DNA of 64,000 bases from contig CACYPU010000003.1 in the NCBI GenBank assembly GCA_902776365.1, forward strand, positions 124,001 through 188,000, given 5' to 3'. Both the position numbers and the translations under genes were made by a program. The notes below the pieces were generated by a model. It ran no database searches, had not been told where the DNA came from, and saw nothing but the letters and a program-made list of their open reading frames with translations. This document shows, in pieces, positions 1-64,000 of this stretch. The stretch is from an uncultured Bacteroidota bacterium. Lineage in GTDB: Bacteria; Bacteroidota; Bacteroidia; Bacteroidales; P3. Positions within the stretch are counted from its first letter, which is position 1, and each line of letters begins with the position of its first letter.

Positions 1-1
1 C

Positions 2-976
2 GGTGCCTATGGCTATGCTGACCAGCGTTTCAAGTGGGGAGCGAGGGTGGACCTGCAAAGCCTGCAGAAATACCAGACACACACCTATGTAGATTTTTTC
101 CACGACATCACACCTGACGCGCCGCGATACCTGAATCCTTATAATATTCTCGACTTCAACTCGACGGGATTCTTTATGACGCGCCTGTTCAGCGACACCT
201 GGCGCCTCACGCTGGGTTTCTCGCGTCAAGCTAGCGGAGGTCGTGCCGAGTGCTTCGAACTGCGGCTGTCGCGCGAGCGAGGGCTGCATTATGGCACGAC
301 ATTGCTCTATCCTCCCAGCTATTCCGATTTGAAGGGGCTGCCGTACAGGGATTTTGCCGAGGGTCGGGTGTTTGTGTCGGCTGGCGCGGGTTTCCGCTTC
401 GAGGTGCTGGGGGGCATCCACGGCGACTTGGCTGATCTCGACGAGAAAATGACCCCATTCTGCCGGGTGCTGATGCAGTACGACAACGCGTTTTATTTCT
501 CAGCTTTCGAGCTGGACCTTTTCGGCCAAGCAGGTTTTGCGAACAGCGAGGCGCCCTACAGCCGCCTCTTCGACCTGGGAGGGACGTGGGGCAGCACGAT
601 TGCGTTGGAGCGCTCGCTGTATACGGCGCGACCCAATGAGTTCACCACCAATCTCTTCACCCTCGTGAATTTGAAGTTGACGACCCGGGAGCCGCTTTTC
701 CGACTGGAGAACAAGGTGATGGCCATCGGTACCGCCCCGTCGCCGTTCGTGCTGTGCAACGCCGCCTGGGGCATGATGGGTGATTACACGGGGCCGAGTG
801 TGCCGGACAAGGGCATCGCCGAGGTGGGTGCGGGCGTGGACGGCCTGGTGGTGTGGAGCGCAATCAGATGGGGAGGCGCCGTAATCTACCGTCTAACGCC
901 GGAGTCGGCGGCCTACCACCTGCCCGAGAGGAGTGACAACCTGGTCTTCGTGTTCACGGCGAAACTGGACCTTTAG
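2..976 (+). CDS. C-terminal part of a probable outer-membrane beta-barrel protein
   Basis: The reading frame is open from the first complete codon at base 2, so the start lies upstream of the window and about 325 residues are present. The visible protein has alternating polar and aromatic stretches, many Gly, Tyr and Phe residues and no hydrophobic helix, as expected for a beta-barrel in the outer membrane. It ends in a beta-like strand, FTAKLDL. I do not recognise a specific family. A GTG at 47 could be read as a start, but the frame continues upstream with the same composition (GAYGYADQRFKWG), so the gene is better called partial. An array of 7-base repeats follows the stop codon. Confidence 0.55.
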   Translation, partial: GAYGYADQRFKWGARVDLQSLQKYQTHTYVDFFHDITPDAPRYLNPYNILDFNSTGFFMTRLFSDTWRLTLGFSRQASGGRAECFELRLSRERGLHYGTTLLYPPSYSDLKGLPYRDFAEGRVFVSAGAGFRFEVLGGIHGDLADLDEKMTPFCRVLMQYDNAFYFSAFELDLFGQAGFANSEAPYSRLFDLGGTWGSTIALERSLYTARPNEFTTNLFTLVNLKLTTREPLFRLENKVMAIGTAPSPFVLCNAAWGMMGDYTGPSVPDKGIAEVGAGVDGLVVWSAIRWGGAVIYRLTPESAAYHLPERSDNLVFVFTAKLDL

Positions 977-980
977 GGAA

Positions 981-1011
981 TTAAGAGTTAAGAGTTAAGA
1001 ATTAAGAGTTA
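981..1011. repeat. 7-base tandem repeat, unit TTAAGAG
   Basis: Four consecutive units, TTAAGAG or TTAAGAA, start five bases after the preceding stop codon (TAG at 974-976). A looser version (GTTAAGAGATAAGAGATAA) recurs at about 1062-1105. It belongs to the same class of heptamer arrays found elsewhere in the window. Confidence 0.85.
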
Positions 1012-1116
1012 AATATTATTATTTTGACAATAAAAAGGTTTTTTGGCACGTTATTTGAAAAGTTAAGAGATAAGAGATAATAGTAAAGAGTTAAAGAATA
1101 TAGATAAAAGATTGAT

Positions 1117-2538
1117 ATGAAAAGATTTTGTTTGGGTATGGTGCTGATGCTGGCTCTCGCGGGAGTGGCTGAGGCTCAGTCGTACAAGATAGTGTTCAAG
1201 CTCGAGGGTTCGACGGACACGATGCTGTATATCGGCCGTCATTTCCGCGACCAGCTGCAGCTGCAGGATTCGGCGCGGAAAGCCAACGACGGCAGCTATA
1301 CGTTCCAGGGGAAGAAGAAATGGCCTCGCGGCATCTACGCCCTCGTGCACCAGGGCGGTGAGAAGGCAGTGGGCGACTTTGCCATCGACGACAGCCAGCA
1401 GTTCACCATCAGCGCCGATGCCAAGCTGACGGCCTCCTCGGTGAAGGTGAAGGGCAGCGACGCCAACAGCCAGATGTTTGCCTACATAGCCAAGTGGGAC
1501 GACGCGAAGCAGCGCAGGGCCGACATCGAGAAGCGCAAGAAGAATGCCGCCACGAAGGAGCAGGCCGAGAAGGAGGAGCAGGCGCTGCTCGACGAGATGG
1601 AGGCCTATGACAACGCCGCACGCCACCCGAAGAAGTCGACGCTCTTCTTCGACCTCGCCAACCTTTTCTATGACGAGCCCATTCCCGACAGCGTGGAGGA
1701 CAAAGCGCGCTACTTCCGCGCGCACTTCTGGGATTGCCTGTTCAGCCCCGAAAACCGCGGCAAATGGAAGACCGCGGATCTGCTCTACACTCCCAACCTC
1801 TTCAGCAAGATGAACTATTTCTTCTACGGAGTGCTCTACTATGCCGACAGCGACACCATCAAGGCGGAGATCGACCGGCTGGCGGCCCGTATCGGGGACG
1901 ACACGGCAATGCTGCGCTATGTCTTCGACCACATCGAGCCGCGCTACTACCGTTCGACACGCAATATCGGGTGGGACGCCGTGTGGTGCCACCTGGCCGA
2001 GAACTACTACCTGAAGGGGCGGTGTCCGTGGGCTTCGGAGGGCACGGTCTACAATATGCGCCAAAACTACCTGCGTATCCGCCAGAGCCTGATAGGCGTC
2101 CACGGCCAGGAGTTGTGGATGGCCGACACGAACCAGAGCAGCAATCCCGACGAATGGATAAGCAGCCACCGATTCCCGCAGAAGTACGTCATCCTGTGGT
2201 TCTGGGACCCCGACTGCCACCATTGTCAGGAGCAGAGCGCGGAGCTGAAGGTGCTCTACGACTCGCTGCTCACCGCCCCCTACCGACCCTTCGAAGTCTA
2301 CGCTGTGGGCTATGAGAGCGACGTGGCGAAATGGAAGAAGTATGTGCGCGAGCACGACTTCCGCTGGGTGAACGTCGGCGGCCCCAACGTGAACATCGAC
2401 TACCAGGAAGCCTACAATATCCACGGGGCACCGACAATGATAATCCTCAACGAGAAGCGCGATATCATTATGAACAAGGTCATCCCCGCCAAGAACTTGC
2501 TCAAATTCCTCGAGGATTACGAGAAGAAGAAAAAGTAA
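1117..2538 (+). CDS. Secreted thioredoxin-fold protein, DUF5106/TlpA-like
   Basis: A 473-residue protein with a clear signal peptide (MKRFCLGMVLMLALAGVAEAQ) that should be cleaved before Ser-Tyr-Lys. Residues about 22-130 resemble the beta-rich N-terminal domain found in Bacteroidetes thiol-disulfide proteins (DUF4369 type). A charged, possibly coiled segment rich in Lys, Glu and Ala lies near residues 130-165. The C-terminal third is a thioredoxin fold with the redox motif WDPDCHHC, cysteines at residues 367 and 370. It probably acts in the periplasm in disulfide or reductive chemistry, but the substrate is unknown. It stands alone between repeat-rich spacers. Confidence 0.75.
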   Translation: MKRFCLGMVLMLALAGVAEAQSYKIVFKLEGSTDTMLYIGRHFRDQLQLQDSARKANDGSYTFQGKKKWPRGIYALVHQGGEKAVGDFAIDDSQQFTISADAKLTASSVKVKGSDANSQMFAYIAKWDDAKQRRADIEKRKKNAATKEQAEKEEQALLDEMEAYDNAARHPKKSTLFFDLANLFYDEPIPDSVEDKARYFRAHFWDCLFSPENRGKWKTADLLYTPNLFSKMNYFFYGVLYYADSDTIKAEIDRLAARIGDDTAMLRYVFDHIEPRYYRSTRNIGWDAVWCHLAENYYLKGRCPWASEGTVYNMRQNYLRIRQSLIGVHGQELWMADTNQSSNPDEWISSHRFPQKYVILWFWDPDCHHCQEQSAELKVLYDSLLTAPYRPFEVYAVGYESDVAKWKKYVREHDFRWVNVGGPNVNIDYQEAYNIHGAPTMIILNEKRDIIMNKVIPAKNLLKFLEDYEKKKK

Positions 2539-2539
2539 C

Positions 2540-2595
2540 GGTTAACGTTTAAAGGTTAACGTTTAAAGGTTAATGATTAAAGTTTAAAGTTTAAG
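2540..2595. repeat. Eight consecutive 7-base units of the GGTTAAC / GTTTAAA type
   Basis: The 56 bases divide exactly into eight heptamers: GGTTAAC and GTTTAAA alternate twice, then GGTTAAT, GATTAAA, GTTTAAA and GTTTAAG. The array fills nearly the whole gap between the thioredoxin-like gene and mutL. Confidence 0.9.
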
Positions 2596-2601
2596 GTTGG
2601 G

Positions 2602-4395
2602 ATGGATTTGATTAATATATTGCCCGATAGCGTAGCCAATCAGATTGCCGCCGGCGAGGTGGTGGACCGTCCCGCCAGCGCCGTGAAGGAGTTGCTGGAG
2701 AACGCCATGGACGCCGGTGCGACGCAGATAGACCTCATCGTCAAGGACGCCGGGCGCACCCTCATCCAGGTGGTGGACAACGGCAGCGGCATGAGCGACA
2801 GCGACGCCCGCCTCTGCTTCGAGCGTCACGCCACCTCGAAGATACACAAGTCGGACGACCTCTTCGCCATCCACACCATGGGCTTTCGCGGCGAGGCGCT
2901 GGCCTCCATTGCCGCCATTGCGCAGGTGGAGCTGCGCACCCGCCTGCACGACAGCGAGCTAGGCACCGCCATCGTCATCGAGGGCTCCCACATCGTCAGC
3001 CAGGAGCCCACGGCCTGCCCCACGGGCACCTCGATGGCCGTGAAGAACCTCTTCTTCAATGTGCCGGCACGACGCAACTTTTTGAAGAAAGACAGCGTGG
3101 AGTTCTCACACATCGAGGAGGTCTTCCGTCGCATCACGCTCATACACTACGACATCGCCTTCACCCTCACCTCCAACGGCCGCCTGCTCTACGACCTCAA
3201 GGCCGGCAGCCTGCTGCAGCGCATCAGCCAGCTCTTCGGCAACGCCTACAAGGAGCGCTTCTTCGCCGTCGAGGAGGAGACCGACATTGTGCGCATCAAA
3301 GGCTTCGTAGGGAAACCCGAGTTTGCACGCAAAACGCGCGGCGAGCAGTACCTCTTCGTCAACGGCCGCTTCATCAAGCACCCGGCCCTCAGCGCCGCCG
3401 TGGAGAAGGCCTATACCGACCTGCTGCCGGAGCACTCCTACCCTTCCTACTTCATCGGCCTGCAGGTCGACCCCTCGCGCATCGACGTGAACATCCACCC
3501 CACGAAGACGGAGGTGAAGTTCGTCGACGACCACGCGTTGTTCGCCATCCTGCGCTCGGCGGTGAAGAAAGCCCTCGGCCAGTTCACCCTGGCCACAGAG
3601 CTCTCCTTCGACACGCCGCCGGAATTCAACATTCCTCCGGCACCCAAGGGCTACACTCCCCCGACGCCAAGAATCAGCTACAACCCCGACTATAATCCCT
3701 TTGCAGGGGCAAAAGGATTAGGAGTGCAAGGAGTGCGAGGGAGTGCGAGGGAATGCAAGACAAGTGCACAAGACGACGCTATTGTCCTGAACTCCTTGAA
3801 CTCCTTGGATTCCATGGACTCCCAGAACTCCTTGAACTCCCCCAAAATGAGCTGCCTTCAAGTGCAAAACCGCTATATTGTCACCCCCCTCTCCTCCGGT
3901 CTGGCCGTCATCGACCAGCAGCGCGCCCACGAGCGCATCCTCTTCGACAAACTCACGCAATCAAGCAATAACGCAATAACGCATTCCCAGACGCTCCTCT
4001 TCCCCGTCAACTGCCAGTTCTCCCCCGCCGATGCCGACCTCTTCAACGAGATGCTGCCCGATCTGCGTTCCTACGGCTTCGCTGTGGAGCCCCTGAGCCA
4101 GTGTACCTTTGTGGTCACCGCCACCCCCGCCGACCTCAAGGAAGGCGACCTCCAGGCCTGCTTCGACCAGATGCTCGCCGACTATAAGGGGGCCGTCATG
4201 CAGCGCTTCAGCAACCGCTCGCAGAGCCTCTGCGCCTCGCTGGCCCGCCAGATGGCCATCAAGCCCGGAAAAGCGCTCATGCAGGAGGAAATGCAGCAAC
4301 TGGTGGCCGACCTCTTCGCCTGCCCCATGGCCGACACCGCCCCCTCGGGCAAAAAAATCATCACCATTGTCAAACCTGAAGAAATACTAAAATGA
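2602..4395 (+). CDS. mutL: DNA mismatch repair protein MutL
   Basis: A 597-residue MutL. The GHKL ATPase domain is intact: ENAMDAG near residue 33, DNGSGM near 60 and GFRGEAL near 95, followed by the transducer domain with the DVNIHPTKTEV segment. The C-terminal dimerisation domain carries IDQQRAHERI, which corresponds to the DQHA region of endonuclease-type MutL proteins; the canonical motif is not fully matched. The linker is unusual. It contains a run built from 9-base repeats (3789-3842, Asn-Ser-Leu triplets at residues about 397-414) and an 8-base repeat (about 3960-3985). Both preserve the frame and lie outside the catalytic parts. The stop overlaps the start of the rhomboid gene by four bases. 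Confidence 0.95.
   Translation: MDLINILPDSVANQIAAGEVVDRPASAVKELLENAMDAGATQIDLIVKDAGRTLIQVVDNGSGMSDSDARLCFERHATSKIHKSDDLFAIHTMGFRGEALASIAAIAQVELRTRLHDSELGTAIVIEGSHIVSQEPTACPTGTSMAVKNLFFNVPARRNFLKKDSVEFSHIEEVFRRITLIHYDIAFTLTSNGRLLYDLKAGSLLQRISQLFGNAYKERFFAVEEETDIVRIKGFVGKPEFARKTRGEQYLFVNGRFIKHPALSAAVEKAYTDLLPEHSYPSYFIGLQVDPSRIDVNIHPTKTEVKFVDDHALFAILRSAVKKALGQFTLATELSFDTPPEFNIPPAPKGYTPPTPRISYNPDYNPFAGAKGLGVQGVRGSARECKTSAQDDAIVLNSLNSLDSMDSQNSLNSPKMSCLQVQNRYIVTPLSSGLAVIDQQRAHERILFDKLTQSSNNAITHSQTLLFPVNCQFSPADADLFNEMLPDLRSYGFAVEPLSQCTFVVTATPADLKEGDLQACFDQMLADYKGAVMQRFSNRSQSLCASLARQMAIKPGKALMQEEMQQLVADLFACPMADTAPSGKKIITIVKPEEILK
3789..3842. repeat. Six 9-base units (GAACTCCTT type) inside mutL
   Basis: Six units in a row, GAACTCCTT or close variants, encode repeating Asn/Asp-Ser-Leu/Met/Gln triplets. 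Upstream, at about 3718-3757, a related GGAGTGCAA-type array is also translated. The same 9-base unit occurs in inverse orientation in the spacer at 40811-40846, so it is not peculiar to mutL. Confidence 0.85.
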
Positions 4396-5114
4396 GAAAA
4401 ATCTCACCGGCAGTCAAGCACCTGCTGATTATCAATATCATCCTTTTCGTCGCCGACTTTGTACTGCAGATGCGCGACACCTTCTTAGCTGAACAGTTAG
4501 GCCTCTGGAGCCTTTCCTCTGGCTTTTTCAAACCCTGGCAGCCGCTGACCTACATGTTCATGCACGGCAATTTCACACATATTTTCTTTAATATGTATGC
4601 ACTCTGGATCTTCGGCACCGTGATGGAGAACCACTGGGGCACCCGCCGCTTCCTCTTCTACTATTTCGCTTGCGGCATCGGCGCAGGACTGCTCTACCTC
4701 CTCGTGCCCGGCATGCATGTCACCATCGGCGCCTCGGGAGCCATCTACGGCCTCCTGCTGGCTTTCGCCATGTATTTCCCCAAGGACCGCGTCTATATCT
4801 TTATCTGGATGTTCGTCCTCATGGCCGCCTCGCTCGTGCTCAACGGCGTCCAAATCCCTGCCCTGCAACGCATCGGAGCCCTTATCGACGAATACTCCGT
4901 CTTCCTTTTCCTCCTCATCTTCTTCCTCGGCCAGAACGGCAAGGGCCTTGTGCCCATACAGAACCGTTGGTTTATAGTCATCATGACGGCCATCGAGCTC
5001 TTCATGGGCATCTTCATTATCGACGGCATCGCCCATTTCGCCCACCTCGGCGGCATGCTCATCGGCCTCCTCATCATCCTCTGGTGGCGCAAGCACCCAT
5101 TCTCACGCTTCTAG
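4392..5114 (+). CDS. Rhomboid family intramembrane serine protease
   Basis: A 240-residue polytopic membrane protein of the rhomboid family, which cuts substrates within the lipid bilayer. The catalytic serine is in GASGAIYG (Ser115) and the catalytic histidine is in AHLGG (His218). The HGNFTHIFFNM segment near residue 55 matches the conserved membrane-facing part of the family. About six hydrophobic segments are visible. The start codon overlaps the mutL stop (ATGA), so the two genes are probably co-transcribed and translationally coupled. The substrate cannot be told from sequence. Confidence 0.9.
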   Translation: MRKISPAVKHLLIINIILFVADFVLQMRDTFLAEQLGLWSLSSGFFKPWQPLTYMFMHGNFTHIFFNMYALWIFGTVMENHWGTRRFLFYYFACGIGAGLLYLLVPGMHVTIGASGAIYGLLLAFAMYFPKDRVYIFIWMFVLMAASLVLNGVQIPALQRIGALIDEYSVFLFLLIFFLGQNGKGLVPIQNRWFIVIMTAIELFMGIFIIDGIAHFAHLGGMLIGLLIILWWRKHPFSRF

Positions 5115-5120
5115 GAAACT

Positions 5121-5213
5121 CTGAACTAAGAACCAAAAACTAAGAAGGCTGGCGCGATTATCTTGATGCGCCAGCCTAATTCTTAGTTCTTAGCTCTTAC
5201 TTCTTAGTTCTCT
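5121..5213. repeat. Heptamer arms around a GC-rich palindromic core
   Basis: Direct CTAAGAA-type units at the left and inverted TTCTTAG units at the right flank the hairpin at 5147-5176. The whole spacer between the rhomboid gene and kdd is therefore a repeat-arm/core/repeat-arm palindrome. Confidence 0.8.
5147..5176. terminator. Bidirectional hairpin between converging genes
   Basis: GGCTGGCGC at 5147-5155 pairs with GCGCCAGCC at 5168-5176 around a 12-base loop. It sits between the converging rhomboid and kdd genes and probably ends both transcripts, although no long T run follows. The core GGCTGGCGCG is shared with the repeat element in pheT. Confidence 0.65.
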
Positions 5214-6287
5214 TTAAGCGTAGAGCTCTTCGAAGATCTTGCGGAGTTCGGGGCTCTCGCGGAGCTCCTGCAGCGTGAACTCGGCGTGGCCCTTGGTGTA
5301 GCCATTGCCCATGATCATGTTCACGTCGCTGCCGATACCCTCGGCACCGAGGCTGGCCTTGGTGAAGCTGGTGGCCATGCTGAAGAAGTAGACGATACCG
5401 TCGTCCTTGGTGCAGAGCACAGCGGTCATCTCCTGGTCGGGAACGTTGACGCAGTTGATGGTGACGTCGGCCATCTTGCCGTTGGTGAGGCGCTCGACGA
5501 GCTCATAGACCTGCACGGGAGTCATGCCGGCGGCACTCTCCACGATGTCGCAGAAGCCGAGGTCCTTGATGCGCTGGGTGCTCTTGGGGCTGTTGGCGAT
5601 ACCGATAACCTTGCCGGTCACGCCGACGCGCTTCTTGGCCTCATAGCAGCAGAGCATGCCGCTCTTGCCGCCGGCGCCGAGGATGACGACGGTCTGGCCA
5701 TACTGGCACAACTTGGCGGTCTGGGCGGGAGCACCGGCCACGTCGAGTGCGCTCAGGGCGAGCTTCTCGGGCATATCGGTCGGAATCTTGGCATAGATGC
5801 CGCTCTCGAAGAGGATGGCCTTACCCTTGATGTCGACCTGGTCGACCTCGGGACGGATCTCCAGAATCTCGTCGATGCGGAGAGGAGTGAGGCTCAGGCT
5901 CACGAGGGTGGCGATGCGGTCGCCCTCCTTGAGGTCGATCTTGCCCTTCAGGGCGTCGCCAATCTTCTCGACCTTGCCGAGGAGCATGCCGCCGGAACCG
6001 GTGCGACGATTGCGGTGCTTGCCCTGGAGCTCCACATTGAGGAACATCTCTTTCTTCACCTCTTCGAGGATCTTCTCCTGGCTGGCGCCTTCGCCGGCCT
6101 GCTGCTTGGCATAGTTGTGGATGTCAGTGAACGAAGCGCTGTCGATGTTCAGCGTCTGGACGTCGATAAGAATCTCGTTGTCCCAGATTTCATCCATGTT
6201 GTTGTCAAGCTTGTTGGCGGGCTGAGGGAGAACACCCTTCGGCTCGATGACGCGGTGGGTACCGTACTTGTTGCCTTTTTTCTGCAT
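5214..6287 (-). CDS. kdd: L-erythro-3,5-diaminohexanoate dehydrogenase
   Basis: A 357-residue zinc-alcohol-dehydrogenase-like protein matching the Kdd family, which oxidises L-erythro-3,5-diaminohexanoate to 5-amino-3-oxohexanoate with NAD(P)+ in anaerobic lysine fermentation. The N-terminal GTHRVIEPKGVLPQPA and the segment DVQTLNIDSASF are typical. The Rossmann nucleotide-binding loop is VVILGAGGKSG near residue 200. The other pathway genes (kamA, kamD, kamE, kce, kal), which are often clustered with it, are not in this window, so the gene is isolated here. A TATTTTTG promoter box lies 66 bases upstream of the start. Confidence 0.88.
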   Translation of the reverse strand: MQKKGNKYGTHRVIEPKGVLPQPANKLDNNMDEIWDNEILIDVQTLNIDSASFTDIHNYAKQQAGEGASQEKILEEVKKEMFLNVELQGKHRNRRTGSGGMLLGKVEKIGDALKGKIDLKEGDRIATLVSLSLTPLRIDEILEIRPEVDQVDIKGKAILFESGIYAKIPTDMPEKLALSALDVAGAPAQTAKLCQYGQTVVILGAGGKSGMLCCYEAKKRVGVTGKVIGIANSPKSTQRIKDLGFCDIVESAAGMTPVQVYELVERLTNGKMADVTINCVNVPDQEMTAVLCTKDDGIVYFFSMATSFTKASLGAEGIGSDVNMIMGNGYTKGHAEFTLQELRESPELRKIFEELYA

Positions 6288-6352
6288 AATAATAAGGTTT
6301 ATTTTTTTGATTATTAATTAATTTTAACTTTTCCTTGCGGAATTGAAGAGTA

Positions 6353-6360
6353 CAAAAATA
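6353..6360 (-). promoter_or_regulatory. Bacteroidetes -7 box for kdd
   Basis: Read on the minus strand the box is TATTTTTG, matching the TAnnTTTG consensus of Bacteroidota promoters, followed by a leader of about 60 bases before the kdd ATG. Confidence 0.6.
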
Positions 6361-6431
6361 CAAAAAAAATCCATTCTCTGCAAAAAAAATTCATCCCCCA
6401 CCCTATTTTAACACTCCGACACCCTCCAGAA

Positions 6432-6484
6432 GTTCATTTGTTCGGTATTTGTTCATTTGTTGTTCGCGAACAACAATCGAACAT
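6432..6484. repeat. GTTCATTT/GTTCGGTA repeats with a perfect 16-bp palindrome
   Basis: Short GTTCATTTG and GTTCGGTATTT units lead into GTTGTTCGCGAACAAC at 6459-6474, a perfect palindrome, followed by inverted ACAATCGAACATT. It lies in the divergent region between kdd and the TonB-domain gene. It could be an operator, or another repeat element of the kind seen at 38090-38132. Confidence 0.6.
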
Positions 6485-6555
6485 TAGTTATACTTGAGTA
6501 CAAAAATAGGGCTATAAATACAATATTTTTTCGAAAAACTCGTTAAATAAGAAAA

Positions 6556-6975
6556 ATGATGAAACACATTTTGACACTGGCATTGGCTTTGGCCGTGGGA
6601 GGAATTGTCTCTGCTCAGACACCCAAATCCGTGGAAGACACTACGGGTGGCAATCCCATCTTCATCGAGGTGGAGCAGGACCCCGAATTCCCCGGCGGCA
6701 TGGATTCGCTTTACAGTTTCCTGGCCCGCAACCTCAAATGGCCCTGCAAAAACGACTGCGACTGTTTCGGAAAGGTCTACGTCACCTTCATTATTGAGGA
6801 AGACGGTAGCCTAACCAATGGCGAGATTCTCCGCGACCTCTGTCCCAGCTGCTGTACTTTTGGCGAGGAGGCCCTGCGTGTTGTAGGACTGATGCCCAAA
6901 TGGAAACCTGGCCTCGTAAACGGTGTGCCCGTGCGAGTGCGATTCAATCTACCTGTAAATTTTACATTACGTTAA
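6556..6975 (+). CDS. Secreted protein with TonB C-terminal-like domain
   Basis: A 139-residue protein with a signal peptide (about residues 1-20, ending VSAQ) followed by one TonB_C-like domain. The family pattern is visible: PEFPGGMDSLYSFLARNLKWP, then VYVTFIIEEDGSL, then EEALRVVGLMPKWKPG and a final VRFNLPVNF strand. True TonB proteins have a membrane anchor and proline-rich spacer, which are absent here, so this is one of the small periplasmic TonB_C proteins common in Bacteroidota, with unknown partner. It has four cysteines in the middle (CKNDCDC and CPSCC), possibly forming disulfides. It ends five bases before the glycosyltransferase gene. Confidence 0.75.
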   Translation: MMKHILTLALALAVGGIVSAQTPKSVEDTTGGNPIFIEVEQDPEFPGGMDSLYSFLARNLKWPCKNDCDCFGKVYVTFIIEEDGSLTNGEILRDLCPSCCTFGEEALRVVGLMPKWKPGLVNGVPVRVRFNLPVNFTLR

Positions 6976-6979
6976 CTAT

Positions 6980-8113
6980 ATGAAAGTCATCATACTAGGC
7001 CCGTCGTGGCCCTATCGGGGCGGCATCGCAGCCTTCAGCGAGCGGCTGGCACGCCAATACCAGGCCGAAGGGCACGAGGTGGAGGTCATCACCTTCACGC
7101 TGCAGTACCCCTCGTTCCTCTTCCCCGGCAAGACGCAGTACAGCGAGGAGCCCGCCCCCAAGGGGCTGAAAATCACCCGCAAACTCAACGCCATCAACCC
7201 CTTCAGCTGGTGGCGCACCGGCCGCTACATCAAGAAGCAGCAGGCCGACCTGCTCATCACGCCCTACTGGCTGCCCTTCATGGCGCCGGCCCTGGGCAGC
7301 GCCTGCCGCTGCGCCAAGCGCAAGGGCATGAAGCGTGTGGCCATCCTCCACAACCTCATCCCCCACGAGCACCGACCGGGCGACAAGCAGTTCTCGCGCT
7401 GGTTCGTGAACTCCAACGACGCCTTCATCACCCTGAGCCGCTCGGTGCTCGACGACCTCAACCTCTTCGACCCCAAGCAGCTGAAGCCCCGCACCTACAG
7501 CCCCCACCCCCTCTACGACCACTATGGCGACACTCTCTCGCGCAAGGAGGCCCTCGACCTCATAGGGCTGCGTGAGAATCAGCGCTATGTGCTCTTCTTC
7601 GGCTTCATCCGCGAATACAAGGGGTTGGACCTGCTGTTCGACGCTATGGCCGACGAGCGGATGGCGCAGCTGGGCGTGAAGCTCATCGTGGCTGGCGAGT
7701 TCTACGGCGACCCCAAGCCCTATATGGAGCAGATCAAGCGTCTGGACATCAGCGACCGTGTGGTGCTGCACACCGAATTCATCCCCGACCACGAGGTGAA
7801 CCGCTACTTCTGTGCCGCCGACCTGGTGGCGCAGCCCTACAAGAACGCCACGCAGAGCGGCGTGAGCCAGATTTCCTACCACTTCGAGAAGCCCATGCTG
7901 GTGACCCACGTGGGCGGCCTGCCCGAGATAGTGCCCGACGGCAAGTGCGGCTTCGTGGTGGCGCCCGAGGCCCAAGCCATCGCCGACGCCATCGTGCGCT
8001 ACTTCACCGAAGACTGGCAGGAGCGCCTGACCGAAGGTGTCCGCGAGGAAAAACAAAAATACGGTTGGGACAAGATGACCGAAGCCATCGGAGAGTTAAG
8101 AATTAAGAGTTAA
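6980..8113 (+). CDS. Glycosyltransferase family 4 protein
   Basis: A 377-residue GT-B fold glycosyltransferase. The N-terminal GPSWPYRGGIAAFSERLA is the usual acceptor-side glycine loop. The C-terminal half holds the nucleotide-sugar binding region with YVLFFGFIREYKGLDLL (residues about 197-213) and the E-x7-E type motif in EKPMLVTHVGGLPEIV. It probably acts at the cytoplasmic face of the membrane on a lipid-linked or polysaccharide acceptor, but donor and acceptor are unknown. The last residues, GELRIKS, are encoded by a heptamer repeat, so the array defines the C-terminus. No other polysaccharide genes are adjacent. Confidence 0.85.
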   Translation: MKVIILGPSWPYRGGIAAFSERLARQYQAEGHEVEVITFTLQYPSFLFPGKTQYSEEPAPKGLKITRKLNAINPFSWWRTGRYIKKQQADLLITPYWLPFMAPALGSACRCAKRKGMKRVAILHNLIPHEHRPGDKQFSRWFVNSNDAFITLSRSVLDDLNLFDPKQLKPRTYSPHPLYDHYGDTLSRKEALDLIGLRENQRYVLFFGFIREYKGLDLLFDAMADERMAQLGVKLIVAGEFYGDPKPYMEQIKRLDISDRVVLHTEFIPDHEVNRYFCAADLVAQPYKNATQSGVSQISYHFEKPMLVTHVGGLPEIVPDGKCGFVVAPEAQAIADAIVRYFTEDWQERLTEGVREEKQKYGWDKMTEAIGELRIKS

Positions 8114-8132
8114 GAATTAAGAACTAAGAGTT
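8094..8132. repeat. Heptamer array AGTTAAG/AATTAAG across two gene ends
   Basis: Five units (AGTTAAG, AATTAAG, AGTTAAG, AATTAAG, AACTAAG) run through the end of the glycosyltransferase gene and up to the end of the converging permease gene. The array supplies the stop codon of the glycosyltransferase. Confidence 0.85.
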
Positions 8133-9207
8133 ACGTTAGGCGGATTCTTGGGTCGAGGACGGCGTAGAGGAGGTCGGTGAGGATATTGATTATCACCAGG
8201 ATGACGCAGATGAAGAGGATGGCGCCCATGACCACGGGGAAGTCGTACTTGTCGAGGGCGTCGACGATGACGACACCCATGCCTTTCCAGTCGAACACAT
8301 ATTCCACGAAGACAGCACCGGCGAGCAGCGACGCCAGCCACCCGGAAGCCGAGGTGACCACGGGGTTGAGGGCGTTGCGGAGCGCATGATGCACCACCAC
8401 GCGGCGATGGCTGAGACCTTTGGCGCGGGCGGTGCGGATATAGTCCTGCGAGAGGGCTTCGAGCATGGAGTTGCGCGTGAGCTGCGTGAGGGTGGCCAAG
8501 GGACGGATGCCGAGGGTGAGGGCTGGAAGTATCAGATTCTTTAGGTCAATGTATTCCCCATCGCCATAGTCGTCGACGGAGAAGAGGTTGCCGAACATGT
8601 TGAGTCCCGTCCAATCGGCCAGCACATAGGCGAAGAGCCAGGCGATAAGGATGGCGGCGAAGAAGCTAGGCAGCGACATGCCGAGGGTGGAAAGCACCAG
8701 CGAGAGGCGGTCGATCCAGGAGTCCTTGTGCAGCGCCGAGACGACGCCCAGGGTGATGCCCACCAGCAGGGCGAAGAGCATGGCCGTGAGGGCGAGGACG
8801 GCTGTCTGGGGGAAGGCCGTTGAGATGATTTCGGAGACCTTGCGCTGGCTCTGGTAGGAGCGCCGCAGGTAGGGAGTCTTGACCACCAGCGAGGTGGTGC
8901 CAAAGCGCAGGAGGGTGGCGTAGTTGTATTTGTCGGACGAGAGATAGAAGAAGCTGGTGGAGTCTTGGTTGTTGTGCAGCGATATGGGTGACAGGTCGTT
9001 AAGGTAGTTTATGTATTGTGTTGCTATAGGTTTGTCGCGGCCGAGGTCGCGGTTGATGGCCTCGATGCTTTCGGCGTCGGCACGTTGGCCGAGCATCATG
9101 CGGGCGGGGTCGCCGGGGAGCACGTTGAAGAGGAAAAAGACAAGGGTGACAACTCCCAGCAAAACCAGGAAGCCATAAATGAGTCTTTTACCAACATAGC
9201 GAAGCAT
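8131..9207 (-). CDS. ABC transporter permease, oligopeptide (DppB/OppB) type
   Basis: A 358-residue inner-membrane permease of the binding-protein-dependent dipeptide/oligopeptide family. It starts MLRYVGKRLIYGFLVLLGVVT, the classic DppB N-terminus, followed by NVLPGDPA. About six hydrophobic segments follow, and the EAA loop that contacts the ATPase is HHALRNALNPVVT near residue 275. The region between the first two segments is longer than usual (about residues 60-125). No matching second permease, ATPase or binding protein is adjacent, so its partners must be encoded elsewhere. The spacer to tsaB is a heptamer array. Confidence 0.88.
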   Translation of the reverse strand: MLRYVGKRLIYGFLVLLGVVTLVFFLFNVLPGDPARMMLGQRADAESIEAINRDLGRDKPIATQYINYLNDLSPISLHNNQDSTSFFYLSSDKYNYATLLRFGTTSLVVKTPYLRRSYQSQRKVSEIISTAFPQTAVLALTAMLFALLVGITLGVVSALHKDSWIDRLSLVLSTLGMSLPSFFAAILIAWLFAYVLADWTGLNMFGNLFSVDDYGDGEYIDLKNLILPALTLGIRPLATLTQLTRNSMLEALSQDYIRTARAKGLSHRRVVVHHALRNALNPVVTSASGWLASLLAGAVFVEYVFDWKGMGVVIVDALDKYDFPVVMGAILFICVILVIINILTDLLYAVLDPRIRLT

Positions 9208-9213
9208 TCGCCC

Positions 9214-9256
9214 TAAATTCTTAATTTTTAATTCTTAACTCTTAACTCCTAATTCT
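9214..9256. repeat. Heptamer array TTCTTAA/TTTTTAA type
   Basis: About six 7-base units (TTCTTAA, TTTTTAA, TTCTTAA, CTCTTAA, CTCCTAA) fill the gap before the permease gene and run over the tsaB stop codon. Confidence 0.8.
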
Positions 9257-9968
9257 CACGGAGTCCGTGGACAACACTTTTCTTGGCTACAAAGTCTTTG
9301 AGGTAGAAGGGTTCGAAGTAGGCCACATCCTCTGTCTTGCCATCGCGGAGACGGGATTCCGCCAGTTCCAGCATCCCATCAGCCGACAGACGGAAGCCAT
9401 TGTCATAGCGGGCGTTGTGGTGTGTGCCAAGCAACTCTTTTGTCTTCTCGGCGCCGTCGCCGATGAACATCACTTCTCCACTATCCAGCCACTCGTCGAA
9501 GCATCCCGCCTCGATAACATCGGCTGATGTGTCGCGGAGTATTTCCATTTCACCTTTCACCTTTAACCTTTCACCTTTCACCATCATCGTGTAGCATTCC
9601 ATGCGGCGGGCGTCGATCATGGGGCACACAAGACCGTGGTAGTCGGGGTGCTGACGGTAGTAGAGGGCGGCCATGGAGAGCAGCGTGGGCACGGAGAGCA
9701 GCGGGATGCCGAGGGCGTAGCAGAAACCCTTGGCGGTGCTGACGCCGATGCGGAGGCCAGTGTAGCTGCCAGGACCGGCGGAGACGCAGACGGCATTGAG
9801 GTCGCGGGGCGTCAGGTGGCTCTCTTTCAGCACCTCGTCGATGAACACCGAGAGGCTGGTGGAGTGGGCATTGGGAGTGTCGCTCTCGCGGCGCGCGAGC
9901 ACTTTACCGTCGGCGGCCAGCACCACGGAGCATATCTGTGTGGCAGTTTCTATCAGCAGTATATTCAT
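9249..9968 (-). CDS. tsaB: tRNA threonylcarbamoyladenosine biosynthesis protein TsaB
   Basis: A 239-residue TsaB, the non-catalytic partner of TsaD in making the t6A base next to the anticodon of ANN-decoding tRNAs. It starts MNILLIETATQICSVVL, the ASKHA fold start, and has the signature VSAGPGSYTGLRIG near residue 64. Near residues 128-141 an extra stretch, VKGERLKVKGEMEIL, is encoded by five 7-base units (9549-9583) and interrupts the conserved DARRMECYTMM-to-DTSADV region without breaking the frame. Its start overlaps the end of the LolA-like gene by four bases, suggesting co-transcription. Confidence 0.93.
   Translation of the reverse strand: MNILLIETATQICSVVLAADGKVLARRESDTPNAHSTSLSVFIDEVLKESHLTPRDLNAVCVSAGPGSYTGLRIGVSTAKGFCYALGIPLLSVPTLLSMAALYYRQHPDYHGLVCPMIDARRMECYTMMVKGERLKVKGEMEILRDTSADVIEAGCFDEWLDSGEVMFIGDGAEKTKELLGTHHNARYDNGFRLSADGMLELAESRLRDGKTEDVAYFEPFYLKDFVAKKSVVHGLREN
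9549..9583. repeat. Five heptamers (TTCACCT) translated within tsaB
   Basis: TTCACCT twice, TTAACCT, TTCACCT and TTCACCA. Read on the coding strand it is the AGGTGAA unit also seen in the LolA-like and DUF5683 genes, here in a different frame, giving Lys-Gly-Glu triplets. Confidence 0.9.
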
Positions 9969-10723
9969 CTCATATCAATTACTTCGACGTCGGGATGTGC
10001 TTTGGTGTCGAAGGAGAATGTTCCCTTTACTTTGCCGTATTTCTGTTTCGAGAAGGTGTATATCTCGCGGCTGGAGTCATATTTGTGGACCTCGATGCGC
10101 TTGAGTTCGCCACTATCCTCGTTGACGAAGAGGCGTATCTTGTGGAAACTCTGTGCGGAGCGCGGCTGGAGGTCAATGACCGCCGTACCGTCGTCCTCGG
10201 TGCGGATGTACTTGGCGCGGAAGTTGTCCTGGTAGTGCCTCATGAGGCTGCCGGGGTTCAGTAGGTTCATGCCGTTATCTTCATCGACATCGTTGATTGT
10301 CAGTTCTTTAGCCTTCTTATTCCAGTACCAGATGGTCTTGCCGTCGCTGTGGATTTCCTCCTCGGAGGTCACCACATCGTAACTGTTGCCCACGTACTTC
10401 ACCTCGGCCTCGCGCTCGAAGGTCTTCTTCTTCTGGCTGTCGAGGGCCGTCATCTTCACCGTGAAGCTGGCATTGTCAAGCTTTTTGATAGCCTTCTTCA
10501 GCACCGCTGTGGCGTTCTCGTCGAGGCGCCCCTGCGAGTTGTGGGTAATCTGGGCATTCAAGGTGAAAGGTGAAAGGTGAAAGGTGAATAATATAATTAA
10601 AAGAAAACTCCTACGGAGTATTCCCCGGAGGGGATTACTTTTAATAGCTATTGAGAGGCAATGCCTACGGCATAATTCTATTTCCCGTAGGGAATTTCTT
10701 TTATTAAGCATTTCGTCATTCAT
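9965..10723 (-). CDS. LolA-like periplasmic lipoprotein carrier
   Basis: Residues about 59-252 form a LolA-type domain, which shuttles lipoproteins from the inner to the outer membrane: VLKKAIKKLDNASFTVKMT, then WYWNKKAKELTINDVDE, then LQPRSAQSFHKIRLFVNE. The N-terminus is odd. The signal-peptide core (LLIILFTFHLSPFTLNAQ) is partly encoded by four AGGTGAA units (10561-10588), and the preceding 35 residues are encoded by CCTACGG-containing palindromes. The first Met codons at 10723 and 10711 both lie upstream of these, so the true start is uncertain. The gene lies between folE and tsaB. Confidence 0.8.
   Translation of the reverse strand: MNDEMLNKRNSLREIELCRRHCLSIAIKSNPLRGILRRSFLLIILFTFHLSPFTLNAQITHNSQGRLDENATAVLKKAIKKLDNASFTVKMTALDSQKKKTFEREAEVKYVGNSYDVVTSEEEIHSDGKTIWYWNKKAKELTINDVDEDNGMNLLNPGSLMRHYQDNFRAKYIRTEDDGTAVIDLQPRSAQSFHKIRLFVNEDSGELKRIEVHKYDSSREIYTFSKQKYGKVKGTFSFDTKAHPDVEVIDMR
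10561..10588. repeat. Four AGGTGAA heptamers coding a signal-peptide core
   Basis: Four perfect 7-base units. On the coding (minus) strand they encode FTFHLSPFT, the hydrophobic core of the predicted signal peptide. The identical array occurs at 44491-44518 with the same outcome. Confidence 0.92.
10605..10700. repeat. Imperfect palindromes with CCTACGG cores
   Basis: Short inverted repeats follow each other: ACTCCTACGGAGT, TTCCCCGGAGGGG, ATGCCTACGGCAT and TTCCCGTAGGGAA. They lie in the N-terminal coding part of the LolA-like gene and are separated by AT-rich bases. They may be a different interspersed palindromic family from the heptamer arrays. Confidence 0.65.
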
Positions 10724-10732
10724 TTGTCTTTA

Positions 10733-11338
10733 TCAATGCAGATTCTTTCCGATGAGGTTCATGAATTCCTCGCGGGTCTTGGGGTCTTTCATGAAAGCGC
10801 CGGTGAAGTCAGAGGTGGTGGTGACGGAGTTCTGCTTCTGCACGCCGCGCATGGACATGCACATGTGCTGCGCCTCGATGACCACGGCCACGCCGAGGGG
10901 GTTGAGGACCTTCTGGATGCAGTCTTTAATCTGCTTGGTGAGACGTTCCTGCACCTGGAGGCGGCGGGCGAAGGCGTCGACCACACGCGGTATCTTGCTG
11001 AGGCCCACGATGGTGCCGTTGGGTATGTAGGCCACATGTGCCTTGCCCACGAAGGGCACCATGTGGTGTTCGCAGAGCGAGTAGAGCTCGATGTCCTTGA
11101 CGACGACCATCTGCTTGTAGTCCTCGTGGAACATGGCCGAGCGGAGGATTTCCTCGGGGTTAAGGTCATAGCCGTTGGTGAAGAACAGCATGGCTTTTGC
11201 GATACGTTCAGGGCTTTTCAGCAGGCCTTCACGTTCGGGGTTCTCGCCCAGCAACTTCAGAATTGCCTTGTAGTGCTCAGCCATCTCGGCGACACAGGCT
11301 TCATCGTATTTGTCTATTTTCTGGTATCCTAATTCCAT
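10733..11338 (-). CDS. folE: GTP cyclohydrolase I
   Basis: A 201-residue FolE, which converts GTP to 7,8-dihydroneopterin triphosphate, the first step of folate-type pterin synthesis, and forms homodecamers in the cytosol. The zinc and active-site motif [10 protein letters not shown] is intact, as are [26 protein letters not shown] and the zinc cysteine in QHMCMSMRG. Length is normal. It is followed after nine bases by the LolA-like gene. The upstream spacer to the 676-residue gene is short and holds no clear terminator. Confidence 0.96.
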
Positions 11339-11410
11339 GGTGATTCGATTCTTTTAGTATTTGTTAACGCTAAAATCTTGCAAAAAGTATATGTTATTTA
11401 TGTTTTTTTA

Positions 11411-13441
11411 TTAATGGCAATATCCGGAGGCATAATCGGCCTCGATTCCAGCCAGACGGATGAGGTAGGAATAGAGGTCGTCGTACTTTTGACCAGCCAT
11501 GTTGGTGAAATGGGCCTTGAAGGAGTCGGCGGTGCGACGTTCGATACACCACTGGGCGCCGTCGAGCATGGTGACGTGGTGCATACGGCAGATATGCTCG
11601 AAATCCATGGCATTCAACAAATTCAAGAACTGTCGGTATTCTTTCTTGTTCAGCTTTCGCTGTCCCTCATGGGGTTGATAGGTTGTTTTCCATGTATGCT
11701 CGTCGACAGTAAAATCCAGTTTTTTCCAATAGAGCATGTTGCCGGAAGCGGTGTGTTCGATGCGGAAAGAGAGCGGAGGGTGAAACGAGGGATAAAAGGC
11801 GCAGCGGAAGAGGGTATCGCCGGAAGGGAGGTCTTTGTCGAAAAGCACCGGCTCGTACATCTCGGTGAGTGTATGGGACATGGCTTTGACCCAAAAGTAG
11901 GACGACAGGAGAACGTCATAATCGGAATAGTCCACGGTGGTGTCGAGAATTCCGTCGACAGGGAGGTCGACAAAATAGGCACAGGGGTAGTACATTTCCG
12001 GCAGGGTGTCGTAGGGCAGTTGGTTGAGTGGATTGTAAGGGAGGCCGAGATACTGTTCCAATTGACGGATGGGCAGATACATCGATATAAAATTCTCGAG
12101 GTCAATGCTGTCGGTAGCCGTGAGGGCGCGGTAGAAATAATGCAGCGCGCTGTCGGCAGCACCCTCGACGACGGGAGTGCGGTCGCGGATGGCATCCCAA
12201 CTTTCAGATAATTCTTCTACCAAAAAGGTGTCGAGGGAGTTGAGGGGACGCTGAGGTTCATGGGGCAGCAGGAATTCGTGATAATAGTTCACGCCCATTC
12301 TGTAAAGATTGCTCTGGTCCTGCGGATTGCGTATCAGACTGCGGTTGAACATCAGGATGGTATTCCATTTGTTGGTGTCGCGCATGGTCTCGAGGCGCGG
12401 GTTGTTGCCGTAGACGGGCTGCAAACTGTCGGGCAGATGGAAGCGCACGGAGAAGCGAGCCTCGGAGCGCACGGCCTTGCCGTTTTTCGTGGCAGGCTGC
12501 CAAGGAGGCATGAGGGAGAAGAGACGCTGAGCCTCGGCACAGAAGCCATAGCCATCCTCTTGACAGCCTTCGATAAGGTACAAGCTGCTGTCGCGCTCGA
12601 CAACAAAACGTATCGACTCTGAACTCTCCTCAAGGTCGGCGAGGGCACGTTGGGGATAATGCAGATTGGCGGCAAGGAAGGCATTGAGTGCGGAGTCGCC
12701 GCCAGGAAACTGCGCCGGGACGATGCCGTTGCGCTTGTTGGGAGTGTGGATCACCATATCGACACAAGAGGAGTCGGCCAGGAAGAGGAGGTAGTTCACC
12801 AAGGTTCCGAGGGGCTTTCCATAGCACTCGTCATAGACGGCGTTGTAAGTCTTTCCATGGCGGTATTCCAAGATATAATTTGGTTGAAAGCCGGTACAGC
12901 GGGTGATGTGGGGTTGATTCGGCATGTCGACCTCGGCGAGGAGACGCTTCAGGGAGTCCTGTTCGGTGAGGGAGAGCATATCCTCCAGGGCGATATTTGC
13001 TCCTTCCGTCCATTGGTTGCCATGGTAGCGCTTCTCGGTGGCGTCATAAAAGCCAGTGTCGCTCATTTCATAATAGGTGGAGTGCTCCACATAACCACAG
13101 ATGGCGGTGCCGCGGCTGAAACGAAGATAGACATCGGTGTCGGCGGAGATGGCCACCTCGATGAACAGTGGGTGGGAATATTCGGGCAAGACGGAGAGAC
13201 GAAGCCAGGTTTCGTCCTCATCAACAACGGTGTCTTTCCAAGACTTTAGTCCTGCCAAGCGCATGTAGAAAGCCACTTCGCCGGCAAGATGATCGTAACT
13301 AAGGGTATCACCGTCGTCAAAGATATGCACGAAGTAATGCTTTGGGAAATAATCGGTGGCTTCCCAACGTTCGCGGTGCTGCTGCGCCGAAAGAAGGAAG
13401 AAGTATGAACTAATAACTATGAAAAATATATACTTCTTCAT
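11411..13441 (-). CDS. Large secreted protein with an internal TonB_C-like domain
   Basis: A 676-residue protein with a signal peptide (MKKYIFFIVISSYFFLLSAQ). Its middle (about residues 245-345) reads as a TonB_C-like domain: PAQFPGGDSALNAFLAANLHYP, then RFVVERDSSLYLIEGC, then LFSLMPPWQPATKNG and RFSVRFHLP. The domain resembles the free-standing protein at 6556-6975. The remaining parts, about 240 residues before and 330 after, are acidic and rich in Tyr and Trp, with no recognised motif. Location is probably periplasmic or outer-membrane associated. It lies 6 bases after the methyltransferase gene end region, in the same orientation. Function unknown. Confidence 0.6.
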   Translation of the reverse strand: MKKYIFFIVISSYFFLLSAQQHRERWEATDYFPKHYFVHIFDDGDTLSYDHLAGEVAFYMRLAGLKSWKDTVVDEDETWLRLSVLPEYSHPLFIEVAISADTDVYLRFSRGTAICGYVEHSTYYEMSDTGFYDATEKRYHGNQWTEGANIALEDMLSLTEQDSLKRLLAEVDMPNQPHITRCTGFQPNYILEYRHGKTYNAVYDECYGKPLGTLVNYLLFLADSSCVDMVIHTPNKRNGIVPAQFPGGDSALNAFLAANLHYPQRALADLEESSESIRFVVERDSSLYLIEGCQEDGYGFCAEAQRLFSLMPPWQPATKNGKAVRSEARFSVRFHLPDSLQPVYGNNPRLETMRDTNKWNTILMFNRSLIRNPQDQSNLYRMGVNYYHEFLLPHEPQRPLNSLDTFLVEELSESWDAIRDRTPVVEGAADSALHYFYRALTATDSIDLENFISMYLPIRQLEQYLGLPYNPLNQLPYDTLPEMYYPCAYFVDLPVDGILDTTVDYSDYDVLLSSYFWVKAMSHTLTEMYEPVLFDKDLPSGDTLFRCAFYPSFHPPLSFRIEHTASGNMLYWKKLDFTVDEHTWKTTYQPHEGQRKLNKKEYRQFLNLLNAMDFEHICRMHHVTMLDGAQWCIERRTADSFKAHFTNMAGQKYDDLYSYLIRLAGIEADYASGYCH

Positions 13442-13447
13442 CTTGGA

Positions 13448-14710
13448 TTATTCTATTTCTAAAAGAAGACCCTTGAGGTATTCGCCTTCCGGGTGATGGA
13501 TGGAGACGGGATGGTCCATGGCGTGAGGGAGCTGACGGACGATGCGGACACGACGGTGGGCGTTCATGGCGGCGGTGAAGACCATGGTCTGGAAATCCTC
13601 TTTGCTGACGGCCTGGCTACAGGAGAAGGTCATCAGGAAGCCTCCGGCGGGCAGCGCCTCCATAGCACGCTGGTTGATGGCGCGGTAGCCTTTAAGGCCT
13701 TGCTGGAGCGAGCGGTGATTCTTGGCGAAGGCGGGAGGGTCGAGGATAATGAAGGTGAAAGGAGTGGGTAGTGTGGAGTGGGTAGTGGGTAGCATTTGTC
13801 CTCGTGTGCTATCCACTACACACTGTCCACTACCCACTAAATACTTTAACACATCGGCGACGGTGCCCTGGTGGGGGGCGTCGGGGCCGAAGTTCATCTC
13901 CACATTGCGGTTGCAGAGGTCGATGGCTTTCTTGGAGATATCCACAGTCTCCACATACTCGGCACCGCCACGGAGGGCGGCGAGGGAGAATCCGCCAGTG
14001 TAGCCGAAGCAGTTGAGGAGGCGGTGGCCACGGGCGAGGTCCTGCACCAGCTTGCGGTTTTCGCGCTGGTCGACAAAGAAACCTGTCTTCTGCCCTTCGA
14101 AGAAGTTGATGAGCAGACGGTTGCCGTGCTCTGTGATTTCCCACTCTTGAGGTTCTATACCCCACAAATAGCCGTCATTGCCGCCACCGGGCACAGTGGA
14201 AGAGCTCTTGTCGAAGATGGACTGGAGGCCGTAGGGTTTCAGTTCCTCCTTCAGTATTTTCACAAGCATGGGAAATAACTTGTGCATGCCCACGGAGTGC
14301 GCCTGAAGGACGAGGACTCCGTTGTACCAGTCGGCGACGAGGCCAGGGAGGTAGTCGCCCTCGGCATGGACCATCCGGAAGACGTTTGTAGGTGAAAGGT
14401 GAGAGGTGAGAAGTGAAAGGTTATTAAAAAAGCCGAGGTTTGCACGGTAAGCAATGGCGGAGCGGAGGCGCTGGCGGAAGAAATCTTCGTCAATCTGCGG
14501 AGTGTCGAAAGAAAGCACTTTGCAGATGATGCTCTCGTTCTGATAGTGTCCCGTGGCGAGCCACTGGCCGTGGGCGTCGACGACATTGACGAGGTCGCCC
14601 TCCTGCGGTTCGCCGTCGATACGTTTTACGGCACCCGAGAATATCCACGGGTGACGGCGGAGGATGGCCTTCTCCTTGCCTGGGGCTATGATGAGCTTGG
14701 GGCGGTTCAT
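13448..14710 (-). CDS. rlmI: Class I SAM-dependent rRNA methyltransferase (RlmI-like)
   Basis: An RlmI-type 23S rRNA m5C methyltransferase. The N-terminal PUA domain starts MNRPKLIIAPGKEKAILRRH, then WIFSGAVKRIDGEP. The Rossmann core has FVDQRENR, LLNCFGYTGGFSLAAL and the catalytic LDPPAFAK and SCSQAV motifs. I place the start at 14710, because the open frame upstream to 14869 reads as Arg-rich antisense of rpe. The ATG overlaps the rpe stop by four bases. Two repeat insertions are translated: heptamers at 14390-14422 (residues about 97-107) and a 77-bp palindrome at 13763-13839 (about 291-316), just before LDPPAFAK. Neither disrupts a catalytic motif. Confidence 0.88.
   Translation of the reverse strand: MNRPKLIIAPGKEKAILRRHPWIFSGAVKRIDGEPQEGDLVNVVDAHGQWLATGHYQNESIICKVLSFDTPQIDEDFFRQRLRSAIAYRANLGFFNNLSLLTSHLSPTNVFRMVHAEGDYLPGLVADWYNGVLVLQAHSVGMHKLFPMLVKILKEELKPYGLQSIFDKSSSTVPGGGNDGYLWGIEPQEWEITEHGNRLLINFFEGQKTGFFVDQRENRKLVQDLARGHRLLNCFGYTGGFSLAALRGGAEYVETVDISKKAIDLCNRNVEMNFGPDAPHQGTVADVLKYLVGSGQCVVDSTRGQMLPTTHSTLPTPFTFIILDPPAFAKNHRSLQQGLKGYRAINQRAMEALPAGGFLMTFSCSQAVSKEDFQTMVFTAAMNAHRRVRIVRQLPHAMDHPVSIHHPEGEYLKGLLLEIE
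13763..13839. repeat. 77-bp palindromic element, copy 1, inside the methyltransferase gene
   Basis: Eleven exact 7-base steps: four AGTGGGT-type units, core AGCATTT-GTCCTCG-TGTGCTA, then four TCCACTA/CACACTG/CCCACTA units. The translated peptide on the minus strand includes CVVDSTRGQMLPTT. Copies 2, 3 and 4 are at 20174, 30298 and 46269. Confidence 0.93.
14390..14422. repeat. Heptamer array AGGTGAA/AGGTGAG translated in the methyltransferase
   Basis: Four units plus part of a fifth encode NLSLLTSHLSP on the minus strand. The sequence falls between the linker helix and the conserved NVFRMVHAEGD, where family members normally have a short loop. Confidence 0.88.
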
Positions 14711-15351
14711 TGTTTCATCTGCTGGATGGTGGCGGCGGGGTCGTCGCTCTTGAAGACGGCGTTGCCGGCCACGAGGACGTCGGCACCGGCCTCGAAGAGC
14801 AAGGGGGCGTTCTGGAGGTTGACGCCACCGTCGACCTCGATGAGGCACTCGGGGTGCTTCCTCAGACACAGCTCTTTCAGCTGGCGCACCTTGTTGTAGG
14901 TGTTCTCAATGAACTTCTGTCCGCCGAAGCCGGGGTTGACGCTCATCAACAGCACGAGGTCGCACTCCTGGATGATGTCCTCGAGCAGGCAGACGGCGGT
15001 GTGCGGGTTGAGCACTACCCCACCCTTCATGCCGTGGTCGTGGATGCTGTGCAGCACACGGTCGAGGTGGGTACATGCCTCGTAGTGGACGGTGAGGATG
15101 TCGGCGCCGGCATTCTTAAAATCCTCAACATAGCGGCCGGGGTCCATAATCATCAGGTGCACGTCGAGGGGTTTCTTGGCGTGACGCTTGATGTGCTTGA
15201 CTATCGGCTGGCCGAAGGAGATGTTGGGCACGAAGAGGCCGTCCATCACGTCGACATGAAGCCAGTCGCATTCGCTGGCGTTGAGCATCTCGATGTCGCG
15301 CTGGAGGTTGCCGAAGTCGGCACTTAACAAAGAAGGTGATATTAGTTTCAT
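14707..15351 (-). CDS. rpe: Ribulose-phosphate 3-epimerase
   Basis: A 214-residue TIM-barrel epimerase that interconverts ribulose 5-phosphate and xylulose 5-phosphate in the pentose phosphate pathway. Typical motifs are SLLSADFGNLQRDIEML at the start, HVDVMDGLFVPNISFG, MSVNPGFGGQKFI and EVDGGVN, with the metal-binding His and Asp residues in place. Length is normal. It overlaps the downstream methyltransferase by four bases, so the pair is probably one transcript. No insertions are seen in it. Confidence 0.96.
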   Translation of the reverse strand: MKLISPSLLSADFGNLQRDIEMLNASECDWLHVDVMDGLFVPNISFGQPIVKHIKRHAKKPLDVHLMIMDPGRYVEDFKNAGADILTVHYEACTHLDRVLHSIHDHGMKGGVVLNPHTAVCLLEDIIQECDLVLLMSVNPGFGGQKFIENTYNKVRQLKELCLRKHPECLIEVDGGVNLQNAPLLFEAGADVLVAGNAVFKSDDPAATIQQMKQ

Positions 15352-15356
15352 GTTGA

Positions 15357-15385
15357 AATGTTGATACGTTTATACGTTGATACGC
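15357..15385. repeat. 8-base repeat GTTGATAC/GTTTATAC
   Basis: Three 8-base units, GTTGATAC, GTTTATAC, GTTGATAC, then GCTTACA, fill the short gap between rpe and the YitT-family gene. Confidence 0.8.
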
Positions 15386-16276
15386 TTACAGTTTCAGTTT
15401 TTCGAAGTTTTTACCATAGACGCCCTGGGCCTTGCTGACGGAGATGAAGGCGTTCTCGTCGATGCGGTGGATAATCTGCATGACATGAGGCTTGTCGGTA
15501 CGATGCACCATCATGAGGAGCACCTTCTGTCCCTGCTTGGTGTAGCAGCCCTCGGCGTCGAGCAGCGTGGCGCCACGGCCCACCTCTTTGGTCACCGCCT
15601 CGCCAATTTCCTCGTTCTTCTGCGAGAAAACCATAATCTGGTAGGACTGCTTGTTGCCGTCGAGCACCATGTCGAGGACGTAGGTCATAGTCACCATCAC
15701 GATGTAACCATAGATAACGTTGGGGAGCAAGTGGGAGACAAAGTAAGAACTTCCGATGATAAAGATGTCGAGGTACATGATGACTTTGCCTGGCGACACG
15801 TTGTAGAATTTACTGAGAATAAGCGCAATGATGTCGGTACCGCCGGAATTGCCACCCATGGTGAAGGTGAGGCCGATGCCGCCACCACAAAGGGCACCGC
15901 CGATAATGGCACACATGAAGGGATCGAAGGCCATCTTGCCATTCTCGAAGAAGAGGGTCTCCACATGCAGCACCTGCTGCCAGAGAATGAAGCAAAGAGA
16001 ACTCAAGATAATTCCGACGATGGTGTTGGCGCCGAACCTGGGGCCCAACACTTTGAAGCCTATGGCCAACAAGACTCCGTTAATGATGAAGTTGAGCACA
16101 CCAATGGGCAACGGAATCCCTGCAGCAATGTTAAGCACCGAAGAGATACCGCTGACGCCACCGCCCACAATCTGCGCGGGAAGCATGAATGCCGACCATG
16201 CAAAAGTATAAATCAGGATGCCAAATGTGATTACGACATAGGCAAGGATCTCGTGTTTTATATTCTTGGTTTTCAT
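15386..16276 (-). CDS. YitT family membrane protein (DUF161/DUF2179)
   Basis: A 296-residue protein with about five or six membrane segments in the first 200 residues, including FMLPAQIVGGGVSGIS and GIGLTFTMGGNSGGTDIIA, typical of the YitT/DUF161 family. The last 85 residues form a soluble DUF2179 domain (KEVGRGATLLDAEGCYTKQG and VLLMMVHR). The molecular role of the family is not settled. The start codon overlaps the stop of the YggS-like gene by four bases, so the two are probably co-translated. Confidence 0.88.
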   Translation of the reverse strand: MKTKNIKHEILAYVVITFGILIYTFAWSAFMLPAQIVGGGVSGISSVLNIAAGIPLPIGVLNFIINGVLLAIGFKVLGPRFGANTIVGIILSSLCFILWQQVLHVETLFFENGKMAFDPFMCAIIGGALCGGGIGLTFTMGGNSGGTDIIALILSKFYNVSPGKVIMYLDIFIIGSSYFVSHLLPNVIYGYIVMVTMTYVLDMVLDGNKQSYQIMVFSQKNEEIGEAVTKEVGRGATLLDAEGCYTKQGQKVLLMMVHRTDKPHVMQIIHRIDENAFISVSKAQGVYGKNFEKLKL

Positions 16277-16947
16277 ATTTTTAGTTTACTATAATCACGT
16301 TGACCGAAAATGCTCGTTCCAAGGCGAATCATGGTGCTACCCTCTTCCACGGCGATGCGCCAGTCGTGACTCATGCCCATGGAGACCTCCTTGAACTCGG
16401 GACGGTCGGCGAAGGGACCTGCTTTGAGGCAGTCGAAGATTTCGCGGATGCGGCGGAAGTCGGCACGGACACGCTCCTCGTCAGGGGTGTTGCTGGCCAT
16501 ACCCATGATGCCACAAACCCTTGTAAATTGAAAATTTAGAATTGAAAATTGAAAATTATCCAGTTCCTCGGGGGCAAAACCGAATTTGGTCTCCTCCTGC
16601 GCCACATGCACCTGCAGCAGCACGTCAACCTTGCGGCCCACCTTGGCGGCGGCCTTCTCAACCTCTTGAAGGTGCTCGATGCTGTCCACGCCGTGAATCA
16701 TGCTCACAAAGGGAATGTAGTATTTCAGCTGTTTGCCCTGAAGGTGACCGATGAAATGCCACTCGATATCCTTGGGCAGCACGGCGGCTTTGTCACGCAA
16801 CTCGGTGGCGTAGTTCTCGCCGAAAGCACGCTGACCGGCGTTGTAGGCCTCCTGGATGTCCTCCACGGGTTTCAACTTGCTCACAGCGATGAGCTTCACT
16901 CCCTCGGGCAATTCCGCACGAATCTTTTCTATGTTCTCTGCAATCAT
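16273..16947 (-). CDS. YggS family pyridoxal phosphate-dependent protein
   Basis: A 224-residue member of the YggS/PLPBP family, a TIM-barrel PLP carrier involved in vitamin B6 and amino-acid homeostasis. The PLP lysine is in VKLIAVSKLKP near residue 25. FGENYATEL, EWHFIGHLQGKQ and the phosphate-binding SMGMSHDWRIAVEEGSTMIR are conserved. Residues about 130-141 (FQFSILNFQFTR) are encoded by five heptamers at 16525-16559 and sit immediately before the conserved GIMGMASNT strand. Otherwise the length and order are normal. Confidence 0.92.
   Translation of the reverse strand: MIAENIEKIRAELPEGVKLIAVSKLKPVEDIQEAYNAGQRAFGENYATELRDKAAVLPKDIEWHFIGHLQGKQLKYYIPFVSMIHGVDSIEHLQEVEKAAAKVGRKVDVLLQVHVAQEETKFGFAPEELDNFQFSILNFQFTRVCGIMGMASNTPDEERVRADFRRIREIFDCLKAGPFADRPEFKEVSMGMSHDWRIAVEEGSTMIRLGTSIFGQRDYSKLKI
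16525..16559. repeat. Five heptamers (AAATTGA) translated within the YggS-like gene
   Basis: AAATTGA, AAATTTA, GAATTGA, AAATTGA, AAATTAT. On the minus strand they encode Phe-Gln-Phe-Ser-Ile-Leu-Asn. The same unit occurs between genes at 34470-34497 and 44569-44596. Confidence 0.9.
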
Positions 16948-17002
16948 AATTTATAATAACGCAACAAATATCTGTTTATTATATTTTCTTAACTTTTAAC
17001 TC

Positions 17003-18808
17003 TTAACTGTACTCCATCCTCCTCGTGCCGTCAGCCATCACCTGCTGCACTACCTGCATCACCATCTGCTTGAGCTCGTCGATGAACTGGCGCGAGTCGT
17101 ACTTATGGGCTTCGATATCGCGAAGCTTCTTCTCCCACTGACCCGTAAGCTCGGCACTCTTCAGCAGTTCCTCCTGAATGACGCCGATGAGGGCGATGCC
17201 AGTGGGCGTAGGTTCTAGACTTTTGCGCACCTTGCTGATATAGTTGCGCTTATAGAGTGTCTCGATGATGGCGGCACGCGTCGAGGGCCGCCCTATGCCG
17301 TTGGCTTTCATGGCATCGCGCAACTCCTCGTCCTCCACCATCTTGCCGGCGGTCTCCATAGCGCGGAGCAGTGTGGCTTCGGTGTAGGGCTTGGGGGGCG
17401 TGGTCTGCTTCTCAGTGAGCGAGGGCTCATGGGGACCATGCTCACCTTTCTCGAAGGCCGGCAGGGTTTGCTCCTTGTCGTCGGACTTGTCGGACTCATC
17501 ATTCTGGTCCGACTTTCCGCCAAACACCAGTCGCCAGCCCTCTTCAAGAATCTGTTTGCCGGTGGCCTTGAACTCCACTTTCTCCACCTCGCCTATCACG
17601 GTCGTGGTCGAGAATTTGCAGTCGGGGTAGAAGACGGCGATGAAGCGGCGAGCCACCATGTCGTAGACGCGCTTCTCGTCGAGCGAGATGGCCACCGTCG
17701 AGGGGTCGGTGCCCGTGGGAATGATGGCGTGATGGTCGGTGACCTTCGAACTGTCGAAGACCTTCTTGCTCTTCTTCAGCTTTTTGCCCATCAGCGGCTG
17801 GATGAGCGGCGCATAGGGTTTGATACCCTGCAAGATGGCGGGGCACTTGGCGTAGATGTCGTCGGAGAGGAAGGTGGTGTCGACACGCGGATAGGTGGTG
17901 AGTTTCTTCTCGTAGAGGCTCTGGATGTGTTTCAGCGTGTCGTCGGCCGAGAAGGAGTATTTCTTGTTGCACTCCACCTGCAGGCTCGTGAGGTCGAAGA
18001 GCCTCGGCGGCGCCTCGATGCCGGCCTTTTGCTCCACGGAGGTCACCTCGAAGTCCTTGCCTTTGATGACCTCCATGGCTTTCTGTCCCTCCTCGAGGTT
18101 TTTCATCTTACCCTTGGTGGAATTGAAAGTCACACCCCGGTAGAGGGTGGAGAGTATCCAGTATTTCTCAGGCTTGAAGTTCTTTATCTCGAAGTGACGC
18201 TTCACTATCATCGCCAGCGTGGGGGTCTGCACACGGCCGATGCTGAGCACCTGCTTGGGCTCTTGACGGAAGCGGAGGGTGTAGAGTCGCGTGGCGTTCA
18301 TCCCCAGCAGCCAGTCGCCGATAGCGCGGCAGAGGGCAGCCTCGTAGAGGCTCTGGTATTCGTCCTGCGGCTTCAGCTGTGCAAAAGCCTCGCGGATGGC
18401 CTCCTCCGTCAGCGACGACACCCACAGGCGCTGCACGGGACACTTGGCACGGGCTTTCTGCATCACCCAGCGCTGGATGAGCTCGCCCTCCTGTCCGGCA
18501 TCGCCGCAGTTGATGATGCCGTCGGCAGCCTGCATCAGTCGCTCGATGACGGCGAACTGCTTCTTATAGGTGTCGTTCTCTATGAGTTTGATGCCGAAAC
18601 GCGGCGGTATCATCGGCAGCGACGACAAGGTCCATTGCTTCCAGTAGTCGGTATAGTCGTGCGGCTCCTTGAGGGTACAGAGGTGTCCATAGGTCCACGT
18701 CACCTGATAGCCGTTGCCCTCCAGGTAGCCGTCATACTTGCTGTTGGCCCCCAGCACCTTGGCGATCTCACGCGCCACACTAGGCTTCTCTGCGATACAA
18801 ACAATCAT
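17003..18808 (-). CDS. topB: DNA topoisomerase III
   Basis: A 601-residue type IA topoisomerase of the TopB class, which relaxes or decatenates DNA through a 5'-phosphotyrosine link. The TOPRIM domain starts VCIAEKPSVAREIAKVLG and has NCGDAGQEGELIQRW. The active-site tyrosine is Tyr306 in LTTYPRVDTTFL. Later LRAMETAGKMVEDEELR and GIGRPSTRAAIIETL are typical. It has no zinc-finger C-terminus, in keeping with its short length. Residues around 431-443 (SDQNDESDKSDDK) form a 9-base-repeat linker. The start overlaps the prmA stop by four bases. Confidence 0.94.
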   Translation of the reverse strand: MIVCIAEKPSVAREIAKVLGANSKYDGYLEGNGYQVTWTYGHLCTLKEPHDYTDYWKQWTLSSLPMIPPRFGIKLIENDTYKKQFAVIERLMQAADGIINCGDAGQEGELIQRWVMQKARAKCPVQRLWVSSLTEEAIREAFAQLKPQDEYQSLYEAALCRAIGDWLLGMNATRLYTLRFRQEPKQVLSIGRVQTPTLAMIVKRHFEIKNFKPEKYWILSTLYRGVTFNSTKGKMKNLEEGQKAMEVIKGKDFEVTSVEQKAGIEAPPRLFDLTSLQVECNKKYSFSADDTLKHIQSLYEKKLTTYPRVDTTFLSDDIYAKCPAILQGIKPYAPLIQPLMGKKLKKSKKVFDSSKVTDHHAIIPTGTDPSTVAISLDEKRVYDMVARRFIAVFYPDCKFSTTTVIGEVEKVEFKATGKQILEEGWRLVFGGKSDQNDESDKSDDKEQTLPAFEKGEHGPHEPSLTEKQTTPPKPYTEATLLRAMETAGKMVEDEELRDAMKANGIGRPSTRAAIIETLYKRNYISKVRKSLEPTPTGIALIGVIQEELLKSAELTGQWEKKLRDIEAHKYDSRQFIDELKQMVMQVVQQVMADGTRRMEYS

Positions 18809-19635
18809 TTCACCAATTGTAATGACGACCAGCCGTCGCGGTTCTTTTTGCTCTTCAGAGTCATGCCGAGTTCCTTGGCGCGGACTACCAGCGCCGCCTC
18901 GTCGGCCTCGTAGAAGCCACTGAGGAGCAGCGTGCCTCCTGCGTTGAGCACGGCGGCATAACGTTCCATGTCGGCCAACAGAATATTCCGGTTGATATTG
19001 GCGATGATGATGTCGAAGTGGCCCTGCAACGTGGTGGCATCGCCCAGCTTGAGGGCAATCTCCACGTTGTTGGTGGCGGCATTCTCGCGGGCATTGTTAA
19101 AAGCCCACTCGTCGATATCCACGCCTTCCACATAGCTGGCACCGCGCATCTTGGCCAAGATACCTAGCACGGCGGTGCCACAGCCCATGTCGAGCACCCG
19201 CTTGCCCTGCATGTCGAGCTCGGCCACATAGCTGAGCATCATGTAGGTGGTAGGATGATGGGCGGTGCCGAAACTCATCTTGGGCTCGATAATCAGCTCA
19301 TAGTTCACATCCTCGCGATGGGGATGGAACGGCGCACGCACCCAGACGCAGCCGCCGTTGTATTCCACCAACACCGCTTTATGCTCTCTTTCCCACTCCT
19401 CATTCCAGTTCTTATCGGGCATCTCCGTCACCTCGTATTTCAGCGGCACAGGGAAGGTCTCCACCGTCACCTCAAGGAAATGACGATCGTATTTGTCGAC
19501 AGGCACGTAGGCCTTCAGCCCCTCTTTCGTCTCCACGAAGCTCTCGTAGGGGCCTTCGTTGCCAAGGGTGTCCACCAGCAGGTCGCGGAACATGCCGGTG
19601 TCGTCCATCGTAAAACTAACCTCGATATACTTCAT
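18805..19635 (-). CDS. prmA: Ribosomal protein L11 methyltransferase
   Basis: A 276-residue PrmA, which trimethylates ribosomal protein L11 using S-adenosylmethionine. The N-terminal substrate-recognition part carries the NWNEEWEREHKAV segment, and the Rossmann core has FGTAHHPTTYMML, VLDMGCGTAVLGILAKMRGA, DIDEWAFNNARENAA and IIANINRNILL, all typical of PrmA. Length is slightly short but complete. It overlaps topB by four bases and follows truA, so truA-prmA-topB may form one minus-strand unit. Confidence 0.94.
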   Translation of the reverse strand: MKYIEVSFTMDDTGMFRDLLVDTLGNEGPYESFVETKEGLKAYVPVDKYDRHFLEVTVETFPVPLKYEVTEMPDKNWNEEWEREHKAVLVEYNGGCVWVRAPFHPHREDVNYELIIEPKMSFGTAHHPTTYMMLSYVAELDMQGKRVLDMGCGTAVLGILAKMRGASYVEGVDIDEWAFNNARENAATNNVEIALKLGDATTLQGHFDIIIANINRNILLADMERYAAVLNAGGTLLLSGFYEADEAALVVRAKELGMTLKSKKNRDGWSSLQLVK

Positions 19636-19654
19636 AACTTTTAACTCTTAACTC

Positions 19655-20449
19655 TTAACTGTCCAGGTATTCCACCTTGGTAAGGAATAGGCCGCAGGCC
19701 GGCATGCTCACGCCGGCGGCGCAGCGGTCTTTCTTCTCGATAATCTCGCGGAGGCCTTCGATGCTGAGCTTGCCACGTCCCACGTCGAGCAGCGTGCCGG
19801 TGACGCTCCGCACCATATTTCTAAGGAAGCGGTTGCTCCTTATCGTAAAAATCCACTCCTCCCCCACCTCGTCCCAATGAGCCTCGCTGAGATGGCAAAT
19901 ATTCGTCTTCACCTGCGTGTGAAGCTTAGCAAAGGAGGTGAAGTCGTCGTACTCCATCAGCACCCGTGCGGCCTCGTTCATCTTGTCAATGTCGGGCTTG
20001 AAATAAATGCGGCAGTACTGTCCCTGGCGGAACGGCAGCCGTCGGTCGCTCACATGGTATTGGTAGGTCCTCGCCGTAGCGTCAAACCGCGCATGGGCGT
20101 TGTCCGCCACCGGGAAGATGTCGAAGATGGCGATATCGGGCGGTAGGAAGGAGTTGAGCTTGAAAACGATATTAGTGGGTAGTGGATAGCGGGTAGTGGG
20201 TAGTATTTGTTCCCGTGTGCTATCCACCACCCACTCCCCACTATCCACCTTAAGGTCAAAATGAGCGTAGAAGTCGCTCGCATGCACCCCCGTGTCCGTC
20301 CGGCCGCAGCCCACCACGGCAACCTTCTGCCGCAGCAGCGTGCTCAACGCCTCCTCGAGGGTCTGCTGCACCGTGGGCAACCCCGGCTGCGTCTGCCAGC
20401 CGCAATAGTTCGCCCCGTTATACGCCAGATGTATAAAATATCGTCCCAT
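19655..20449 (-). CDS. truA: tRNA pseudouridine(38-40) synthase
   Basis: TruA isomerises uridines 38-40 in the tRNA anticodon stem-loop. The catalytic aspartate is Asp52 in CGRTDTGVHAS. HARFDATARTYQYHV and FLRNMVRSVTGTLLDVG are conserved. I start at 20449 (MGRYFIHLAYNGANYCGWQ), because the five upstream in-frame residues come from a heptamer array. Residues about 67-92, between AHFDL and FKLNSFLPPDI, are an extra segment encoded by the 77-bp palindromic element (20174-20250). In other TruA proteins this position is a short surface loop, so the enzyme may tolerate it. Confidence 0.94.
   Translation of the reverse strand: MGRYFIHLAYNGANYCGWQTQPGLPTVQQTLEEALSTLLRQKVAVVGCGRTDTGVHASDFYAHFDLKVDSGEWVVDSTREQILPTTRYPLPTNIVFKLNSFLPPDIAIFDIFPVADNAHARFDATARTYQYHVSDRRLPFRQGQYCRIYFKPDIDKMNEAARVLMEYDDFTSFAKLHTQVKTNICHLSEAHWDEVGEEWIFTIRSNRFLRNMVRSVTGTLLDVGRGKLSIEGLREIIEKKDRCAAGVSMPACGLFLTKVEYLDS
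20174..20250. repeat. 77-bp palindromic element, copy 2, inside truA
   Basis: Eleven 7-base steps: AGTGGGT, AGTGGAT, AGCGGGT, AGTGGGT, core AGTATTT-GTTCCCG-TGTGCTA, then TCCACCA, CCCACTC, CCCACTA, TCCACCT. The minus-strand translation contains WVVDSTREQILPTT, nearly the same peptide as in copies 1 and 3. Confidence 0.94.
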
Positions 20450-20455
20450 TTCAAC

Positions 20456-20490
20456 GTTAACCATTAACCCTTAACCGTTAATCATTACCC
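20456..20490. repeat. Heptamer array GTTAACC/ATTAACC between truA and the next gene
   Basis: Five units, GTTAACC, ATTAACC, CTTAACC, GTTAATC, ATTACCC. The stop codon of the 20478 gene lies inside it, and an upstream in-frame Met for truA is created by it. Confidence 0.87.
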
Positions 20491-20948
20491 TTCTGCCACT
20501 CTTCCAGTTCCATAATCGCCCGGTGATGTCCTCCGAAATGGAGCACATAAGGCCAGTCGTACTCCTTCTGCTGGTATTTCAGAAACTTCTCCACCTCGCG
20601 CACCAGCATCAGCAGCACACCCAGCTTGTTCTTGTAGAGCCACTTCAGCGAATCCACGTCGTGCTGGCAAGCCAGAGCGAAGCGGAGATTCACGGGCGTG
20701 AGGCCGTTGCGCACCCAGTCGATGGCCTTCTCGTCGCCGTCGCAGGCGTTGCTGAGGATGGCCAGCCAGGCAAAGTCGTGCTTGAAAAGCCACACCATCG
20801 CGTCGTCGTCGCCGCGGATAGCATTGCTGAAAGCCGCCAGCTCGGGGTGCGGCCCCTCCACCAGCACCTTGAAGAAATCCGTCCGCCCGCTGACACTCTT
20901 CACCAGCGCCAGCAGAATCTTCACGTCATATTGCTCCAAGCCTTTCAT
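20478..20948 (-). CDS. Hypothetical ankyrin-like cytosolic protein
   Basis: About 156 residues from the ATG at 20948 (MKGLEQYDVKILLALVK). An in-frame Met at 21011 would add 21 poorly conserved-looking residues and reach into the divergent promoter region, so I prefer 20948. The protein has repeated helix pairs of similar spacing (AFSNAIRGDDDAMVWLFKHD, then LSNACDGDEKAIDWVRNG, then ALACQHDVDSLKWLYKNK), which looks like three ankyrin-like repeats of about 32 residues. No signal peptide or membrane segment. Function unknown. Its end, KGND, lies in a heptamer array. Confidence 0.6.
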   Translation of the reverse strand: MKGLEQYDVKILLALVKSVSGRTDFFKVLVEGPHPELAAFSNAIRGDDDAMVWLFKHDFAWLAILSNACDGDEKAIDWVRNGLTPVNLRFALACQHDVDSLKWLYKNKLGVLLMLVREVEKFLKYQQKEYDWPYVLHFGGHHRAIMELEEWQKGND

Positions 20949-21021
20949 GTTTTTTATTAACGCGAAAACCATTGCTTTATTGCTTCTGCAAAATAAATTT
21001 TGCCACATCAAAGAAAAGTTG

Positions 21022-21029
21022 TATCTTTG
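21022..21029 (+). promoter_or_regulatory. Bacteroidetes -7 box TATCTTTG
   Basis: TATCTTTG preceded by TTTTG about 20 bases upstream (20998-21002), matching -33/-7 spacing in Bacteroidota. It should drive the two AT-rich genes at 21167 and 21636 with a leader of about 130 bases. Confidence 0.7.
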
Positions 21030-21051
21030 CAGTCGATTCGAAAAAAATCAC

Positions 21052-21093
21052 GAAGCGTTACACCATTCTTGCCGGTGTACGGTACTACGCTTC
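21052..21093 (+). other. Nested hairpin in the leader of the AT-rich gene pair
   Basis: GAAGCGT at 21052-21058 pairs with ACGCTTC at 21087-21093, and inside it TACACC (21059-21064) pairs with GGTGTA (21074-21079). It lies just after the promoter box and may be an RNA leader structure or a DNA-level recombination site. No known riboswitch was recognised. Confidence 0.45.
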
Positions 21094-21166
21094 AATTTCA
21101 TGGATGCTTGTTGGAGTACGGATAAGCAAAAAAAACTGACGAGCCAACAGTAAATGGCATAACAGC

Positions 21167-21631
21167 ATGAACGAAATGATTCAAAACTACATTGACAAGC
21201 GGAAAGAAGAAATAGCTCTTGAACACGAAAGAGAAAAACATCAACTGCTGGAAAACCTATCTATTGGAAACAAGATATACTCTGACAGTAATAAACGCAC
21301 GTTAGAGTTTCCTTTGTATTACGAATATGATTTAAATAATAAAGCCTATAGAATAGACGCTGCAGACAATTTGAGCGAAGAGGACTATGCAGAATTGTTG
21401 AAATATGTCCCAAAGAAAGACAAACCCAAAACTGAATCCAAAGAAGAAATGAGTGGTTTGTACTACTTCGCCATCATTATGATGTTTATCGGATGTATTG
21501 GTGGCATTGCTCTCGGCGTCAAAAACAAAGATGCCGTGGTTGCGATAGCATCCGTGCTTGGTGTACTGGTTTTCTTCTCGCAAATCATCCTCCTGTGCAA
21601 AATAGAATATAATACACGTTCAAAAAAATAA
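21167..21631 (+). CDS. Hypothetical AT-rich membrane protein
   Basis: A 154-residue protein with a charged, possibly coiled N-terminus (residues 1-30, many Lys and Glu), a soluble part to about residue 98, and two hydrophobic segments (about residues 99-117 and 123-146) near the C-terminus. No family is recognised. Codon use is clearly AT-rich, unlike its GC-rich neighbours, which suggests recent acquisition. It is followed after four bases by another small membrane protein, so the two probably form one operon from the promoter at 21022. Confidence 0.6.
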   Translation: MNEMIQNYIDKRKEEIALEHEREKHQLLENLSIGNKIYSDSNKRTLEFPLYYEYDLNNKAYRIDAADNLSEEDYAELLKYVPKKDKPKTESKEEMSGLYYFAIIMMFIGCIGGIALGVKNKDAVVAIASVLGVLVFFSQIILLCKIEYNTRSKK

Positions 21632-21635
21632 GATT

Positions 21636-21833
21636 ATGAAACACGCCTCTCTTATCGCCTTCATTTCAGTGGCATTAATGTCACTGATGCAATTGTACAA
21701 CCTCATATACAATATCATAGAGTATGGAGAATACATGGACATTCTCGGTTATGTATTTCCAATTCTCTATTTCTGTGCCTATTGTGGCGTTGGCTATTTC
21801 TTTCTCAGACTATTTATACATCAAAAGAAATAA
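21636..21833 (+). CDS. Small two-helix membrane protein
   Basis: A 65-residue protein with two hydrophobic stretches (about residues 4-27 and 36-60) and a basic tail (HQKK). It starts four bases after the preceding stop and shares its AT-rich composition. No family is recognised. With the upstream gene it may form a two-component membrane pair, for example a small immunity or toxin-type protein, but nothing in the sequence proves this. Confidence 0.5.
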   Translation: MKHASLIAFISVALMSLMQLYNLIYNIIEYGEYMDILGYVFPILYFCAYCGVGYFFLRLFIHQKK

Positions 21834-21901
21834 TACTTTAACACCCAGGCATTCGCCCACCTGAGGACTTTTTGATACCCTAAATAGGTAAAACGCCCTC
21901 T

Positions 21902-21981
21902 GTTTAACCATTGTTTTACCATTGTTTTACCATTGTTTTACCATTTAAATGAAAGAACAATGAAAGAACAATGAAAGAACA
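21902..21981. repeat. 11-base direct repeats TTGTTTTACCA and ATGAAAGAACA
   Basis: TTGTTTTACCA occurs three times in tandem (21911-21943), preceded by a variant, and ATGAAAGAACA three times (21949-21981). They fill the gap between the AT-rich gene pair and the pheT terminator. Confidence 0.88.
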
Positions 21982-22016
21982 GAGGTAGAAAAAACTAATA
22001 ATGAGACAATAACAAA

Positions 22017-22040
22017 GGCCCGCGGCGAATGCCGCGGGCC
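22017..22040 (-). terminator. Rho-independent terminator of pheT
   Basis: GGCCCGCGGC pairs with GCCGCGGGCC around a GAAT loop, starting 23 bases beyond the pheT stop. On the minus strand it is followed by TTTGTTATTG. Confidence 0.85.
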
Positions 22041-22062
22041 TCATGGTTTCTGCGTTGGTGTA

Positions 22063-24075
22063 TTATCCTCTGATCTTCGCACCCAGCTGGGTCTCGAGGG
22101 TCTTCTGGATTTTGGACATGGTGGCCTCGATTTGCTTGTCGGCGAGGGTTTTGTCCTTGTCCTGCAGGATGAAGCTGACGGCATACGACTTGAAGCCGTC
22201 GGCGATGCCTTTGCCCTCATAGACGTCGAAGAGGCTGACGCTCTTGAGCAGCTTCTTCTCGCACTGCAGGGCGGCCTGCTCGACCTGAGCGAAGGTGACG
22301 TCCTTGCGCAGGATGAGGGCCAAGTCGCGCCGCACCTCGGGGAACTTGGCCACCTCCTGATACAGCACCTCCTTGGTGGGGTACTGCTTTAGCAGCAGCG
22401 TCCAGTTGAGGTCGGCATAATAGACGGGCTGCTTGATGTCCATCTTCTTCAACGTCTCGCGGCCGATGCGTCCGATGGTGCCGAGCAGCTTCTTGCTGTC
22501 GCGCTGGATGATGTCGAGGCCTTCGGAGAAGTACTTGGCGGTGGTGGGCACCATCTCGATGCGGCCCATGTTGACGCGCATGCGGTGCAAGATGTCCATG
22601 ACGTAGGCCTTGAGGTAGAAGAAGTCGGTCTCGGCGGACTTCATCTTCCAACTCTCGGGCGTCATGTTGCCGGTCATGAAGATGCTGACATGCTCGGTCT
22701 CGTTGAAACGCTTGGTGACATCAGTGATTGCGTTATCGTGTGATTGCGTTAGTGCGTTAGTGGCTGGCGCGTCATCACTAACGCATTTACACATTGACGC
22801 ATTAACGCAATAGCTCCGGCCAAACTCATAGAGTTTCTGGTCGAGGATGCGGAAGTTGATATTGCGGGCGATGCACTCGAGGCCGCTGTAAAGCAGTGTC
22901 TGGCGCATGACGTTGAGTTCCTTCGAGAGGGGGTTAATGATGGGGATGCAGCGGTCGGCCGGGAAGTCGGGATTCTCCTCATAATATTCGCTCTTGGTCA
23001 GCGAGTTGTTCATTATCTCGCTGAAGCCGTTGTCGGTGAGGTAGTCGCTGACGGCGTTCTTGAGCTTGCGCGGGTCGGGCTTCTTGCCGTAGGAGAGGCA
23101 GCTGTTGACCGTCTCACCGATGTGGATGTTGTTGTAGCCGTAGATGCGCATGATTTCCTCCACAATGTCGCACTCGCGGGTGACGTCGGCCTTGCAGGTG
23201 GGCACCTTCAGGGTCATGCCCTCGGCGGTCTCGTTGACAATCTCTATGTCGAGCGAGGTGAGGGCGGTGCGGACGGCCTCCAGCGGGATGTCCTGACCCA
23301 CAAGGTCGAACATGCGGCGGAAGTTCACCTCCACCGTCGGGCGTTCAATGGGTTTCGGGTAGAGGTCCACCATCTGGCCACAAATCTCGCCGCCGGCGAG
23401 CTCCTGGATGAGCTTCACGGCGCGGCGCAGGGCCCACTCGGTGATGTTGGGGTCGCAGGTGCGCTCGTAGCGGTAGCTGGCGTCGGTCTTCAGTGTGTGG
23501 CGCTGGCTGGTCTTGCGGATGCTCACGGGGTTGAAGAAAGCACTCTCGAGGAAGACGTTCTTGGTTTCCATGGTGGTGCCGCTCTTCAGGCCGCCGAAGA
23601 CACCTGCGATGCACATGCCTTCTTTTTCGTTGCATATCATCAGGTCGCGGGCGTCGAGGGTGCGCTCCACGCCGTCGAGGGTGACGAACTTGGTGCCCTG
23701 CGGCAGGCGCTTCACGATGACGTGGCCGCCCTCAATCTTGTCGGCATCGAAGGCGTGCAGCGGCTGGCCCACCTCCATCATGACGAAGTTGGTAACATCC
23801 ACCACATTGTTGATGGGACGCAGGCCCACGGTGCGCAGGCGGTTCTGCAGCCACTCGGGGCTCTCCCCTACCTTCACACCACGCAGCGTGATGCCGGTAT
23901 AGCGCGGGCAGAGGTCCGGCTCCTCGACGGTTACTCTAATTGCGTTATTGTGTGATTGCGTTATTGTGTTAGTGGCTGGCGCGTCAGCACTAACGCATTT
24001 ACACGTTGACGCATTAACGCATTCAGAAACCGACAGCCACCACGTCGCGGGCCACGCCGATGTGCGAGATGGCAT
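22063..24075 (-). CDS. pheT: Phenylalanyl-tRNA synthetase beta subunit, C-terminal part (frame 2)
   Basis: This open frame holds the rest of PheT after the tRNA-binding domain: VTVEEPDLCPRYTGITL and SPEWLQNRLRTVGLRPINNVVDVTNFVM (B3/B4), HAFDADKI, the B5 region, the aminoacylation-like core (GFSEIMNNSLTK) and the C-terminal FDX-ACB anticodon-binding domain (AKFPEVRRDLALIL). The upstream part of PheT lies in another frame (24023-24604). The frame change occurs at the left edge of a repeat element, so natural PheT sequence begins near VTVEEPD. The listed ATG at 24075 is in shadow sequence and need not be the real start. A second copy of the element at 22724-22812 is translated in frame here. Confidence 0.85.
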   Translation of the reverse strand: MPSRTSAWPATWWLSVSECVNASTCKCVSADAPATNTITQSHNNAIRVTVEEPDLCPRYTGITLRGVKVGESPEWLQNRLRTVGLRPINNVVDVTNFVMMEVGQPLHAFDADKIEGGHVIVKRLPQGTKFVTLDGVERTLDARDLMICNEKEGMCIAGVFGGLKSGTTMETKNVFLESAFFNPVSIRKTSQRHTLKTDASYRYERTCDPNITEWALRRAVKLIQELAGGEICGQMVDLYPKPIERPTVEVNFRRMFDLVGQDIPLEAVRTALTSLDIEIVNETAEGMTLKVPTCKADVTRECDIVEEIMRIYGYNNIHIGETVNSCLSYGKKPDPRKLKNAVSDYLTDNGFSEIMNNSLTKSEYYEENPDFPADRCIPIINPLSKELNVMRQTLLYSGLECIARNINFRILDQKLYEFGRSYCVNASMCKCVSDDAPATNALTQSHDNAITDVTKRFNETEHVSIFMTGNMTPESWKMKSAETDFFYLKAYVMDILHRMRVNMGRIEMVPTTAKYFSEGLDIIQRDSKKLLGTIGRIGRETLKKMDIKQPVYYADLNWTLLLKQYPTKEVLYQEVAKFPEVRRDLALILRKDVTFAQVEQAALQCEKKLLKSVSLFDVYEGKGIADGFKSYAVSFILQDKDKTLADKQIEATMSKIQKTLETQLGAKIRG
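22724..22812. repeat. Palindromic element family B, copy 1, inside pheT
   Basis: 8-base TGCGTTAG-type arms surround the core GTGGCTGGCGCGTCATCAC, where GCGTTAGTG pairs with CACTAACGC. The translated peptide on the minus strand includes CVNASMCKCVSDDAPATN. It lies between KLYEFGRSY and VTKRFNETEHV. Confidence 0.92.
23939..24023. repeat. Palindromic element family B, copy 2, at the pheT frameshift
   Basis: Nearly identical to copy 1, with core GTGGCTGGCGCGTCAGCAC and arms of TGCGTTAT/TGTGTTAG. Translation in the downstream frame gives CVNASTCKCVSADAPATN. The upstream pheT frame ends at TGA exactly where this element begins. Confidence 0.92.
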
Positions 24076-24604
24076 CCATGCGGTTGGCGGTGATGGCCAC
24101 CTCCAGCAGGCAGTCGTCCTTCACGTGGAAGTACTCCTTAGCGGGCATTCCCACGGGGGCGTCGTCGGGCAGCACCATGATGCCGGCGTGGTCGGTGCCG
24201 AGTTGCAGCTCGTCGGCAGCGCAGAGCATACCCTCGCTGACGGCGCCGCGCAGCTTGCCTTTCTTAATCTCGTAGTATTCGGTGTCCGAGGTGTAGATCT
24301 TGGTGCCAATCTGGGCACACACCACCTTCTGTCCGGCGGCCACATTGGGGGCGCCGCATACGATATTCAGCGGACGCTCACCACCCACATCAACGGTCGT
24401 CAGATGCAGGTGGTCGCTGTCGGGATGCGGCTCGCAGGTCAGCACCTGCGCAATCACCACATGCTCCAGACCACCTTTAATGGTCTCCACCTTCTCCATG
24501 CTGTCCACCTCCAAGCCGGAGAAAGTCAGCAGGTCGTCCAGTTCCTGAGGAGTCATATCCTCAATATCCACATACTCTTTAAGCCAATCGAAAGAAATAT
24601 TCAT
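24023..24604 (-). CDS. pheT: Phenylalanyl-tRNA synthetase beta subunit, N-terminal part (frame 1)
   Basis: 193 residues starting MNISFDWLKEYVDIEDMTPQ, the normal PheT N-terminus (B1), with the tRNA-binding OB-fold (B2): VVIAQVLTCEPHPDSDHLHL and NIVCGAPNVAAGQKV. It ends NRMDAISHIGVARDVVAVGF then TGA. In related PheT proteins the chain continues after VARD with about 20-30 linker residues into VTVE..CPRY. Here that continuation is in the next frame (skip one base), after the repeat element. Either the gene is truly split, a +1 shift is made, or the assembly has an indel. Phe-tRNA synthetase is essential, so loss of function is unlikely. Confidence 0.88.
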   Translation of the reverse strand: MNISFDWLKEYVDIEDMTPQELDDLLTFSGLEVDSMEKVETIKGGLEHVVIAQVLTCEPHPDSDHLHLTTVDVGGERPLNIVCGAPNVAAGQKVVCAQIGTKIYTSDTEYYEIKKGKLRGAVSEGMLCAADELQLGTDHAGIMVLPDDAPVGMPAKEYFHVKDDCLLEVAITANRMDAISHIGVARDVVAVGF

Positions 24605-24607
24605 AGT

Positions 24608-26302
24608 TTATTTAATTTTTGCCCAACTATCTTTTAATGTGCAGGTGCGGTTGAAGACCAGGTGCTCGGGAGTCGAGTCGCGGTCGGTGCAGAAATAGCC
24701 CATGCGCTCGAACTGGTAACGGGCGATGCCATCTTTCCACTTTCCACTTTCCACTTTCCACTCTCCAAGCGCAGGCTCACACTTGGCGGTGACCACACGC
24801 AGGCTGTTGGGGTTGAGGTTCTCGAGGAAGGTGTGGCCTTCTTCGACATCGTCGGGAGCCTCGACGGCAAACAACCTATCAAACAAGCGCACCTCGGCGT
24901 CGATGGCGTGCTGCGCACTGACCCAGTGGATGGTGCCCTTCACCTTGCGGCCGTCGGGGGCGTCGCCGCCGCGCGTGGCGGGGTCGTAGGTGCAGTGGAT
25001 GCAGGTGATGTTGCCCTCGGCATCCTTCTCGACGCTCTGCGCCGTGACGAAGTAGGCATAGCGCAGACGCACCTCCTGGCCGATGGCCATGCGGAAGTAT
25101 TTCTTGGGGGCCACCTCCATGAAGTCCTCGCGCTCGATCCAGAGCTCGCGACCGAAGGGCACCTGTCGGGTGCCGTCGGCCTCGCACTCGGGGTTGTTCA
25201 CGGCCGTCAGCATCTCAGTCTGTCCCTCGGGGTAGTTGTCGATAACCACCTTCACGGGGTCAAGGACAGCCATGCGGCGCTGGGCCACTTTGTTGAGGTG
25301 CTCGCGCAGCGAGAACTCCAGCAGGCTGTAGTCGATGATGTTGTCACGCTTGGCCACGCCGATGCGCTCGCAGAAGGCCTTGATGCTCTCGGGCGTGTAG
25401 CCGCGACGGCGGAAGCCGCAGATGGTCGGCATGCGGGGGTCGTCCCAGCCGCTGACGTAGTTCTCCTTGACCAGCTGCAGCAACTTGCGCTTGCTCATCA
25501 CCGTGTAGTTGATGTTCAGGCGGGCGAACTCGTACTGATGGCTCGGCCAGATGCCCAGCTGCTCGATGAACCAGTCGTAGAGCGGACGGTGGATATCGAA
25601 CTCCAGCGTGCAGATACTGTGGGTGATATGCTCGATGCTGTCGCTCTGTCCGTGGGCATAGTCGTACATCGGGTAGATGCACCATTTGTCGCCCGTGCGG
25701 TGGTGGTGGGCATGGAGGATGCGGTACATGATGGGGTCGCGGAACATCATGTTGGGGTGTGCCATATCGATCTTGGCGCGCAGCACCTTGCTGCCGTCGG
25801 GGAACTCGCCGGCGCGCATGCGGCGGAAGAGGTCGAGGTTCTCCTCGACGCTGCGGTCGCGGTAGGGGCTGTTCTTGCCCGGTGTGGTAACAGTACCGCG
25901 GCCCTCGCGGATCTCGTCGAGGGTCTGGTCGTCGACATATGCCAGTCCTTTCTGAATCAGAAGCTCGGCCCACTCGTAGAGCTGCTCGAAATAGTCGGAG
26001 GCATAGTGCTTCTCGGCCCAGTCGAAGCCCAGCCAGTGGATGTCTTCCTGGATGGAGTCTACATACTCTGTGTCTTCCTTCACGGGGTTGGTGTCGTCGA
26101 AACGCAGGTTGGTCTTGCCGCCGTACTTCTTTGCCAGTCCGAAATTAATGCAGATCGACTTGGCATGGCCGATGTGCAGGTAGCCGTTGGGTTCCGGCGG
26201 AAAACGGGTCTGGATAGCGGTGTAGGTGCCGTCCTTCAGTCCCTGTTCAATTATCTCTTCAAGAAAATTCAGTTGCCTCTCGGCAGCATTGGTCTCTTCC
26301 AT
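24608..26302 (-). CDS. glnS: Glutaminyl-tRNA synthetase
   Basis: A 564-residue class I synthetase that charges tRNA-Gln. [21 protein letters not shown] carries the HIGH signature near residue 40 and VMSKRKLL the KMSKS equivalent. The GlnRS/GluRS active-site parts (RFDDTNP and [18 protein letters not shown]) and the two C-terminal beta-barrels for anticodon recognition are present. Near residues 511-523, [14 protein letters not shown] is encoded by five heptamers (24734-24768) inserted before the conserved [10 protein letters not shown] strand. The presence of GlnRS means that the amidotransferase route is not needed for Gln-tRNA. It ends three bases before pheT starts. Confidence 0.96.
24734..24768. 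repeat. Five heptamers (TTTCCAC) translated within glnS
   Basis: TTTCCAC four times then TCTCCAA. On the minus strand they read GTGGAAA units, giving Trp-Lys-Val-Glu-Ser-Gly-Lys. They sit in the last beta-barrel domain of GlnRS. Confidence 0.92.
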
Positions 26303-26355
26303 AATGACTTGATATATATTATTTTTATTATGTATACTTATATTAAAACAATCAG

Positions 26356-26363
26356 CAAAAATA
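26356..26363 (-). promoter_or_regulatory. -7 box for glnS-pheT
   Basis: On the minus strand TATTTTTG, matching TAnnTTTG, about 53 bases before the glnS start. Confidence 0.55.
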
Positions 26364-26406
26364 CGAAAAAATTTGATATTAATGGGACGAAATGAAATAT
26401 TTTTTG

Positions 26407-26414
26407 TATTTTTG
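26407..26414 (+). promoter_or_regulatory. -7 box for the LEA-like lipoprotein gene
   Basis: TATTTTTG followed by GCACC, diverging from the glnS promoter; the gene starts at 26450. Confidence 0.6.
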
Positions 26415-26449
26415 CACCATCGAATTGAAACAAAAAAACATCAAATACA

Positions 26450-27049
26450 ATGAAAAAGATAGTTTTAGCCATCCTACTCGCCGGCGGTCTCGTCTTCGCC
26501 TCTTGCGACATCCTCACCCAGCTCACCTCGCAGGTCGCCAGTGTCGCCAACCTGGCCAATTGTGACTTCAGCCTCAAGAACGTCGACAACATCTCCATCG
26601 CCGGCGTCAACCTGAAAAACATCACCTCCGGCAACCTCGACCCCACTGATGTGGTGAAGCTTGTGGCCGCCTACCAGAGCAAGCAGGTGCCCCTGAGCAT
26701 GGACCTCAATGTCAACATCAAGAACCCCACGCAGCAGCAGGCCTCGATGACCGCTATGGACTGGATTCTTGCCATCGACGGCACCGACGTGGCTAACGGT
26801 GCCAGCCGTCGCACCTACACCATACGCCCCAGCACCACCACTACCGTGCCCCTGGGCGTCAACACCGACCTCGGCAAACTCTTCTCCTCCAAAGGCGTCG
26901 ATGCCCTCAAGAACTTCGCCTCCAGCTTCTCCAACGACGGCACCTCCTCCAAGGTCGGCCTCCGCGTCCGCCCCAGCATGAACGTTGGCGGTTCGCAAGT
27001 TCCCTTCCCCAACTACATCAAGCTCGAGAAAAAGACAGGAAAATCCTAA
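26450..27049 (+). CDS. LEA14-like lipoprotein
   Basis: A 199-residue lipoprotein: signal peptide MKKIVLAILLAGGLVFAS followed by the lipid-attachment cysteine (lipobox VFASC, Cys at 20). The rest is beta-rich with the pattern of a LEA type 2/WHy domain (CDFSLKNVDNISIAGVNL, then VPLSMDLNVNIKNPTQQQ, then MDWILAIDGTDVANG), a fold seen in many Bacteroidota lipoproteins of unknown role. It ends TGKS and its 3' end overlaps the converging M20 gene by 32 bases, with no terminator visible between them. Confidence 0.7.
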   Translation: MKKIVLAILLAGGLVFASCDILTQLTSQVASVANLANCDFSLKNVDNISIAGVNLKNITSGNLDPTDVVKLVAAYQSKQVPLSMDLNVNIKNPTQQQASMTAMDWILAIDGTDVANGASRRTYTIRPSTTTTVPLGVNTDLGKLFSSKGVDALKNFASSFSNDGTSSKVGLRVRPSMNVGGSQVPFPNYIKLEKKTGKS

Positions 27050-28112
27050 AGAACAACTGGGCGGCGGGTTCGATGAGCTCGTCGGGGAAGTCGTAGTCGG
27101 GGTGGTGGAGCTCGGCGTGTTTCTCACCACTGCCGAGACCGAACATGGCGCCGGGAAACTCCAAGAGATATTCGGCGAAATCCTCGCTCCAGCGGTTGGG
27201 ATTTTCCTGATACTGAATATTTAGCGGCAATTCTTTTGCCGCTTTTTCTATGGCTTTCACGCTGTCAGGGTGGTTCTCCGTAGCGCGGAAGGGTTCCACT
27301 AAGGAGCGGTTGACTGTCAGACCATAGCGCTCGGCAACCTCGTCAACGGTCCAATTGGCGTCGGCAAGGAGGCGCTCCATCGCGCTGTTGGTGAAGGCCC
27401 TGAGGGTGAACATCACCTCGCCGTGCCCCGCCGAGGTGCCGAAAGCTGGCTGTCCCACCCTCACACAAATCAGCGTCGACTGCCGGAACTCTCCGCTCGC
27501 CCCATTAAACCCATTAAATCTATTAATTATCTCACTGACAGCAATTCCAGGATTAATGCCCATCTCCGGCGTCGAGGCATGCGTCTCGCGCCCGTCGAGG
27601 CGGTAGACGACACCCGTCGAAGCGGCGGCAAAAGTCCTCGGACAGAGCACCACGGTACCCAGCGGATAGCCAGGCAGGTTATGCAAGGCATAGAACGCCT
27701 TGATGTTATACTGCTGCAGGATACCCGTATCGAGAACAGCACGCGAACCCGTGCCCGTCTCCTCGGCAGGCTGCCAGAGGAGAAGAATGCGTGAATGTGT
27801 GAATGTGTTAGTGCGTGAGTCATTAGCCTCGTCGATGAGTTCGGCGAGGCGGAGGAGAATGGTCGTATGGCCGTCGTGCCCGCAGCGGTGTCCTATCGGC
27901 AACGCATCGGTATCGGCCCTGAAAGCTATCGTTGGAGCGGAAGCCTCCTTGCCCCATACCGCGATGATACCGTAGCCTCCCACGTGGGTATACACCTTGT
28001 CGGGATGCAATCCCTGCAGGTGCTCGACAATCCTGTCGTGCGCAAACTGCTCGTTGCCTGCCGTCTGCGGATGCTCATGGAGTTGATGACGAATATCAAT
28101 ATAATCAGTCAT
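27018..28112 (-). CDS. M20 family amidohydrolase
   Basis: A 364-residue metallopeptidase of the M20D (HipO/AbgA-like) type, which hydrolyses N-acyl amino acids or related amides. Metal ligands are visible in HRCGHDGHTT near residue 76, in PAEETGTGS near 116 and in the HNLPGYPLG segment. Residues about 98-108 (DSRTNTFTHSR) come from four 8-base units (27789-27820) and residues about 196-203 (NRFNGFNG) from three 9-base units (27501-27527), both in frame. The C-terminus (FLSFSRA) overlaps the converging lipoprotein gene. It ends the murL-murD-M20 run, starting five bases after the murD stop, so it may be in that operon. Confidence 0.85.
   Translation of the reverse strand: MTDYIDIRHQLHEHPQTAGNEQFAHDRIVEHLQGLHPDKVYTHVGGYGIIAVWGKEASAPTIAFRADTDALPIGHRCGHDGHTTILLRLAELIDEANDSRTNTFTHSRILLLWQPAEETGTGSRAVLDTGILQQYNIKAFYALHNLPGYPLGTVVLCPRTFAAASTGVVYRLDGRETHASTPEMGINPGIAVSEIINRFNGFNGASGEFRQSTLICVRVGQPAFGTSAGHGEVMFTLRAFTNSAMERLLADANWTVDEVAERYGLTVNRSLVEPFRATENHPDSVKAIEKAAKELPLNIQYQENPNRWSEDFAEYLLEFPGAMFGLGSGEKHAELHHPDYDFPDELIEPAAQLFFRIFLSFSRA
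27501..27527. repeat. Three 9-base units (CCCATTAAA) translated within the M20 gene
   Basis: CCCATTAAA twice and TCTATTAAT. On the minus strand this reads TTTAATGGG, giving Phe-Asn-Gly triplets. Confidence 0.75.
27789..27820. repeat. Four 8-base units (GCGTGAAT) translated within the M20 gene
   Basis: GCGTGAAT, GTGTGAAT, GTGTTAGT, GCGTGAGT. The insertion separates the helix ending LAELIDEAN from the strand ILLLWQPAEE. Confidence 0.82.
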
Positions 28113-28117
28113 TTCCC

Positions 28118-29392
28118 TTAAACCTTAAGTTTCATGATCTGTTCTCTGAAGAAATCGCCGCGAACCTCGAAGTTCTTGAAAGCGTCGTAGCTAGCTGCCG
28201 CCGGCGACAGCAGCACCACCCCACCCTCCGGCGTGTGCTCGGCGCACCAAGGAACAATCTTGGTGTAATCGTCCTCTTCGAGGAATTGAGAATTGAGAAT
28301 TGAGAATTGAGAATGTATGCGGCGACCCGCCTGTCCGACGAAGACAAGGTTCGATATCGGGTTCTCTTTGAGGAAGTCGACCAGCGGCGTATAGTCGATG
28401 CCACGGTCGAAGCCACCAAGGATCAGCGTATCCACCCTACCCAGTGCCTTCACGGCGGCGATAGCGGCGGCAGGAATGGTCGAAATGCTGTCGTCATACC
28501 ATGTGATGCCTGCCACTTCTCCCACCTTCTCCATCCTATGCCGCAACCCTTGGAACGAACCAAGAAGTAAGCGGTAAGAACTAAGAGAATCAGCCGGCAA
28601 TCCATTCTTAGTTCTTAGTTCTTCCTTCATAGTTCTCACCACACGGCAGGCCACCAAAGCGTTGCTCCTGTTGTGCTCGCCCTCCAACGGGCAGGCGGCG
28701 AGCAGACTCTTCTCCTCTTCGGTGATATCATTTAAGGAATACGGATGTAGCACGCCGGGCATGGCTTGCGACCTGACAAGTTCGTCAAGTTCTGTTGCAT
28801 CGCTACACCAGAAGAAATGGTCGCCCTCACGCTGTTTCAACCCTATCTGCATCTTCGCCATCTTGTAGCCCATATAGTTCTCGTAATGGTCGAGGTGTTC
28901 CTGGAAGAGGTTGAGCAGAACTGCGATATGAGGCCCGCGATGGATGTTCTCCAGCTGGTGACAGCTCAACTCCGCTACCACCACGCTTCCTTCCTTCAGC
29001 TCGTCGAGGATATCGAACAGCGGGATACCGATATTGCCTGCCAATATACTACTTGGGAGCAAGTGATGTATCAGCGAGGCCGTGGTACTCTTGCCCTTGG
29101 TGCCAGTCACACCGATGGTCGTATCGCCATATACTTGTAAGAAGATATCCGTCAGCGATGAGCACTCCACGCCACCCATGACCCTCATCGGCACACCGGG
29201 ACTTTTGATTATCAGGTCGTAGCCTTTGGCAGCTTCGGCGGCAATTTGCTCGTTACCGTCAGCAATAACATACTCGGCCTCGGGCACCAGCCGCTGTATC
29301 AGCCGTTCGGCACTCTTGCCCTCACGACCATAACCCGCAATCAAAATCCTGCGTCCCTCCAGCAGGGCTTTCAGTTGTTCTTCTCTGTACAT
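28118..29392 (-). CDS. murD: UDP-MurNAc-L-alanine:glutamate ligase (MurD/MurD2 type)
   Basis: A 424-residue Mur ligase. The N-terminal Rossmann part starts ILIAGYGREGKSAERLIQ, the ATP P-loop is GVTGTKGKSTTASL near residue 95, and the C-terminal domain has TWYDDSISTIPAAAIAA and LILGGFDRGIDY, all MurD-like. Because it is paired with a MurL-type epimerase, it may be the MurD2 form that adds L-glutamate. Two translated repeat regions are present: ILNSQFLEED (28283-28310) and a longer palindrome-like run (28563-28637, ELRTKNGLPADSLSSYR). It overlaps murL by 22 bases and is followed closely by the M20 gene. Confidence 0.88.
   Translation of the reverse strand: MYREEQLKALLEGRRILIAGYGREGKSAERLIQRLVPEAEYVIADGNEQIAAEAAKGYDLIIKSPGVPMRVMGGVECSSLTDIFLQVYGDTTIGVTGTKGKSTTASLIHHLLPSSILAGNIGIPLFDILDELKEGSVVVAELSCHQLENIHRGPHIAVLLNLFQEHLDHYENYMGYKMAKMQIGLKQREGDHFFWCSDATELDELVRSQAMPGVLHPYSLNDITEEEKSLLAACPLEGEHNRSNALVACRVVRTMKEELRTKNGLPADSLSSYRLLLGSFQGLRHRMEKVGEVAGITWYDDSISTIPAAAIAAVKALGRVDTLILGGFDRGIDYTPLVDFLKENPISNLVFVGQAGRRIHSQFSILNSQFLEEDDYTKIVPWCAEHTPEGGVVLLSPAAASYDAFKNFEVRGDFFREQIMKLKV
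28283..28310. repeat. Four heptamers (GAATTGA) translated within murD
   Basis: GAATTGA four times in tandem, encoding Gln-Phe-Ser-Ile-Leu-Asn-Ser-Gln on the minus strand, inside the C-terminal domain. Confidence 0.9.
28563..28637. repeat. Heptamer palindrome with GCCGGC core translated within murD
   Basis: AAGTAAG/GGTAAGA/ACTAAGA units, then a GCCGGC core, then inverted TTCTTAG units. Same arm type as the spacer at 5121-5213, here inside a gene and kept in frame. Confidence 0.82.
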
Positions 29393-30759
29393 GCTTCTTG
29401 CAGAATATTTCGTTCTTCCTCCGTGAGATTCCCCATGGGAGAAAGGGTCTTAAGGTCTTTTATGTCCTTACCGTCATCTTTTAAATCTCTTAGAAGCGCC
29501 GGACGTTCATCGGGATACCACCTCTTGAGTGTCATGCCCAGCGCCTGCCGCACCTCGTTCACCGTCCCTACACATTCGAAAGGCTTTGTCTCGGCTTCAC
29601 CTATCAACTGTCGGAACTCGTGCTCCAGCGTCATGTCGTCGAGCATCGCCTTGCCAAAAATCTGGTTCAGTCTCACGGGCTCTATGAAAGGCGACAGGAT
29701 GATATAGGCGAAGAGGCACTTGGCGCAGTGGCCACACCAGATGTCCTCCTTGCTGCCCACATTGCAGCTCCTGAACACATCGTGGTAGGCCGTGAAGCGA
29801 CTGAACAGCATGGCAATCTGCAACTCACTCAACGGCCGCAGGAAACTGAAGTAATTGAAGCCTGGGCAATAGCGACGGAAATCATCCTCGAATTCGAGGC
29901 TCTTGGAGTATTGGTGGTTGACAGTAGTGCCTATCACCGTGCTCTCGTTGGCCGAGTTCTCGTTGCTGAGGGCCACATTGGGCACTCCACTCAAAGTTGA
30001 CGCCAACCGTGTGTAGAACGCCAGCATCGCCGAGAAGGGCGTATGTCCGTTCAGGTAACGGTGAACGTTCGCTCCCGTTTGGTCGCATTCAGTTTCACCG
30101 TTCAGGTCCAGCAGCGTGGGGTCAATCTTGCGGCGAATCACCAGCACCTCCTCCATCGGGAATCCCGCAATACGGGCACATTCGATTGTGGCCCCGCGTG
30201 GATTCATAATCAGCGGCCGTATCTGCTTCCCTGCCCGACGCAACAGTTCCAACGTCACCACCGAGTCCTTTCCTCCTCCAATCGGCACCAGATATTGAGT
30301 GGGTAGTGGATAGTCGGTAGTGGGTAGCACATGGTCCCGTATGCTATCCACTACACACTCCCCACTACACACTTGCAGAAACGAGTCTTGCGTTTCTGCG
30401 ATGCCATTGGTATAGAAGAACTCACCGAGGCCGTTCCAGTAGAGCTTTTTCCAGAACGCCACCTGCCCGTCGTCGAGCGACCCACATTCCACCTTCACCG
30501 TCGGCGGACAAGCACATTTCCAGTAGCTTATCAGCTCTATCATGCCGATGTCGAACACCATACGGTCGATGTCCTCGGCATCCATATTGAGGAATGGACG
30601 CGCCTCGAAGAGCGCCTCGGGATGAAACACCACGTCACCCATTCTGCAGTCGAACCACACCTTCAGTCCCTTCTCCGTCACCTCGTGATGGTAAGCCTCA
30701 TATACAAACTCGGGATACCGCTCGCGCAGATCCCTGTACCTTTCGTTTCTGTCATTCAT
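29371..30759 (-). CDS. murL: MurL-type UDP-MurNAc-L-Ala-L-Glu epimerase
   Basis: A 462-residue protein from the ATG at 30759 (MNDRNERYRDLRERYPEF); the in-frame Met at 30804 gives a less plausible N-terminus. It has a PP-loop-like ATP motif, VPIGGGKDSVVTLELL, near residue 160, an ALSNENSANE segment and WCGHCAKCLFA. In Xanthomonas, MurL epimerises the L-Glu of UDP-MurNAc-L-Ala-L-Glu after MurD2 adds it. The placement next to a MurD gene fits that route. The third copy of the 77-bp element is translated at residues about 129-154, directly before the PP-loop. The stop overlaps murD by 22 bases. Confidence 0.78.
   Translation of the reverse strand: MNDRNERYRDLRERYPEFVYEAYHHEVTEKGLKVWFDCRMGDVVFHPEALFEARPFLNMDAEDIDRMVFDIGMIELISYWKCACPPTVKVECGSLDDGQVAFWKKLYWNGLGEFFYTNGIAETQDSFLQVCSGECVVDSIRDHVLPTTDYPLPTQYLVPIGGGKDSVVTLELLRRAGKQIRPLIMNPRGATIECARIAGFPMEEVLVIRRKIDPTLLDLNGETECDQTGANVHRYLNGHTPFSAMLAFYTRLASTLSGVPNVALSNENSANESTVIGTTVNHQYSKSLEFEDDFRRYCPGFNYFSFLRPLSELQIAMLFSRFTAYHDVFRSCNVGSKEDIWCGHCAKCLFAYIILSPFIEPVRLNQIFGKAMLDDMTLEHEFRQLIGEAETKPFECVGTVNEVRQALGMTLKRWYPDERPALLRDLKDDGKDIKDLKTLSPMGNLTEEERNILQEACTEKNN
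30298..30374. repeat. 77-bp palindromic element, copy 3, inside murL
   Basis: Eleven 7-base steps: AGTGGGT, AGTGGAT, AGTCGGT, AGTGGGT, core AGCACAT-GGTCCCG-TATGCTA, then TCCACTA, CACACTC, CCCACTA, CACACTT. Translated on the minus strand as CVVDSIRDHVLPTTDYPLPT. Confidence 0.94.
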
Positions 30760-30861
30760 AATACTCTTTATAACTCTTCTTTCAAAAAAATATTGTCCCC
30801 ACACAATAAAAAAACTCTCTCCTCGTTAAAACAGACAAAACAATTAAAACAATCATTCACA

Positions 30862-31212
30862 ATGAGCCCCCTATTCATCCTCCTCGACGCCGCCACCAAC
30901 GCCGCCACCAACGCTCCGGACAACACCTGGAAAACCATCATCATGGTCGTCGCCATGATTGTTGTCTTCTACTTCTTCCTCATCCGGCCCCAGACCCAGA
31001 AAGCCAAGAAAGAGAAGGCCTACCGCGACAGCCTCCAGAAAGGCGACCAGGTCATGACCGCCGGCGGCATCCACGTCACCTTCGTCAGCCGCGAAGGCGG
31101 TATGGCCACCGTCGAAGCCGCCCCCGGCACCCGTATGAAGGTGCAAATCGGCACCCTCCAGCCCATCCCCGAACGCGAAAAAAAGGCTACCGAAAAGACC
31201 TTCCGCTCGTAA
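30862..31212 (+). CDS. yajC: Preprotein translocase subunit YajC
   Basis: A 116-residue YajC, an accessory of the Sec membrane channel. One membrane segment (IIMVVAMIVVFYFFLI) is followed by RPQTQKAKKEKAYRDSLQKGDQVMTAGGI, the hallmark of the family, and a short beta-rich tail. The ATG at 30862 (MSPLFILLDAA) is chosen because the longer open frame upstream is antisense to murL. The last residues are charged (EREKKATEKTFRS). It diverges from murL. Confidence 0.93.
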   Translation: MSPLFILLDAATNAATNAPDNTWKTIIMVVAMIVVFYFFLIRPQTQKAKKEKAYRDSLQKGDQVMTAGGIHVTFVSREGGMATVEAAPGTRMKVQIGTLQPIPEREKKATEKTFRS

Positions 31213-31365
31213 AAACCATTATGATGAACATTATGATGAAATAAAAGAAATGATGAAAAGGGCTGGGGTGCTATAACAAAGAATATATTTTTCTATAGAT
31301 TATAGTAATTAAGATTATTTAACAGAAAACTTGGAAAACTATCATGGTTTTTCAAGTTTTCTTTG

Positions 31366-31373
31366 TATCTTTG
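31366..31373 (+). promoter_or_regulatory. -7 box TATCTTTG before the efflux operon
   Basis: TATCTTTG followed by CACTCGC, 70 bases before the TetR-family start; typical Bacteroidota promoter. Confidence 0.65.
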
Positions 31374-31444
31374 CACTCGCTTTTTTCGATTTTCTGAAGA
31401 GCGTTTTCGCCTATCATCCATTGATAGACAATATATTATAAAAA

Positions 31445-32092
31445 ATGACAGCGGAAGAAAACAAAGAAAAAATCGTAGAAACGGCATTGCAGATGTTCAC
31501 TCAGCGTGGTTGCCGCGGTGTGACGATGGACGACATCGCCCAGTCGCTTCATATATCGAAACGCACCCTCTACGAGACCTTTGCCAACAAGGAGGAGTTA
31601 CTGGCAGAATGCCTGATGCGGGTACACGACAAAATCAACGAAATGCACCGCCAAGCTCACAGCCGAGTTGACGAGCCGCTGCTGGTGGCCATGTACATGC
31701 TTCGCGCTAATGCCTACAGCAACCATCGCTACCACCGACTCATTGAAGAAGCCGAACGGTACTATCCCGAAATACACGACCGCTTCTTCAAAATCCACAC
31801 TGGAACCATGCGCACCTTCATACAGCATGGTATGGACTACCTCCACGAGCACAACTACTTGCGCCCTGACGCCAACAGCGAAGTGGCTGTCGATTTCCTC
31901 TGCGACCTCATCCAGCAACGACGCATGTCGGAGGTTACCGATCCCTCCTCCTATGCCCAGCAACTCAACGAGATATGCTTCACATACCTGCGCGGGCTCA
32001 TGACCGTTGAAACCATCGAGCGCTATGAGAAGTCTGAGCCTCACTTCCGCCAACTACTCGAAGAACTTGCGAAACAGGAATCCTCCAAATGA
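31445..32092 (+). CDS. TetR/AcrR family transcriptional regulator
   Basis: A 215-residue repressor-type regulator. The N-terminal helix-turn-helix is clear: VETALQMFTQRGCRGVTMDD, then IAQSLHISKRTLYETFANKEELL (residues about 10-55). The C-terminal ligand-binding part is helical and variable. It is the first gene of an operon with TolC, membrane-fusion and RND genes, so it probably represses that efflux system and responds to one of its substrates. The next gene starts 28 bases downstream. Confidence 0.92.
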   Translation: MTAEENKEKIVETALQMFTQRGCRGVTMDDIAQSLHISKRTLYETFANKEELLAECLMRVHDKINEMHRQAHSRVDEPLLVAMYMLRANAYSNHRYHRLIEEAERYYPEIHDRFFKIHTGTMRTFIQHGMDYLHEHNYLRPDANSEVAVDFLCDLIQQRRMSEVTDPSSYAQQLNEICFTYLRGLMTVETIERYEKSEPHFRQLLEELAKQESSK

Positions 32093-32120
32093 TAATAACA
32101 TAAAATGAATTAATATAAAA

Positions 32121-33401
32121 ATGACACTGAAAAAACTGACATTAGCATTGGGACTGATAGCACTGGCATTGCCAGCCACGGCACAGCAGACTCTGCGCCT
32201 TTCCCTGGCTGAAGCCCAGCAGTATGCCGTCGAGCACAACGCCGCCATGCGCAACGCCGACCTCGACATCAAGAAGGCCGAGCTCGACCGCTGGAAGACC
32301 CTCTCCACCATGCTCCCCACCGTCAAAGCAGGCTTCGACTACCAGAACATGTGTGGCTACGAGATGTCCATGGCGGGCTTCAACATCCCCATGGACCCCA
32401 ACGGCACCTTCAGCATCACCGCCGCCGTGGCCATTACAGGCTCCCAGATTGTCGGCGTCATGTTGCAGGACATCGCACAGGAGATGACCGACATCTCGCG
32501 TCAGCAGACCGAGCAGGAGACCCGCTCGCAGGTCAAGAACGTTTACGTCTCCATCCTCGTCATGGAGCAGACCGTCTCCCTCCTCGACTCCTCGCTAGCC
32601 AACATCGAACGCCTCGCCGCCACTAGCCAGAGCGCCGTCGATGTGGGTGCCGCCGAGCAGGTCGATGCCGACAAGCTCCAGGTTCAGGTGGCCACCCTGC
32701 GCAGCTCCATCAACACCACCAACCGTTCGCTCCAAATGCTCCGCAACTCCCTCCTTCTCCAACTCGGCGCCGATGTCGACGCCACCGTCGTACTCACCAC
32801 TCCCGTCGACAACATCCTCAGCGTCAACAACGCCGCACAGCTCCTCGGCGAAGCCTTCCATCCCGAAGACAACTACACCTACCGCCTCCTTGAGCAGAAC
32901 GAGAAACTCGCCGAGAAGAACGTCACCATGGCCTGGATGGACTTCACCCCCACCCTTACGGCCTACTACCAATACAGCAAGAAGGTCTACTTCGGCGACG
33001 AAGGCATGAATATGACCCCGCCGAACATGATAGGCGTCTCCATCAGCCTCCCCCTGCTCACCTCCGGCACCCGCTACGCCAACATCAAGAGTGCCGAGAT
33101 CGCCCTCCAGGAAAACCAAAACACACGCAAGCAGGCCGAGGACGGCCTCCGTGTGCAATACAACCAGCTGCGCTACGACCTCGCCTCCGCCCTCGAGACC
33201 TACGACATCCAGCGCCGTAACCTCGACGTCACCCAGCGCGTCTTCACCAGCGTCAGCGAGAAATACAAATACGGCCGCGCCTCCAGCCTCGAGGTCACCA
33301 CAGCTTCCAACGACATCATCGCCGCCCAGAGCAACTACATCCAGGCCGCCCTCAACGTCATCTCCGCACAGACTGCATTGGAAAACCTTTTGAATAAATA
33401 A
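32121..33401 (+). CDS. TolC family outer-membrane efflux protein
   Basis: A 426-residue protein with a signal peptide (LTLALGLIALALPATAQ) and two long repeats of coiled-coil helices (about residues 23-220 and 230-425), typical of TolC/OEP proteins. LRLSLAEAQQYAVEHN starts the first repeat, and FEYGRASSLEV-type sequence (KYKYGRASSLEVTTASND) the last helix. It would form the outer-membrane exit duct of the RND pump encoded downstream. The next gene begins after 9 bases. Confidence 0.92.
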   Translation: MTLKKLTLALGLIALALPATAQQTLRLSLAEAQQYAVEHNAAMRNADLDIKKAELDRWKTLSTMLPTVKAGFDYQNMCGYEMSMAGFNIPMDPNGTFSITAAVAITGSQIVGVMLQDIAQEMTDISRQQTEQETRSQVKNVYVSILVMEQTVSLLDSSLANIERLAATSQSAVDVGAAEQVDADKLQVQVATLRSSINTTNRSLQMLRNSLLLQLGADVDATVVLTTPVDNILSVNNAAQLLGEAFHPEDNYTYRLLEQNEKLAEKNVTMAWMDFTPTLTAYYQYSKKVYFGDEGMNMTPPNMIGVSISLPLLTSGTRYANIKSAEIALQENQNTRKQAEDGLRVQYNQLRYDLASALETYDIQRRNLDVTQRVFTSVSEKYKYGRASSLEVTTASNDIIAAQSNYIQAALNVISAQTALENLLNK

Positions 33402-33410
33402 ACACACAAT

Positions 33411-34448
33411 ATGAACAAGACCATCAGAATCGCAACCGTCGCGTTGGCCCTTTTCGGCCTCGCCGCCTGCGGTGGCAGCAAGCAAGACGACAAGAAAGCC
33501 GCCACCACCACCAAGAAAGAAGCCGAGAAAGTCCAGGTCCTCACCCTCCAGAGCGAGCGCATCGCCAAGACCCTCGAACTCTCCGCAACCCTCGAAGGCT
33601 ACGAGACCATGAACATCTCGCCTTCCATCACCGGCCACATCGAGCACATCTACGCCGAGGTGGGCACCCGCGTGCAGAAAGGCTCCATGCTCGTCCGCAT
33701 GGACCAGACCCAGCTCAACACCACACGCATCAACCTTGCCTCCACCAAGACCGAGCTCGACCGCGTCACCGCCCTCAAGGCCTCCGGCTCCGTCAGCGAG
33801 CAGGTCTACGACCAGACCAAGGCCGCCTACGACCAGCTCGTCGAAGCAGAACGCTTCCAGAACGAGAACACCTTCGTCCGCGCCCAGTTCGCCGGCGTCA
33901 TCAGTGCCAAGAACTTCGAGGACGGCGAGATGTACACCGGCGCCCCAATCCTCACCCTCACCCAGATTTCGCGCCTCAAAGCCATCATCAATATCCCCGA
34001 GACCTACTTCCCACTCGTCAAGACCGGCATGAAGGTTGACATCGAGAGCGACATCTACCCGGGTCAGACCTTCCCCGCCACCATCGAGATTGTCTACCCC
34101 ACCGTCGACCCCGCCTCCCACACCTTCCAGGCCAAACTCAACATCCCCAACGCCGCTGAGAAAATCCGTCCCGGCATGTACGTCCGCACCCACCTCGCCA
34201 TCGGCCAGGTTGACGCCATCGTGGTCCCCTACCAGAGCGTCCTCAAGCTCACTGGCAGCAACGACCGATATGTCTTCGTTAACGATGAAGGCACTGCCCG
34301 TCGCGTCGCCGTCACCCTCGGCCAGCGCTACGACGACCGCATCGAAGTCATCCCCGTCGAAGCCGGAGCCATCAAAGCCGGCGACCAGCTCGTCGTCACC
34401 GGACAAGCCCGCCTCGTCGACGGCGACAAGTTAGAGATTGTAGAATAA
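33411..34448 (+). CDS. RND efflux periplasmic adaptor (membrane-fusion) lipoprotein
   Basis: A 345-residue adaptor. The signal peptide ends in a lipobox (LFGLAACGGS), so it is likely lipid-anchored. The lipoyl-like halves are GYETMNISPSITGHIEHIYAEVGTRVQKGSMLVRMD and FVRAQFAGVISAKNFEDGEMY, with a helical hairpin between them; the beta-barrel has ARRVAVTLGQRYDDRIEVI. It links the RND pump to the TolC partner. It is encoded 56 bases upstream of the pump; that gap is a heptamer array. Confidence 0.92.
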   Translation: MNKTIRIATVALALFGLAACGGSKQDDKKAATTTKKEAEKVQVLTLQSERIAKTLELSATLEGYETMNISPSITGHIEHIYAEVGTRVQKGSMLVRMDQTQLNTTRINLASTKTELDRVTALKASGSVSEQVYDQTKAAYDQLVEAERFQNENTFVRAQFAGVISAKNFEDGEMYTGAPILTLTQISRLKAIINIPETYFPLVKTGMKVDIESDIYPGQTFPATIEIVYPTVDPASHTFQAKLNIPNAAEKIRPGMYVRTHLAIGQVDAIVVPYQSVLKLTGSNDRYVFVNDEGTARRVAVTLGQRYDDRIEVIPVEAGAIKAGDQLVVTGQARLVDGDKLEIVE

Positions 34449-34469
34449 ATGAAAACTTGGAAGCAAAAA

Positions 34470-34497
34470 TTTCAATTTTCAATTTTCAATTTTCAAT
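34470..34497. repeat. Four TTTCAAT heptamers before the RND pump gene
   Basis: Four perfect units directly upstream of the RND start (34505). They occupy the place of the ribosome-binding region and could affect translation within the operon. Confidence 0.9.
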
Positions 34498-34504
34498 TTA
34501 GAAA

Positions 34505-37500
34505 ATGGCTATTTACAAAACCGCTATCAACAAGCCCATCACCACAGGCTTGATATTTGTGGCCGTCATCATCCTAGGCCTCTTCTCCCTCACGCGTCTG
34601 CCCATTGACCAGATGCCCGAGATGGACCCCCCCTACGTCACCGTGATGACCACCTACGCCGGCGCCAACGCCAGCGACATCGAGACCAACATCACCAAGA
34701 TTCTCGAAAACACCCTCAACTCCGTTGATGGACTCAAAAACATCACTTCCACCTCCAAGGACAACATCTCCGTCGTCACCCTCGAGTTCGAGTGGGGCTC
34801 CAACATCGACGAGGCGCTCAATGACATACGCTCCTACGTCGACCTCATCTACGACAACCTGCCCGACGGCGTGTCGCGCCCCATGATCCTCAAGCTCAAC
34901 TCCTCGGCCATGCCCGTCATGATCTACGGCTTCACCGCCAAGGAGTCCTACTCAGGCCTCAAACGCATCCTTGAGGACAACGTGCAGAACGAGCTCAACC
35001 GCATCGACGGCATCGGCAACATCACCGTCTCTGGCGCCCCCGAGCGCTACGTCTACATCGACCTCGACCCCAAACAGCTCGACGCCTACGGCATAAGCCT
35101 CGAGCAGGTCGGCAACGCCATCTCCGCCAACAACCTCGACCTCGCCTCCGGTACCGTCAAGATGGGCAAGGAGCAGTATCAGATGCGCGTCAAAGGCGAA
35201 TATGTCGAAAGCTCCGAGATTGCCGACATCGCCGTCTCCACCACCCTCACCGGCAAGCAGGTCTTCGTCCGCGACCTCGCCACCGTGCGCGACACCATCA
35301 AGGACCTCTCCCTCGACGAGAAAATCAACTCCCTCGACGGCGCACGTCTCATCATCACCAAGCAGACCGGCGCCAACACCGTCGAAATCGCTCGCCAGGT
35401 ACGCGCACAGATGGCCCGAATCCAGAAAACCCTGCCGCCTGACATTGAAATCACCCTTGTCCGCGACGGCTCCGAAGAAATCGTCAACGCCATCAACGGC
35501 CTCGCCGAATCCATCTTCTACGCTCTCCTCTTCGTCATCCTCGTCGTGCTCATCTTCCTAGGCAACTGGCGCGCCACCATCATCATCGGCCTTACCATCC
35601 CCATCTCACTCGTCACCTCCTTCATCTACCTCCTCCTCGCCGACTCCTCCATCAACATCATCTCCCTGGCCTCACTCACCGTCGCCATCGGCATGGTCGT
35701 CGACGACGCCATCGTCGTCCTCGAGAACATCTCCAAGCACATCGACCGCGGCGAGAACCCGCGCGAAGCGGCCATCTGCGCCACCAACGAGGTCTGGACC
35801 TCTGTCATCGCCACCACCCTCGTCCTCGTGGCCGTCTTCGTGCCTCTCACCATGCTCCCCGGCATGATAGGAATCTTCATGAAAGAGCTCGGCTGGATTG
35901 TCACCATCGTCGTCTGCGTCTCAACCACCGCCGCCATCACACTCATCCCCATGCTCTCCTCCAAGATGCTCAAGGAGAAACCCTTCTACCTCACCCGTGA
36001 GGCTCGCGAAGAAGCCGAGGCCAAGAAAGCGCGCAAGAAACTCTCCTTCGACAAGACCATCGGCCGCGCCTTCAGCGCCATCGAACGCGGCTACGCCAAC
36101 CTCCTCCGCTGGTGCCTCCGCCACAAAATCGTCACCCTCGTCACCTTCTTCATCCTCTTTGTCGTCTCGCTCATCCCCGTCATTCGTGGTTCCATTGGCA
36201 TGGACTTCATGAAAGAGCAGGACAACGGCCAGATCTCCGTCAGTGCCGAGCTGCAGCGCGGCACCCGCATCGAGGAAACCCTCAAGACCGCCCGCCACAT
36301 GGAAGACGACATCCGCCGCATCCTCGGCGATGACCTCCTCGTCCTCTCCACCTCTGCAGGCTCCAACGACGACGCCGGCTTCGCCGCTCTCTTCAACTCC
36401 ACCACCAACAACAAAATCTCCATCACCATCCGCGCCACCAAGAAATTCGAACGCGAACGCTCCATCTTCCAGATGCAGGAGGAACTCCGCCGCTGCTTCG
36501 CCGAATACCCCGAACTCGTCACCTACCAGGTCAACCAGGGCGGCATGATGATGGGCGGCTCCAACAACTCCCTCCAGGTCGAAATCTACGGCTACGACTT
36601 CGACCTCACCACCAACTTCACACAGGAACTCAAGAAACGCGTCGAACAAAACGTCCCCGGCGCACGCGACACCAAAATCTCGCGCGACGAAGACCGCCCC
36701 GAACTCAAAATCACCTTCGACAAGCAGAAACTCTCCCTCCACGGCCTCAACGGCTCCACCGTCGCCATGTATGTGCGCAACCGCGTCAACGGCATGGCCG
36801 CCGGATACCTCAAGGAAGACGGCGAAGAATACAACATCGTCGTCCGCCTCCGCGAGGAATATCGCGACGCCATCTCCGACATCGAGCAGCTCTCCATCCC
36901 CACACCCACCGGCAAAGTCATCAAACTCGAGGAACTCGCCAAGGTCGAGGAATACTGGTGCCCGCCCACCATCGAGCGCAAAAACCGCCAGCGCTACCTC
37001 TCCCTCACCGTCATGCCCTTCAACACCTCACTCGGCGAACTCGCACAAGGCGTGCAGAAGGAAATCGACCAGATGGACATCCCCCAGGGCGTCCACTACG
37101 CCCTCGCCGGCAGCTATGAGGACCAGCAAGACTCCACCGCCGACATGGGCCTCCTCGCCGTACTCATCATGATACTCGTCTACATCGTCATGGCCTCGCA
37201 ATTCGAATCCTTCGGCAAACCCGCCATCATCATGTTCTCCATCCCCTTCGCACTCACAGGCGTCATCCTCGCCCTGCTGATTACCGGCGAAAACCTCGAC
37301 ATGGTCGGCATGCTTGGCATCGTACTCCTCATCGGCATTGTCGTCAAGAACGGCATCGTGCTGGTCGACTACATCAACCTCCTACGCGAGCGCGACGTCC
37401 CGCTCTACGAAGCCATCGCCCTCAGCGGCCAGAGCCGTATGCGTCCCGTAATGATGACCGCACTCACCACCATCCTCGGCATGATACCCATGGCCACCTC

Positions 37501-37693
37501 CACCTCCGAAGGCTCCGAGATATGGACTACCATGGGCATCGTCGTCATCGGCGGCCTCCTCATCTCCACCCTCGTCACCCTCATCGTCGTCCCCGTCCTC
37601 TACGGCGCCTTCAACCGCCGCGGCGACCACGAACGCCAAGAGAAAATCCGCAAGAAATTCGTATTTATGAATATTAATCTTGATGAACAATGA
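34505..37693 (+). CDS. RND family multidrug efflux permease
   Basis: A 1062-residue resistance-nodulation-division pump with the usual twelve membrane segments and two large periplasmic loops. It starts with the typical AIYKTAINKPITTGLIFVAVI and contains VTMTTYAGANASDIE-like porter sequence. The proton-relay aspartates are in IGMVVDDAIVVLENI and the lysine partner in LLIGIVVKNGIVLVDY. SRMRPVMMTALTTILGMIP is the conserved segment near the end. The paired acidic residues point to the drug (HAE1) rather than the metal branch. The stop overlaps the next start (ATGA), so the PII-like gene is coupled to it. Confidence 0.95.
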   Translation: MAIYKTAINKPITTGLIFVAVIILGLFSLTRLPIDQMPEMDPPYVTVMTTYAGANASDIETNITKILENTLNSVDGLKNITSTSKDNISVVTLEFEWGSNIDEALNDIRSYVDLIYDNLPDGVSRPMILKLNSSAMPVMIYGFTAKESYSGLKRILEDNVQNELNRIDGIGNITVSGAPERYVYIDLDPKQLDAYGISLEQVGNAISANNLDLASGTVKMGKEQYQMRVKGEYVESSEIADIAVSTTLTGKQVFVRDLATVRDTIKDLSLDEKINSLDGARLIITKQTGANTVEIARQVRAQMARIQKTLPPDIEITLVRDGSEEIVNAINGLAESIFYALLFVILVVLIFLGNWRATIIIGLTIPISLVTSFIYLLLADSSINIISLASLTVAIGMVVDDAIVVLENISKHIDRGENPREAAICATNEVWTSVIATTLVLVAVFVPLTMLPGMIGIFMKELGWIVTIVVCVSTTAAITLIPMLSSKMLKEKPFYLTREAREEAEAKKARKKLSFDKTIGRAFSAIERGYANLLRWCLRHKIVTLVTFFILFVVSLIPVIRGSIGMDFMKEQDNGQISVSAELQRGTRIEETLKTARHMEDDIRRILGDDLLVLSTSAGSNDDAGFAALFNSTTNNKISITIRATKKFERERSIFQMQEELRRCFAEYPELVTYQVNQGGMMMGGSNNSLQVEIYGYDFDLTTNFTQELKKRVEQNVPGARDTKISRDEDRPELKITFDKQKLSLHGLNGSTVAMYVRNRVNGMAAGYLKEDGEEYNIVVRLREEYRDAISDIEQLSIPTPTGKVIKLEELAKVEEYWCPPTIERKNRQRYLSLTVMPFNTSLGELAQGVQKEIDQMDIPQGVHYALAGSYEDQQDSTADMGLLAVLIMILVYIVMASQFESFGKPAIIMFSIPFALTGVILALLITGENLDMVGMLGIVLLIGIVVKNGIVLVDYINLLRERDVPLYEAIALSGQSRMRPVMMTALTTILGMIPMATSTSEGSEIWTTMGIVVIGGLLISTLVTLIVVPVLYGAFNRRGDHERQEKIRKKFVFMNINLDEQ

Positions 37694-37983
37694 AAAGTGT
37701 TTTGATAGTATACAACCAGGCCAACAACGAACGTGTCGAGTACATGCTCGACAAACTCGAGATTCGCGGCTTCACCCAGTGGGAAAATGTTCAGGGACGT
37801 GGTAACGAGAACGGAGAACCCCATCGCGGCACCCACACCTGGCCCGAGCTCAACAACGCCATCCTTACCATCGTCCCCGACGACAAGGTCGACGACCTAC
37901 TCCTCTCCGTCCGCAAACTCGACAAGCGTAATGAAGAGGTAGGTATCCGCGCCTTCGTCTGGACCATCGACCAGATGGTATGA
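37690..37983 (+). CDS. PII-like (DUF3240-like) small protein
   Basis: A 97-residue protein with a ferredoxin-like beta-alpha-beta pattern similar to PII and DUF3240 proteins: SVLIVYNQANNERVEYMLDKL, then GFTQWENVQGRGNENGEP, then AILTIVPDDKVDDLLLSVRKL. The flexible GRGNENG segment corresponds to the T-loop position. DUF3240 proteins are known next to heavy-metal RND pumps; here it is coupled to a drug-type RND pump (4-base overlap). It may act as a sensor or regulator of the pump. No canonical PII uridylylation tyrosine is evident. Confidence 0.72.
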   Translation: MKSVLIVYNQANNERVEYMLDKLEIRGFTQWENVQGRGNENGEPHRGTHTWPELNNAILTIVPDDKVDDLLLSVRKLDKRNEEVGIRAFVWTIDQMV

Positions 37984-38009
37984 ACGGATAAAAAACATCC
38001 CTCAACACA

Positions 38010-38046
38010 AGATAGCCATGCAAACCCATGGCTATCTTTGTTTTTA
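38010..38046 (+). terminator. Terminator of the efflux operon
   Basis: AGATAGCCATG pairs with CATGGCTATCT around CAAACC, followed by TTGTTTTT. It starts 27 bases after the PII-like stop codon. Confidence 0.88.
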
Positions 38047-38089
38047 TCCATCCCTGAACGGCTCATATGTTCGCTTGTTGTTTGGTATA

Positions 38090-38132
38090 TGTTCGGTATA
38101 TGTTCACTTTAAAAGCGAACATATACCGAACA
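38090..38132. repeat. Perfect 16-bp inverted repeat TGTTCGGTATATGTTC
   Basis: TGTTCGGTATATGTTC at 38090-38105 has a perfect inverse at 38117-38132. Upstream GTTTGGTATA is a further partial direct copy. It resembles the GTTCGGTATTTGTTC run at 6440-6455. Confidence 0.75.
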
Positions 38133-38165
38133 AATGATTTACAAAACAGGAGGAAAACTGCAACT

Positions 38166-38203
38166 AAAAAACCTCCGGCTCGCGAGAAATCCGGAACCGG
38201 AGG
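38166..38203 (-). terminator. Terminator of pruA
   Basis: On the minus strand CCTCCGG pairs with CCGGAGG and is followed by TTTTTTAG, about 40 bases after the pruA stop. Confidence 0.85.
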
Positions 38204-38242
38204 CAATGAAAATCCAAATTAAAACCGTTTTCTTGAAAAAAT

Positions 38243-39877
<1,635 letters not shown>

Positions 39878-39910
39878 TTGTGTTTGTTTTTATGGGTTGA
39901 ATTTTGGGTG

Positions 39911-39918
39911 CAAAGATA
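39911..39918 (-). promoter_or_regulatory. -7 box TATCTTTG for pruA
   Basis: On the minus strand TATCTTTG followed by CACCC, 33 bases before the pruA start. Confidence 0.7.
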
Positions 39919-39939
39919 CGACTTTTTTCGGACATAGGG

Positions 39940-39985
39940 GAAAAAAAATTTGAGGCGTCCTTTTTTTGCCAAAAGAACGCCTCAA
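39940..39985 (-). terminator. Terminator of the sigma/Spy-like operon
   Basis: TTGAGGCGT (39950-39958) pairs with ACGCCTCAA (39977-39985), and on the minus strand a run of eight T follows. It lies 20 bases past the Spy-like gene. Confidence 0.82.
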
Positions 39986-39995
39986 TATGTTTTTC

Positions 39996-40023
39996 CTTTC
40001 ACCTCTCACCTTTCACCTCTCAC
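39996..40023. repeat. Four CTTTCAC/CTCTCAC heptamers over a stop codon
   Basis: CTTTCAC, CTCTCAC, CTTTCAC, CTCTCAC. The stop of the Spy-like gene and its last residues (VRGER) are encoded by the array. Confidence 0.88.
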
Positions 40024-40431
40024 CTTTTTCTTTCGGTGCTGCTTGGAGGCTTTGTGGAATTCTTCGCGCTGTTCCTTGGTGAGGACTTTGTCAATACGAA
40101 CCTTGGTGGCATACATCTCGCGCGAAATCTCGGCCTGAATCTTGGCGGAGCGGTCGAAGAGGGGGTAGAGGAATTTGGTCTGGTCGCCCTCGCGATCCAT
40201 ATAGAGGGCTATGCTGTCGCGGACAGCCTGCTGGCGTGCGTGGAGCTTGTCGACGCGCTGGCGCGATTCGGCGGTAATGGTCTCGAGCTTGGCTTTCTGG
40301 CTGTCGGTGAGGTTGCTGACGAGCTGCGTGATGTCGGGGCGCTTCTGCTCACGGCGCTCTCCTGAGGGCTTCTGGGCAGCAAGGGTAGTGCATGCAAGGA
40401 TGACTAGGGCAAGGGAGAGAATCTTTTTCAT
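40006..40431 (-). CDS. Small Spy/LTXXQ-like periplasmic protein
   Basis: About 141 residues from the ATG at 40431 (MKKILSLALVILACTTLAAQ), which gives a clean signal peptide; an in-frame Met at 40467 would put polar residues before it. The mature part is helical and charged, with LTDSQKAKLETITAESRQRVDKL and LTKEQREEFHKASKQHRKKK, which resemble the LTxxQ pairs of Spy/CpxP chaperones. It is the third gene of an ECF sigma/anti-sigma operon, so it is probably an envelope-stress effector. Its C-terminus is formed by a heptamer array. Confidence 0.7.
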   Translation of the reverse strand: MKKILSLALVILACTTLAAQKPSGERREQKRPDITQLVSNLTDSQKAKLETITAESRQRVDKLHARQQAVRDSIALYMDREGDQTKFLYPLFDRSAKIQAEISREMYATKVRIDKVLTKEQREEFHKASKQHRKKKVRGER

Positions 40432-40441
40432 GGCTTTATTT

Positions 40442-40795
40442 TCAATATTCAGTTTCATAGTCGTCATAGAGGTAATCGATGGGATTATCGGCGGCGGATT
40501 CGACGGGGAAATAGTAGTCGTAGTCGGCGACGGAGGCCATCATCGAGCTGATTTGCTCTTCGTCGAAGGAGGCTGCGGAGGCCGGGGTGATGTTGAGGAC
40601 GATGAGTCCCACCACAGCAGCGGCAGCGGAGAGGGAGGCCCAGGGCACCCAACGGGTCTTGCGCGGAGCGGCAGGAGCGGCGACGGGCTGCAAGTAGGGG
40701 TGCTTGCGCACCTCGGCCATAACACTGTCCACCACGTCGACCTGCTTGGGGCAGGTCTGCTGCGCGAGTTGCTTGAGTTGTACGTCGATGTTCAT
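40442..40795 (-). CDS. Probable anti-sigma factor, single-pass membrane protein
   Basis: A 117-residue protein with a cytosolic N-terminus (about 50 residues), one membrane segment (WASLSAAAAVVGLIVLNITP), and an acidic, Tyr/Asp-rich exterior tail (DYDYYFPVESAADN). It lies between the sigma factor and the Spy-like gene in the same direction. The arrangement suggests that it holds the sigma factor at the membrane and releases it on an envelope signal. No zinc-binding anti-sigma motif is visible. Confidence 0.65.
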   Translation of the reverse strand: MNIDVQLKQLAQQTCPKQVDVVDSVMAEVRKHPYLQPVAAPAAPRKTRWVPWASLSAAAAVVGLIVLNITPASAASFDEEQISSMMASVADYDYYFPVESAADNPIDYLYDDYETEY

Positions 40796-40810
40796 AGTTC
40801 CTTTTTTTTA

Positions 40811-40846
40811 GGGAGTTCAAGGAGTTCAGGGAGTTCAAAGAGTTCA
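40811..40846. repeat. Four 9-base units (GGGAGTTCA) between sigma and anti-sigma genes
   Basis: GGGAGTTCA, AGGAGTTCA, GGGAGTTCA, AAGAGTTCA. It is the inverse of the unit translated within mutL at 3789-3842. Confidence 0.88.
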
Positions 40847-40872
40847 AGACAAATGTTTCGGTCAGATTATTA

Positions 40873-40900
40873 TTCTTAATTTTTAATTCTTAATTCTTAA
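40873..40900. repeat. Heptamer array TTCTTAA over the sigma-factor stop codon
   Basis: TTCTTAA, TTTTTAA, TTCTTAA, TTCTTAA. The stop codon and last residues of the sigma factor (EIKN) are inside it. Confidence 0.82.
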
Positions 40901-41423
40901 TTTCTTTTGCGAGGTTTTTCTTGGCGCGGAAGATGAGCGATTCCACTTTGGCAAGGGAACACTGCATGACTTCAGCAATCTGGTTGTAGGAGAAGTCCTC
41001 GAAGGAGTAGAGTATGATGGCGGTGCGTTGTTCGTCCTTGAGGTGTCCGATGGCGGTGCGGAGGGCTTCCAGCTGCTCGTTGTGGATGATTTGCTGCTCG
41101 GCGTTGCGGTCGGAGGAGACTTCTTCGGGCGGATTCTCCCATTCGTCGCTGCTGACAAAGCGTTTGCTTTTGTTCAGCATCTTGCTGACGACGTTGACGG
41201 TGATGCGGTAGATGAAAGAGCTCAACTTCGAGTCGAAACGGAAGCGGGGAAGGGCCATGTAGAGCTCGACGAAGACTTGCTGTGTCACTTCTTCCACCTC
41301 GAGGCGTGTGCCGCAGAGTTTGTAGGTGAGGTTGGCCACAATCTGCTGGTAGCGCCGCACGATGAGCGTGTACTGCTCGGTGTCTCCTGCGAGGATTCTC
41401 TCGACGATTTCTTTGTCTTCCAC
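40890..41423 (-). CDS. ECF-type RNA polymerase sigma factor
   Basis: A 177-residue sigma-70 family protein of the extracytoplasmic-function type. Region 2 is RRYQQIVANLTYKLCGTRLEVEEVTQQVFVELY and region 4 is ALRTAIGHLKDEQRTAIILYSFEDFSYNQIAEVMQCSLAKVESLIFRAKK. It heads a minus-strand operon with the anti-sigma-like and Spy-like genes. It should direct polymerase to a small envelope regulon including itself. Confidence 0.92.
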   Translation of the reverse strand: MEDKEIVERILAGDTEQYTLIVRRYQQIVANLTYKLCGTRLEVEEVTQQVFVELYMALPRFRFDSKLSSFIYRITVNVVSKMLNKSKRFVSSDEWENPPEEVSSDRNAEQQIIHNEQLEALRTAIGHLKDEQRTAIILYSFEDFSYNQIAEVMQCSLAKVESLIFRAKKNLAKEIKN

Positions 41424-41509
41424 TGTCTCGAATCGTTATTAAGTACTACTTGTTTCAGTTTTCTTGCAGAAAATTTCGGAAAAATATATTTTTTTTCGGA
41501 ATTTTCTTT

Positions 41510-41881
41510 TTACTCATCCTTAAAGCGCTCTAAATCACGACGGTCTCGTTTGGTAGGGCGGCCGACGCCGCGGTCGCGACGTTCGAAGGCGTACTGGCGT
41601 GCCATCTGTATGCGCTCGTATTCCTCCTGGGGGGTGCGGTCGATCATGAATCCCTGGACGAGAGGGGCGCCGACGCGGTTAGGCGGGATGGCGAGGACCT
41701 CAATTTGCTTGTGCAGTTGGTCGAGGTTGAGGCTGAACCTCTCCCCTATCTTCACCTCATGGGAGGGCTTAAGTTCCCGACCCTCGGCTGTGAGTTTCAC
41801 CTTGCCACACTGGCAGGCGTCGGCGGCGAGGGAACGCGTCTTGTAGAGACGCACGGCCCAGAGGTATTTGTCGAGTCTCAT
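41510..41881 (-). CDS. S4 domain RNA-binding protein (Hsp15-like)
   Basis: A 123-residue protein with an S4 domain at the start: MRLDKYLWAVRLYKTRSLAADACQCGKVKLTAEG (residues 1-34), followed by KPSHEVKIGERFSLNLDQLHKQIEVLA. The tail is basic and rich in Arg and Asp. This matches the Hsp15/YrfH family, which binds stalled 50S subunits carrying a nascent chain. The start overlaps the TonB-like gene stop by four bases, making it the last gene of that minus-strand group. Confidence 0.88.
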   Translation of the reverse strand: MRLDKYLWAVRLYKTRSLAADACQCGKVKLTAEGRELKPSHEVKIGERFSLNLDQLHKQIEVLAIPPNRVGAPLVQGFMIDRTPQEEYERIQMARQYAFERRDRGVGRPTKRDRRDLERFKDE

Positions 41882-42651
41882 TGGGTGTTCTTGAAGGTGA
41901 CGGTGATGGTGCCCTTGCGAGGTTCGTCGCCGATGTCGGTGCCGGCAAGCGGAGCAAAGATGGTGCCCTTGGCCAAGGCGATGGCTTTTTCCTTCAACTG
42001 AACATTGCTATAGGTGGAGGTGAGGTATTCAACACGTGTCACCTTGCCGTTCTTGTCGACCCACACATCAAGGGTGACGGTGATATTGACCTGCTGGTTG
42101 GAGGTGAACTTGATGGGAGGATGGGAGACGACCTTGAAACCTCTGACGTTGCCCGAGAGACCGCCACCACCGTTTCCGCTGGTGTTGAGCGAATGGGGGT
42201 TGCCGTCGGCCTGTCCTTGGTTGCCGGGGGTGCCTGTGTTGCCGAGGCCGGTACCTTGAGCGTCGTTGTTTTTGTTACGCTTGCCTTTATAGATGGCGTT
42301 CTGGTTGATTTCGGTCGTTTGGGGTTCCTCTGTCGGAGTCTCGGTGACGACGGTCTTGTCGCTGGCGTTAACCTTGCCAGCGCCATTGTTCTGTGTGGGG
42401 GTCTTGATCGTCGAAGCCGCCGCCGGCGTCGTGGTGCCAGTGTTCTGCTTCGCCGAGGGAGCCGGCTCGTCGCCCTGACCACGGTCGGGCTCACCGAGGC
42501 TCACCTCGAAACCCTCGGGGGGTTCCTTGGGCGGGTTCTCCTTGGTGTACTCGCTGGGATTGAATGTGTAGGCGCTAATGAGGAACATCAGCAGCAACAT
42601 CACTCCTGCGAAGATGGCAGTGGAGATAGCCGATTTGGTTTTGGTGGTCAT
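41878..42651 (-). CDS. TonB/TolA-like energy transducer
   Basis: A 257-residue protein with one N-terminal membrane segment (ISTAIFAGVMLLLMFLISAYTF), a long low-complexity periplasmic spacer rich in Pro, Thr, Gly and Asn (about residues 32-165), and a C-terminal TonB-like domain (VNITVTLDVWVDKNGKVTRVEYL and ALAKGTIFAPLAG). The following minus-strand order ExbB, ExbD, TonB-like supports a proton-motive-force complex that energises outer-membrane processes. The stop overlaps the S4 gene. Confidence 0.82.
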   Translation of the reverse strand: MTTKTKSAISTAIFAGVMLLLMFLISAYTFNPSEYTKENPPKEPPEGFEVSLGEPDRGQGDEPAPSAKQNTGTTTPAAASTIKTPTQNNGAGKVNASDKTVVTETPTEEPQTTEINQNAIYKGKRNKNNDAQGTGLGNTGTPGNQGQADGNPHSLNTSGNGGGGLSGNVRGFKVVSHPPIKFTSNQQVNITVTLDVWVDKNGKVTRVEYLTSTYSNVQLKEKAIALAKGTIFAPLAGTDIGDEPRKGTITVTFKNTQ

Positions 42652-42663
42652 AGCTTTTGTTTT

Positions 42664-43101
42664 TTATTCCTTGCCAATGGTGGCCAGCGAGACCTTATGG
42701 GCATGGTTCTCGTTGTCGGCATCGTTAATCTGGTTCACGGCATCGAGGGTGTAGACAATCTCTTCCACGGGAATGAGCTTGTCGGCACGGACGACAATGG
42801 CGGCATCCCTGGGGCTGTCTGCGAGGAGCTGCAGCAGCTGGTCCTGTAACTCTTCACGCTGGATTTGCAACTCACCATCGCGCAGATGATAGACCGTCTC
42901 ACCGTTCTCGTTGAAAGTGATGTAGATGCTGAGGTCTTGCTTGACACGGGTGTCGCTGCTACTCTCGGGGAGGTTCAGCGGCAGGGCATTGGGGTTGATG
43001 AGGGTCGAGGTAATCATGAAGAAGATGAGCAGCAGGAACACCAAGTCGCTCATGCTCGACGATGAAGTCTCGACACGTATTTTATTCTGTAGATTAATCA
43101 T
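42664..43101 (-). CDS. exbD: ExbD/TolR family biopolymer transport protein
   Basis: A 145-residue protein with one N-terminal membrane segment (MSDLVFLLLIFFMITSTLI) carrying the conserved aspartate used for proton coupling, then PNALPLNLPESSSD and a small periplasmic domain ending VSLATIGKE. It pairs with the ExbB-like gene upstream and the TonB-like gene downstream. The spacer to exbB holds a 9-base repeat array. Confidence 0.92.
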   Translation of the reverse strand: MINLQNKIRVETSSSSMSDLVFLLLIFFMITSTLINPNALPLNLPESSSDTRVKQDLSIYITFNENGETVYHLRDGELQIQREELQDQLLQLLADSPRDAAIVVRADKLIPVEEIVYTLDAVNQINDADNENHAHKVSLATIGKE

Positions 43102-43117
43102 TTCGATTAAGTTTAAA

Positions 43118-43220
43118 AGGTTTAAGAGGTTTAAGGGGTTTAAGGGGTTTGAGGCTATTGACTTTTACAATAGACCTTTTAAACTTTCAAGCGAAGCGAA
43201 CCCTTTCAACCTTTTGAACC
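43118..43220. repeat. 9-base repeat AGGTTTAAG/GGGTTTAAG with inverted arm
   Basis: Four 9-base units (43118-43153), then a small hairpin (CTATTG and CAATAG), then inverted CCTTTTAAAC and CCTTTTGAACC. It fills the gap between exbB and exbD as a palindrome. Confidence 0.8.
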
Positions 43221-43225
43221 ATACA

Positions 43226-43903
43226 TCAAGCCGGTTCGTGCAGCAAGTCCATGAACTCGTTGGCGCGGACCTCGAGGTCGAAGACCACCTTGTTGATGCG
43301 GGCGACAAGGAGGTTGTAGAGGAAGTAGCAGATGATGCCGACGATGAGGCCGCCGACGGTGGTGACCATAGCTGTGGAGATGCCTCCGGAAAGGGTGACT
43401 ATGCTGACGTCCTTGCCAGCGTTGGTCATATCTTGGAAGGCGGTGATCATGCCGGTGACAGTGCCGAGGAAGCCGAGCATGGGTCCCAAGGAAGCCACGG
43501 TGGCGACGAGGGAGACACGCTTCTCGAGGTTGGCAACTTCTAGCTTGCCCTCGCTTTCGATGGCAGCCTGAATGTCGGGCAGCGGACGGCCGAGGCGCGA
43601 GAAGCCCTTGTTGATCATGCGACCCAAGGGCGAGAAGGTCTGCTTGGCCAGGTTGCGGGCCTCATCAAGCTTACCTTCGTGGACAAACTGGCGGATGTTG
43701 TCCATGAAAACGCTATCGTCATTGCTCTTAAGGGCATTTTTCAGTGTGAGGTAGCGCTCAATGAAGATGTAGACGGCAAGAATCAACAGGACGGCGAGGA
43801 CTATCATAATCCATCCGCCGCTGATGGCCATCTGCCACAAGGAGAGTGATTTGGAAGGTTCGGCGGGAACACTTTCCAGAAGAATGAAAAGAGAATTCAT
43901 CAT
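43226..43903 (-). CDS. exbB: MotA/TolQ/ExbB proton channel family protein
   Basis: A 225-residue ExbB-like protein with three membrane segments. The conserved RVSLVATVASLGPMLGFLGTVTGMITAFQDM and GGISTAMVTTVGGLIVGIICYFLYNLL are typical of the proton-channel domain. With ExbD and the TonB-like protein it forms the inner-membrane motor. It begins a minus-strand run from about 43.9 to 41.5 kb. Confidence 0.93.
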   Translation of the reverse strand: MMNSLFILLESVPAEPSKSLSLWQMAISGGWIMIVLAVLLILAVYIFIERYLTLKNALKSNDDSVFMDNIRQFVHEGKLDEARNLAKQTFSPLGRMINKGFSRLGRPLPDIQAAIESEGKLEVANLEKRVSLVATVASLGPMLGFLGTVTGMITAFQDMTNAGKDVSIVTLSGGISTAMVTTVGGLIVGIICYFLYNLLVARINKVVFDLEVRANEFMDLLHEPA

Positions 43904-43984
43904 TGTTTCTGTTTTTTGGTTTGCTTAATTTAACGTGTTATTTGCTTTTTTATTGTGTTTTTTTGCCAGTTTTTCTAGGGATTT

Positions 43985-44581
43985 CTAGAAGTTCAGACTC
44001 ACTCCCACCGAGGGTTGGAAGCCCTGTGGGGAGGATAGGACCGTAGGGACGACAGCAAGGGAGATATCATCGTCGATGCGGAAGTCGTAGAGATGTCCGA
44101 AGACATAGGCGTCGATGAGGTTGAGTGCATAGATGCCGGCGGTGATAATCACCATGAGCTGGAAGTCACGGTCGTAGGAGTTGTAGAGGCTGTAGATGCT
44201 GGAGGTGGGATAGTTGGCGTAGTCGGCAAGGTTGGGGGTGCCGTTGTGGTTGACGCGGTAGAGATACTCATCCTTGAACTTCGCCATGCGAGTGTAGTTG
44301 TAGTGTATGGCATAACCCATGCCAGCGAAAGCACCGTAGATGACAGGGACCTTCCAAGCCTGACCGTTGTAGATCTGGCCGCCACCGGGGATGAGCGACA
44401 AGAGGAGAGCCTTGGAGGCCGAATGTTCTTCGGGGACCTTCAGATCGACGGGCTCGGCAGGAGGCTGGACTTCGACACGCTGGGCCTGTAAGGTGAAAGG
44501 TGAAAGGTGAAAGGTGAAAATTATGGCGCATAAAACTATACGCCATAACTTCCTGTGTCTTTCAAAAAATTCAATTTTCAA
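43985..44581 (-). CDS. DUF5683 family protein
   Basis: A 198-residue protein recognised as DUF5683 by the segment HSASKALLLSLIPGGGQIYNGQAWKVPVIYGAFAGMGY and the following Tyr-rich helix. Two or three hydrophobic segments follow. It lies between parB and the exbB group, an order common in Bacteroidota. Its signal peptide is unusual: FTFHLSPFTLQAQ in the hydrophobic core is encoded by four AGGTGAA heptamers (44491-44518), the same as in the LolA-like protein. The N-terminal codons also contain a TTATGGCG/CGCCATAA inverted repeat. Confidence 0.85.
   Translation of the reverse strand: MKIEFFERHRKLWRIVLCAIIFTFHLSPFTLQAQRVEVQPPAEPVDLKVPEEHSASKALLLSLIPGGGQIYNGQAWKVPVIYGAFAGMGYAIHYNYTRMAKFKDEYLYRVNHNGTPNLADYANYPTSSIYSLYNSYDRDFQLMVIITAGIYALNLIDAYVFGHLYDFRIDDDISLAVVPTVLSSPQGFQPSVGVSLNF
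44491..44518. repeat. Four AGGTGAA heptamers coding a signal-peptide core
   Basis: Identical array to 10561-10588, read in the same frame, giving FTFHLSPFT in the DUF5683 protein. Confidence 0.92.
44521..44548. other. Inverted repeat TTATGGCG/CGCCATAA
   Basis: An 8-bp perfect inverse pair with a 12-base centre, inside the N-terminal coding part of the DUF5683 gene, between the two heptamer arrays that flank it (44491 and 44569). Confidence 0.6.
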
Positions 44582-44596
44582 TTTTCAATTTTCAAT
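44569..44596. repeat. TTTCAAT heptamers between DUF5683 and parB
   Basis: Four units run from the start of the DUF5683 gene over the parB stop codon, which is supplied by the array (LIEN then TAA on the minus strand). Confidence 0.85.
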
Positions 44597-45460
44597 TAGT
44601 CCGAGGATGCGGTTGAAGTCGTCGTCTGAGTTGAAAAAGATGGTCATGGAGCCTTTGCCGCGCTGGGAACGTTTGATTTCCACCGTGGACTGGAGCTTCT
44701 TCTTGAGACGGCGCTGCGCTTCGACATGCGTGGAAGGCAACTCGCCGCGCTTCTTAGCGGTGGGGGCGGCGGGTTTCTTCTTAGCGTTTTTGACCATCTC
44801 CTCGGTCTGATGGACAGAGAGGTGGCGGTCAATAATGGCGTGGAGTATTTCGAGGTGGAGGTCTATATCCTCCACGTTCACGAGCGCACGCGCATGGGCC
44901 ATGCTGATTTTGTCGCTACCGAGAGCCAGCTGGGTCTCGGCAGGGAGGTTGAGCAGACGGAGGTAGTTGGTAATTGTGGAGCGGTTCTTCCCCACCTTCT
45001 CGCTGAGCTGGTCGTGGGTGAGGCGGCATTCCTCGATGAGGGCCTTGTAGGCCAGAGCCACCTCGATGGCATTGAGGTTCTCGCGCTGGATGTTCTCGAC
45101 GAGAGCCATCTCCATCATCTGGTTGTCGGTGGCCACGCGGACATAGGCGGGAATCTCCTTGAGGCCCGCGAGCTGCGAGGCACGGAAACGGCGTTCGCCG
45201 GCGATGAGCTGGTAGGTACCGTCGGGCATCTTGCGCACGGTGACGGGCGTGATGACACCCTGCTGGCGGATGGACTGTGCCAACTCATCAAGGGCTTCCT
45301 TGTCGAACTCCTTGCGAGGTTGGAAGGGGTTGGCGACAATCTTGCCGAGGGGAATGGTGCTGATGGCGGCGGCGACAGTATTGTTCACCTCAAACTCTTT
45401 CGTGTCGGGAAGTATAGAACTCAATCCACGTCCCAGTCCGCCGCTTTTCTTAATCGCCAT
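44585..45460 (-). CDS. parB: ParB chromosome-partitioning protein
   Basis: A 291-residue ParB. The CTPase/N-terminal region has LGKIVANPFQPRKEFDKEAL and the arginine box GERRFRASQLAGLKEIPAYV, followed by ENIQRENLNAIEVALAYKAL and the helix-turn-helix KVGKNRSTITNYLRLLNLP. It binds parS sites near the origin and loads SMC. It begins 19 bases after the parA stop, and the two should be one operon. No parS (TGTTTCACGTGAAACA-like) site was noticed here. Confidence 0.95.
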   Translation of the reverse strand: MAIKKSGGLGRGLSSILPDTKEFEVNNTVAAAISTIPLGKIVANPFQPRKEFDKEALDELAQSIRQQGVITPVTVRKMPDGTYQLIAGERRFRASQLAGLKEIPAYVRVATDNQMMEMALVENIQRENLNAIEVALAYKALIEECRLTHDQLSEKVGKNRSTITNYLRLLNLPAETQLALGSDKISMAHARALVNVEDIDLHLEILHAIIDRHLSVHQTEEMVKNAKKKPAAPTAKKRGELPSTHVEAQRRLKKKLQSTVEIKRSQRGKGSMTIFFNSDDDFNRILGLIEN

Positions 45461-45478
45461 ATTCTTAGTTTTTAATTC

Positions 45479-46255
45479 TTATTTTTTATTTTTTTTGTTT
45501 CTCTCCAGAATCTCCTGCGCCAGGTTGAGGTAGTTGACAGCCCCCGTGGAGGCGGCGTCGTGCATGATGATACTCTTGCCGTAGGAAGGAGCTTCTGCCA
45601 ACTTGGTGTTGCGGTAGATGAGGGTGTTGAACACCATCTTGCCGAAGTGACCACGGACATCCTCGACGACCTGACGGGCCAGACGCAGCCGATGGTCGTA
45701 CATGGTGATGAGCAGGCCCTCAATAGCGAGCTTGGGATTGAGGCGCGTCTGCACGATGCGCACAGTGTTCAGCAACTTGCCAAGACCCTCAAGGGCGAAG
45801 TATTCGCTCTGGATGGGGATAATCACCGAGTCGGAAGCCGTGAGGGCATTGATGGTGATGAGGCCCAGGGAGGGTGAGCAGTCGATGATAATGTAGTCGT
45901 AGTTGTCCTTGACGGGCTCGAGGGCACGAGAGAGAAACTGCTCGCGGCCTTTCTCGTTGATGAGCTCCACCTCAGCACCGACAAGGTCAATGCGCGTAGG
46001 CAGGAGGTCGAGGTTGGGGGTATCTGTCTCGATGATGACCTCGGAGGCCTGGGCCTGATCGAGGATACAGTCGTAGACGCTCTTCTCCAACTCGTCGGGG
46101 TTGAATCCGAGGCCTGAAGTGGCGTTGGCCTGGGGGTCGCAGTCGACCAGCAGCACCCGCTTTTCGAGCACCGCCAGCGAGGCGCTGAGGTTCACCGCCG
46201 TGGTGGTCTTCCCCACCCCGCCCTTCTGGTTGGCTATGGAAATAATCTTGGCCAT
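45479..46255 (-). CDS. parA: ParA/Soj chromosome-partitioning ATPase
   Basis: A 258-residue Walker-type ATPase. The deviant P-loop IISIANQKGGVGKTTTAVNLSASLA is at the start and the Walker B-like LLVDCDPQANATSGLG near residue 35, with later IDCSPSLGLITINALTASD. It works with ParB in origin segregation. It lies downstream of the 77-bp element and the DUF3276 gene on the minus strand. Confidence 0.96.
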   Translation of the reverse strand: MAKIISIANQKGGVGKTTTAVNLSASLAVLEKRVLLVDCDPQANATSGLGFNPDELEKSVYDCILDQAQASEVIIETDTPNLDLLPTRIDLVGAEVELINEKGREQFLSRALEPVKDNYDYIIIDCSPSLGLITINALTASDSVIIPIQSEYFALEGLGKLLNTVRIVQTRLNPKLAIEGLLITMYDHRLRLARQVVEDVRGHFGKMVFNTLIYRNTKLAEAPSYGKSIIMHDAASTGAVNYLNLAQEILERNKKNKK

Positions 46256-46268
46256 TGTTTTTTTATTT

Positions 46269-46345
46269 AGTGGGTAGTGAATAGTGGGTAGTAGGTAGCT
46301 ATTGGTCCTGTATGCTACACACTATCCACTACACACTATCAACTT
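46269..46345. repeat. 77-bp palindromic element, copy 4, between parA and DUF3276 genes
   Basis: Eleven 7-base steps: AGTGGGT, AGTGAAT, AGTGGGT, AGTAGGT, core AGCTATT-GGTCCTG-TATGCTA, then CACACTA, TCCACTA, CACACTA, TCAACTT. This intergenic copy shows that the element can exist outside genes. Confidence 0.93.
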
Positions 46346-46347
46346 TT

Positions 46348-46692
46348 TTAAAACTTAAAGTCTATCTCTTCCAGTTTGCTGTCGACGTTGTCGCCGTGCC
46401 AGTTGTCCTCGACGACAACGGGAGGAGGCACGATGCCGGTCTCAATGAATTTGAAGGCATTGTCGAGACCCTGACGGAATTTATCGAAATCCTCTTTGTA
46501 GAGGAACATCTTGTTTTTTTCGAAATAGACCTCGCCGGTATTGTTATCAAACAGCTTGCGGCTCTCAGTGATGGTAATAAACTTGTCACCTCCACGGGTT
46601 TCTTTCACATCGAAGAAATATCTGCGTTTGCCAGCAGGGATGGCCTGGCTGTAGAGTTCTTCTTTTCTTTGCTCTTTGTTGTCCATACTCAT
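46348..46692 (-). CDS. DUF3276 family PUR nucleic-acid-binding protein
   Basis: A 114-residue protein of the bacterial PUR-alpha-like family (DUF3276), which binds single-stranded nucleic acid. GKRRYFFDVKETRGGDKFITITESRK and DFDKFRQGLDNAFKFIE are characteristic. The family is widespread in Bacteroidota and also in Borrelia (BpuR). The start may be Met1 (46692) or Met3. The C-terminus, EEIDFKF, lies just before copy 4 of the 77-bp element. Confidence 0.88.
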   Translation of the reverse strand: MSMDNKEQRKEELYSQAIPAGKRRYFFDVKETRGGDKFITITESRKLFDNNTGEVYFEKNKMFLYKEDFDKFRQGLDNAFKFIETGIVPPPVVVEDNWHGDNVDSKLEEIDFKF

Positions 46693-46980
46693 GTATTTAT
46701 TACGTTAAAATTGTTTGCAAAAATAAGTATTTTTTTATAAATAGAGTGTTACCGGAGGAAAAAAGTTTTCAACAGAAAAACATAATAGCGCATACATGGA
46801 TGAAAATAAGCATATTACAAACACATTCTGTTATTTAAAATAATTATTGCATTCTGTCGGCAAAATTGTGCAAAAAAATTTCGCTATGGTTATCGAAAAA
46901 AATCGTCGATTTCCAACCTCTGTCTTTGAGAGTGTGATTTTTCAACAGGCGAGAGTTGAGAACTTTATTTTGCGGAACGA
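46693..46980. other. AT-rich spacer without a recognised gene
   Basis: About 290 bases with no convincing open frame. It holds poly-A/T stretches and the divergent promoters for the DUF3276 gene and for nrdD; nothing else was recognised. Confidence 0.6.
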
Positions 46981-46991
46981 GGGATTGGGTG

Positions 46992-46999
46992 TATCTTTG
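46992..46999 (+). promoter_or_regulatory. -7 box TATCTTTG for the riboswitch-nrdDG transcript
   Basis: TATCTTTG with TTTTG 19-20 bases upstream (about 46968-46972), directly before the cobalamin riboswitch. Confidence 0.75.
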
Positions 47000-47050
47000 C
47001 AAAGTGTAAAAGAGACCCTAAAAAGGCTTAAGTTCTTTGACATGAATTGT

Positions 47051-47179
47051 TTGTCATGGTTGCCCACCCCTGAGGAGGGCACCAAGAGGGAATCGCGTGA
47101 AAATCGCGAGCTGTCGCGCAACTGTGAACCTCCGCCGACATCTGTCACATTGGGGAAAGCCAGACACCTGCCATGACAA
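47051..47179 (+). promoter_or_regulatory. Cobalamin (B12) riboswitch
   Basis: The closing stem is TTGTCATGG (47051-47059) with CCATGACAA (47171-47179). Inside are the conserved GGGAATCGCGTGAAAATC and CTGTCGCGCAACTGT core and a B12-box-like GCCAGACACCTGCC near the 3' end. A downstream hairpin-forming stretch (TTTCGCG with CGCGCGAAA, about 47196-47245) may be the expression platform. It sits 109 bases before the nrdD start. Confidence 0.88.
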
Positions 47180-47287
47180 CCACGATACATGCCGCTTTCG
47201 CGTCAAAAGCCGGCCGTGACCACAATAACTGTCGGCCTCGCGCGAAACATATTATATATAAGAAGCAAAAAAAAGACCTATACAACA

Positions 47288-49381
47288 ATGGAGACCAACA
47301 GTTTCACCATCACCAAACGCGACGGGACGCAAGAACGCTTCTCGCTGGACAAAATCATGAATGCCATCATCAAGGCGTTCAACTCGCAGAACGAGCCCAT
47401 CGACCTGGGCCGCCTGTCCAAGATTCTGGCCCTTATCGACATCCACGACGGCATCACCGTCGAGGAGATACAGAACCAGGTGGAAGTGGCGCTGATGAAG
47501 GAGGGCTACTACAACGTGGCCAAGAGCTTCATCCTCTACCGCCAGCAGCACACCGAGGACCGCGAGACGATGGAGAAACTGCGCTTCCTGAGCGACTATG
47601 TGGTGGCCGCCAACGCTGCCACGGGCTCCAAGTTCGACGCCAACGCCAACGTGGAGCACAAGAATATCGCTACCCTTATCGGCGAACTGCCCAAGAGCGG
47701 CTTCATCCGCCTGAACCGTCGCCTGCTGACCGACCGCATAAAACAGATGTACGGCAAGGAGCTGAGCGACCGCTACATCGACCTGCTGACGCACCATTTC
47801 ATCTACAAGAACGATGAGACATCGCTGGCCAACTACTGCGCCTCCATCACCATGTACCCCTGGCTGCTGGGCGGCACCACAAGCATCGGCGGCAACTCCA
47901 CGGCTCCCACCAACCTCAAGTCCTTCTGCGGCGGCTTCATCAACATGGTCTTCATGGTCTCCTCCATGTTGAGCGGCGCCTGCGCCACGCCCGAGTTCCT
48001 GATGTACCTCAACTATTTCATCCAGAAAGACTACGGCAAGGACTACTGGAAGGAACCCGACAAGGTAGTGGACCTCTCGCTTCGCCAGAAGACCATGGAC
48101 AAGGTCATCACCGACTGCTTCGAGCAGATTGCCTACTCGCTCAACCAGCCCACCGGCGCCCGCAACTACCAGTCGGTGTTCTGGAACATCGCCTACTATG
48201 ACGAGCCTTATTTCAAGAGCCTCTTTGGCGAGTTCCGCTTCCCCGACGGCAGCGAGCCCGACTGGGAAGGCCTGAAATGGTTGCAGAAGCGCTTCATGAA
48301 ATGGTTCAACCGGGAGCGCACCAAGGCCGTGCTGACCTTCCCCGTGGAGACGATGGCCCTGCTCTACGACAAGAACGGCAAGTTCGTCGACCAGGAGATG
48401 GCCGACTTCACCGCCGAGATGTATGCCGAAGGCCACTCCTTCTTCACCTATATCTCAGACAATGCCGACTCCCTGAGTTCCTGCTGCCGTCTGCGCAACG
48501 AGATTACCGACAACGGCTTCAGCTACACGCTGGGTGCCGGCGGCGTGAGCACGGGCTCCAAGAGCGTGCTGACCATCAACCTCAACCGCTGCATCCAGTA
48601 TGCCGTCAAGAACGGAAAAGACTACAAGGAGTTCCTCACCGACATCATCGACCTCTGCCACAAGGTACAGCTGGCCTACAACGAGAACCTCAAGGACCTG
48701 CAGGCCCACGGCATGCTGCCACTCTTCGACGCCGGATACATCAACATCGCGCGCCAGTACCTCACCATCGGCGTCAACGGCCTGGTGGAAGCCGCCGAGT
48801 TCATGGGTATTCCCATCAACGACAACCCGCAGTACCGTGAGTTCGTGCAGACCGTCCTCGGTCTCGTCGAGAAGAAGAACAAAGAATACCGCACCAAAGA
48901 GGTGATGTTCAACTGCGAGATGATTCCCGCCGAGAACGTGGGCGTGAAACACGCCAAATGGGACCGCGAGGACGGCTACTTTGTACCGCGCGACTGCTAT
49001 AACTCGTACTTCTATATCGTCGAGGACACCTCGCTGACCGTCCTCGACAAGTTCCGCCTCCACGGCGCCCCTTACATCGAGCACCTCACCGGTGGCTCGG
49101 CCCTCCACTGCAACCTCGAGGAGCACCTCACCCAGCAGCAATACCTGCAACTGCTCGAGGTGGCCGCGAAGGAAGGATGCAACTACTTCACCTTCAATAT
49201 TCCCAACACCATCTGCAACGACTGTGGCCATATCGACAAGCGCTACCTGAAGGAGTGCCCCAAGTGCCACTCGCACAACGTCGACTACCTGACCCGCGTC
49301 ATCGGCTACCTGCGCCGCGTCTCCAACTTCAGCAAACCACGCCAGCAGGAGGCCGCCCGCAGATACTATGCTAAAATGTAA
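47288..49381 (+). CDS. nrdD: Anaerobic ribonucleoside-triphosphate reductase
   Basis: A 697-residue class III ribonucleotide reductase, which makes deoxyribonucleotides without oxygen using a glycyl radical. An N-terminal ATP-cone starts TITKRDGTQERFSLDKIMNAI, the catalytic core has GGTTSIGGNSTAPTN and SSCCRLRNEI, the zinc site is CNDCGHIDKRYLKECPKC and the radical glycine is in RVIGYL near the C-terminus. The ATG at 47288 (METNSFTIT) is chosen; the open frame upstream belongs to the riboswitch region. nrdG follows directly. Control by a cobalamin riboswitch suggests that the gene is shut off when B12 allows a class II enzyme. Confidence 0.95.
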   Translation: METNSFTITKRDGTQERFSLDKIMNAIIKAFNSQNEPIDLGRLSKILALIDIHDGITVEEIQNQVEVALMKEGYYNVAKSFILYRQQHTEDRETMEKLRFLSDYVVAANAATGSKFDANANVEHKNIATLIGELPKSGFIRLNRRLLTDRIKQMYGKELSDRYIDLLTHHFIYKNDETSLANYCASITMYPWLLGGTTSIGGNSTAPTNLKSFCGGFINMVFMVSSMLSGACATPEFLMYLNYFIQKDYGKDYWKEPDKVVDLSLRQKTMDKVITDCFEQIAYSLNQPTGARNYQSVFWNIAYYDEPYFKSLFGEFRFPDGSEPDWEGLKWLQKRFMKWFNRERTKAVLTFPVETMALLYDKNGKFVDQEMADFTAEMYAEGHSFFTYISDNADSLSSCCRLRNEITDNGFSYTLGAGGVSTGSKSVLTINLNRCIQYAVKNGKDYKEFLTDIIDLCHKVQLAYNENLKDLQAHGMLPLFDAGYINIARQYLTIGVNGLVEAAEFMGIPINDNPQYREFVQTVLGLVEKKNKEYRTKEVMFNCEMIPAENVGVKHAKWDREDGYFVPRDCYNSYFYIVEDTSLTVLDKFRLHGAPYIEHLTGGSALHCNLEEHLTQQQYLQLLEVAAKEGCNYFTFNIPNTICNDCGHIDKRYLKECPKCHSHNVDYLTRVIGYLRRVSNFSKPRQQEAARRYYAKM

Positions 49382-49870
49382 ATGCTAAAGTATACAAACA
49401 CTGATATTGTCTTTCAAGAGATTCCTGACGAGGTGACGCTGGCCGTAAACCTCTCAGGTTGTCCCTGTCATTGCCCGGGATGCCACTCACAGTATCTCTG
49501 GGGCAACGAGGGCGAGCCACTGACTGACGAAGCCATCGACAACCTCCTCGCTCAGCAACCTTCGGGTGTAAGTTGCGTGGCTCTGATGGGTGGCGACGCC
49601 GATCCTGCAGAGGTCGACGGCATCGCCGCACGACTGAAAGAGCGACACCCGAAGCTCAAAACCGCTTGGTACAGCGGCCGTTCGCTGCTGGCCAAGGAGG
49701 TGAACCTCGACCACCTGGACTATGTGAAACTGGGGCCTTACCTGTCGCACCTCGGACCACTGAAATCGCCCAAGACCAACCAGCGCCTCTACCTGGTGCA
49801 GCACCGCCGCGACACCGAGCCCGGCAATATCCTCCAAGACCTCACGCCGCACTTCTGGAAGAAACCATGA
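49382..49870 (+). CDS. nrdG: Anaerobic ribonucleotide reductase activase (radical SAM)
   Basis: A 162-residue NrdG. The Fe-S cluster motif is GCPCHCPGCHS (Cys-x3-Cys-x2-Cys), used with S-adenosylmethionine to create the NrdD glycyl radical. The ATG follows the nrdD stop without a gap, so translation is coupled. Length is normal. ALMGGDADPAEVDGIAARL is the glycine-rich SAM-binding part. Confidence 0.94.
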   Translation: MLKYTNTDIVFQEIPDEVTLAVNLSGCPCHCPGCHSQYLWGNEGEPLTDEAIDNLLAQQPSGVSCVALMGGDADPAEVDGIAARLKERHPKLKTAWYSGRSLLAKEVNLDHLDYVKLGPYLSHLGPLKSPKTNQRLYLVQHRRDTEPGNILQDLTPHFWKKP

Positions 49871-49883
49871 TAACCATTAACGG

Positions 49884-50405
49884 TTATTGAGGACGATATT
49901 CCTCGAAGGTATGGTCGTCATAGAAGAAGAGAATCTTTACCAACCTGCGCTTGTCAGTTGTGACGGGCGCAGGTTCTTTTTGCAATTCTTTCTCCTGCTC
50001 GCGATCCACGCTCGCGAAATCTTGTAGATTAACCTCTTCACGTTCCTCTTCCTTTTGTTCTGGAACAGGCTCCTGTTCAGGAGTAGGCGTGTAGATGGGG
50101 GCAGGAGAGGGGGCAGCCTCAGGAACAGAAAAGAGCGTAGGCTCAGACGAGAATCCCTCATTCCTCATTCCTAATTCCTCATTCATCATTCCTAATTGTC
50201 CATACATTTGTCCTTTCCCCAGAAGCAGCCAGTTGGCATCAATCTCGGGGTAGCGACGGATGACCTTGTTGACGAACTCCAAACTCGGGTTGTTCCGACC
50301 ACTCAAAATATGCGACATTCCGGAGGGCTGAATTCCGATTTCCTCTGCAAACTGTTTTGCGGTGATATTTTTCGCCTGCAAAATGAGATTTATCCTGTTT
50401 ATCAT
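49884..50405 (-). CDS. XRE-family helix-turn-helix regulator
   Basis: A 173-residue protein with an N-terminal helix-turn-helix (INLILQAKNITAKQFAEEIGIQPSGMSHILSGRNNPSLEFVNKV, residues about 5-48). A disordered Pro/Glu-rich middle follows; residues 70-82 (QLGMMNEELGMRN) are encoded by six heptamers (50159-50200). The last 25 residues, KRRLVKILFFYDDHTFEEYRP, form a short conserved-looking end. Five TACAnnTGTA-like sites lie upstream, one over its own ribosome-binding region, so it probably regulates itself. Confidence 0.82.
   Translation of the reverse strand: MINRINLILQAKNITAKQFAEEIGIQPSGMSHILSGRNNPSLEFVNKVIRRYPEIDANWLLLGKGQMYGQLGMMNEELGMRNEGFSSEPTLFSVPEAAPSPAPIYTPTPEQEPVPEQKEEEREEVNLQDFASVDREQEKELQKEPAPVTTDKRRLVKILFFYDDHTFEEYRPQ
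50159..50200. repeat. Six heptamers (CATTCCT/AATTCCT) translated within the XRE gene
   Basis: CATTCCT, CATTCCT, AATTCCT, CATTCAT, CATTCCT, AATTGTC. On the minus strand they encode Met-Asn-Glu-Glu-Leu-Gly-Met-Arg-Asn-Glu. Confidence 0.9.
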
Positions 50406-50820
50406 TTTCTTACAGATGTAACATTATTGTTTTCGATTTACAAATGTACTAACATTTTTTGACACGGCCAAACAATTTTTACATTTTTACAATTGTAACA
50501 TTTTCAAGTTTATAAATAATTAGTTTAGATAAACACCATATTTAATTAATTTTTAGTTATTTAAATAGAGAAAATAAATACTATTTAAATAAGCAGTCAC
50601 GCAACTAATATTATACAATCTTTTACTTTAATTATTAATATATAAAATACTGAGTATTATTATATTCATTTTACAATATAATATTTGTTAAGGTATTTAA
50701 CATAAAATACAGTTGTTGGTGGATTACGTTTGTAAAATTACAAAATATTACATTATTTTACATTTGTATACACAGAAAAGTATCGTCTATTTATTACAAA
50801 TGTGAATTACGAAAAATCGC
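50406..50820. promoter_or_regulatory. AT-rich spacer with five TACAnnTGTA sites
   Basis: No gene is seen in these 415 bases. Palindromic sites occur at 50411-50420 (TACAGATGTA), 50439-50448 (TACAAATGTA), 50488-50497 (TACAATTGTA), 50759-50768 (TACATTTGTA) and 50795-50804 (TACAAATGTG). They are candidate operators for the neighbouring XRE protein. Confidence 0.55.
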
Positions 50821-50864
50821 TTCTAAGCGCCTTTCTACCCCTCCGACTAACTGGCGCTCTAGAA
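50821..50864. other. Cruciform-like inverted repeat TTCTAAGCGCC/GGCGCTCTAGAA
   Basis: TTCTAAGCGCC (50821-50831) pairs with GGCGCTCTAGAA (50853-50864) with one bulge, just upstream of the terminator hairpin. Possible RNA structure or remnant element. Confidence 0.5.
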
Positions 50865-50867
50865 TAC

Positions 50868-50896
50868 AAAAAAAATCGCTCAGCGGCGATTTTTTT
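50868..50896. terminator. A/T-flanked hairpin, probable terminator of the AlkD-like gene
   Basis: AAAAATCGC pairs with GCGATTTTT, with A and T runs on both sides, so it can work in either direction. It is about 40 bases beyond the AlkD-like stop. Confidence 0.75.
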
Positions 50897-50937
50897 GAAT
50901 TTTCAGTTTTCAATTCTCATTTTATTTTTCCTCTCCC

Positions 50938-51621
50938 CTACCCTCTCAAATCTCGAAGAATGGCTTTATGGTCATCTGTGACGCGGTAGCTTTCGAGGGC
51001 CTTCTGAATACTCTTGCCCCTCACCCACCCTTCCAGGGAGTCAAGCATGGGGAACGTGGCGTCCCACTGTTTCGCGAGAGCAGTTGCGAAGTACCATGCC
51101 TGCATCATCTTGATGTAGTACTCCTCACGCTGGATGTCGGCGACCCACCGCAGATGTTCCGGTCGGAAATCGGCGTCGAGGTAGTGGCGCATCAGCATCC
51201 CGATACCAAAGCGGACGGTGTACTCGTGCTCGGCTGTCATCCATTTCTCGATGCGTAGCAGAAGTTCTTCTTTGTGTCGGACGAAGGCGCGGGGTGCCAG
51301 CGAATCGCAGACGGCCCAATTGTCGATATAAGGCAGAAAGCGTTCCGTTTCGTCAACGAGAATGTCGTATTTCTTTTCCTCGCACAAGAGGTAGGCGTGC
51401 AGCATATTCTCCTCGTGATATCGGTGAGGCAACTTCTCAAAAAAGTGTGATTGCTTGATTGTCTGATTGTTTGAATCTTTAAAGAGTTCTTTGGCAAGTG
51501 CGCGGAGCTGTGGGGAGCGGACACCAATGAAGCGGTCGGGAGGCAAGGTGGGAATAAGCTTCGCCGAGAAGGCGGCATATTTTTCGTCGCGCAGCGAGAA
51601 GAGTTTTTCCTGCAGAGTCAT
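50938..51621 (-). CDS. AlkD-like DNA alkylation repair protein
   Basis: A 227-residue HEAT-repeat protein of the DNA alkylation repair family. FIGVRSPQLRALAKEL, LPHRYHEENMLHAYLL, DNWAVCDSLAPRAF and KMWKTAE-like LLRIEKWMTAEHEYTVRFGIGML are family motifs. AlkD-type glycosylases remove bulky alkylpurines without base flipping; whether this one is active is unknown. Residues about 49-58 (DSNNQTIKQS) are encoded by four 8-base units (51447-51478) in a loop between helices. Minus strand, in the same direction as the next gene. Confidence 0.85.
   Translation of the reverse strand: MTLQEKLFSLRDEKYAAFSAKLIPTLPPDRFIGVRSPQLRALAKELFKDSNNQTIKQSHFFEKLPHRYHEENMLHAYLLCEEKKYDILVDETERFLPYIDNWAVCDSLAPRAFVRHKEELLLRIEKWMTAEHEYTVRFGIGMLMRHYLDADFRPEHLRWVADIQREEYYIKMMQAWYFATALAKQWDATFPMLDSLEGWVRGKSIQKALESYRVTDDHKAILRDLRG
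51447..51478. repeat. Four 8-base units (TTGATTGT type) translated within the AlkD-like gene
   Basis: GTGATTGC, TTGATTGT, CTGATTGT, TTGAATCT. The translated Asn-Asn-Gln-Thr-Ile-Lys-Gln-Ser is a polar loop insert, similar to the 8-base inserts in mutL and the M20 gene. Confidence 0.85.
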
Positions 51622-51634
51622 TTTCTTTTATTTT

Positions 51635-52180
51635 TCAATCAGAACTAAAAGAACCATCAGAATATTTTTTGTTCTTTCCTTTCTGATTGGGATTTAAATT
51701 CTGTAATATTTTTCCGCGGGTGTGTTTCACGCCGGCGCCGAGTTCGGAGGGCTCCATGAGCAGCAGGCATTGTTTCAGTTCGGCGCAAAGCTCAGGGTAA
51801 TGGCGGCACATCTGGTAGGCCAGTTTCATGCAGAGGGCTTTGACGCCGTAGGGCTCGTCGGGCAGCATCATGTGCTCGAGGCAGAAGTCCAGCAGGTCGG
51901 TACGCACGTCGTCCCTCCCCCACTCCAGCCGTTCGAGTAGCACCAACGACAGGCGCCGCAGCGGCACTTCAGAGGTGGTCACCGCCAGCTGTACCAACTT
52001 CGCGCGATACATATTTATATATACGTTGTCTTCCTTAGGTAGGTGCGTGAGCGTCCAGGCGGCATTACTGGCCACTTTGCCCTCGCCAGAGAGCATGGCG
52101 CGGAAGAGTCCGTCACGCACCACGGAGTCGCTGTGTGCACTCTTAGCCAGTGCTTTAATATCGTCGATATGCATCACCAT
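51635..52180 (-). CDS. Hypothetical HEAT-like helical protein
   Basis: About 181 residues from the ATG at 52180 (MVMHIDDIKALAKSAHSD), all helical by appearance and resembling short HEAT or armadillo units (AMLSGEGKVASNAAWTLTHLP, then LRRLSLVLLERLEW, then YGVKALCMKLAYQMCRHYPEL). The longer open frame to 52210 would start inside the promoter box at 52188-52195, so I reject it. The basic tail ends NPNQKGKNKKYSD. No family is recognised. It may be linked to the AlkD-like gene, with a gap of 13 bases. Confidence 0.65.
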   Translation of the reverse strand: MVMHIDDIKALAKSAHSDSVVRDGLFRAMLSGEGKVASNAAWTLTHLPKEDNVYINMYRAKLVQLAVTTSEVPLRRLSLVLLERLEWGRDDVRTDLLDFCLEHMMLPDEPYGVKALCMKLAYQMCRHYPELCAELKQCLLLMEPSELGAGVKHTRGKILQNLNPNQKGKNKKYSDGSFSSD

Positions 52181-52187
52181 CGTACTG

Positions 52188-52195
52188 CAAAGATA
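52188..52195 (-). promoter_or_regulatory. -7 box TATCTTTG very close to a start codon
   Basis: On the minus strand TATCTTTG ends eight bases before the ATG at 52180. A transcript from it would be nearly leaderless unless the real start is the Met at 52174 or later. Confidence 0.6.
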
Positions 52196-52211
52196 CACTT
52201 TTTTTTCCATT

Positions 52212-52244
52212 CTTTAAACATTAAACTTTGAACATTGAACTTTA
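52212..52244. repeat. Heptamer array CTTTAAA/CATTAAA
   Basis: CTTTAAA, CATTAAA, CTTTGAA, CATTGAA, CTTTATT lie between two divergent promoters. The -33 box of the plus-strand promoter (TTTG) falls inside the array. Confidence 0.85.
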
Positions 52245-52249
52245 TTTCG

Positions 52250-52257
52250 TAATTTTG
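52250..52257 (+). promoter_or_regulatory. -7 box TAATTTTG
   Basis: TAATTTTG with TTTG at 52227-52230, 19 bases upstream; the macro-like gene starts at 52284. Confidence 0.65.
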
Positions 52258-52283
52258 CAGGCGGAAATCTAAAACACTCACAT

Positions 52284-52691
52284 ATGAAAAACGCACAGAT
52301 TATCAACGGTCGCCGCATTGCGTCGGACCGTATCGCCACCCTCGGCGAGAAAGAAATCTTTGTCTTTGGGAGCAATATCCACGGCGCCCACGGGGGCGGT
52401 GCCGCCTGGTATGCCTATAAGAATTTCGGCGCCGAATGGGGTGTCGGCGAAGGACTTACGGGTCGCACCTACGCCCTGCCCACTATGGAGGGCGAGGCCT
52501 CGATGGCCCATGCTGTGGAGCGTTTCATCTCCTGCGCCAAGGAGCATCCCGAGCTCACCTTCCTCGTCACCGCCGTGGGCTGCGGCATTGCGGGCTACAC
52601 ACCACAGCAGGTGGCGCCGCTTTTCAAGGAGGCCCTTTCGCTGGAGAATGTCTACCTGCCACAGGTCTTTATGCAGATATTAGATATCTGA
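52284..52691 (+). CDS. Macro-domain-like protein
   Basis: A 135-residue protein. EIFVFGSNIHGAHGGGAAWYAYKNFGA and GLTGRTYALPTMEGEAS, followed by TFLVTAVGCGIAGYTPQQVAPLF, resemble the ADP-ribose-binding loops of small macro domains (GN-x-GGG-like and G[IV]xGY-like). It also resembles small phage-associated proteins of the A1S_2505 type. Possibly it binds or removes ADP-ribose or a nucleotide derivative. No catalytic residue can be assigned with confidence. It is followed after 13 bases by the WG-repeat lipoprotein, which may share the transcript. Confidence 0.65.
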   Translation: MKNAQIINGRRIASDRIATLGEKEIFVFGSNIHGAHGGGAAWYAYKNFGAEWGVGEGLTGRTYALPTMEGEASMAHAVERFISCAKEHPELTFLVTAVGCGIAGYTPQQVAPLFKEALSLENVYLPQVFMQILDI

Positions 52692-52704
52692 TAATATATT
52701 GTAT

Positions 52705-53720
52705 ATGAAAGCAAAAACCTTTCTCTTCTGGCTCTTACCCTGCCTGACAATGCTGATGGTCTCCTGCCTGGGAGGTGGCGACAAATCGCTCCTCGATGCC
52801 GATATGGCCGACAAAGACACGCTGTTCCCTGTCCGCGAGAATGGGAAGTGGGGATTCATCGACCCGGAAGGCACCCTGGTGATTCCGTTGCAATACGACG
52901 GAGCAGGCCTTTTCTACGACGGGCGTGCCGGAGTGATTGTCGGCGACAAATACGGATATATCGACAAAGCGGGGAATTATGTCATCGAACCGCAATTTGA
53001 GCTGTCCGGCAACTTCCAGGAAGGGCTGGCGGTAGTGAGGAAAGACGGCCGGTTTGGATATATCGACAAGGAGGGCACCATGGTGATTGCCCCTCAGTTT
53101 GAGGAGCTAGCGTGCGATTTCTACAATGGACTGGCCCGCGTGGAGATTAACGGGATGTCCGGCTATATCGACAAGAAGGGCACCCTTGTTATCACTCCGC
53201 AGTTCGAGGATGCCTTCTCGTTCTCCGAGGGACTGGCGGCGGTGCAGATCGACGGCAAGTGGGGCTTTATCAACAAGGAGGGCACCCTTGTCATCAATCC
53301 GCAATACGACGAGAAGTCACAGTTCTCGGAGGGGCTGGCGTGGGTGATGTGCAACGGGAGATACGGCTGCATCGACAAGGAGGGAAAGGTTGTCATTGAC
53401 TTCCAGTTCGACTTTGCATTTGCTTTCCACGAAGGGCTGGCAACGGTTTGCCAAAACTATAAGTGCGGCTGCGTGGACAAAAGCGGCAAGTTTGCAATCC
53501 CTCCGCAGTTCGATTTTGTAGGCTCTTTCTATAACGGGCTGGCGCCAGTGTGTGTGAACGAGAAGTGGGGATTTATCGACAAGGGCGGAGCGTATGCAAT
53601 CGCTCCACAGTATGAAAAGTGCTACACTTTCGTCAGCGAAAATGTAGCACAGGTTATGCTGGATGGCAAGATGGGTTATATCAACCGCTCTGGCAAGTTT
53701 ATCTGGCAAGAGAACTCCCG

Positions 53721-53736
<16 letters not shown>
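52705..53736 (+). CDS. WG-repeat lipoprotein
   Basis: A 343-residue protein with a lipobox (LMVSC, lipid cysteine near residue 20). The rest consists of about ten WG-type units, each around 35 residues with the pattern GKWGFIDKEGTLVI followed by PQFDEA-FSEGLA. WG repeats are thought to form beta-rich binding surfaces. I use the ATG at 52705 (MKAKTFLFW) rather than a TTG two codons upstream. The end overlaps the converging typA gene by 16 bases, with the stop at 53736. Confidence 0.88.
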
Positions 53737-55559
<1,823 letters not shown>

Positions 55560-55578
55560 TATTATGGTTAACGGTTAA

Positions 55579-56007
55579 TTAATGGAGTTGCACTTTCGGG
55601 CTTATCTCGATGGCCTTGAGGGCGCGGTAGTCGATGAGGCGGAGGTATTCGCGGGTGGAGAGGAGTGCGGTGGCCATGTCACCCTGGAGGGATTGCACCA
55701 AGACGCCGTACTGCTCGAGCTCGCCGTCGGCATAGGGCGGGTCGAGGGTGATGATGGCAGAGACCCAGTAGGTGTCGCCGCGGCGCTTGAGGGAGTAGCG
55801 CTCGATGAGTTCGGTGTCGTTGGGGGAAATTTCACGGCCGAGGAGCCGGAGGTCGTTGAGGAGGGAGAAGGCAATGGGTGAGAGTTCCGTCTCCTGACGC
55901 TGGTTGACGGTGGCATTGGGAGACCTCTTCGTGGAACCACAAGAGAAAAAAGTGGCCGTCAACATCAACGAAAAAACCAATAAAAGACTTATTTTCAATC
56001 TATTCAT
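55579..56007 (-). CDS. Small lipoprotein of unknown function
   Basis: About 142 residues from the ATG at 56007 (MNRLKISLLLVFSLMLTATFF) with a lipobox TFFSC giving lipid attachment near residue 22. The open frame extends to 56106, but the added residues come from poly-A/T DNA upstream of the promoter box, so it is rejected. The mature part holds YSLKRRGDTYWVSAIITLDPPY and LVQSLQGDMATALLSTREYLRLI, helical at the end. No family recognised. It lies 20 bases upstream of typA on the minus strand and may be co-transcribed. Confidence 0.7.
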   Translation of the reverse strand: MNRLKISLLLVFSLMLTATFFSCGSTKRSPNATVNQRQETELSPIAFSLLNDLRLLGREISPNDTELIERYSLKRRGDTYWVSAIITLDPPYADGELEQYGVLVQSLQGDMATALLSTREYLRLIDYRALKAIEISPKVQLH

Positions 56008-56034
56008 ATTAATACAATATTTACAAAGTAAATG

Positions 56035-56042
56035 CAAAGATA
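56035..56042 (-). promoter_or_regulatory. -7 box TATCTTTG for the small lipoprotein (and perhaps typA)
   Basis: On the minus strand TATCTTTG followed by CATTT, 28 bases before the ATG at 56007. Confidence 0.65.
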
Positions 56043-56138
56043 CGAGGAAAAATAAAAATCTAACACTAAAAAAACAAAAAAAATACAATTGATAGTGGGG
56101 TGTCATTTGTAAGAAATAAAAAAAAAATTCATACCCGT

Positions 56139-56171
56139 GTAGTTTTTGGCCTGTTTTTTGCGTTATTATAG
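56139..56171 (+). promoter_or_regulatory. ECF-type promoter 1 of the duplicated module
   Basis: GTAGTTTTT (56139-56147), 13 bases, CGTTATTATAG (56161-56171). The GTG start of the sigma factor lies at 56174, so the transcript should be leaderless or nearly so. Promoters 2 and 3 have the same boxes and spacing. Confidence 0.75.
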
Positions 56172-56173
56172 GC

Positions 56174-56647
56174 GTGAGAACGAAGGATCCATTCGAAGAA
56201 CTGCTCCACCGCTATCGGGGATTGCTGTTCACTCTCTGCAGTCGGTTCAGACACAGAGGGTTGGATGTTGACGACTTGATTCAAGAGGCCACTATCGCTC
56301 TCTGGCGCAACCACGAGAAACTGCTCTCGCTAGGCAGCATCCAGCAGGCGGCCTTGACATGGAAGATTGCACGCAACGCTGTTATCGACGCCCTGCGCCG
56401 ATACGAGAACACCGAGGAGCTTCCCGAAGGGCACGACGAGGTTGCCGAGGACCACTCGCTGATACAGGAACTGCACGAACAGATTGAGCGGCTGGAGGAA
56501 CCCGACCGGACAATAGTGAGGATGCAACTGGATGGATATAGCTACGAAGAGATAGGCATCGCACTGGAAATGACCGAGAAAAATGTGAGCGTGAGACTTG
56601 TGCGGGCAAAAGAAAAGTTGAGAAAAAAAATGTTAGACAATAGATAA
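56174..56647 (+). CDS. ECF-type sigma factor 1
   Basis: A 157-residue sigma factor of the extracytoplasmic type with GTG start at 56174 (MRTKDPFEELLHRYRGLLFTLC). Region 2 is RHRGLDVDDLIQEATIALWRNHEKL and region 4 is LEEPDRTIVRMQLDGYSYEEIGIALEMTEKNVSVRLVRAKEKLR. The start is supported because the paralogue at 58910 begins with matching residues (PETFNELMLRYRGLLF). It is 26 bases upstream of the anti-sigma-like gene. The promoter just before it probably is its own target. Confidence 0.9.
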   Translation: MRTKDPFEELLHRYRGLLFTLCSRFRHRGLDVDDLIQEATIALWRNHEKLLSLGSIQQAALTWKIARNAVIDALRRYENTEELPEGHDEVAEDHSLIQELHEQIERLEEPDRTIVRMQLDGYSYEEIGIALEMTEKNVSVRLVRAKEKLRKKMLDNR

Positions 56648-56672
56648 TAAAAGAATAATAGAAAATTGTTAT

Positions 56673-56942
56673 ATGGTTGACGAGAAACGCTTTAACGAAC
56701 TTTGGGAACAGGCCGAGGCCGAGAAGTATTCGAAGGACCTGGCGGCCGAGTATCCCGCCTGGCGCACACGGAGTCGCCGCATGGCTGGCACCGTGGTTGG
56801 CCTGGCTCTGGTAGTGGCCGTGGCACTGCCCATCACCCTTTCTCCTGGCTCCACCAGGGGCTATGAGAAGGTGTACTGCAACAATACAGCCTTCAACGAC
56901 AGTCACTGGACCGAAATGGCCGACGCATTGTTGATGAGTTAA
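56673..56942 (+). CDS. Anti-sigma-like single-pass membrane protein 1
   Basis: An 89-residue protein: cytosolic N-terminus (VDEKRFNELWEQAEAEKYSKDLAAEYPAW, about 35 residues), one membrane segment (AGTVVGLALVVAVALPITLS), and an exterior tail with CNNTAFNDSHWTEMADAL. The paralogue at 59371 has the same layout and ends in CNRSGIADAHWADVAS. It is placed directly after the sigma gene, so it probably binds and restrains it. Confidence 0.72.
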   Translation: MVDEKRFNELWEQAEAEKYSKDLAAEYPAWRTRSRRMAGTVVGLALVVAVALPITLSPGSTRGYEKVYCNNTAFNDSHWTEMADALLMS

Positions 56943-56962
56943 AAGAAAAGAGTTTAGATTCT

Positions 56963-57385
56963 ATGAAGAAATACATATTATATTTAATAGTGCCGCTGAT
57001 GTTGATGGCCGCCTGCACGTCGGGTCCCGCTGAGGGTAGCCTCTATCATCGGTATGCCGACCGTAAAGGACTGTCGGTGGCCGAGGTCGACGGTTTCATG
57101 CTGTGCGACACGGTGCGTATCGACGTGGTAATGCTACAGGCAGAGAACGATACCGTGTGGCAGCAACTGACGGAGGAGTTCGACATCCGCGGAGAAGAAG
57201 GATCGGTGAGCTGGCTCGGCAAGGTGGAGAATCCCGCCCTGCGGACGGCATGGAACGGCGAACCCCTGATGCGTGTCATCGCATCGCACGACAGACAGAC
57301 CATAGGCTTCTACCGCATCGAGTGCGAACAGCAGTTCGACGCCCTGATAGATTACCAGTTGAACAAATTGAAAGAAAACAGATAA
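56963..57385 (+). CDS. Module lipoprotein 1
   Basis: A 140-residue lipoprotein (lipobox LMAAC, Cys near 18). The mature part reads YHRYADRKGLSVAEVDGFML, then CDTVRIDVVMLQAENDTVWQQLTEEFDIR, then a final YQLNKLKENR. The protein at 59652 matches it along its whole length (YHQYEARKDLTVAQVTGFQL). Function unknown; location between anti-sigma and the EAEWDALLD protein suggests a role in sensing at the outer membrane. Start after 20 bases from the previous gene. Confidence 0.72.
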   Translation: MKKYILYLIVPLMLMAACTSGPAEGSLYHRYADRKGLSVAEVDGFMLCDTVRIDVVMLQAENDTVWQQLTEEFDIRGEEGSVSWLGKVENPALRTAWNGEPLMRVIASHDRQTIGFYRIECEQQFDALIDYQLNKLKENR

Positions 57386-57397
57386 AAGATAATATAT

Positions 57398-58114
57398 ATG
57401 AAAAAGATATTGATAAGTGTAATTGGATTGATCGGTGTGATTGGAATGATGGGTTGCGAAAAGGAAAAGGTGACCAGAAGCGATGAGCAATCGGTCATCA
57501 GGGATATTTACTATGCCGTCGGCCCGTCCTTTTTGTCGGGCTCCTCGGCCCACCTGACCACCGAGGCAGAGTGGGATGCTCTGCTTGACAACTTCTGCAA
57601 TTTTGCCAAAGAGGGCGAGCAGGTGATCTTCTGCGGTGAGAACCATCCGCAGGCAAAAGGCAACAACTCAGACACACCGACCTCCATCACCACCACCGAC
57701 CGCGAAGAACTGAAGGTATGGATGAAGGAAATGGAGAAAGCCGGCAAGACTGTCCAGATAACCTACAACGAAGACAACGGCACCTGGAACGGCCGCGCCT
57801 ATGCCAACCTCAGGCAGGACATCTCACAGAATCCCCATATGTATTCCGGCACCCTCGATTTCGTCCCCACCCCTGTGCTGGAGGAGCCTCCGCTGGGTGG
57901 CTCGGTATGGGCGATGCATGTGGGCAACGACAGCACACTCATCATCACTGTCCACGGCATGATGATGTGGAACGAAAACGAGACTCCTACCGACGACATG
58001 GCACTGCTGATTGGCGCCGAGGTGATTCTCGAAGGCGTAGTCAACACCCACACCGACCTCAATGGCGACACCTTCTTGACCCTCGACATCAACGTGGATG
58101 TGGAAGAGCAATAA
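57398..58114 (+). CDS. HLTTEAEWDALLD-domain lipoprotein 1
   Basis: A 238-residue lipoprotein with lipobox MMGCE. Residues about 50-145 form a domain shared with the two larger proteins at 60129 and 61217: HLTTEAEWDALLDNFCNFA, then STxxDREELKVWMKEMEKAGKTVQIT and TWNGRAYAN. The C-terminal part (residues 150-238) is different from theirs. The signal-peptide core, VIGLIGVIGMMG, is encoded by four 9-base units (57417-57452). Family and function unknown. Confidence 0.7.
   Translation: MKKILISVIGLIGVIGMMGCEKEKVTRSDEQSVIRDIYYAVGPSFLSGSSAHLTTEAEWDALLDNFCNFAKEGEQVIFCGENHPQAKGNNSDTPTSITTTDREELKVWMKEMEKAGKTVQITYNEDNGTWNGRAYANLRQDISQNPHMYSGTLDFVPTPVLEEPPLGGSVWAMHVGNDSTLIITVHGMMMWNENETPTDDMALLIGAEVILEGVVNTHTDLNGDTFLTLDINVDVEEQ
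57417..57452 (+). repeat. 9-base units coding (V/L/M)IG in a signal peptide
   Basis: Four 9-base steps of the GTAATTGGA/TTGATCGGT/GTGATTGGA/ATGATGGGT type encode VIG-LIG-VIG-MMG, the lipoprotein signal core. Confidence 0.72.
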
Positions 58115-58157
58115 AAACCAATGTTTTATAAAGAAAAACAAAAAAATCAATCCCACT

Positions 58158-58190
58158 GTAGTTTTTTGCCGAGTTGTTGCGTTCTTATAG
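58158..58190 (+). promoter_or_regulatory. ECF-type promoter 2 of the duplicated module
   Basis: GTAGTTTTT (58158-58166), 13 bases, CGTTCTTATAG (58180-58190), followed by a 60-base leader to the lipoprotein gene at 58251. Confidence 0.72.
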
Positions 58191-58250
58191 TCGAAAAGAA
58201 AATCAAACAAACAAAATTTATAATCAAAATTTAAAACACAATTTATTATT

Positions 58251-58796
58251 ATGAAGAAAAACATCCTTATCGCTGCCGTTGCAGCCCTGACCCTCTCCTT
58301 CACCGCCTGCCAGAAAGACGACGTCAACCCCGTCGACAACGGTGGCGTAAACAACAACGCCCGTGTGAAGAGCACCTCCGACCTGCACAACACCGACTGG
58401 ACCTACACCGTGACCAGCACCGAGCTTCTCAACAACCTCCTTGGCACCAACATGCCCTGCATGGACAGCAGCGCTGAAGAGACCTACACTTTCGGTCTGA
58501 ACTTCGACGGCACCTACGCCCACTTCACCTTCCCCGAGAATGTCATGGTCCTTGGCGGCGACGAGGGTATCATGGAACAGATTTCCAGCGTCTCCTATGA
58601 GTATTACTACGACGGCGCCACCCATACCGGCTACCTCGATGGCGTTGCCGACCCCGAGGACGAGGATGCTCCCGCCCACCTGCAGTTCACCTATGATGAT
58701 ACTACCGACGTCATCACCTTCAACCTGAACCTCTTCTACGTTGATGACGAGACCCCCCTCACCCTCACCCTCAACTTCAGCCGTAACAACGAGTAA
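58251..58796 (+). CDS. Lipoprotein under an ECF-type promoter
   Basis: A 181-residue lipoprotein (lipobox FTACQ, Cys near 20). The mature part is polar with TYTFGLNFDGTYAHFTFPENV and YDDTTDVITFNLNLFYVDDETPLTLTLNFSRNNE, suggesting a beta-rich (lipocalin-like) fold, but no family is recognised. It has its own copy of the module promoter and its own terminator, so it is a separate member of the same regulon rather than part of the sigma operon. Confidence 0.72.
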   Translation: MKKNILIAAVAALTLSFTACQKDDVNPVDNGGVNNNARVKSTSDLHNTDWTYTVTSTELLNNLLGTNMPCMDSSAEETYTFGLNFDGTYAHFTFPENVMVLGGDEGIMEQISSVSYEYYYDGATHTGYLDGVADPEDEDAPAHLQFTYDDTTDVITFNLNLFYVDDETPLTLTLNFSRNNE

Positions 58797-58827
58797 AACA
58801 AAGGTTAATAAAAGAATTGCGAATGAA

Positions 58828-58858
58828 GCGCCTGCCGGTTGGCAGGCGCTTTTTTTTG
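58828..58858 (+). terminator. Terminator of the lipoprotein gene
   Basis: GCGCCTGCC pairs with GGCAGGCGC around GGTT, followed by nine T residues. Confidence 0.93.
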
Positions 58859-58875
58859 CTTTTTTTTATGGCATT

Positions 58876-58908
58876 GTAATTTTTCGCTCTCGAGATACGT
58901 TATTATAG
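58876..58908 (+). promoter_or_regulatory. ECF-type promoter 3 of the duplicated module
   Basis: GTAATTTTT (58876-58884), 13 bases, CGTTATTATAG (58898-58908). The sigma-factor GTG start is at 58910, immediately after it. Confidence 0.75.
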
Positions 58909-58909
58909 T

Positions 58910-59386
58910 GTGAAGGAACCAGAAACATTCAACGAGTTGATGCTCCGCTACCGCGGGTTGCTCTTCTCGGTATGCCGCCGCTACAGTGGTGACGGCCTGG
59001 AGGTCGACGACCTGCTGCAAGAGACCATGCTGACACTGTGGAACCTTCGCGAACAGCTCTTTAGCATAACATTAGCCCCGAGACAGGCAGCCTGGATCTG
59101 GCGCGTGGCGCGCAGCACCTGCATCGACCTGCGGCGCAAAAGGAGCAACAACCCTACCCCACTGCCCGACGACTACGACGCTCCCGCCGAAGACACCACG
59201 CTGCACGACACTCTCCACGAACTCATCGCCCAACTGCCCGAACCCGACCGCACCATAGTGACCATGCACCTGGAGGGCTACGAATACAAAGAGATTGGTC
59301 GCAAGACCGGATTGACAAAGAACCACATAGGCATACGTCTGATGAGGATAAAAGAGAAACTGAAACAGCAATGGAACACAATATGA
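58910..59386 (+). CDS. ECF-type sigma factor 2
   Basis: A 158-residue paralogue of the sigma factor at 56174, also with GTG start (MKEPETFNELMLRYRGLLFSVC). Region 2 is DGLEVDDLLQETMLTLWNLREQL and region 4 is LPEPDRTIVTMHLEGYEYKEIGRKTGLTKNHIGIRLMRIKEKL. It overlaps the next gene by 16 bases. Similar promoter and gene order suggest a tandem duplication of the whole module, followed by divergence. Confidence 0.9.
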   Translation: MKEPETFNELMLRYRGLLFSVCRRYSGDGLEVDDLLQETMLTLWNLREQLFSITLAPRQAAWIWRVARSTCIDLRRKRSNNPTPLPDDYDAPAEDTTLHDTLHELIAQLPEPDRTIVTMHLEGYEYKEIGRKTGLTKNHIGIRLMRIKEKLKQQWNTI

Positions 59387-59655
59387 CCTTTGAAGAACTT
59401 TGGGAGCATGAGGAGCGGCAAGGCCTGCAACAGCGTCTGCAGCAGGACTATCCCGCTTGGCAGCGCCGTCGCCGCCTGCGCCGTGGGGTATTGGCCTCGG
59501 TGACGGTGGTGGCTGTAGTCGCGGTGATTTTGCCTTTCACCTTTCACCTTTCTCCTCTCACCTCCTATGATTACGTCTGCTGCAACCGCAGCGGCATCGC
59601 CGACGCACATTGGGCCGACGTGGCCTCTAACATCTTAACCACACCGACGATATGA
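59371..59655 (+). CDS. Anti-sigma-like single-pass membrane protein 2
   Basis: A 94-residue paralogue of the protein at 56673: TFEELWEHEERQGLQQRLQQDYPAW, a membrane segment (VTVVAVVAVILPFTFHLSPLT) and CNRSGIADAHWADVAS. Unlike its paralogue, the segment end FTFHLSPLTS is encoded by four heptamers (59534-59561), an insertion of a few residues at LPIT in the other copy. Ends four bases into the next gene. Confidence 0.72.
   Translation: MEHNMTFEELWEHEERQGLQQRLQQDYPAWQRRRRLRRGVLASVTVVAVVAVILPFTFHLSPLTSYDYVCCNRSGIADAHWADVASNILTTPTI
59534..59561 (+). repeat. Heptamers CTTTCAC/CTTTCTC translated at the end of a membrane segment
   Basis: CTTTCAC, CTTTCAC, CTTTCTC, CTCTCAC. This is the inverse of the AGGTGAA family seen in the two signal peptides. 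Confidence 0.9.
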
Positions 59656-60089
59656 AACGTTTTTTTAAAGGGTTATGGATTATCGGTTATGGGTTATGGA
59701 CGCTGACGCTGTTCGTAGCCTGCACGGCCGAGGTGGACAAGGTGCCGCTCTACCACCAGTACGAGGCCCGCAAGGACCTCACGGTGGCGCAGGTCACGGG
59801 CTTCCAGCTCTGCGACACCGTGAAGACCGCTGTCGTCATCCTCGTGGCCGACGACAGCGCGGCCTGGCAGAGCCTCAAGACCGAGTTCGACATCCGCACC
59901 TCCGAGGGTGTCACCTCCTGGATGGGCGACATCGACCACCCCGCCCAGCGCGTCAAACGCAACGTGCGCCCCGCCTGGCGCGCTATGGCCGTCCACAACG
60001 ACCGCACCATCGCCTTCTACCGCGTCGACAACTCGCTGCAGTACCAGGCCCTGCTCGACTACCAAATGGATAAATTAGTTAATAGATAA
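59652..60089 (+). CDS. Module lipoprotein 2
   Basis: A 145-residue paralogue of the lipoprotein at 56963 (YHQYEARKDLTVAQVTGFQL, then CDTVKTAVVILVADDSAAWQSLKTEFDIR). The lipobox is FVACT. Its signal-peptide core, KGLWIIGYGLWTLTL, is encoded by four heptamers (59670-59697), whereas copy 1 has ordinary sequence there, so the repeat was probably inserted after the duplication. The end runs into another heptamer array. Confidence 0.74.
   Translation: MKRFFKGLWIIGYGLWTLTLFVACTAEVDKVPLYHQYEARKDLTVAQVTGFQLCDTVKTAVVILVADDSAAWQSLKTEFDIRTSEGVTSWMGDIDHPAQRVKRNVRPAWRAMAVHNDRTIAFYRVDNSLQYQALLDYQMDKLVNR
59670..59697 (+). repeat. Heptamers GGGTTAT/GGATTAT translated in a signal peptide
   Basis: GGGTTAT, GGATTAT, CGGTTAT, GGGTTAT, encoding Gly-Leu-Trp-Ile-Ile-Gly-Tyr-Gly-Leu-Trp. 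Confidence 0.9.
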
Positions 60090-60104
60090 AAGATAATAGA
60101 TAAT
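60077..60104. repeat. Heptamers AGTTAAT/AGATAAT over the stop codon
   Basis: AGTTAAT, AGATAAA, AGATAAT, AGATAAT. The lipoprotein stop codon lies within it. Related AGATAAA/AGATAAT units follow the lipoprotein gene at 57380-57396. Confidence 0.82.
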
Positions 60105-60128
60105 AGTTACGATATAAAAACCATCAAA

Positions 60129-61202
60129 ATGAAAACCATCAAACTTTTCGCCCTGCTGGCCGCCGTCCTTACCCTTGCGGCCTGCGAGAAGGAGGGCAAT
60201 CGCCATGAGCGCGACATCGTCTACACCGTGGCCGAACAGACCACCACTACTGTCCACCTCACCACCGAGGCGGAATGGGACGCCCTGCTCGACCAGTTCT
60301 GCGACTACGCCGAAAGCGGTAGCAGCGTCACCTTCCGCAACGCCAAAAGTGCCAACAAGAGTGCCACCAAGGAGGCCGTCACCTACAGCACCACCGACCG
60401 CGAGGCCATGAAACGCTGGATGGCGCAGATGGAGGACGAGGGCAAGACCGTCACCGTGACCTACGACAGCCAGACAGGCACCTGGAACGGCACCGCCTAC
60501 GCCAACGCCACTTCGACAAACCCAGACTGCATCACCTACGCCACGCCCTATCCCGGTGATGCCGTCGGCGTCATCATGACCTTCGACACCGCCAACCATG
60601 TGGTCTACATCACCACCGGCAACCTCCCCGGCCAGACGGCGGTGCACTTCCCCATCGGCAAGTTCCGCTATTTCCGCAGCAGTGACCAACTATTGCTCCA
60701 CGACTACTACAGCATCAACACCTCCTTCGAGGTAAGTTTCACCATCGCCCCTGCGGGAGGCGACACCCTCGACCTCACCTACAACTACGTCGGCAACTGT
60801 CCAGCCGACAACACCCACATCCACCACGCCAGGCTCGTCCCCACCACCCAATACACCACGCTCCACTGTTGCACCGTGGGTTCCGTCAGCGTCACCCTCC
60901 ACATCGACCGTACCAACAACGACCTAGGCTTCGGCCAAAGCGCCGTTTGCTACGGAGACACCAGCATGTACACCAACCCCGACCGACCTTTCAGCAACGG
61001 CAGGTTCAGCTACGCCCTCATGGACCTTGGCGACTACGGCTTCAAATGGAATTTCCTTTTCCAAGAAGACAACCTTGGGGAGATCTACTTCGACATCGAA
61101 AACCCTGGTTCTAACCTTGAGATATGGCACCGATGGACAGAAGGCCAAACCTCCGAGAACCACAATCCCCTGCGCGACTTCGGCTTTGAACGAATTAATT
61201 AA
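60129..61202 (+). CDS. HLTTEAEWDALLD-domain lipoprotein 2
   Basis: A 357-residue lipoprotein (lipobox LAACE, Cys near 19). The first ~130 residues are nearly identical to those of the next gene (HERDIVYTVAEQTTTTV, then HLTTEAEWDALLDQFCDYA, then YDSQTGTWNGTAYAN). The region after about 140 is less alike, although both have ITYAT, a FDT/LDT-xNH-xxYIT segment and end in NPLRDFGFERIN or NPMRDFDFQRIN. The shared N-terminus and the divergent middle suggest a sequence-variable ligand part. It starts 40 bases after the module lipoprotein gene. Confidence 0.72.
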   Translation: MKTIKLFALLAAVLTLAACEKEGNRHERDIVYTVAEQTTTTVHLTTEAEWDALLDQFCDYAESGSSVTFRNAKSANKSATKEAVTYSTTDREAMKRWMAQMEDEGKTVTVTYDSQTGTWNGTAYANATSTNPDCITYATPYPGDAVGVIMTFDTANHVVYITTGNLPGQTAVHFPIGKFRYFRSSDQLLLHDYYSINTSFEVSFTIAPAGGDTLDLTYNYVGNCPADNTHIHHARLVPTTQYTTLHCCTVGSVSVTLHIDRTNNDLGFGQSAVCYGDTSMYTNPDRPFSNGRFSYALMDLGDYGFKWNFLFQEDNLGEIYFDIENPGSNLEIWHRWTEGQTSENHNPLRDFGFERIN

Positions 61203-61216
61203 AGAACAACCAAGAC

Positions 61217-62314
61217 ATGAAAACAACCGTCAAGTTTTTCGCCCTGCTGGCCGTCGTGTTGAGCTTTGCGGCCTGCGAGAAGGAGGGCAATCGCCATGAA
61301 CGCGACATCGTCTACACCGTAGCCGAACAAACCACCACTACTGTCCACCTCACCACCGAGGCGGAATGGGACGCCCTGCTCGACCAGTTCTGCGACTACG
61401 CCGAGGATGGCAGCAGCGTCACTTTCCGTAACGCAAACCGCACCACCAAAAGCACCACCAAAGAAGCCGTCACCTACAGCACAAACAACCGAGACGAAAT
61501 GAAGCGTTGGATGGCCCAGATGGAGGCCGAAGGCAAAACCGTCACCGTGACCTACGACTCACAGACCGGCACATGGAACGGCACCGCCTACGCCAACGTG
61601 TCGCCGTCGGTGCCTGCGGGATGCATCACCTACGCCACATCGAACTCGAGCGACGGACACAACTACGGCATCATCCTCACCCTCGACACCGTCAACCATC
61701 TGGCCTACATCACCAACGGCGACGCCTATCTCCTCCACCTCGGCAGCGAGATGCCCGTCCATTTCCCTGCCGGACGCTTCGCCTATGCCCTGAGTGGCAA
61801 CCTCCTCCAACTGCGCACCCTCAACAACAAGAGTTCCTTCGACTACAACATCACCATCACTCACCAGGGCAGCGGCCTCGTGCTCGACTGGCAAACTTCG
61901 GGTCCTTGCCCATCCGACCATGTACACCAAGCCACCGTCTACCCCACCAACCGCTACCAATGCCTGTTGTGCATGAACGAGGCGGGCGAATTCCTCCTCC
62001 ACCTCGACCGCAACAACTACAACAGCCAGAAAGGCCAGGCGTGGGTCAAATACAGAATTGTCCACAACCCACAGACCCACAGCGACCTACCTTTCTACAG
62101 TTGTGTCTTCTCGCTCGATGTCATCATGACCTTCGCGGAGACGGAGTATTCCACCTGGACCCTCTTCTTCCCCCTCTCCTGGCTGGAGGGCGCCCGCATA
62201 GCCGAAATCGAGAACCCCGGCGACAACCCCGAGATATGGCATGTGGCGGGAGAGGTGGTCACCACCGAGAACTACAACCCCATGCGCGACTTCGATTTCC
62301 AAAGAATCAATTAA
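61217..62314 (+). CDS. HLTTEAEWDALLD-domain lipoprotein 3
   Basis: A 365-residue paralogue of the previous gene, starting 14 bases after it (lipobox FAACE). Residues up to about 130 are almost unchanged even at base level (TACACCGTAGCCGAACAAAC versus TACACCGTGGCCGAACAGAC), so duplication or gene conversion must be recent. The middle (about 135-330) has diverged strongly. Function unknown; probably outer-membrane lipoproteins controlled by the upstream sigma factor. Confidence 0.72.
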   Translation: MKTTVKFFALLAVVLSFAACEKEGNRHERDIVYTVAEQTTTTVHLTTEAEWDALLDQFCDYAEDGSSVTFRNANRTTKSTTKEAVTYSTNNRDEMKRWMAQMEAEGKTVTVTYDSQTGTWNGTAYANVSPSVPAGCITYATSNSSDGHNYGIILTLDTVNHLAYITNGDAYLLHLGSEMPVHFPAGRFAYALSGNLLQLRTLNNKSSFDYNITITHQGSGLVLDWQTSGPCPSDHVHQATVYPTNRYQCLLCMNEAGEFLLHLDRNNYNSQKGQAWVKYRIVHNPQTHSDLPFYSCVFSLDVIMTFAETEYSTWTLFFPLSWLEGARIAEIENPGDNPEIWHVAGEVVTTENYNPMRDFDFQRIN

Positions 62315-62339
62315 TGTATAACGGCCAAAACAAAACATC

Positions 62340-64000
62340 ATGAAAAAACTATTGTTCTTGTTCCTCCTGCCGTTCTGCCTCCAAGCGCAGGAAATGGATT
62401 TGCCTCTCTTCGAGGACTTCGACAGCTATGCCATCGGCTCGTGGCCTCCCGGCTGGCACCGTCTGCGCACTTACGGCTCCTTCCCGGCAGTGAGCAGCCA
62501 GAGTCACTATAGCGGCAACCGCTCGATGATGCTGGAAGCGGAGAACGACACCCTGCTCTTTTGCTCCCCTTCGCCCGTTCCCACCGATGGCAACAATATC
62601 TATGTGCGCTACTACGCTTATATGTATATGAACCCCTATGCCTCCCATTTCGGCACGAAGTGGATTAAAGCCGGCGTGATGACCGACACTTCGGACTTCT
62701 CCACCTTTGTCGTCCTGGACAGCGTGGACGCCCACGAGATGGGCGAAGCATTCGAGGAACGCGAGTTTCATACCCGCAGCCTCGATTCCTCGGCCTCCTA
62801 CTGGGTGGCATGGATGTTCTTCAGCACCGAGAACTATTTGCACGGCTGGGGCGACAATGACGGATTCGTTGACGACATCTATATTGACGAGATACCCACC
62901 TGCATGCATGTGATTTCTGTCGATGCCACCGAAGTGAGCACCGAGAGCATCACGCTCTCATGGACAAACCACGAACTCAACACCTACCACAATTATGCGG
63001 TGAACTATTGGTCGGACGGCGGCGACACCCTCAGTGTCTACACCACCGACACCTTCTACACCTTCACCTTCCTCACACCCAACACGCTCTACACCTTCAG
63101 CGTGACGGCCGACTGCGGCGACGAGCGGACGTTCACCATCAGTGTCCGCACGGCCTGCGAGCCCATCTCCATCCCTTATGTGGAAGGGTTCGAAAACCAA
63201 GCCGATGGAGTGCCACCTTCCTGCTGGAGTATCTTGAATGGCGAAGTGAAGGCCCTTGCAAACCAGGCTCACAGCGGCACAAAGCGGCTGGATTTCCACT
63301 GCCCGGTCAATACCGTCACAGGAAATATCACAGGGTCGGCCATTGCTATCCTGCCTCTGCTGGAGGAAGAGGCCAACACCCTGCAGCTCTCCCTTTGGAC
63401 TCGTCCGGCAAGCAGTTATGCCGGCTGTGGTTCCCTCTCGGTGGGCTACATGACCGATCCCGCCGACGAAAACACCTTCAATGCCCTCGAGACCTACAGC
63501 TACAGGGATTACGCCGCCCCGGACGGTGCCGAGTACACAGAGTATCGGAAGAAGACCGTTTTGTTCGTCGATGTCCCCGAGGGTGCGAGAATGGCTCTCC
63601 GCCACAACGAGGGCTACAGCCACTGGCATGTGGACGACATCCGTGTGGATTCGCTGCCGCCCTGCCTGCCGGTGAAGCATCCAGCGGTGAGCGACGTGAC
63701 CGATTCCAGTGCCACCGTCCATTGGGCACCCCGCGAGGGGCAGTCGGCCTGGTATGTCAAAATCGGCAACACTGTCTACACCACCAACGACACCTCCTAC
63801 ACGCTGACAGGCCTCTTGCCCAACATCCTCTACACCGTCCATGTGGCCACCTGTTGCGGAAGCGACACCTCGGTGTGGCGTAGCGTCAGCTTCAAGACCG
63901 ATTGCACAATGGGTTCTGGCGATGTGACTATCCAGATGGAATCTCCCTCAAGGACGGGATGGTTCGGCGACGCCAAATTATACTTCTTCCAATATGGCCA
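62340..64000 (+). CDS. Large surface protein with repeated jelly-roll and fibronectin III-like modules (partial)
   Basis: An open frame from the ATG at 62340 with no stop to the end of the window (about 553 residues so far). It has a signal peptide (MKKLLFLFLLPFCLQAQ). Residues about 20-180 resemble a choice-of-anchor J domain (LFEDFDSYAIGSWPPGWH, YWVAWMFFST, FVDDIYIDEI). A fibronectin III-like module follows (SVDATEVSTESITLSWTNHEL, TPNTLYTFSVTADCGD), then a second anchor-J module (YVEGFENQADGVPPSCWSIL, WHVDDIRVDSLPPCLPV) and a second fibronectin module. It is probably exported to the surface and may bind host or dietary glycans. The C-terminal sorting region is outside the window. Confidence 0.75.
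   Translation, partial: MKKLLFLFLLPFCLQAQEMDLPLFEDFDSYAIGSWPPGWHRLRTYGSFPAVSSQSHYSGNRSMMLEAENDTLLFCSPSPVPTDGNNIYVRYYAYMYMNPYASHFGTKWIKAGVMTDTSDFSTFVVLDSVDAHEMGEAFEEREFHTRSLDSSASYWVAWMFFSTENYLHGWGDNDGFVDDIYIDEIPTCMHVISVDATEVSTESITLSWTNHELNTYHNYAVNYWSDGGDTLSVYTTDTFYTFTFLTPNTLYTFSVTADCGDERTFTISVRTACEPISIPYVEGFENQADGVPPSCWSILNGEVKALANQAHSGTKRLDFHCPVNTVTGNITGSAIAILPLLEEEANTLQLSLWTRPASSYAGCGSLSVGYMTDPADENTFNALETYSYRDYAAPDGAEYTEYRKKTVLFVDVPEGARMALRHNEGYSHWHVDDIRVDSLPPCLPVKHPAVSDVTDSSATVHWAPREGQSAWYVKIGNTVYTTNDTSYTLTGLLPNILYTVHVATCCGSDTSVWRSVSFKTDCTMGSGDVTIQMESPSRTGWFGDAKLYFFQYG

Follow-up and report, generated by a model that had tools for sequence, protein, structure and literature searches.

Rickettsia palindromic elements (RPEs) are dispersed palindromic repeats of several families that are translated in frame in unrelated conserved genes; lengths of 105-146 bp or of about 150 bp are stated for them, and in-frame fusions are described for further small repeats too, according to the accessible parts of two reports (PMC10969869, PMC2229807). 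The accessible part of the second report also describes Correia/NEMIS elements in 107-bp and 155-bp forms, with a genic form carrying open frames and an intergenic form carrying stops (PMC2229807). REPs, as far as the available text of the reports goes, lie mainly outside genes and are linked to RAYT genes (PMC3733652, PMC3116915), and REPs inside genes have been reported as well (PMC3733652). Among heptamer repeats, the GGGAATC heptamers of Xanthomonas have a mode of four units, with 70 and 75 convergent cases in two genomes and 89-93% of them intergenic, by the accessible portion of that study (PMC4692102). The TAACTGA direct repeats of Beggiatoaceae, Cyanobacteria and some Bacteroidetes comprise few units and are mostly intergenic, with one indirect versus 169 direct sets in the main genome, and G. 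forsetii, A. sublithincola and E. anophelis have other heptamer repeats beside TAACTGA in their intergenic regions, in the sections of that paper that were available (PMC4679880); heptameric repeats are also mentioned for cyanobacteria in partly accessible literature. Palindromes that are translated have a precedent in Rickettsia, and inverted arrays of four heptamers have one in Xanthomonas, where they are mostly intergenic; for the combination of the two no record was found, and a search of the open-access literature returned no report of translated heptamer palindromes in Bacteroidales.

The window analysed here, a stretch of 64,000 nucleotides from a genome with a 2.23-Mb assembly (G000), carries four copies of a palindrome:

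13763..13839, core orientation plus: copy 1, 77-bp palindrome, open on the minus strand in the frame of the RlmI-like methyltransferase gene 13448-14710
20174..20250, core orientation plus: copy 2, 77 bp, in frame on the minus strand in truA 19655-20464
30298..30374, core orientation plus: copy 3, 77 bp, in frame on the minus strand in the murL-like gene 29371-30804
46269..46345, core orientation plus: copy 4, 77 bp, intergenic, with no open frame

In each copy, a core of 21 bases is flanked by four heptamers of AGTGGGT type on one side and by four inverted heptamers on the other, and the computed RNA hairpins range from -34.8 to -50.7 kcal/mol. The three genic copies are all open on the minus strand in an identical phase of the element, and copies 1-3 encode the in-frame peptides VGSGQCVVDSTRGQMLPTTHSTLPT, VDSGEWVVDSTREQILPTTRYPLPT and VCSGECVVDSIRDHVLPTTDYPLPT, respectively; copy 4 is flanked by the DUF3276 gene (46348-46692, minus strand) and a ParA-like AAA_31 gene (45479-46255, minus strand). 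A preliminary description had claimed the positions and the build of the four copies, one orientation and frame for those in the RlmI-like, truA and murL-like genes, and a location of the fourth between parA and DUF3276; the positions and build were found as described, the translations agreed with the second claim and the domain scans with the third. When copy 1 was used as the query against its own genome, copies 2-4 were matched with E values of 2.7e-17, 1.7e-16 and 1.6e-10, core included. Because the core is common to all four copies and to copies from other genomes, the likeness goes beyond a simple repeat, and a chance or simple-repeat resemblance was ruled out. An Rfam scan of the window found no family at the copies; its sole match at the gathering score was a cobalamin riboswitch at 47040-47189 (RF00174, 71.4 bits).

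Like RPEs, the palindrome is dispersed over unrelated conserved genes and stays open in their frame, with the same frame used by 53 of the 54 genic copies, and the resemblance proposed in the preliminary description stands in this respect. Unlike RPEs, by the descriptions accessible in part, it is 77 bp made of 7-bp steps, has mixed arms and occupies sites also used by other heptamer families. With the Xanthomonas GGGAATC and Nostoc GGGGA(C/T)T repeats, as covered by the available portions of the sources, it shares a 7-bp unit, about four units and convergent inverted pairs, but it is mostly genic and in frame, with many heptamer types and a conserved core, whereas one heptamer type was studied there. 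The earlier remark that a heptamer-built palindrome is unfamiliar needs narrowing, since inverted four-heptamer arrays have a precedent in Xanthomonas in the accessible part of that study (PMC4692102). The TAACTGA repeats, again going by the sections available, are similar in being heptamer direct repeats of few units.

Searches of the own genome and its relatives revealed a dispersed family in this genome and genus. Copy 1 gave at least 87 matches in the own genome, with both strands and half arms counted and 40 of 64 first-look candidates scored. Complete or almost complete copies, 67 altogether, were read in ten genomes that all belong to a single rumen genus of the Bacteroidales (22 each in G000 and G012, nine in G019, four each in G023 and G002, two in G062, and one each in G004, G008, G009 and G022), a set that holds the copies with at least 54 of the 77 positions and more than 40 bits among the fetched loci and is not all copies. 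Genus-wide, a consensus-like copy matched 19 of 59 genomes at E 0.001, some by half arms alone, with both strands listed and a part of the candidates scored (15 of 66 for G000). None of 16 genomes from other families matched the element. Across the order, five of 295 genomes matched among the best three candidates per genome, namely the own genome and four of other families (L348-L350, G300), and these four carried an AGTGGGT array of ~30 bp alone, with no inverted arm; a palindrome in G153 or G263 may have been missed because at most three candidates were scored (the best three of 13 and of 24, respectively). Zero matches in viral contigs (one exact degenerate pattern) and in phages and plasmids (blastn, copy 1) ruled out phage or plasmid carriage. 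The named relatives reached via TruA were mostly rumen and gut Bacteroidales MAGs, including 'bacterium P3', and an assembly artefact is unlikely because the TruA copies occur in MAGs from different projects (L105, L108).

Five of the 17 genic copies in G000 matched a copy at the same gene position elsewhere, and six when the RlmI copy common to G062 is included; part of the family is thus old, because these six share their site with a copy of another species, and a single event may lie behind copy 2 and its counterpart in G012. The earlier proposal of an active or recently active element found no support as to present activity, 6/17 sites being shared across species. A single clade origin was not supported, as the RlmI tree showed the family clustered (six label changes versus 9.4 in shuffles, 6/500 as low) yet not one clade; this tree comprised 27 of 30 loci with a usable protein, had an unsettled bootstrap, was built with no deliberate removal of the insert columns and labelled one-match genomes as lacking the element.

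The hosts of 23 of the 54 genic copies were scanned and 21 gave a family match (MurL's below cut-off). In G000, a Pfam or NCBIfam match was obtained for 15 of 17 hosts and none for L021 and L022; the matched hosts are MurL-like (below cut-off), TruA, RlmI-like, NTP transferase (ManC-type), PIF1/HRDC helicase, APH/RapZ, GH20-type, NUDIX, amidohydrolase, glycosyltransferase 4, MraW/RsmH, peptidase M28, FAD-dependent, PolyA_pol/HD (CCA-adding-type) and FGAR-AT (PurL-type) proteins, of which the names ManC-type, PurL-type and CCA-adding-type were read from domains. All six hosts scanned from other genomes were matched (Ham1, radical SAM, amidohydrolase, NRDD, AAA/ChlI protein and WG repeats). The RlmI-like host matched Pfam PUA_3/Methyltrans_SAM, with the RlmI-like NCBIfam models below cut-off, the TruA host matched TIGR00071 above cut-off, and for the MurL-like host no Pfam family was matched and the top NCBIfam model stayed below its cut-off. 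The TruA insert lies in the linker equivalent to E. coli TruA residues 69-79, between aligned blocks (query residues 71 and 102). At the M28 peptidase (L005:1014-2006), a heptamer-like stretch appears to encode part of an N-terminal signal-like region (FNFQFSIFNS).

Copies were called genic when they lay in an open frame of at least 150 residues with at least nine residues before and at least 20 after the copy, and 54 of the 67 were so classed; orientation and frame were identical in 53 of these, L270 being the lone genic copy that uses another frame. A single frame among the six was open in 43/54 genic copies, and one or two more were open in 11/54. Twelve of the 13 non-genic copies, judged from a listing of nearby open frames, had no open frame at all, and the thirteenth, L255, lies inside a 178-residue frame and is probably genic; because the call was made by open frame, a gene broken by a copy would count as non-genic. 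Of 43 ungapped genic copies, 42 had C or G, and L270 alone did not, as the base before the AG that opens the third heptamer of the sense arm; in all 12 closed copies this base was T on the sense strand, giving TAG. Usually one frame of six is open because this heptamer junction reads GAG or CAG and not TAG, and the uniform frame needs no targeting because the other frames are mostly closed. Unlike the Correia/NEMIS forms, as described in the accessible part of the report, the genic and non-genic forms here are about the same size and are told apart by a single heptamer junction. This junction pattern is what would be predicted if stops were selected against in translated DNA, and the sequences strongly support a filtering of copies by frame. 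Such filtering would imply translation of the insert, since RNA-level removal or ribosome bypass would not need a host frame free of TAG. Eleven palindromes of other heptamer families were picked by eye from TruA, RlmI and MurL, and all 11 were open in the host frame; further frames were open in six of them (L202 and L203 in RlmI; L076, L079, L082 and L085 in MurL), so stops do not fix the frame in those six.

Alignment of the host genes to their orthologues indicated that many relatives lack the element and have a short native loop where G000 carries it; the TruA orthologues L107 and L113, for example, are without the insert. In the ManC-type gene, nine of 13 readable relatives were empty with a short native loop (G019 was unreadable), and the gene with the element was 75 bases longer than the shortest empty site. 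The net gain relative to relatives was a multiple of three, and native residues were lost or changed at the site. The insertion was thus not a simple addition of 77-78 bases to a native loop, and its junctions are blurred because the relatives are other species. Extra target bases had been proposed to restore the frame; the flanks gave no support for this, and no duplication of 3 bp or more exceeded chance, as flank matches of 3 bp were found in 3/63 copies versus 2.2 expected, with the element ends uncertain by a few bases, and matches of 1 bp (25 versus 18.5) and 2 bp (12 versus 6.6) stayed within the shuffle maxima of 28 and 14.

This lack of a target duplication of 3 bp or more would also suit a REPIN-like element, in which the arms are REP-like units and the inverted doublet is mobile through a RAYT (Y1_Tnp). 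REP/REPIN systems and the present family are alike in having singlets and inverted doublets, and both inverted doublets and single arms were found here; furthermore, GTAG, which is a REP tag according to the available part of PMC3733652, recurs in AGTGGGT-type repeats, and some element-rich genomes hold Y1_Tnp (three in G012 and four in G062). However, element matches and Y1_Tnp numbered 19 and 0 in G019 (81% complete), 21 and 1 in G023, at least 24 and one weak in G000, and 0 and 7 in G001. Y1_Tnp counts therefore do not track element counts over the same 59 genomes, whose assemblies are incomplete, and a RAYT mobiliser was rejected as far as Y1_Tnp, the one domain tested, represents it. Together with the genic position of most copies (54/67, unlike REPs) and the other heptamer families that lack GTAG, this makes a REPIN-like origin quite improbable.

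Besides the four copies, the window holds further heptamer arrays and palindromes, including the following:

5123..5211, no strand assigned: palindrome with TTCTTAG-type arms, between open reading frames
9548..9582, minus strand: one-armed TTTCACC array in a TsaD-domain gene (9249-9968)
14390..14421, minus strand: one-armed AGGTGAA array, second site of the RlmI-like gene; G052, G072 and G062 have 9-10 native bp there
24733..24767, minus strand: one-armed CTTTCCA array in a class I (E/Q) tRNA synthetase gene (24608-26302)
28283..28314, minus strand: one-armed GAATTGA array in a Mur-ligase-domain gene (28118-29392); GGTGAAA in G062, GTGGAAA in G052
28562..28636, minus strand: palindrome with TTCTTAG arms (by eye) in the same Mur-ligase-domain gene (28118-29392); GTGGAAA in G072, AGTGGAT in G052
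34470..34499, no strand assigned: one-armed 30-bp TTTCAAT array lying between open reading frames
44490..44519, no strand assigned: one-armed 30-bp AAGGTGA array within the DUF5683 gene 43985-44581

By a strict array test, which leaves aside the arms of the four 77-bp copies and concerns one-armed arrays, 18 period-7 arrays (2.81 per 10 kb) were counted in the window versus none in ten order-2 Markov shuffles, and the perfect period-7 runs were 28-32 bp long. Genus DNA syntenic to the window (272.7 kb) held 74 period-7 arrays and 80 named MAG loci around TruA (650.6 kb) held 103, whereas the next commonest period had 3 arrays in the window, 10 in the syntenic DNA and 29 at the TruA loci. One such array was found in contig starts from 15 other families (176.6 kb). 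Five other genus loci (L311-L315, 73.8 kb) had no period-7 array and six arrays of 11-bp units; arrays of 11-bp units were also seen in the window, at 21901-21945, 21948-21981 and 38079-38105. Neighbouring arrays formed 82 inverted pairs, a count inflated because loci were partly fetched for the palindrome, along with 13 direct and 12 other pairs, and the purine-rich arm came first in 80 of the 82; 40 pairs were scored as other families, of which about six read as AGTGGGT, leaving ~34. In the tally of heptamer classes 171 of 176 arrays stand, the other five being masked N runs.

The excess of period 7 both inside and outside genes, and the conservation of sites though the heptamers differ, could arise from purely local heptamer expansion, i.e. 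slippage microsatellites at permissive sites with palindromes made by local template switching. Supportively, when all pairs were compared, 39 of the 40 heptamer classes (the N class left out) resembled each other slightly more than letter-shuffled classes did (0/500), although this did not hold for nearest neighbours (82/500). Local expansion is nevertheless unlikely, as the same asymmetric core and heptamers recur across unrelated genes and genomes and 80 of 82 inverted pairs start with the purine-rich arm.

The sites themselves are reused by different heptamer families. The palindrome shared by G000 and G062 at the RlmI site has as its counterparts an AGTGTTT palindrome in G002 and TGATTGT arrays in G052, G072, G015 and G019, and the MurL site holds AGTGGGT, GGAAAGT, GAGGAAT, AGAGTGG or GTTGAAA versions depending on the species. 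At the ManC-type site, GTTGATA heptamers form a palindrome in G062, in-frame arrays of ~10-bp units (GAGTGAAAGG) occur in G052 and G002 (L332, L336), and G015 has a longer loop with no clear array. Heptamer arrays filled 25 of 56 orthologous gaps versus 24 of 733 at random control sites, with several gaps scored 'none' showing arrays by eye; by gap length, the fractions at sites and controls were 0/9 versus 0/18 (20-50 bp), 12/31 versus 2/561 (50-80 bp) and 13/16 versus 22/154 (80-300 bp). Seventeen array sites of the window entered this comparison and 16 were comparable, with up to six relatives each, and the 25 filled gaps comprised 16 of a different and nine of the same heptamer family after the gap at 20174 in G012 was regraded as same family. 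Chimeric arms were also found, as in MurL of G009 (L078/L039), where the left arm is GTGGAAA and the right ACCCACT, and in L289. The preliminary interpretation was right about an RPE-like dispersed element in frame in unrelated genes, but it missed the larger population of arrays and palindromes, the site reuse and the mixed arms.

At RsmH, where G000 has a palindrome, an array-derived or array-like peptide (V-E-S-G-E-W and variants) occurred at the same codon in ten of 14 relatives, by our own reading and weakly in three (G062, G022, G041), and 4/14 had none. One codon register was kept across different heptamers in seven genomes at RsmH and in nine at MurL, which may partly mean that a single old insert was inherited vertically and then altered by point changes. 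Retention of V-E-S-G-E-W in G023 despite partly eroded heptamers (14/26 period-7 matches, versus 17-23 in others) is what a functional peptide kept by protein-level selection would show; yet the same loop has no insert or an unrelated peptide in many relatives and near-identical peptides occur in unrelated enzymes, and we consider such a function very improbable.

Equally far from our expectation, if not slightly farther, is a selected nucleic-acid signal, an mRNA hairpin or G-quadruplex to which the peptide would be incidental. The computed hairpins are strong, and (TAGTGGG)4 fits the G-quadruplex motif, as has been proposed for the Xanthomonas GGGAATC repeats in the accessible part of PMC4692102; against this, the A/T-rich heptamer families lack a G-quadruplex motif and the copies have no Rfam match. 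Covariation or compensatory changes between the arms were not detected, as 1166 of 1462 cells paired in 43 copies versus 1190 +/- 6 with right arms shuffled. With fewer pairs within copies than between shuffled arms, compensatory pairing as in an RNA structural element found no support in this set.

Collectively, the explanation that we favour, with somewhat better than even confidence, is a genus-level family of short, non-autonomous, dispersed and translated palindromes whose arms are exchangeable heptamer arrays. Each palindrome is made of two convergent four-unit heptamer arrays around a core of ~21 bases. Palindromes would have come to rest in loops of conserved proteins that tolerate them and be translated there, genic copies surviving by GAG or CAG at the one junction and TAG copies being found only outside long frames. 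The arms belong to a genome-wide population of one-armed arrays, different heptamer families reuse the same sites, in some cases with the codon register unchanged, and certain elements are chimeras of two families. We infer that the palindromes spread by copying into sites that already hold arrays, through arm-to-arm conversion or template switching, and by fresh insertion into variable loops. Dispersal is supported by the recurrence of copies, and exchange from array to array is plausible but unproven; landing sites and arm exchange are suggested by the site reuse, shared register and chimeric arms, and movement itself is inferred because there is no identified mobilising enzyme and no insertion seen between near-identical strains.

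A more tentative possibility, which we hold to be doubtful but worth stating, is that the arrays are heptamer cassettes in fixed landing sites (protein loops or intergenic), one family overwriting another in register and arm by arm. Were this true, the sets of peptide insertions in core enzymes would be rewritten as lineages diverge, and this clade's currently successful cassette, a two-armed one, would be the 77-bp palindrome.

The favoured family of dispersed translated palindromes would widen the range of translated palindromes, for which Rickettsia is the best-known source, to a lineage of the rumen and gut in which a one-base difference separates genic from intergenic copies. It would link two puzzles, the commonness of bacterial heptamer repeats and the addition of peptides to conserved enzymes by selfish DNA, and the natural orthologue pairs with and without the insert are open to direct test.

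Palindromes that are not built of heptamers were observed at the same loops in other species (L120:4001-4762, L088, L200), with peptides such as LTPDPSPCGEG in TruA and PLPSPLKRGAGGE in MurL. Because they occupy the same loops elsewhere, the hot spots accept several palindrome classes. The cores of the L186, L202, L203, L076, L079 and L085 palindromes have a common GCGTCAGCC-like stretch or its complement, and some AATTGAA-type palindrome cores have TGCCGCAC in common.
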